20,310 nt of DNA from positions 1 to 20,310 of IMG/VR virus record IMGVR_UViG_3300025687_004466; one strand, 5' to 3'. The notes beneath the pieces are model-generated. The model saw only the letters and a program-made list of their open reading frames with translations, made no database searches and had not been told where the DNA came from. Both the position numbers and the translations under genes were made by a program. How positions within the stretch are numbered: position 1 is the stretch's first letter; each line of letters starts with the position of its first letter. Shown one piece after another: positions 1-20,310 of the stretch. Origin of the DNA: a virus.

Positions 1-38
1 TAGCACCAGACGCCTACGGATTTTGCCGTAAGCCGTGC

Positions 39-1172
39 CTATAATGGTCCTAAGGCACAAGCCAGTTCAGGCCATAATTTGAGAAAATAGCCTGCTTTAT
101 CGGGATGATATAGTGTCTCTATATCATGTATGTGCTGTGCGAGCTTTAATGCTTCGTCTTGTTCTTCAGCACCGTTAAAATTATTTAGTGCTGTTGTGAA
201 GAAATCGCGCTCGCTGTCTGTTAAATCATCTCTTCTAAGAAACGTTTTTAGTTCTGTTATTGCTAAATTTTTAATTTCGTTTTTGTGCTTTAAAGGATCT
301 AAATAATCGGGCTGGTATAAACTTGCCCACTCAACATTTAGACCACAATCTTTTGCCCAATCTGTAAGTTCGTTTAAACGTGTACAGTTGTATAAATTGT
401 ACACAGCGTGAATACTAACCGCATGGTTTGTTGAAGATTTTAAATTTTTAATATTTAGAGTTAACTGATTCCAGCTACCACCATATCTAACATATTCATA
501 ACGCTCGTCGATATTGTCGAAACTTAAACTCCAGCTAACATTATTTTTATTTTTTAGCTTTCTGAAAATTTTATTTTTTTCTAAATCAACGCTAAAGTTA
601 GTAATTAGAGATATTTTTACCCCATCCGGAATAATATCTAACATCAGTTCATTTTCCGGTAATAGCAAAGGTTCGCCACCAACTAATGCCACTTCTCGTA
701 ACCAGCCACGATGTTGTTCTAAGTACTCATGTACCTGTTGATAATATGGTCTTACTTGCGACTTAAATGGAACATTATTCAACGCTGCCCATTTGCTGCT
801 ACATTTGTCACCACAATAATTACAAGATTGATTACAAGTAATATTCCATCGTACATCAACTAACACTGGTCTATGATAATCTAATGCCGCTTGAGAACTA
901 TCAAAATCTTCACTAACACTATTATGCCAATGTCTTTCGCTACGTCCGTAACGTTCTGATTGTATACAATTATAACAATATTGTTCGTGCATGCGTCCTT
1001 CACGCAATGTTGCACGTATCTCTTTCATTATATTGCTTTGCAAAATCTCATCAATGCTATTAGCATTAAGATTTCCAAGCATGTTTGGATCGCCGGCACA
1101 GCATGTTTTTACATCGCCCATTGGGTTAATGTGTAGACCGTGCCACGGTGCTGCACAATAAGTTTTATTCAT
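39..1172 (-). CDS. Radical SAM protein with N-terminal SPASM/twitch-like cysteine cluster
   Basis: The 377-residue protein carries CNQSCNYC at residues 113-120, the CxxxCxxC signature that binds the SAM-cleaving [4Fe-4S] cluster, and GGEP at about 165-168, the usual SAM-contact motif. The first 70 residues hold a second cysteine set (C6, C24, C25, C66, C69) in the pattern CxxPW...G-x-V-x-x-CC...C-x-x-C. This resembles a SPASM/twitch auxiliary-cluster domain placed before the radical SAM core, an order I recall from marine phage radical SAM proteins. The family does radical chemistry, often on peptides or proteins; the substrate here is unknown and no obvious precursor peptide lies beside it. 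ATG at 1170-1172 lies 8 bases after the stop of the upstream gene, with a CTAAATA element in between and no clear Shine-Dalgarno. It is probably the last gene of a late unit. Enzyme class is secure, function is not. Confidence 0.85.
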   Translation of the reverse strand: MNKTYCAAPWHGLHINPMGDVKTCCAGDPNMLGNLNANSIDEILQSNIMKEIRATLREGRMHEQYCYNCIQSERYGRSERHWHNSVSEDFDSSQAALDYHRPVLVDVRWNITCNQSCNYCGDKCSSKWAALNNVPFKSQVRPYYQQVHEYLEQHRGWLREVALVGGEPLLLPENELMLDIIPDGVKISLITNFSVDLEKNKIFRKLKNKNNVSWSLSFDNIDERYEYVRYGGSWNQLTLNIKNLKSSTNHAVSIHAVYNLYNCTRLNELTDWAKDCGLNVEWASLYQPDYLDPLKHKNEIKNLAITELKTFLRRDDLTDSERDFFTTALNNFNGAEEQDEALKLAQHIHDIETLYHPDKAGYFLKLWPELACALGPL

Positions 1173-1180
1173 GTAGATAC

Positions 1181-2143
1181 TTATTTAGATCGGCGTCGGG
1201 CACCTTTATAACCATTGAATGGTTTAAATGGTGAATTTTTATTAACTGCTTCTGGTTCGTCGCTACCTGGTGGTACATGCTGTCCTAACGGAACACCCAT
1301 GTATTTAAATGCTTTTTTAGCCATTTCATACTCCTCAGGAGTATAAGTAACCATCATTGGTGTATTATTAATCCAACTCCACGGATCGATATCGCTTGGA
1401 TCTTCTGGCAATCTAGCAATAATCATACTAGCACGATACATGTCATAGTACTTGTCCCGAGTATAAACTGCACCAGGATTTGCTTCCCAATATGTACGGG
1501 GCATTTTGCCTATTTTAGCTTCATGTAGAATTTCTTTAAAATGTTGACTTGTTTCGCTAACAATAGAAGCGACTGTTTTAGTTGTTTGAAATTTTAAATG
1601 CCAATTTCCATTTTCAAATGTTAGTTGGCTTTCGTCGACATCTCTAATACCTGGAAAAGCACCTAATTTTAAATCCTTTGGAATAGTGATAACGTGTTGT
1701 TTGCTTTTTGGTGCCCACTGATAATCCAACTCTGGAATTGCTTTAGCATATAATGCAATCTGATTTGATGTAACACCGGTTCCTTCTTTTTCTAAAATTT
1801 GATTTAAAATATGATCCTGAATAATAAGGACAATATCATTGCCAGTTTGGTGCTTGTCCATTACTTTTGGATTGTGCGAGTATTTCAATACATTAAGTAA
1901 CGCACGACCCCATTTACTGTAGCGTCCGATGCGGTCAAAATCTACTACTGTTTTACCTTTTGCTTCATTGGCAATGGCGTGTTTTAACACTTCGTTTGTA
2001 GCAGCATCCATTACAATTGAAATACTGTCCGTTACATCTGTAATCTTGCTTTCAATTACATATTCGTTGTTAACACTAATAACCACAGTATCACCAACAT
2101 GCGGTTTGTTAGAATTAGAAATGTAATCGGTAAGTTTTTTCAT
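1181..2143 (-). CDS. Conserved phage protein of unknown function, probable virion-associated
   Basis: 320 residues, not assigned to a named family. Residues 15-50 (HVGDTVVISVNNEYVIESKI) look like a small beta-barrel (SH3/KOW-like) segment. Residues about 210-245 contain an aromatic- and Arg-rich stretch (TYWEANPGAVYTRDKYYDMY), and the C-terminus is basic (GARRRSK). I recall similar C-terminal segments in marine T4-like phage proteins, but no function. The N-terminus MKKLTDYISNS resembles the amphipathic starts of the neighbouring genes but lacks the glutamate of a gp21-type cleavage site. The ATG at 2141-2143 overlaps the TAA of the upstream gene (TAATG), so translation is probably coupled. 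The neighbours suggest a head or internal virion protein; that is inference. Confidence 0.7.
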   Translation of the reverse strand: MKKLTDYISNSNKPHVGDTVVISVNNEYVIESKITDVTDSISIVMDAATNEVLKHAIANEAKGKTVVDFDRIGRYSKWGRALLNVLKYSHNPKVMDKHQTGNDIVLIIQDHILNQILEKEGTGVTSNQIALYAKAIPELDYQWAPKSKQHVITIPKDLKLGAFPGIRDVDESQLTFENGNWHLKFQTTKTVASIVSETSQHFKEILHEAKIGKMPRTYWEANPGAVYTRDKYYDMYRASMIIARLPEDPSDIDPWSWINNTPMMVTYTPEEYEMAKKAFKYMGVPLGQHVPPGSDEPEAVNKNSPFKPFNGYKGARRRSK

Positions 2144-2553
2144 TAATCTTCAAACTTATTAAACAGTTTACGACTACCCATTGTAGCAAACGGCTGTTCG
2201 TAAATCGACATTACCACAGCTTGGTTATCATATTTTGCTCTTAATTGTTCAGCAAAGTGCTGAGCTTGTTTTTGTACATCTTTGTCATCTTTAGCATACA
2301 TGTACATTTCAATAGCAACAACGTAACGTGTATCGTCTGTTGCTTCAGTAATGCTTTCGTCGAGCATGGAAACAGCTTTCTTTAAAGCAGGGGAATAATC
2401 TCCTTTGCGAATGTCATCTAACCATTCGTCATATGTCATGCCATAATCGTTTTCTTTATAGACGCGAACCAAATATGCTTGTGCTTCTCGTTTACTTCCA
2501 AAACCTTCGCGTATAGTGTCAAGAGATTCTAAAATTTTATAGATGGAATCCAT
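2143..2553 (-). CDS. Small acidic protein with capsid-targeting-like N-terminus
   Basis: The preferred start is the ATG at 2551-2553, giving 136 residues. It has an AGGTG ribosome-binding site 7-8 bases upstream, whereas an in-frame TTG at 2580 has none. The protein starts MDSIYKILES, an amphipathic helix ending in I-L-E before S. This fits the T4 gp21 protease preference (hydrophobic-x-E, then a small residue) and the T4 capsid-targeting peptide MKTYQEFIAE/A. A second match, SITE/A, lies at residues 68-71. The central part is mixed alpha/beta (YVVAIEMYMYAKDD and AEQLRAKYDN) with no recognised family. Only two bases separate it from the upstream gene, whose product begins with a very similar peptide. 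A processed internal head protein is the best guess. Confidence 0.7.
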   Translation of the reverse strand: MDSIYKILESLDTIREGFGSKREAQAYLVRVYKENDYGMTYDEWLDDIRKGDYSPALKKAVSMLDESITEATDDTRYVVAIEMYMYAKDDKDVQKQAQHFAEQLRAKYDNQAVVMSIYEQPFATMGSRKLFNKFED

Positions 2554-2555
2554 AA

Positions 2556-4022
2556 TTACACCTTTTTGTATAAGTCCCAAAGACCGCGCATTAAGTTTTC
2601 TTCGTTAACGGCCATTGGATTATCACCCGGATATTCTTTCTTAAACTGTTGCTTTTGACGATTTAGACCGCCTGCGGACTTGTTAACCATGTAGTCTACA
2701 GACATAGTTTTTTCGTCTGGCTCGTTAGCATACTCTTCTTCTACTTGTTCACCGCACGGGGTCGCTGCTACTAATTGTGCTTCGCGATCCTTGTATGGTA
2801 ATCCTGCTGCCTTAAGAATAGCAACTAATGTGTGCGCATCTTCATCTGTAGCGTTTACATTTACTGTATCCGGAGCATCTGTGCCAGCAGTTGTAGTAAC
2901 TGTCATTGACTCATTAAGAGCGTTATTAAATTTATCTTCATATTCATTCATGGTACTTTCCTTAGGTTTTTCCATGCTTAGTACATTATAGTTTGCATAT
3001 AGTGCATTACGTGCAGCACGTAAGCCTTCTGCTGTTTTATCAAAAGACTGTACTACTTCGCCGTCGGCGTTTTTTAAATGGTGTCCTTTGAAATCTGAAA
3101 ATACCGTTGCAGCACCTTCATTAACATCACTTTTAGTAATTTTATCAATTAGCTTTCTTAGTAAATTATCAACACTTTCGTTTGCATCTGCTTCCTGAAC
3201 AACATCATCAATTAATGACATTATATATTCATCGCCGTGAATTCGAAATGCCTGAGGAATTCTAATATACGCTTCGTCAGCTAACTTTCTCGCTAAATCA
3301 CTGTCTTTGTCTTCAGTAATTTTTGACTCATCAAAACGATCGAACTCTTGTGGCGAGGGCATCATTTTTACTAACTTTTCAAATAAATCCGGTAAAGAGT
3401 TATCGTCGGGGAACTTATAAAGCCGGGTATTGCCACTAGTACTATCTGCCGGTCCTTCAATTTCAATGTATCCTGTTTTGTCTGCTGTAGGGAACCAATC
3501 GGCCGCTATTTCAACGGTTTTTTCAAACATCGGAGTAACAACAAACGGCGAATAGGTAAGAACCCAATTTCGATGTTTCTTTAACGCATAATTTAAAATA
3601 TAAATAGCTGCTGGAATATATGGAACATAATAATATGCCTTCAACAATTTACTACTAAAAATTGGAAGTTCTTTTGGGTATTCTGACAGATCGTATCCAG
3701 CCGGAGAAATGTTCTTATCGGTTTGTACCAGTTGGTCGTCATCACCCATATGATACGCATGTTGTTTTTTTCGAAGTTCAACGCAATTTTCATCATCAGG
3801 ATCACATCCGAGTGCTTCTGCTTCTTGGCGGCGCCGAGCTGTTGGATCAACAATCCCGCGGCTTAGAACTTTTTCAGCTTGCTTTTCGCCTGTTCCGTAT
3901 TCAGATTTTTTAGATTTCGTTAAACGATTGTACCATTCTTTAGCCCTATCTGACCACTCAGTTGGGCCTTCGGTCATCGTTGCTCTATTAAAATTTTCTA
4001 TAATTTTATATAAATCATCCAT
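2556..4022 (-). CDS. Large two-part protein with terminal and internal capsid-targeting-like peptides
   Basis: 488 residues, no recognised catalytic motif. It begins MDDLYKIIEN, almost the same peptide as the next gene downstream (MDSIYKILES). Residues 1-345 form one region, with Lys/Arg/Glu-rich stretches at 20-90 and a hydrophobic/aromatic patch at about 125-165 (KAYYYVPYIPAAIYILNYAL) that is probably buried helix rather than a clear membrane anchor. Residues 358-372 (MNEYEDKFNNALNES) read like a second N-terminal targeting peptide. A C-terminal part follows with a Thr/Asp-rich strand region (VTTTAGTDAPDTVNVNATDE), a helix (AHTLVAILKAAGLP) and GGLN...GDNPM near residues 450-470. I recall similar C-terminal segments in marine phage virion proteins. 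It may be a fusion of two head-core proteins. It starts 6 bases after the upstream stop. Function unknown. Confidence 0.7.
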   Translation of the reverse strand: MDDLYKIIENFNRATMTEGPTEWSDRAKEWYNRLTKSKKSEYGTGEKQAEKVLSRGIVDPTARRRQEAEALGCDPDDENCVELRKKQHAYHMGDDDQLVQTDKNISPAGYDLSEYPKELPIFSSKLLKAYYYVPYIPAAIYILNYALKKHRNWVLTYSPFVVTPMFEKTVEIAADWFPTADKTGYIEIEGPADSTSGNTRLYKFPDDNSLPDLFEKLVKMMPSPQEFDRFDESKITEDKDSDLARKLADEAYIRIPQAFRIHGDEYIMSLIDDVVQEADANESVDNLLRKLIDKITKSDVNEGAATVFSDFKGHHLKNADGEVVQSFDKTAEGLRAARNALYANYNVLSMEKPKESTMNEYEDKFNNALNESMTVTTTAGTDAPDTVNVNATDEDAHTLVAILKAAGLPYKDREAQLVAATPCGEQVEEEYANEPDEKTMSVDYMVNKSAGGLNRQKQQFKKEYPGDNPMAVNEENLMRGLWDLYKKV

Positions 4023-4028
4023 TTTCTA

Positions 4029-4583
4029 TTAATTTCCTACCGGGCTTTTTGATTTATCTTCTGTATCGGTATTAAATGTTGCCTTTGGAGTTTTCCCGCC
4101 AGCAATTTCATACTCGCGAGTTTCCATATCTTTAACTACATTTTGGAAACTATTGCCATATGCGTCCGACGCATCTTTTTGTTCTTTATTTTGTTCAGGA
4201 AGTGCTTGATTGTCTAATAAAGCGCCGTCATGCTCTTTAGCAGCATCTTCGGCATCAACTGAATCTAAGAAACGCTTATCTAACATCTTCAAACGGTCAA
4301 CATCACAGCCTTTTGATGCTGCTAACTCCATAACTTGATGAATAGATGCTGGATATTCTAATACCACATCCATTGAACTTACAGATTCATTTTCAAAATT
4401 TGGAAAATCATATGGACATTTCATAACTGGCGTAGTTTTAATGCTACCGTATGACTGTGGGTTAAACTTAGCAAGGATGTTCTTTAAAATTTCTTGCTTT
4501 TCTTTTGTAAAGTCACCGACATACTTAATACGGTATTCATATGATTTTTTTGATTCTGTTAAAAATTCTGTTAGCGAGCGCAT
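4029..4583 (-). CDS. Putative internal head protein with strong capsid-targeting-like N-terminus
   Basis: The ATG at 4581-4583 is chosen over an in-frame TTG six bases upstream because CAGGAG sits 7 bases before it. The 184-residue product starts MRSLTEFLTES. This closely follows the T4 capsid-targeting peptide (MKTYQEFIAE/A), with L-T-E before S as a candidate gp21-type cleavage site. Residues 15-75 (YEYRIKYVGDFTKEKQEI, later SMDVVLEYPAS) suggest a beta-alpha-beta ferredoxin-like fold; residues about 115-184 are polar and probably disordered. No enzyme motif is seen. A perfect TATAAATA late promoter lies 23 bases upstream, overlapping the stop codon of gp16, so this gene heads the next transcription unit. 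Scaffold or packaged core protein are the main options. Confidence 0.72.
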   Translation of the reverse strand: MRSLTEFLTESKKSYEYRIKYVGDFTKEKQEILKNILAKFNPQSYGSIKTTPVMKCPYDFPNFENESVSSMDVVLEYPASIHQVMELAASKGCDVDRLKMLDKRFLDSVDAEDAAKEHDGALLDNQALPEQNKEQKDASDAYGNSFQNVVKDMETREYEIAGGKTPKATFNTDTEDKSKSPVGN

Positions 4584-4605
4584 TCTCAAACTCCTGATTT
4601 AAGTA

Positions 4606-4613
4606 TATTTATA
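4606..4613 (-). promoter_or_regulatory. T4-type late promoter TATAAATA
   Basis: The minus-strand core is TATAAATA, identical to the T4 late consensus. It overlaps the TAA stop of the small terminase gene and points at the gene starting at 4583. The expected start point is about 4600, giving a leader of roughly 15-20 bases that includes the CAGGAG ribosome-binding site. Confidence 0.65.
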
Positions 4614-5097
4614 CGTCTTTGTTTTTATTTGGATTCAACAATCTATCTAACATTTCATTGCGATCCAATACATGACCGGTGCCAGTTGCGGCATCTTCAT
4701 CTCCGCGATCTTGATCCAGTTTTTGTTTCTTTAATTGTAGATCAATCATTTTAAGTTTTTTGTTCATTTTAGCAGTCTTGGCTGTAATAGCATGTCCAAG
4801 CATTGTCGCTGCTACCGAAAATATTTCCGACGAGAAACGTGCTTCTACATTCATACCTAAATCTACTAGGTCCTGATATGTTTTAGTAGCCATTTCAGCA
4901 AGACCATCCATTTCTTTATCGGATGCCTCTAACCCTTTGACAGCAGGCAGAGCAGCGTCAATTTTTTCAAGATTGCTTAACCCTTCGTATGTTTGCGGCA
5001 CATTAAATGTTTCTTCTGTATCTTGTTCAACAATACTTTCTGAATCAGAATCATCAGAGGTAGGTAAATCAAATAAGGCTTCTAATTTTTTAGTCAT
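4609..5097 (-). CDS. 16: Small terminase subunit, T4 gp16-like
   Basis: The 162-residue protein matches the T4 gp16 layout. An acidic N-terminus contains FDLPTSDD, like the gp16 DLPG region. A helical core runs from about 60 to 126, with FSSEIFSVAATMLGHAITAK at about 88-107 lining up with gp16 [20 protein letters not shown]. A Lys-rich coiled coil follows (MNKKLKMIDLQLKKQK), then a flexible tail. In T4 this ring-forming subunit recognises concatemer DNA and regulates the gp17 packaging motor. No gp17 is encoded in this window, so the terminase pair is separated, unlike T4. The ATG comes 8 bases after the gp4 stop, with CTAAATA between and no clear Shine-Dalgarno. The assignment rests on remembered family pattern and synteny with gp4. 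Confidence 0.8.
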   Translation of the reverse strand: MTKKLEALFDLPTSDDSDSESIVEQDTEETFNVPQTYEGLSNLEKIDAALPAVKGLEASDKEMDGLAEMATKTYQDLVDLGMNVEARFSSEIFSVAATMLGHAITAKTAKMNKKLKMIDLQLKKQKLDQDRGDEDAATGTGHVLDRNEMLDRLLNPNKNKDV

Positions 5098-5105
5098 ATA
5101 GATAT

Positions 5106-5537
5106 TTAGCGGTGGAAGATTTGGTCTTCAGTAATTACACGGAAGATTAGTCCTTGGCGTTTGCACCAATGCTGGGCTGCTTCCCATTTAGCGTAATTGA
5201 CTGCTACCGTAGCACGTTGCTGTGCGTTTTGCTTTTCAGTTAGCATTGACTGACCTTTAGGTTTAATCTCTACAACTTCTGCCACCTGTTTGTTGTTTTT
5301 AGTTCTATAAACAACGAAGAAATCAGGAACGTATATAGTTTGTTTGCCTGTTAGCGGGTGCCTATATGGGATAGAAATGCTTTCACTTGCCCATTGTAGA
5401 ATATGTTCATTATTATCACAAAAGTTCATAAACGCAAGTTCCCACGAACTACGATATCTAGGTTTTCCTTTACCTACATATTTGTTAGCATTGCGGACTT
5501 CATAAACGCCTTGTGAAAACTTTGGCTTACGGGGCAT
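5106..5537 (-). CDS. 4: Head completion nuclease, T4 gp4-like
   Basis: The 143-residue protein resembles T4 gp4 along its length. RYRSSWE (28-33) matches YRSNWE, and it also has W-A-S-E-S-x-x-IPY, the VPDFF strand (70-74), EIKPK (90-94), KWEAAQ and the C-terminal FRVITED. E33, D72 and E90-x-K92 form a PD-(D/E)xK arrangement like the TnsA N-terminal nuclease fold. In T4, gp4 (also called gp50/65) acts after packaging to finish the DNA-filled head and make it competent for tail joining. It starts one base after the stop of the upstream gene, so translation is probably coupled. It lies directly before the small terminase, giving a compact DNA-packaging/head-completion pair. Confidence 0.88.
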   Translation of the reverse strand: MPRKPKFSQGVYEVRNANKYVGKGKPRYRSSWELAFMNFCDNNEHILQWASESISIPYRHPLTGKQTIYVPDFFVVYRTKNNKQVAEVVEIKPKGQSMLTEKQNAQQRATVAVNYAKWEAAQHWCKRQGLIFRVITEDQIFHR

Positions 5538-5538
5538 G

Positions 5539-5892
5539 TTAAATTACCACGTTTCTTGCTGCATAATAATTTGGTGTAATTATTTGCCCTACCCCTAATA
5601 GCGTTGCATTAGATCTTAAATTATTAATATAATAAGACATTGTTGAGCTAAGTTGTAAGGCATTTTGTCCTTCTAATTGTTCTAAATACGATACCACCGG
5701 AACATCGGCATCATACGCAATCTGCAACAGGGCGGCTGTAAATTCCTTTGCAGATTCGTCACTATTCAAATATTTTTTAAAAAATGATAGAACAACATCA
5801 TACTCGTTAGCGCCAATGGTTAACGTTCTTTCATAAAACTTATCAATGATCTTCACTGATTGATCTGTTCGTTTAATATTAATACTTGACAT
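5539..5892 (-). CDS. Small conserved structural-type protein
   Basis: 117 residues, mostly helical: a beta start (INIKRTDQSVKIIDKFYERT), helices YDVVLSFFKKYL and FTAALLQIAYDA, then LEQLEGQNALQLSSTMSYYI and the C-terminus GQIITPNYYAARNVVI. I recall the same pattern (LEGQ...L...YYLN...PNYYAARNV) in marine T4-like phages next to gp4 or tail genes, usually labelled structural protein; the biochemical role is unknown. The late promoter at 5915-5922 lies about 23 bases before its ATG, inside the 3' end of the upstream tube-like gene, so it can start its own transcript that continues into gp4 and gp16. Neck, connector or baseplate accessory roles are possible. Confidence 0.7.
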   Translation of the reverse strand: MSSINIKRTDQSVKIIDKFYERTLTIGANEYDVVLSFFKKYLNSDESAKEFTAALLQIAYDADVPVVSYLEQLEGQNALQLSSTMSYYINNLRSNATLLGVGQIITPNYYAARNVVI

Positions 5893-5900
5893 TAGGTATG

Positions 5901-7241
5901 TTACCGTTGTGATTTATTTATAGTTGACCCATTACTTGATATGTCGGCTAAATTATTGTCTGTGTTTAAGCTCGGGTCAGTTGTAACATTATTCGGGTTA
6001 ATCCAAGGTCTAGCTGTTGTAACAGTTGAAGTGACTGTTGGGTTATTAGTATTTACAGCAGGAGCGCCAGTATTTGGATTATTCCAGTTTGTAGCACTGG
6101 AATACCCGTTATTGCTTGTACTTGTTAAAGATTTTGGTGGTACCGTTGATGTTGTTCTATCATCTTTCTGAAAGATTAGATTAGAAATACTATTTTGCAC
6201 TGTGCGATTAGATAAAACGCCGGCGCCGACATTTACCAACTGTCCAACTCCTTCATCGGCTAGCATATCGCCCAATGGAGCATCTTTAAATGTACGGTAC
6301 GAAGTACCTGCTGTCAACGCAGCACCCAGGAAGTTGCCTTCTTCTAAATCTTGTGCGATACTTGCTCCAGCATCTAATAAACCACCGGCGCCAAAAATAG
6401 TTGATCTTCCTCCAGCTTTTGACAAAGAACTTTGTGTTTCGTCGTATCCAAAAACACCAAATCCTTCTACTTCACTAGAACCAGGATTACCAACTGTTCC
6501 TCTGTTATATTTTACTGTTTCATATTTTAGTGTCACACGATGTTCCATCATGCCACCTATATCGTTATATGCAAACTGATCGTGTTCCCAATTAGTAATA
6601 ATAGGATTTATTAATATATACTCAACAAAGTTTCCTCTATTAAGACCATAAACTTTAATATCTTTGAAAAAGTTTGGTTTATATCCTCCACTAGCACTAG
6701 TTCCGTTAAAACCCCAGTTATTAATAGATTTAATATGATCGTAAATATCTCGTTTATTAAAATCAAACGGTCCTTCGTCGTTGCCGGTACTTAATCCGTT
6801 GTATTGATGTCTTGCATCTGAGTAGTAGTATGTAAAATAATTGTACCACATACTGCGAATTAAATCACTCCCGTCATCGTGGAACGTGATACTCACCGGA
6901 TCGTACTTTATCTTTTTTTGTATATAACGTGTTCGATTATATTGATTTAATTCGTCAACATCGATATTAAATTTTGGTAATCCAACTGATTTAACCATCA
7001 TTCCTATTTGACTTAACTCTGTAGCTGAGCCCATTGCTTTTTTAAGCCCAGGAATCTCCTGATTCAGAGTAAAGTAAACATGGAATAGATATTTGGTTTG
7101 CGGTGCAAGAGCGTAGCCATCATCAAGAAAGGTCCTTGACCCGTGCCTGTAATCTTGAACATCGGCGCTACCAAATAGATTGTCAACAAATCCTTTGGTA
7201 GCACCATTTAAAATGCTACTTAACTTGCTACCGAAACCCAT
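5901..7241 (-). CDS. Long tail-tube-family protein (gp19 paralogue, possibly gp54-like initiator)
   Basis: 446 residues. Residues 45-245 follow the contractile-tail tube fold: TKYLFHVYF near 49-57, VKSVGLPKFNIDVDELNQYN at 83-102, YDPVSITFHDD at 113-123, and VEYILINPIITNWEHDQFAY...HRVTLKYETVKYN at 206-246. A Gly/Ala-rich segment (about 270-330) and a Thr/Ser/Asn-rich low-complexity tail (about 355-446) follow. It lies 5 bases after gp19 and is probably cotranscribed. T4 has gp19-fold paralogues in the baseplate hub (gp54, gp48), so a tube initiator or cap is likely; a minor tube protein is the alternative. The length, about twice gp19, and the disordered tail are unusual. Family confidence is good, exact role is not. 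Confidence 0.75.
   Translation of the reverse strand: MGFGSKLSSILNGATKGFVDNLFGSADVQDYRHGSRTFLDDGYALAPQTKYLFHVYFTLNQEIPGLKKAMGSATELSQIGMMVKSVGLPKFNIDVDELNQYNRTRYIQKKIKYDPVSITFHDDGSDLIRSMWYNYFTYYYSDARHQYNGLSTGNDEGPFDFNKRDIYDHIKSINNWGFNGTSASGGYKPNFFKDIKVYGLNRGNFVEYILINPIITNWEHDQFAYNDIGGMMEHRVTLKYETVKYNRGTVGNPGSSEVEGFGVFGYDETQSSLSKAGGRSTIFGAGGLLDAGASIAQDLEEGNFLGAALTAGTSYRTFKDAPLGDMLADEGVGQLVNVGAGVLSNRTVQNSISNLIFQKDDRTTSTVPPKSLTSTSNNGYSSATNWNNPNTGAPAVNTNNPTVTSTVTTARPWINPNNVTTDPSLNTDNNLADISSNGSTINKSQR
5915..5922 (-). promoter_or_regulatory. T4-type late promoter TATAAATA
   Basis: The minus-strand core is CTATAAATA, a perfect T4 late element, located in the last codons of the tube-like gene and 23 bases before the ATG of the 117-residue structural-type gene. 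It probably drives that gene, gp4 and gp16. Confidence 0.65.
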
Positions 7242-7246
7242 AATTT

Positions 7247-7864
7247 TTAACCGGTTACGATATCACCAATACTACGTGCTACAGTTGCACCAACACCAGT
7301 GTCAAGAGGTGTTTGCACAGCATTATCAAATCGAATAGTCATGCCAATTGTTACAGGAGCACTTTCGCTATATGCTAATTGTTGATAATTAGCTTCCTTC
7401 AAATAACAACCATACAATTCCCAAGTTTCTAGTACTGTTGGTTCATTTGCACCATTGCCACCATCTAAGATTTCGCAACGTGTAATAAATTTATAATCGA
7501 TGCCACTGGCAGCAGAGCTCATTTCCATAAAGTCAAATTGCTTCTGTAATTGTTCGCCTATTAATCTTGAAACATTGCCTGAAGCGTCGTCGCGAATGTT
7601 AACTGTTGTATCGCTCCATGTATGCTTACCTGCTAATCTAACCATTGAGTTATAGATATGAATATCCATATCAGCAAAGCTAACTTGCGGGCGGTTAAAA
7701 TCAATTACCTGCTTTGTTAACTCTGTACGAGGTGTACTAACACCAAAGTTTTCGAAAGTTACTCGAAAACGATACTTTAATTTTGGCATTAATAAGCCCT
7801 GGGTTGAGCTTGATTGATCAGCTGCCAAAGGTACTGTCATTCTAGTTAATGATGAAACCGACAT
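7247..7864 (-). CDS. 19: Tail tube protein, T4 gp19-like
   Basis: 205 residues, close to the T4 gp19 length (163) with a modest extension. LMPKLKYRFRVTFENFG at 25-41 and the C-terminal run ETWELYGCYLKEANYQQLAY followed by APVTIGMTIRFDNAVQ are typical of the myovirus tube monomer. The product polymerises into hexameric rings that form the DNA conduit inside the sheath. It starts at the ATG 7862-7864, preceded by a strong CTAAGGAGAA ribosome-binding site and a GATAAATA late promoter, and it lies just after the sheath terminator. Strong independent signals suit a high-copy protein. Confidence 0.88.
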   Translation of the reverse strand: MSVSSLTRMTVPLAADQSSSTQGLLMPKLKYRFRVTFENFGVSTPRTELTKQVIDFNRPQVSFADMDIHIYNSMVRLAGKHTWSDTTVNIRDDASGNVSRLIGEQLQKQFDFMEMSSAASGIDYKFITRCEILDGGNGANEPTVLETWELYGCYLKEANYQQLAYSESAPVTIGMTIRFDNAVQTPLDTGVGATVARSIGDIVTG

Positions 7865-7870
7865 ATTTGT

Positions 7871-7880
7871 TTCTCCTTAG
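7871..7880 (-). promoter_or_regulatory. Strong ribosome-binding site of gp19
   Basis: The minus strand reads CTAAGGAGAA, a near-complete Shine-Dalgarno sequence with its AGGAG core 8-9 bases before the gp19 ATG. It is stronger than most in this window, matching expected high expression of the tube protein. Confidence 0.7.
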
Positions 7881-7888
7881 TTTATTAA

Positions 7889-7896
7889 TATTTATC
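7889..7896 (-). promoter_or_regulatory. Late promoter GATAAATA for gp19
   Basis: The minus-strand core is GATAAATA, one mismatch from the T4 late consensus TATAAATA. It sits between the sheath terminator and the gp19 ribosome-binding site. The predicted start point is near 7883, giving a leader of about 20 bases. Confidence 0.6.
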
Positions 7897-7910
7897 TTTC
7901 TTTCAGAGAC

Positions 7911-7936
7911 AAAAAAAAGGGGCCGAAGCCCCTTTT
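7911..7936 (-). terminator. Rho-independent terminator after the sheath gene
   Basis: On the minus strand the order is AAAAGGGGC, loop TTCG, GCCCCTTTT, then further T residues (eight T in all). This is a 9-bp stem with a UUCG tetraloop and a uninterrupted U tract. It lies 24 bases after the sheath stop codon and is a textbook intrinsic terminator isolating the sheath transcript from gp19. Confidence 0.93.
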
Positions 7937-7960
7937 AAGTTATAATAAGTTAACTCATTA

Positions 7961-10900
7961 TTATAAGCCTGCTGCAATATCCCCAGTGTTCTTAATACGA
8001 ACTGGAATATAAATGAATTCAACAGCTTTCACAGGTTCAATTGCAATATCCACATATAGTTCTGAACGATCAATACGTGCTGGTGTATTGTTGCTTTCGT
8101 CGCATACTACTAGGTAATCGTAAATACCACGTTTAGCAACTAAATCGTTCATTAATCCTTCAACTGCATTCTTAACTTCGTCGCGTGTTAATTTATCATT
8201 TGGTTCAAACATAAATCCTTTAGCGATCGATTCAACCTGATCACGTAAAAATGCAACTAGTCGTGCTACGTTAATACGATCTAATGCACTACCTGTCTTA
8301 GTAGTCTTATTGCCGTAATTAACTAATCCAGTACCCGGAATAAACGTTAATGGATTAACATTATTTTGATATAATGTATCACGAATTGAATTACGGTTGG
8401 CAATCTGAACATATTCGCCTGATTGTGCATCAACATATCCTAATGAGCTAACATTGTCAATATTACCGCGACGTGTACCGGCCGGTGCTAGCCATGGATA
8501 TCCAATTTCATCGTTACGAATAATTGTACGCAACATCATATGACTTGGAGGAACAACTACTGTATTTCCACTTAAATCATTAGTTTGCCCTGATGGATAG
8601 AATACGCCTAAGTAATAATCGTTACTTGCTAATCCATCACCTGTTGATAAACCTTCGCCATTGTTGTTAGTAGCCCAATTAATTAGATCGGTGCCGCTGT
8701 CGGCTAAACGTAAAGGTGTATCACCTACAACAAATGCTGTATTATTACGATCATTATTTAATGCAACCATGTTCGGAATCAACTCTGGATATCCTGGAGC
8801 CGAAATTAAGTTAAACACACGTTGCTCTTCGCGAATTTCTGTATTAGCATCAATTCCAGTTTGCATTGCGTTAACAATCATTTGACGTTGAGCTTGACGT
8901 CCCATGTAAGGACTGCCGTCATTCTTATTTCCTGATGCAGTTACCCAGCAATTCTTTTCAGTTGGCAATGTACCCGAAAAGTCAGATGCATTAAAGTAAT
9001 TTAATCTAAATTCTTTAACTGTGTAACCGCTGCGACGAGTATTAAACAACAATGTACCTGCTGGATATAATGTATCATCAGGTGCATCTAAGTCTAAATA
9101 GTTGCTAGCTAACAGATCTTCGATAGATGGCATATCGTCGGTAATTGGATCAACTGAACCGCCTGTGCCCCAACGTGCATCTGCAAAAATTATACCATTT
9201 TCGGTTGTTTGATCTGAAGTATCAATCGATACCCATTGGTCAACACCGTCAACTGACTGCCAACGCTTAACCATTGGATAATTTTCTAAGTCTGAAGTAT
9301 CAATCCATAAATCACCGTATACAAGTGCCGTACCATCGCTTTGGGTAGTTGGAGCACTTGCACTGACTCGTGGACCGCTTGGGTCAGTTGTTGTTAAGTC
9401 ATAACCGCGAACATCATTATTTACATTACGATATCCTTTCCAACCGTTACCATCATGGATCATAATATCAACTTGGTTAATCGAACTATGGTACCAATAA
9501 GTGCCATTTGCTGGATCTTGTCCTGGTTGTGTGTTACTAGCAGAGTATCTAGTATCATCTGGATTAGTTAAATCAACCCAGTTACTAACAATAATACCGT
9601 TAGCTAGTCCATCTTCCATTCTTTCACGGATACCGTCAACAGATGTAACTAAGCCAGCGTCAGTTACTGGAGTGCCACTGATATCAATTAAATGAATCAC
9701 GCCACCTCTAGTGTGCGAAAGCTGAATTGCGCCAGTTGATAAAACTGTTGCTGAAACATAGTTTACATTAGCTGCTAACAAATCAGCAACAAAATCTTCT
9801 GCAGTTGTGCCTGATAAAGTAACAGTCACCGGTGAAGTCATTGATGCCGAACCCGGAGAGCTTGCACTAATTGTAAATGTTTCGCTAGCTGTGAATGTTG
9901 GCGAAGTGGTATTACCAGTAACAACTGTCTGACCGCTTGCTAATCTTTTATACAATTTAAATGTTGCGGTGTTATTTTCGTTAACATCATATCTAGCGTA
10001 TAAGCTATCTTGTGCAATTGAACTACCGCCATTTGATGGATCTAAGTAGTAATTAGCACTTGCATCAGTTAGGTACATAGGGCAATTAACTGCGCTAAAT
10101 GCACCTGTTGCTGCACTATACTGTTTAACTACTAAGTTTGCACCAAGATTTACATTTGAAATCTTATGCCATACACTACCACTTGGTCTAGGAACAGTAT
10201 CAGTACTTCTCCAGCGTGGAATTACTGTATGCGTAGTTTGTTGTACAATTGGTGCATAATAAGTGCCGGCAGTAATACCAACATCGTCTAAGATTGTACC
10301 CGATGGGTTAGCAATAATAACGCTTGCATCCTCTGAGCTATTATCGTCGCCAGCGCCAGATTCAACATAAATCTGCAAACGCCCGTTAACTACACCAGCA
10401 GTAACTCCTGTAATTGCTGAGGTATTGATATTAGCAGCCAATGATTCAACTGTTGAACTTGTAGGTGAAACAACAGTTCCGTTAATTTCAAACTGGTGTA
10501 TCGGATTTAATGTAGGGTTTGTTTCAGTTCCTTCAACTGTTGCCCAACTTGCTTTCCAGTCATCAGAACCAACTAGTACCCAATTATTATTCTTATTTTT
10601 ATAGTAAATAGGATTACTAGCATTTGTAGCAATAATTGCATAAGAACCAATATTGCCTAAACTTGCTTTAGGTAGTCCTGAATCTAAATCATTTGAACTT
10701 GTGATTACAATTGGTGTAACATTTACAAATGAATTAATTGCTGCATTCCATTCAAATACGCCCCAAGTAGATTCAGCTGTATCTAACCACCAGCTACCAT
10801 CGTCGGGACTTCCAGTTGGACGTGTAACGCTTGCGGCTAATTCTGCTAAGTCTATGTCAACACGCTGTACGTAAGCACGGTTACTTACTCCTAACACCGA

Positions 10901-11194
10901 ATATGCTGCTAGTAGACCATACTCGTTAAGTTCATAACCATTAATTGGTGTTCCATTAGTAGTATTATAAAAGAACGGATTACCAAAAGTATTAACTAGC
11001 TCTCGTTGGCTAGAAATTAGATAAATTTTATTAGCGTTAGAAGCAAGTGTGCCTGCGGCTACGCCTGTTCCTGAAGCGGTAACCTTATTTCGTGCTGTTG
11101 CAATCAAAATATAAGGTACACTATTGGTCAGCGAAGAACGGTAGTTGCTTTCATCAACAATTGATACTTCAACGCCTGGTGAAACTAGTGCCAT
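7961..11194 (-). CDS. 18: Tail sheath protein, T4 gp18-like, greatly enlarged
   Basis: 1077 residues against 659 in T4. Residues 1-115 (start MALVSPGVEVSIVDES) and about 760-1077 (GRQAQRQMIVNAMQ, DEIGYPWLAPAGTRRG, YVDIAIEPVKAVEFIYIPVRI) form the conserved sheath core; the C-terminus contributes to the inter-subunit beta sheet of contractile sheaths. The region between is an insertion. It includes aspartate/tryptophan-rich modules near 126-158, 325-350, 555-590 and 614-658 (for example YGDLWIDTSDLENYPMVKRW). Two related beta segments near 234-310 and 438-515 resemble the flagellin IN motif (FEINGTVVSP...VNGRLQIY). The start ATG has GAGGAAAT upstream and an AATAAATA late-type element further up. 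The gene forms its own unit, closed by the terminator at 7911-7936. Confidence 0.9.
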   Translation of the reverse strand: MALVSPGVEVSIVDESNYRSSLTNSVPYILIATARNKVTASGTGVAAGTLASNANKIYLISSQRELVNTFGNPFFYNTTNGTPINGYELNEYGLLAAYSVLGVSNRAYVQRVDIDLAELAASVTRPTGSPDDGSWWLDTAESTWGVFEWNAAINSFVNVTPIVITSSNDLDSGLPKASLGNIGSYAIIATNASNPIYYKNKNNNWVLVGSDDWKASWATVEGTETNPTLNPIHQFEINGTVVSPTSSTVESLAANINTSAITGVTAGVVNGRLQIYVESGAGDDNSSEDASVIIANPSGTILDDVGITAGTYYAPIVQQTTHTVIPRWRSTDTVPRPSGSVWHKISNVNLGANLVVKQYSAATGAFSAVNCPMYLTDASANYYLDPSNGGSSIAQDSLYARYDVNENNTATFKLYKRLASGQTVVTGNTTSPTFTASETFTISASSPGSASMTSPVTVTLSGTTAEDFVADLLAANVNYVSATVLSTGAIQLSHTRGGVIHLIDISGTPVTDAGLVTSVDGIRERMEDGLANGIIVSNWVDLTNPDDTRYSASNTQPGQDPANGTYWYHSSINQVDIMIHDGNGWKGYRNVNNDVRGYDLTTTDPSGPRVSASAPTTQSDGTALVYGDLWIDTSDLENYPMVKRWQSVDGVDQWVSIDTSDQTTENGIIFADARWGTGGSVDPITDDMPSIEDLLASNYLDLDAPDDTLYPAGTLLFNTRRSGYTVKEFRLNYFNASDFSGTLPTEKNCWVTASGNKNDGSPYMGRQAQRQMIVNAMQTGIDANTEIREEQRVFNLISAPGYPELIPNMVALNNDRNNTAFVVGDTPLRLADSGTDLINWATNNNGEGLSTGDGLASNDYYLGVFYPSGQTNDLSGNTVVVPPSHMMLRTIIRNDEIGYPWLAPAGTRRGNIDNVSSLGYVDAQSGEYVQIANRNSIRDTLYQNNVNPLTFIPGTGLVNYGNKTTKTGSALDRINVARLVAFLRDQVESIAKGFMFEPNDKLTRDEVKNAVEGLMNDLVAKRGIYDYLVVCDESNNTPARIDRSELYVDIAIEPVKAVEFIYIPVRIKNTGDIAAGL

Positions 11195-11225
11195 ATTGAT
11201 TTCCTCGTTAATATGTTGTTATATC

Positions 11226-11233
11226 TATTTATT
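11226..11233 (-). promoter_or_regulatory. Late-type promoter AATAAATA for the sheath gene
   Basis: The minus strand reads CTAATAAATAG. The AATAAATA core differs from the T4 late consensus at the first base only and lies 32 bases before the sheath ATG, with a GAGGAA ribosome-binding site between. It is the best promoter candidate in that short gap. Confidence 0.5.
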
Positions 11234-11263
11234 AGTTTCACTATAAATCAGCGGTTTATCTGA

Positions 11264-11289
11264 CCTTGGCCAAGGCCTTATTATAAATA
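11264..11289 (+). promoter_or_regulatory. Plus-strand promoter with palindromic spacer
   Basis: TATAAATA at 11282-11289 lies five bases before the ATG at 11295. It can be read as a T4 late element or as a sigma70 -10 (TATAAA) with a weak -35 CTGACC at 11260-11265 and a 16-base spacer. The spacer contains CCTTGGCCAAGG (11264-11275), a perfect 12-base palindrome that could be an operator. The predicted start point falls at or next to the ATG. Confidence 0.45.
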
Positions 11290-11294
11290 AATGT

Positions 11295-11642
11295 ATGGAA
11301 AGACCGCTATGTTCTGTGTGCGAAAAACAACCTAGAGCCGTAAATTATGTCAAAAATGGTATAACTTACTACCGTTCTCGCTGTAATCAATGTAACGGAA
11401 TGGACAGAAGAAAAAAACCGTTTGTTCCACGCTGGAAACAGAAGGGTTATAAGCAAAAAACTACATGCGATAGGTGCGGATTCCGAGCAAAATATCCATC
11501 ACAAATAGTTGTGTTTCATGTCAATGGAAATTTAGACGATGCTACAATCACAAATCTGCGCAGCATTTGTCTGAATTGTGTTGTTGAGATAGACAAGGAT
11601 GATTCACCTTGGAAGCAAGGCGATCTTATGCGAGACTTTTAA
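11295..11642 (+). CDS. Zinc-binding protein with degenerate HNH-like C-terminus
   Basis: 115 residues with four CxxC knuckles: C6/C9, C30/C33, C58/C61 and C92/C95, enough for two zinc sites. The second half, VFHVNGNLDDATITNLRSIC, followed by LNC, matches the His-x-x-x-Gly-Asn...Asn-Leu-x-x-x-Cys-x-x-Cys pattern of HNH nucleases. The usual second histidine is not evident, so catalysis is uncertain. The middle is Lys/Arg-rich (RRKKPFVPRWKQKGYKQK), consistent with nucleic-acid binding. It is the only plus-strand gene in this block, lying between the sheath gene and the exonuclease and converging on the latter with a 17-base overlap. The ATG at 11295 has no Shine-Dalgarno and may be leaderless. 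A DNA-binding regulator or free-standing nuclease are both possible. Confidence 0.7.
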   Translation: MERPLCSVCEKQPRAVNYVKNGITYYRSRCNQCNGMDRRKKPFVPRWKQKGYKQKTTCDRCGFRAKYPSQIVVFHVNGNLDDATITNLRSICLNCVVEIDKDDSPWKQGDLMRDF

Positions 11643-12150
11643 TGTTTAACTTATTAAGTGTACGTTGTAGTAATCCAATTTGTAAAATAACATCTTCAAA
11701 AGCGTGGTGACTATTGCCCAACTTTTCACGGTCTGGGCTCATTTTGTATACCGTGCGAGCGTCCATTACTTTGTAATACTGCCAGGGAATTGGCATACCA
11801 TAACTCTTAAATGCGTGTTCAATAATAGTCATGTCAAACGCAATACCGTTAGCCCAAATGCGTTCTGCGTGCCACATTAGCCCTTTAAGTTCTTCTAATG
11901 CGTCTTTTAACGGCACACGATCCTCTTCGCCAAATGCTTCTTCCTGTGCTAATTCACCTTGTTGTGCCCACCATTGAATAGTTAAATCTTCGATAACACG
12001 GTCAGGCTGGGACTCTGTATCAATACGACGATACATTGCGTGTTTATCGTAAATGGTATCAGAAAAAGGATCAAACGCACACGCCGCAATGTTTAGAATT
12101 ACAGCGGCAGGGTCAGAGCCTAACGTTTCTAGGTCGATCATCAAGTCCAT
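11626..12150 (-). CDS. dexA: DEDDh 3'-5' exonuclease, T4 DexA-like
   Basis: 174 residues. The N-terminus MDLMIDLETLGSDPAAVILN gives Exo I (D6-x-E8), NGIAFDMTII gives Exo II (D106), and HHAFEDV gives Exo III with H148 and D153, completing the DEDDh set. IEDLTIQWWAQQ resembles the T4 DexA segment TKSTIEWWKNQ, and overall layout fits DexA or the related Rv2179c-like exonucleases, though it is shorter than T4 DexA (227). The expected activity is 3'-5' degradation of single-stranded DNA or RNA, with a role in nucleotide salvage or DNA/RNA turnover. A perfect sigma70 promoter sits immediately upstream, with its predicted start at the first ATG. ATG at 12139-12141 (Met4), with GGA five bases before it, is an alternative start that would keep all catalytic residues. 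Confidence 0.85.
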   Translation of the reverse strand: MDLMIDLETLGSDPAAVILNIAACAFDPFSDTIYDKHAMYRRIDTESQPDRVIEDLTIQWWAQQGELAQEEAFGEEDRVPLKDALEELKGLMWHAERIWANGIAFDMTIIEHAFKSYGMPIPWQYYKVMDARTVYKMSPDREKLGNSHHAFEDVILQIGLLQRTLNKLNIKSLA

Positions 12151-12156
12151 AATAGT

Positions 12157-12185
12157 ATTATAGTAGAGTGTTGAGTAGTTGTCAA
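12157..12185 (-). promoter_or_regulatory. Perfect sigma70 promoter for the exonuclease
   Basis: The minus strand has TTGACA (12180-12185), a 17-base spacer and TATAAT (12157-12162), full consensus at both hexamers. The -35 overlaps the TGA stop of the upstream gene. The predicted start, 7 bases after the -10, is the exonuclease ATG itself. This would allow early transcription by unmodified host polymerase. Confidence 0.85.
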
Positions 12186-12475
12186 CCTTTACGTGCTTTA
12201 TTCAAAGCACGTATCAGTCTGCTTGCTGTGTTAATACGTTTAGAACGCTCGCTTCTGCGGGCTTGTTGTTTGTAGGTTTGCGCTCTTGTGCGCTTCATTT
12301 TTTCACGCTTGGCTACATCAATCGGCTTGTCGCAATCTGTAACAGATGGAACAATACGTCCTTTACGCTTACCAGAAGTACAACGCCATTTTAGTTTTGC
12401 TTTGCCACCTCGAGTTGTAGTTTTAGAACGACTCCAAACCATTTCGTGTTCTGGAATAAACTCGCTTGCTCGCAT
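12182..12475 (-). CDS. Small highly basic protein with MRASEFI start, possible packaged DNA-binding protein
   Basis: 97 residues with a great excess of Lys and Arg. It starts MRASEFIPEH, close to the T4 capsid-targeting peptide MKTYQEFIAE, then WSRSKTTTRGGKAKLKWRCT, SGKRKGRIVPSVTDCDKPID (two cysteines, C32 and about C48, a possible metal or disulphide pair) and a helical basic tail (RTRAQTYKQQARRSERSKRI). I recall this WRCTSG-x-RKGR...C-x-x-PIDVAKR pattern as a widespread uncharacterised protein in marine phages. Its ATG overlaps the gp13 TAA (TAATG), so it is probably translated with gp13. A histone-like internal head protein that enters with DNA is a reasonable inference, unproven. Confidence 0.75.
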   Translation of the reverse strand: MRASEFIPEHEMVWSRSKTTTRGGKAKLKWRCTSGKRKGRIVPSVTDCDKPIDVAKREKMKRTRAQTYKQQARRSERSKRINTASRLIRALNKARKG

Positions 12476-13233
12476 TAGCCAATGACCCAGGTAATTGGCT
12501 GCGAACCATCTACATAATTGCGCAAGTCATCAAGCAATGCTTGCTTTTCGGCCATGCCTTCTTGCTTCATTTGCGAACCATTTAGTGCTGAACCACCTTG
12601 TGGACCAGCAATGCTTGCAAACTTTTCACGTGCTTGACCAATAATAACTTTAGCAGAAGCAGTAGTGAAGTCTTTAATCCACTGCGAAGTTTGATAGTCC
12701 TGTAGTAATGTCACTTCAGGCTTGGCATTAAATACCCATAACAGAATTTCTTCGCCTGTGCCTTTTGGATCACGCACAACACGAAGTTCTTTTGTTACAG
12801 GGTTAAACGTGTAGTTCATAAACCCACCAAACATACGCATCGCAAGTTCAACATACTGCGAGTACATTTCAAATGTAGCTAAACCACCTGCGTAAGTGTA
12901 GTTTAAAAGGTAGACGTTGAGAGTAGCCTGAGAAAATGGGTCAAAGCTACTACTATAAGGGCCAGTAGCGTCCCCCAGAGTACGTCTGAAAATTTGACGG
13001 ACATGTGTTACCTCTTGTGGTAGTGTATAAGTATCCTGTCCTTCCTGGAGTGTTAAAAACGCATAGCTCTCTTCCGTGCTAGCCTGCGAACGTTGTCTAA
13101 AAATACCAAGTGCTTCTTGATATGCTATCTCATAGTGTTCTGGATCGAGCTCAATGTCAATAATGCCATCGCCTAATCTTAGTCCTACATACTTAAAGAG
13201 ATCTTGTTTTAGAGTGTCTAAACTTGCAGCCAT
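12475..13233 (-). CDS. 13: Neck/head completion protein, T4 gp13-like
   Basis: 252 residues (T4 gp13 is 309). The N-terminal pattern (FKYVGLRLGDGIIDIELDPE followed by an ALGIFRQRS helix) matches the gp13/connector family signature L-x-x-LG...I-x-I-x-x-x-Q-x-x-x-x-I-x-x-AL. EGQDTYTLPQEVTHVRQIFR is the conserved beta-hairpin seen in head-completion connectors. The C-terminus has KDFTTASAKVIIGQAREKFA, a helix typical of these proteins. gp13 with gp14 forms the neck ring sealing the DNA-filled head. Here gp13 is on the minus strand while gp14 and gp15 are on the plus strand 1.3 kb away. Start ATG 13231-13233 has an AAAGG ribosome-binding site and a CTAAATA element within a palindrome upstream. 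Confidence 0.72.
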   Translation of the reverse strand: MAASLDTLKQDLFKYVGLRLGDGIIDIELDPEHYEIAYQEALGIFRQRSQASTEESYAFLTLQEGQDTYTLPQEVTHVRQIFRRTLGDATGPYSSSFDPFSQATLNVYLLNYTYAGGLATFEMYSQYVELAMRMFGGFMNYTFNPVTKELRVVRDPKGTGEEILLWVFNAKPEVTLLQDYQTSQWIKDFTTASAKVIIGQAREKFASIAGPQGGSALNGSQMKQEGMAEKQALLDDLRNYVDGSQPITWVIG

Positions 13234-13251
13234 ATACCTTTCCGTCCTTAT

Positions 13252-13265
13252 ACACTATTTAGTGT
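13252..13265 (-). promoter_or_regulatory. Palindromic CTAAATA element upstream of gp13
   Basis: The minus strand reads ACACTAAATAGTGT: six-base inverted arms around a two-base centre, containing CTAAATA, a late-promoter-like core that also holds the TAA stop of the preceding gene. It could be a late promoter for gp13 and/or a protein-binding site. The evidence is the sequence pattern only. Confidence 0.35.
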
Positions 13266-14383
13266 ACTCGGAGGATGACCAGGTTCTCATTGAACCGTCC
13301 ATTTAATTTGGCTTCTACTGCTTTAATATCTTTAAAGAACTTACGGCTGTTAGGTTTACTTGCTTTTGTAAGTTCTTTAATCTGCTCATCTGGTTTACGA
13401 AGCGTCTTCATAACGCTCTGTGTTGGGTCATAACCAATGACAGCATTGTTCTTCACGTATAACCCGCCTGAGTGCTGGTCTGCTACATAGTATTGTAGCT
13501 TGCGATTCTTAGTGTTGTACACAAACATTTCTTTAGCACCAAGGATCTTTACTGGCTTCTCTGACTTGATATCGCCAAATTCCTTCTGGTATTTGAGTTT
13601 TGCTACTACTTTCTCAGGTGGAACTGGCTTTTTACGTCGCGGAGTCTTGGCAACCTTCTTAAACTGTACATAACTCAATGCATCAGCGATTACTTGCTCA
13701 GCAAACTTTACAAGGTTGCGCAGTTCAATCTTACCGTAATTAGCATAGTACTCAGCAACTTCTTCGTCGCCGTCGTGTGCTGCGCGGAATTCAGCGAGCT
13801 TTGCTTCCCATACATCAGTGATTACTGAAATATGCTGCGGCAGGATGTTAGCAACTTTTAGTACATCAATAGGATTTTCACCCTTAACCGGCTTACATCC
13901 GTTGAGAATAAAGTTATCCAGTAGCCCTTCTAGCTCACCCGCTGCTTCATTTGCCTTCTCGAGCATACGTTCCTGAATAGTAGGACCCTTGGGTTTTGCT
14001 TCTTCCTCTGCTTCTTCTACTTCCGGAGCATCGTTTACGTGACGCTCTACTTCAAAATTGATGCGCTCAATTTCATTTTCGTTAAGCTCTAGCCCTTGGT
14101 TGCTCATACGACACAACCAGCCCACTGTATTAGTGAGCTTCGCATCTGCGGTGCCTTTGATCACTTTATAAGCGTCGGTTTTACCTTGTTCTTTAAAGTA
14201 ATCCAGCATCATCTGCTTGGCTTGTTTGCTATCACAAGTATAGTTGTACCAGTTCATAGCAGTAACTAATGCTGATGTGCGACTTTCTTCAGCAGGCTGT
14301 TCTGCCCAAGTAGGCTCTTGTCCTACATATTTGGCTTCTGCGGCTGCTGCCTTGATTTTGTTGCTTTGAGGCTTACGGGCCAT
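13259..14383 (-). CDS. Conserved phage protein of unknown function under a sigma70 promoter
   Basis: 374 residues, no named family recognised. It begins with an Ala/Lys-rich segment, then SALVTAMNWYNYTCDSKQAK (about 37-56), an acidic linker at about 120-130 (EVEEAEEEAKPKG), a helical region with LEGLLDNFILNGCKPVKG, a basic patch at about 243-263 (KVAKTPRRKKPVPPEKVV), and a C-terminal beta segment (MFVYNTKNRKLQYYVADQHS). I recall similar proteins in marine T4-like phages without a function. Start ATG 14381-14383 has GGAG eight bases upstream. A perfect sigma70 promoter precedes it, so it may be made early as well as late; the basic patch suggests nucleic-acid contact. It is followed by gp13, which it may be cotranscribed with. 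Confidence 0.7.
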   Translation of the reverse strand: MARKPQSNKIKAAAAEAKYVGQEPTWAEQPAEESRTSALVTAMNWYNYTCDSKQAKQMMLDYFKEQGKTDAYKVIKGTADAKLTNTVGWLCRMSNQGLELNENEIERINFEVERHVNDAPEVEEAEEEAKPKGPTIQERMLEKANEAAGELEGLLDNFILNGCKPVKGENPIDVLKVANILPQHISVITDVWEAKLAEFRAAHDGDEEVAEYYANYGKIELRNLVKFAEQVIADALSYVQFKKVAKTPRRKKPVPPEKVVAKLKYQKEFGDIKSEKPVKILGAKEMFVYNTKNRKLQYYVADQHSGGLYVKNNAVIGYDPTQSVMKTLRKPDEQIKELTKASKPNSRKFFKDIKAVEAKLNGRFNENLVILRVH

Positions 14384-14412
14384 TGCTAACTCCTATTTGT
14401 TAGTATCTGCTT

Positions 14413-14441
14413 ATTATAGAGCCCTGACCCAATGTTGTCAA
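14413..14441 (-). promoter_or_regulatory. Perfect sigma70 promoter for the 374-residue gene
   Basis: The minus strand has TTGACA (14436-14441), a 17-base spacer and TATAAT (14413-14418). Both hexamers are full consensus. The sequence around the -35, AGGTTGACAAC, is identical to that at the exonuclease promoter, suggesting related origin or selection. Confidence 0.88.
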
Positions 14442-14454
14442 CCTGGTCAAAGCG

Positions 14455-14462
14455 GATAAATA
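14455..14462 (+). promoter_or_regulatory. Late-type promoter GATAAATA for the gp14 operon
   Basis: The plus-strand GATAAATA core, one base off TATAAATA, lies 72 bases before the gp14 ATG. The same GATAAATA variant precedes gp19 and the short fibre gene. The gp14 start itself has no obvious Shine-Dalgarno. Confidence 0.5.
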
Positions 14463-14534
14463 CATAAAAATTTGCCGTGAGTTCATAAAATGTACTTATT
14501 GTGGTAAATTTACAACATATAAAGATTATTTAAT

Positions 14535-15734
14535 ATGCCAAGATTAAGTTTATGGTCTCCTGAAAAACGAAACGATTACAAATATTTAGATCGAGTAATT
14601 TCCGAACAATATACAGTCGGAGGGCTCGACATATATATTCACAAATATTTGGGTCCAAAAGTTTCTGGGGATTATTCTACAGAATCAAGTAATTACGATG
14701 TTACTCGTCCTGTATATTCTGAAACTAATCCGCTTTTTATCGAAGACTTATTCACCTTAGAAAATAGAGATCGTGATTATGATGAATCTATTTACAGATT
14801 AAGAGGTGTATATAATGTTCAGGATATTGATTTTAATTTAAGTCAATTTGGGTTATTCATTCAAAACGATACTATATTTGTAACGTTTCATTATAATGAT
14901 ATGATTGATACATTAGGACGTAAATTAATGTCTGGCGATGTTATCGAAGTTCCTAATTTAAAAGATTTTCATCCACTAGATCCTAATACTCCGATTGGGC
15001 TGCCGAAGTTTTATGTTATTCAGGATGCTTCATTTGCTAGCGAAGGCTTTTCCAAAACCTGGATGCCACACATTTGGCGTGTTAAAGCAGTCCCGATGGT
15101 GGGCGCACAAGAATACAAAGATATTTTAGATGGCTACACTAATGAGAAAGGTAACGAAACTGGCGATTTAACTGATTACTTAACTACATACAATAAAAAC
15201 AAAGACATTAACGATAAAATTCTTGCTCAAGCAGAAGTAGAAGTTCCGCTAGCAGGGTATGACGTTAGTAAGTTTTATGTTGCTCCATACGGCAGCAACG
15301 GCGAACCCGAAGATGGTACTGGTATTAGTGCTGATAACTCTAGATTAACAGCGGATTTAGGTGCTGTTAAAGCAGATCGCAGTTTAGTATCACCAACTTC
15401 AGATGGTTACTTAGTTGGCTATTTAACAGGCAACGAGTATCCACCGAACGGGTTACCAGTAACTCCTGGTGTTAGCTTCCCAGTTAACCCAAGAGAAGGC
15501 GATTATGCATTACGACTAGACTATAGTCCAAACAGATTATTTAGATATGACGGAGCACGTTGGGTGAAAGTAGAAGATAATGTAAGAACTGAAATGACTT
15601 ACTTAAATAATGATAACACTACACAGCGCAGTTCATTCGTTAATAACCGTGCTACTGTTGAAACTACAGATAGAGGCACTATTCCAAGCAAACAAAGTCT
15701 GAGTCAACTTCTAAAACCAGAGGCGGATAATTGA
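14535..15734 (+). CDS. 14: Neck protein, T4 gp14-like, with C-terminal extension
   Basis: 399 residues; T4 gp14 is 256. Residues 18-200 show the gp14 pattern. YLDRVISEQYTVGGLDIYIH replaces the gp14 run before its YYVPR strand, NPLFIEDLFTLENRD stands for the LIFGED segment, and SQFGLFIQNDTIFVTFHYND followed by GDVIEVP and KFYVIQDA matches the FG...GDLIYFP...LFEI core. The remainder is an extension containing GDYALRLDYSPNRLFRYDGA and WVKVED, a Trp/Tyr module also seen in gp15 and the sheath insertion. gp14 partners gp13 in the neck. The gene leads a plus-strand operon; its TGA overlaps the next ATG (TGATG). The annotation rests on family pattern and neighbouring gp15. Confidence 0.75.
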   Translation: MPRLSLWSPEKRNDYKYLDRVISEQYTVGGLDIYIHKYLGPKVSGDYSTESSNYDVTRPVYSETNPLFIEDLFTLENRDRDYDESIYRLRGVYNVQDIDFNLSQFGLFIQNDTIFVTFHYNDMIDTLGRKLMSGDVIEVPNLKDFHPLDPNTPIGLPKFYVIQDASFASEGFSKTWMPHIWRVKAVPMVGAQEYKDILDGYTNEKGNETGDLTDYLTTYNKNKDINDKILAQAEVEVPLAGYDVSKFYVAPYGSNGEPEDGTGISADNSRLTADLGAVKADRSLVSPTSDGYLVGYLTGNEYPPNGLPVTPGVSFPVNPREGDYALRLDYSPNRLFRYDGARWVKVEDNVRTEMTYLNNDNTTQRSSFVNNRATVETTDRGTIPSKQSLSQLLKPEADN

Positions 15735-16177
15735 TGCAATTGTTTGAAATTCAAAAAACATTTTATCATGGATCGATGACAAGATTACCGGTTGGCACAA
15801 TATTAACTCCCAGATTAGAGGACTACGAAAATAATTGGGGTGGCACTGATTTTTACCGAGCGTTAGAAATGTATCAGCCAGCTAACATGATGTCACATAA
15901 AGAGTCAGTATTTATGTGCGACAATGAAGAAGATGTGGATGCCGCTGGCGGAGGCACAAATTGGTTATTTACTGTACAACCATTAGGCAAAATTGAGCGT
16001 CATGATTTAAATTGGGCTAGTGAGATATCTATGCTTGCGGATCAAGGATATGATATCGATAGCAATGAAATTGAAGATGCTGCGTACAACTACTGGCACG
16101 GAATTCCGCATCCAAACGAGTCCGTTTGGGAATACTTAGCACCTAAAGCAAAAATTATAAAAGTTGAGGAATATTAA
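15734..16177 (+). CDS. Putative Arr-like mono-ADP-ribosyltransferase
   Basis: 147 residues from the ATG at 15734, which overlaps the gp14 stop and has AGAGG upstream; a TTG three bases earlier is less likely. The start LFEIQKTFYHGSMTRLPVGT matches rifampin ADP-ribosyltransferase (Arr) FEVxxxxxYLHGTKAELKVGD, including the NAD-binding His-Gly (H12-G13). SVFMCDNEEDVDAAGGGTNW (58-77) lines up with the Arr Y-x-T-x-x-x-x-AA-x-W strand-helix, and LFTVQPLGKIERHD with IVEPEG-x-x-x-D. PHPNESVWEYLAPKAKIIKV matches the closing PGNP...S-Y-R-T-x-x-P-x-x-I-V. The fold transfers ADP-ribose from NAD+ to a protein, RNA or small molecule; the target here is unknown. A TAATG overlap links it to gp15. The exact acceptor-side catalytic residue is not clear, so activity is inferred. 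Confidence 0.6.
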   Translation: MQLFEIQKTFYHGSMTRLPVGTILTPRLEDYENNWGGTDFYRALEMYQPANMMSHKESVFMCDNEEDVDAAGGGTNWLFTVQPLGKIERHDLNWASEISMLADQGYDIDSNEIEDAAYNYWHGIPHPNESVWEYLAPKAKIIKVEEY

Positions 16178-17559
16178 TGGCACAGGTTGATTTCTTTTAC
16201 GACTCACAATTACGTAGATTCTTACTACAGTTTACAAGAATCTTCTCTGGATTTCAAGTTGAATACGGCAAGGATGATTTAGGTAATGTAACTTACTTAA
16301 CTGTTCCTGTGCGTTATGGTGATGCTTCGAGACAAGCACAAGCTATTATTCAAGATAATAGTGCAAATAAAATGCCATCTGCGCCTATGATGAGCTTTTA
16401 TGTTAGCAATACCAAGTATGCTAGAGAGCGTGTGCAAGAACCATATCACGTGGATACTACAAGTTATCGCCAGCGTGTTTGGGACGAGGCTACTCAAACA
16501 TACGAAACTACACAAGGTAATGCGTTTACTGTCAAACGTCATATGCCAGTTCCATACGATATTACTATTAAATTAGATATCTGGACCACAAATACAAATC
16601 AAAAATGGCAATTGTTTGAACAAATTGCCCCAATGTTTAATCCAAGTTTAGAAATCCAAAGCACAGACAACTATATTGACTGGACCAGCCTAAGCGTCAT
16701 TGAATTAAATGATATTAACTATAGCTCTCGGACAATTCCAGTTGGTACAGATGAACCAATTGATATTATGACAATGACATTTACTCTACCTGTGTGGATT
16801 AGTATGCCTGCTAAAGTTACTAAACTTGGCGTTATTCATAAAGTTATTGCCAGCATGTATGATGCAGATGGCGATGCTATTAATGCGTTGCAAAATGATG
16901 ACTTACTGTTAGGTACTCGCATGAAAGTAACCCCTCACGGATACCAGGTGCTTCTCATCGGCAATCAACTTCAAGTGTTAAAGCAAAGTGCTGTTGATGA
17001 ACCTAATACTGATTTAGGGGCGTTAAGCACACAAGAAGATAGCATTGTATTATGGCATCCTGTGATTGAGGAGTATGGTAAATTGCGGGACGGTATTAGT
17101 CAAATACGTTTAGAAAACGAAACTAACGATATTGAAATTGTAGGTACTGTTGCTTATCATCCGACAGACGATCGTATCATGCTGTTTACTGTTGACGAAG
17201 ATACACTTCCAGTTAACACAATGCTTCCTGTAACAGCGGTCATTGACCCACAGCGTAGCGGTCCAAATGCTGGCTTGGCAGCAGCATCAACAGGTCAACG
17301 TTATTTGTTAACCGACAACATCGGCGACCTAGATAATACAGATGCATCAGATAGTTGGGGATCAATTGTTGCTAACACAAATGATATTATTGAATACAAC
17401 GGAACCGACTGGGTTGTTAAATTTAATGCAGGTGGCGCAGAAAATATTGAATATGTTACGAATTTAACCACTAATTTACAATACAAATGGGACGGAGGGC
17501 AATGGGTTAGGAGTTATGAGGGATTATACACGGGGGGTTCGTGGTCATTAGTGATCTAG
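16177..17559 (+). CDS. 15: Tail sheath stabiliser / tail completion protein, T4 gp15-like, enlarged
   Basis: 460 residues; T4 gp15 is 272. The start MAQVDFFYDSQLRRFLLQFT matches gp15 FGYFYNSSFRRYATLMGDLF. It continues with YLTVPVRYGDASR, the MPSAPMMSFYVSN strand, VPYDITIKLDIWTTNTNQKW, QIAPMFNPSL and a TFTLPVWISMPA segment, all typical of gp15, which caps the sheath and joins tail to neck. Residues after about 240 are an extension, ending in Trp/Tyr/Asp-rich stretches such as NDIIEYNGTDWVVKFNAG and LQYKWDGGQWVRSYEG. The start has GAGGAA upstream and overlaps the previous TAA. Its 3' end overlaps the start of the Nudix gene by 19 bases. Confidence 0.85.
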   Translation: MAQVDFFYDSQLRRFLLQFTRIFSGFQVEYGKDDLGNVTYLTVPVRYGDASRQAQAIIQDNSANKMPSAPMMSFYVSNTKYARERVQEPYHVDTTSYRQRVWDEATQTYETTQGNAFTVKRHMPVPYDITIKLDIWTTNTNQKWQLFEQIAPMFNPSLEIQSTDNYIDWTSLSVIELNDINYSSRTIPVGTDEPIDIMTMTFTLPVWISMPAKVTKLGVIHKVIASMYDADGDAINALQNDDLLLGTRMKVTPHGYQVLLIGNQLQVLKQSAVDEPNTDLGALSTQEDSIVLWHPVIEEYGKLRDGISQIRLENETNDIEIVGTVAYHPTDDRIMLFTVDEDTLPVNTMLPVTAVIDPQRSGPNAGLAAASTGQRYLLTDNIGDLDNTDASDSWGSIVANTNDIIEYNGTDWVVKFNAGGAENIEYVTNLTTNLQYKWDGGQWVRSYEGLYTGGSWSLVI

Positions 17560-17987
17560 CAGCCGTAGGTGTTTGGTTTTATTCTTATAACACCCATCGT
17601 TATCTATATTTGATGCGTAACGATCCTAAACATCCTTACCATTGGGGACTACCCGGCGGTAAAGTTGAGAATAGCGAAACATTATTAGATACTATTACTC
17701 GCGAATGCTCTGAAGAAATAGGTAGTTTACCAGAATATATTAAACTCGTTCCTATTGAGCAGTTTACAGGTCCTAATAATCATTTTATCTATCACACCTT
17801 CTTTTGTTTAGTAGCCAATGAATTTATTCCAAAGCTCAACGATGAACATTTAGGATATGCGTGGTTAGATAAAGGAATTATTCCAAAGCCTCTACACCCA
17901 GGACTTTGGGCTACTATTAATATCGAAGATATCTATAATAAAATTGAAACTGTGGAAAATTTGTACGGTTACGAAATATCGCAATGA
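17541..17987 (+). CDS. Nudix hydrolase
   Basis: 148 residues starting at GTG 17541, with a GGGGGG run just upstream inside gp15. The complete Nudix box GX5EX7REUXEEXGU is present at residues 40-61 (G40, E46, R54, E55, E58, E59, G61), preceded by HWGLPGG. Such enzymes hydrolyse a nucleoside diphosphate linked to another group (ADP-ribose, NAD, dinucleoside polyphosphates, oxidised nucleotides or mRNA caps); T4 NudE.1 acts on ADP-ribose and related compounds. No residue seen here fixes the substrate. It ends an operon with gp14, the Arr-like protein and gp15, and converges on the minus-strand gene at 17969 with a 19-base overlap. Confidence 0.92.
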   Translation: MVISDLAAVGVWFYSYNTHRYLYLMRNDPKHPYHWGLPGGKVENSETLLDTITRECSEEIGSLPEYIKLVPIEQFTGPNNHFIYHTFFCLVANEFIPKLNDEHLGYAWLDKGIIPKPLHPGLWATINIEDIYNKIETVENLYGYEISQ

Positions 17988-18640
17988 CTAATAAAGTCTC
18001 TGACTGTCATTGTTTTAACATTTGAATATTGGCGCCATTCATTTGGCGTAACGCCTTGATCAATAACATGGTGAAATTTGGTAGTTGAGTATGTTTTTAT
18101 TACATTACCAACTGTATCAATCATTTTAGATCTGCGCTGCGTTCCAGTGACATCATATTCATCATAACCCACTAAAAACACATCATTGTGACCATCAAAT
18201 GCCGCTAAGTATGCTGCTACAGCTTCCTCGGTACTTTTAAATCCATGCGGAATAATAAAAAATTCACCAGGTGTCTTAAGACAATTTGTAGTACTAGTAT
18301 ACACAATAATGTCTTCTGTTAAATTTAAATCAATTAATTCTTGAAGTTTTAACGGATCAAATGTAACGTGAAAATTCCCTTTAATTTGATGATATAAACT
18401 TCCTGTTGTGTATACGTTTAATGGTAATGAATTTAATAATCCGTGATATAACATCAACCGATCAAGTTTAAATTTAGTGCTCGAATCGCCGATACTTACA
18501 CAAACAGCACGTCCGGATATTGAGTTAATATTGATTGGATTTTCAATAAATTCGCGTTCTTGATGTTTACGGCCATTGGTAATTTTTACTCCAGTGATTA
18601 CAAATTCGCCATCATAATCTGATCTATATACTTCCTGCAT
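17969..18640 (-). CDS. Fibre-linked protein of unknown function, possible Rossmann-like fold
   Basis: 223 residues. It opens MQEVYRSDYDGEFVITGVKI, then SISGRAVCVSIGDSSTKF, alternating strands and helices, EDIIVYTSTTNCL, VAAYLAAFDGHNDVFLVGYD (about 136-155) and a final VRDFISHCDIS. I recall this pattern (YRSDYDGEFV, GRA, AAFDGH-x-x-x-F-x-x-GY, F-x-x-x-CDI) as a family found beside tail-fibre genes of marine myoviruses. The alternating hydrophobic strands and VGYDEYD resemble MptE/DUF115-type Rossmann proteins, but that is weak. No glycosyltransferase DXD motif is clear. Its ATG overlaps the stop of the short fibre gene (TAATG), implying coupled synthesis. A fibre-assembly or glycan-related role is possible. 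Confidence 0.7.
   Translation of the reverse strand: MQEVYRSDYDGEFVITGVKITNGRKHQEREFIENPININSISGRAVCVSIGDSSTKFKLDRLMLYHGLLNSLPLNVYTTGSLYHQIKGNFHVTFDPLKLQELIDLNLTEDIIVYTSTTNCLKTPGEFFIIPHGFKSTEEAVAAYLAAFDGHNDVFLVGYDEYDVTGTQRRSKMIDTVGNVIKTYSTTKFHHVIDQGVTPNEWRQYSNVKTMTVRDFISHCDIS
17982..18012. terminator. Possible compound hairpin terminator between convergent genes
   Basis: CAATGAC (17982-17988) pairs with GTCATTG (18006-18012), enclosing a nested AGTC-TCT-GACT hairpin at 17995-18005. Four T residues follow on the plus strand. It lies at the convergent 3' ends of the Nudix gene and the 17969 gene. The stem is AT-rich and the T tract short, so termination is uncertain. Confidence 0.35.
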
Positions 18641-19257
18641 TAATATGACCCACCATCAATTGTTTTGTTGTCTAGTGTTTGTGTATCAGAAGTACCAACT
18701 ACTGTTCCCAATGGTGCTGTTTTATCGTGCCAAGTTTGTAATGCAGAACTTACGGTAACATCACTTTGATCGTTACCGGCATCATCTGTGGCAATAAGAT
18801 ATGTACCATCAAAATTTAAATTTGTTCTTGCGATTAAATTAACACTGTTATTTTGTATTGTGTGTCCACTGGTAGCTAGCGACGACCACGATAAATTGCC
18901 TGAGCCATCAGTTACTAATGTTTGTAAATTTATTCCATCTGTAGTTGGAAATGTAAACGCTCCATTGATAGTCAGGCTTGATGCTTTTAACCCTGCAACT
19001 TGTAACGGAGCATATGCAATTAATGTCACATCGCCTGACGTGCCTCCTTGTTCATTAGAACTAGCTAAAATAAATTGATTTGCTGATTCATCCCACAGTA
19101 AAACCTGATTAGTATCGCCACCTCGTTCAAAAACAACACCAATATCCTTAGTATTACTGATTCCAGAACTAGCATTGTTATTTAAAACAACAATTGGATC
19201 GTCAAACGCTGATGTAGTGGTTGATATTTGCGCAAGTTTAGGTCTAGTCAAGCCCAT
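18640..19257 (-). CDS. Short tail fibre / adaptor-type protein
   Basis: 205 residues. MGLTRPKLAQISTTTSAFDD is followed by KDIGVVFERGGDTNQVLLWD and ESANQFILASSNEQG, a beta-rich pattern common in marine T4-like fibre proteins. LVTDGSGNLSWSS and GTSDTQTLDNKTIDGGSY are typical fibre shaft repeats (T-Q-T-L-x-N-K-T-I), with the protein ending right after one of them, so it looks like a short fibre or adaptor rather than a receptor tip. A GATAAATA late promoter is located 23 bases before its ATG, beyond the terminator of the long fibre gene. AAAAAGG lies 11-13 bases before the ATG as a ribosome-binding site. It is coupled to the 17969-18640 gene. Confidence 0.75.
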   Translation of the reverse strand: MGLTRPKLAQISTTTSAFDDPIVVLNNNASSGISNTKDIGVVFERGGDTNQVLLWDESANQFILASSNEQGGTSGDVTLIAYAPLQVAGLKASSLTINGAFTFPTTDGINLQTLVTDGSGNLSWSSLATSGHTIQNNSVNLIARTNLNFDGTYLIATDDAGNDQSDVTVSSALQTWHDKTAPLGTVVGTSDTQTLDNKTIDGGSY

Positions 19258-19279
19258 AAGTATTCATTACCTTTTTACA

Positions 19280-19287
19280 TATTTATC
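19280..19287 (-). promoter_or_regulatory. Late-type promoter GATAAATA for the short fibre gene
   Basis: The minus-strand core GATAAATA, one base from the T4 late consensus, lies between the fibre terminator and the ATG at 19257. The predicted start point is near 19273, leaving a leader of about 16 bases with AAAAAGG. Confidence 0.6.
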
Positions 19288-19313
19288 TGGTTATGGGATT
19301 AGAAATTTTGGTC

Positions 19314-19346
19314 AAAAAGAAGGAGCGTTTCCGCTCCTTCTTTTTT
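19314..19346. terminator. Bidirectional Rho-independent terminator after the long fibre gene
   Basis: AAGAAGGAGCG (19317-19327) pairs with CGCTCCTTCTT (19332-19342), an 11-bp stem around TTTC (GAAA on the minus strand). T tracts follow on both strands. It stands about 20 bases after the stop of the minus-strand fibre gene, so its main role is to end that transcript. Confidence 0.92.
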
Positions 19347-19366
19347 GGTATTATAACCCTAATGGA

Positions 19367-20310
19367 TTATAAACGACCTACAACAACTTCAATAACGCCT
19401 TCTGCGCCATCAAAGTTTTCTAGTGCCTTGCCAATTACCGAACCTAGTACTGGGTTCTCTTCAGCACGTGCTTGACCATTGCCTGCACTTACCATCATGT
19501 CACCCTTGCGTACTGGACCAACAACCTTACATGGAACACGTCCAGTTAGTGCTACATAAACACCTTCTGCATCCGAGTTCATCATGTATGCTGGATCAGT
19601 AGAAACAACACCTGCAACCTTGCGATCCATATCATGATCACAAACTTGAACTTCTGCGTCCCCACCAAAGCACACAACTGTACCTGGTTCAATATCACCA
19701 TCGGCGGCATATTTTTCTGCCAAGTCAGCGTAGCGTGCTGCTGTAGCAGTACCTGAGAAGATAGTTGAATGCAGAATGTTGTTTGTATTGTCAAAGTACA
19801 ATGCGCTATCTTCATACACTGCTTTGTAACCAGCAGTTGTGTTAGCTGAGAACAAGATTGGGCAGTTAGTATCGCCAGTGTCATCGTTGTTGATGTACAG
19901 GTTGTTAGCGTTAGTAGCTGTAGTAGCTGTAGCAGCGTTACCGGTGGTATTTTGGTTACCGGCAGTATTAACACCTGGTAAGTTGATATTAGCTGAACCA
20001 TCAAAACTTACACCACCGATTGTACGTGCTGTTGCTAGTTTGGTAGCTGTAGCAGCGTTACCAGAACATGCGTTAGCGTTAGCAACGTTGTTAACTGTAA
20101 CAACGTCAGTTGTGCTATCACCACGTGCTAGTGTGATAGTAGCATTGCTTACTGTCATTACGTTTGCTGCAGAACCTAGTGCTTGTGCTGATGTTGTACC
20201 AACCTTACCGCCTAGTGCTGTAGTAATAGTTGAAGCGTATGAAGCATCATCATTAATAGCAGCAGCTAGTTCGTTTAGCGTATCTAACGCAGCCGGAGCA
20301 CCACCAATTA
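19367..20310 (-). CDS. Long tail fibre protein, C-terminal part (5' end outside the window)
   Basis: The reading frame stays open through base 20310, so the gene begins beyond the window; an internal ATG at 20158 is not a convincing start. The first visible residues, IGGAPAALDTLNELAAAIND, are the classic phage fibre motif APAALDTLNELA. A shaft of GNAATAT-type repeats and Asn/Thr/Ala-rich sequence follows. The last ~130 residues start RYADLAEKYAADGDIEPGTV and include VAGVVSTDPAYMMNSDAEGV, LTGRVPCKVVGPVRKGDMMV and a final EGVIEVVVGRL. I recall this terminal domain at the ends of many marine myovirus fibres. It may be a trimerisation, chaperone or receptor-facing domain. The gene is closed by a strong terminator. 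Confidence 0.88.
   Translation of the reverse strand, partial: IGGAPAALDTLNELAAAINDDASYASTITTALGGKVGTTSAQALGSAANVMTVSNATITLARGDSTTDVVTVNNVANANACSGNAATATKLATARTIGGVSFDGSANINLPGVNTAGNQNTTGNAATATTATNANNLYINNDDTGDTNCPILFSANTTAGYKAVYEDSALYFDNTNNILHSTIFSGTATAARYADLAEKYAADGDIEPGTVVCFGGDAEVQVCDHDMDRKVAGVVSTDPAYMMNSDAEGVYVALTGRVPCKVVGPVRKGDMMVSAGNGQARAEENPVLGSVIGKALENFDGAEGVIEVVVGRL
19924..20062 (-). repeat. In-frame fibre shaft repeats
   Basis: The 19-base sequence TAGCTGTAGCAGCGTTACC (plus-strand reading) occurs at 19924-19942 and again at 20044-20062, exactly 120 bases apart, a whole number of codons. Both copies encode GNAATAT in the fibre protein. They look like shaft repeats and possible sites of recombination that changes fibre length. 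Confidence 0.7.

Follow-up and report, generated by a model that had tools for sequence, protein, structure and literature searches.

The internal proteins IPI, IPII and IPIII of bacteriophage T4 begin with a capsid-targeting sequence (MKTYQEFIAE/A), and in IPIII residues 4 and 7 are needed for targeting and residues 8 and 10 for processing, while aspartate at position 10 blocks processing and leaves targeting unaffected (PMC9026906). Short N-terminal propeptides ending in L/I-x-E are also present in T4 Alt (cut at ITE-6) and, judged by sequence, in gp24 (LLRE/S). In phiKZ and SPN3US, which belong to another phage lineage, unrelated inner-head proteins are cut after glutamate at A-x-E or S-x-E motifs, and the propeptides are often longer than 100 residues (PMC5694885); phiKZ also provides examples of a single propeptide with several cleavage sites (PMC9026906). 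In addition, PHROG 14802 comprises virion structural proteins of RaK2/CBB/PBECO4 and PA5oct, a family that is not described with a targeting peptide in the literature we searched.

Here, we analyzed a 20.3-kb stretch of viral DNA (the window), which is a fragment of an environmental, T4-related jumbo phage of the RaK2/PA5oct/Atu_ph07 type. Our main reading, with a probability of roughly 0.6, is that four adjacent genes (p1-p4) encode virion proteins of a T4-superfamily jumbo phage, most likely of the head interior or the prohead core, with T4-type capsid-targeting N-termini. We infer that these proteins are targeted to the head, cleaved and located there. The preliminary description had also proposed that they are injected into the host, which is possible, but nothing in our analysis supports it.

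The p1 decapeptide shares with the T4 internal proteins the hydrophobic positions 4, 7 and 8 as well as E10 followed by a small residue. Hydrophobic residues also occupy these positions in p2 (L4, I7, I8) and p3 (I4, I7, L8), L/I-x-E sites are present in p1, p2 and p3, and relatives of the window contain T4-type head genes and the S77 protease. On the other hand, p4 of the window lacks E10, and the tag of p2 and p3 is longer and different. Because the mature parts of p1-p4 have no detected homology to the internal proteins and p1-p3 are acidic (pI 4.8-4.9; p4, 8.4), whereas the T4 proteins are small and basic, p1-p4 should not be filed as members of that family. T4 Alt and gp24 show the same kind of short propeptide, but no sequence similarity between their mature parts and p1-p4 was seen, and no ADP-ribosyltransferase domain was found in p1-p4. 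The phiKZ and SPN3US proteins are comparable in that unrelated head proteins are cut after glutamate, with several sites per propeptide, and differ in motif, propeptide length and lineage. The PHROG 14802 family is the one to which p1 can be connected: it is a divergent homologue, at only 21-23% identity, and its gene has the same neighbours.

Gene block and its T4-type neighbourhood

The window encodes T4-type tail and neck genes, including a sheath protein, two tube-like proteins and a gp4-like head-completion nuclease, as well as a neck protein, a sheath stabiliser and others. The nearest relatives of the sheath protein are from PA5oct (Pseudomonas), Atu_ph07 (Agrobacterium), SCTP-2 (Salicola) and RaK2-type phages, all of which are jumbo phages. 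The gene order gp4-like, x, p1, p2, p3, p4 is kept in the homologous contigs L003-L015, and the large terminase gene lies a short way beyond the p1-p4 block in L015/G009, a 213-kb relative. A Pfam search of p1-p4 gave no match above the cut-off, and no protease or scaffold gene was found within the window.

The preliminary description had proposed three consecutive genes whose products start with MRSLTEFLTE/S (p1), MDDLYKIIE/N (p2) and MDSIYKILE/S (p3), and these open reading frames and N-termini were confirmed, together with the ribosome-binding sites that it had claimed for the first and third genes (Table 1). Upstream of p2 only TAGGAA (4033-4039) was found, about 12 nt before the ATG; relatives retain both this element and the start. 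The p2 start is backed by a ribosome-binding site more weakly than those of p1 and p3; all three starts are kept in near relatives.

Table 1. Features of the p1-p4 block and a further candidate in the window
Feature	Position	Strand	Details
p1	4029..4583	-	184 aa, pI 4.9; N-terminus like a capsid-targeting sequence, then predicted S6/ferredoxin-like domain
p2	2556..4022	-	488 aa, pI 4.8; N-terminus conserved, middle hypervariable, C-terminal half conserved
p3	2143..2553	-	136 aa, pI 4.8
p4	1181..2143	-	320 aa, pI 8.4; fourth gene of the block, missed in the preliminary description
RBS of p1, AGGAG	4591..4595	-	7 nt before ATG
RBS of p3, AAGG(TG)	2561..2564	-	7 nt before ATG
p1 capsid-targeting-like decapeptide MRSLTEFLTE	4554..4583	-	predicted cleavage before S11; PMC9026906
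p2 N-terminal module MDDLYKIIENFNRATMTE	3969..4022	-	two candidate sites, IIE/N at E9 and MTE/G at E18; neither E varies among 7 aligned sequences
p3 N-terminal module MDSIYKILESLDTIRE	2506..2553	-	candidate sites ILE/S (E9) and IRE/G (E16)
p4 N-terminus MKKLTDYISN	2114..2143	-	followed by S; M1, K2, L4 and Y7 invariant; position 10 N/D/E
97-aa very basic protein, start MRASEFIPE	12182..12475	-	pI 11.6; further candidate tagged protein

An S77 protease was identified in all 12 relatives that were reached through the capsid gene (12/12), as well as in T4, and the gp21-type enzyme is present in PA5oct, Atu_ph07 and PBECO4. Contigs from the sample series of the p1 block contain protease genes that share 91-92% identity with the one in contig L041. 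A search for PF03420 in the near relatives of the window and in G009 gave no match, with a positive control in known phages; the absence from G009 is explained by the fact that this contig begins at the capsid gene, just upstream of which the protease is expected. Both the window and G009 are without the gp20-gp21-gp22 block. The capsid proteins of the relatives contain an aligned predicted site, L-x-E/[NSATV], which coincides in the alignment with what we take to be the position of the gp23 cut in T4. The form HLTE/S is found in L040, which shares its capsid protein with G009 at 100% identity, and this predicted capsid site is almost the same as FLTE/S of p1.

The block lies between the gp4-like head-completion gene and, as seen in L015/G009, the large terminase gene. 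According to this reading, it would encode proteins with amphipathic N-terminal peptides that work in the manner of the T4 capsid-targeting sequence. Their hydrophobic residues 4, 7 and 8 would bind the scaffold core during prohead assembly, and the S77 (gp21-type) protease would then cut after the glutamate of L/I-x-E, freeing the mature protein inside the head. Cleavage of p1 would occur after E10; p2 and p3 would carry a related but distinct tag of 16-18 residues with two possible cuts, and p4, having kept the targeting residues without the processing glutamate, would not be trimmed.

The N-terminus of p1

It is very likely, from sequence comparison, that p1 carries a T4-type capsid-targeting sequence, and this is the clearest case in the block. 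Across 14 lineages, with identity down to about 21%, position 4 is L or F and position 7 is Y, I or F in all 14, and position 8 is L, V, I or Y. E10 is present in 11/14 and followed mostly by S or N, the remainder having D, S or A, as in RaK2 (D10), Phosso (S10) and PA5oct (A10), in which p1 would be expected to stay uncut. Cultured relatives with E10 include CBB (CBB_210, MNKLQKILTE/L), 121Q and Vibrio phage 2.275.O (MKDLNTILTE/S). These conserved residues match the targeting and processing residues of T4 position by position. In eight close p1 genes, the only amino-acid change within codons 2-13 is at codon 5, and synonymous changes are present. A nucleotide-level cause of the conserved start, such as a translation signal, is disfavoured because synonymous changes occur there while the amino acids are kept, although few codons vary.

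T4 IPII and IPIII were among the top ten matches to the N-terminus of p1 in a set of 2,109 proteins. Moreover, p1 fits a strict T4-like pattern, M[KR]x3-5[FYIL][LIVM]xE[small], whose sole matches among 272 T4 ORFs are IPII and IPIII. In the AlphaFold model of p1, residues 4-10 form a helix (mean pLDDT of residues 1-10, 52) and an alpha/beta core begins near residue 15, at 80-90; such a low-confidence helix ahead of a well-predicted core is as expected for a removable tag. The fold gave weak S6/ferredoxin-like matches (best E 6e-4), from which no function was deduced.

Membership of p1 in PHROG 14802 is based on both profile and synteny. It matched the family over residues 1-67 (E=4.6e-5), its homologue in CBB did so at 9e-107, and the arrangement gp4-like/x/p1 is common to the window and the RaK2/CBB/PBECO4 and PA5oct family. 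The homologues of p1 are CBB_210 and PA5oct EST35_0202. Mass spectrometry of CBB virions identified CBB_210 by 13 unique peptides (60.5% coverage), and CBB_213 and CBB_214 were likewise detected (PMC5259590); PA5oct EST35_0202 and 0203 are flagged as identified by ESI-MS/MS. Since the presence of the p1 family in virions had already been recorded for CBB and PA5oct, the suggestion that these are unrecognised head proteins holds for the targeting peptide and the head location only.

The N-termini of p2, p3 and p4

The resemblance to the T4 tag that had been proposed for all three starts stood for p1, with its targeting residues, conserved E10, virion homologues and protease in relatives. The module of p2 and p3 is itself real and common to both; it is, however, distinct from the T4 tag and is found in near relatives only. 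The consensus M(D/E)xIYxILExLxxIxE(G/A) occurs on these two otherwise unrelated proteins, and a third protein with a module of this type is present in G009. Within p2, Y5, E9, E18 and P20 are invariant in seven sequences, and both length and sequence are highly variable over the next 60-200 residues; an invariant start ahead of a variable region is the pattern expected of a tag. E9 of p3 is present in the window and near relatives. The second candidate site (IxE/G or VxE/A, at about 14-18; in p2, M/V/I-x-E/(G/A) at 18) fits the L/I-x-E plus small-residue rule at least as well as the first and may be the better one in p2 and p3.

The p3 module resembles the starts of CBB_214 and RaK2 gp051 (ranks among 2,109 N-termini: top and 0.1%), which belong to a different protein family, PHROG 14971, and have been detected in virions (CBB_214, PMC5259590; RaK2 gp051, PMC3622015). 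We consider with moderate confidence, on the basis of these alignments, that the start shared by p2 and p3 is a second tag, related to the T4 tag but distinct from it and kept only nearby. A tblastn search of p2 against cultured phages gave no match, and farther out the module is not kept, with E lost in G019 and a different start in G016.

One alternative is that only p1, together with p4, has a true T4-type tag, and that p2 and p3 begin with a common structural helix, for example for a coiled coil or docking, whose glutamates fit the cleavage motif by chance. This is consistent with the p2 helix of G013 and G019, which lies about eight residues in from the start without a cleavable glutamate, with the replacement of the p3 start in four relatives (L008, L012, L014 and L015), and with the occurrence of hydrophobic-x-E[small] at 5% of all N-termini. 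However, E9 and E18 of p2 are invariant in spite of the hypervariable region that follows, and the same module occurs on unrelated proteins (p2, p3 and the G009 protein), with similar starts on the virion-found CBB_214 and RaK2 gp051. We regard this alternative as doubtful, and prefer a second tag on p2 and p3.

The start of p4 resembles the T4 tag more closely than do the starts of p2 and p3. The residues that are invariant in its seven sequences (Table 1) include the T4 targeting positions, and there is good sequence support that p4 carries the targeting half of a T4-type sequence. E at position 10 is found only in L007 (YINE/S) and G016 (YLTE/A), and the window has N10. Since the processing glutamate is missing, p4 should be targeted and not trimmed, which would be the simplest reading for the virus of the window. 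The structure prediction for p4 was of low confidence (48.8) and was not used.

Virion location and genome-wide occurrence of tag-like starts

The composition of p1-p3, which are acidic, and of p2, which is long and variable, is reminiscent of core proteins, and T4 gp22 and gp67 are likewise cut by gp21 at L/I-x-E (PMC9026906). Another possibility is that p1-p4 belong to the prohead scaffold or core and that the protease degrades them, so that they would not be retained or injected cargo. The peptide coverage of CBB_210 in mature virions, as well as the detection of CBB_213, CBB_214 and PA5oct EST35_0203, argues against such degradation and makes it unlikely. These proteomes were obtained from whole virions, in which the head interior is not separated from tail or neck, and tail tube, sheath and head-completion genes adjoin the block, so p1-p4 could also be neck or tail proteins, with the helix at their N-termini serving as a contact during assembly that does not involve the capsid. 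This possibility is quite unlikely given the position-specific match of p1 to the T4 targeting and processing residues, and given that its L-x-E/S site equals the one predicted for the capsid protein.

The frequency of the motif was estimated from the proteins of four relatives (1,380 in total). With the glutamate at positions 7-13, hydrophobic-x-E was found at 13.7% of N-termini, and at 5.1% when P1' was S/A/N/T/G; three consecutive genes would be expected by chance about 0.04 times per window with the loose motif and about 0.002 times with P1', and no run of three motif-bearing genes was found in the genomes of the four relatives. The bare hydrophobic-x-E showed no genome-wide enrichment at N-termini and was dropped as evidence, and the criterion of the preliminary description is thus weak for p2 and p3. 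With small P1', the motif picks 17/272 T4 ORFs, which presumably include IPII, IPIII, gp21, gp22, gp24 and gp68. Chance resemblance, for which the loose motif at 14% and the 0.04 expected runs could speak, is highly improbable overall and refuted for p1, given the conservation of residues 4, 7, 8 and 10 over 14 lineages and the fact that the strict pattern picks both known internal proteins (2/2) in T4; the exact cleavage sites of p2 and p3 might still be chance matches.

Among PA5oct proteins, the motif with small P1' was present in 9/90 detected by mass spectrometry and in 10/367 others (p=0.005); the difference was lost at >=100 aa (p=0.13), so we treat it as weak support. For CBB proteins of >=100 aa (region 116-225 kb), the numbers were 7/33 detected and 3/61 others (p=0.03). 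This enrichment gives weak to moderate support to the meaning of the motif as a tag. A T4-like start, M[KRN]x1-4[FYIL][LIVM]xE, occurred at 38/571 N-termini, several of which are p1 relatives, versus 11/1,312 internal M[KRN] (odds ratio 8.4). In G009, 14 pairs of non-homologous proteins had similar N-termini versus 3.4 expected (at most 5 in ten shuffles); many of the top-ranking pairs are tag-like, and domain searches of the other tagged G009 proteins revealed no clear function.

A tentative extension is that two or more classes of N-terminal packaging tag are in use in marine T4-type jumbo phages, on many proteins across the genome that are not otherwise related, some of them with enzyme-like sequences; the two classes would possibly be a T4-like MRxxEFLxE and a longer xxIYKILExLxxIxE/G. 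If true, the tags would amount to an address system, modular and readable, by which a large set of proteins is packaged into the head. The place and role of most virion proteins of jumbo phages are not known, and if a ten-residue code at the N-terminus marks head-bound proteins, the cargo could be read from genomes, including those of uncultured phages. The p1 family offers a natural series in this respect, with E10, D10, S10 and A10 while positions 4 and 7 are kept, which parallels the T4 mutants that separate targeting from processing.

Start sites of p1 in cultured relatives
For the p1 homologue of the jumbo phage Atu_ph07 (NC_042013; FDI40_gp113, 1081-1848 of L120, a compared sequence), the start as annotated apparently lies too far downstream: translation from an earlier in-frame ATG, which has a ribosome-binding site, adds MKTLQDYLTESKKCYTYHVK, the conserved p1 start. 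The annotation of RaK2 gp488 apparently begins 24 codons too far upstream.

Other tag-like N-termini
T4 itself encodes, at the start of a short ORF, a very near match to its capsid-targeting sequence.

Features discussed (slash, predicted cleavage point)
Feature	Location	Strand
54-aa ORF, start MKTFKEFIKE	T4 18966-19130	-
97-aa protein, pI 11.6, start MRASEFIPE/H	window 12182-12475	-
Five consecutive genes, MRAx[ED][FL]-type starts	L031 204-5885 = G009 180204-185885	
Two proteins, tag-like starts MDIKKSLSILDGIHE/G and MFINELLE/S	G019 107683-109617 and 110543-111289	
Shared C-terminal motif	p4 C-terminus, window about 1181-1300; G016 154382-155154	
Radical SAM/SPASM protein gene	window 39-1172	-

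The basic 97-aa protein, whose charge is more similar to that of the T4 internal proteins, is a further candidate for head packaging. Its homologue in the 213-kb relative G009 keeps the start (MRAGEFIP) and carries ~58 additional residues ahead of the conserved basic part. The five-gene run of G009, without known domains, encodes the N-termini MRATEFLTE, MRARDFILLE, MRAREFIVE, MRAKEFLLE and MRANDLIFE; four of the five proteins (438-467 aa) share the continuation EY[KN][RH]D[IV]T.

The two G019 products, judging from their sequences, are possibly packaged enzymes. Their remaining parts resemble, by eye, a methyltransferase and a nucleotidyltransferase.

Surroundings of p4
Several different proteins of the p4 block carry a common C-terminal motif (EPxxxNKxSPFKPFxGYKG / SKEPxDTHKVSPVTGFKGYPR). 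The structural block of the window also encloses the Radical SAM/SPASM gene, which is kept in relatives.
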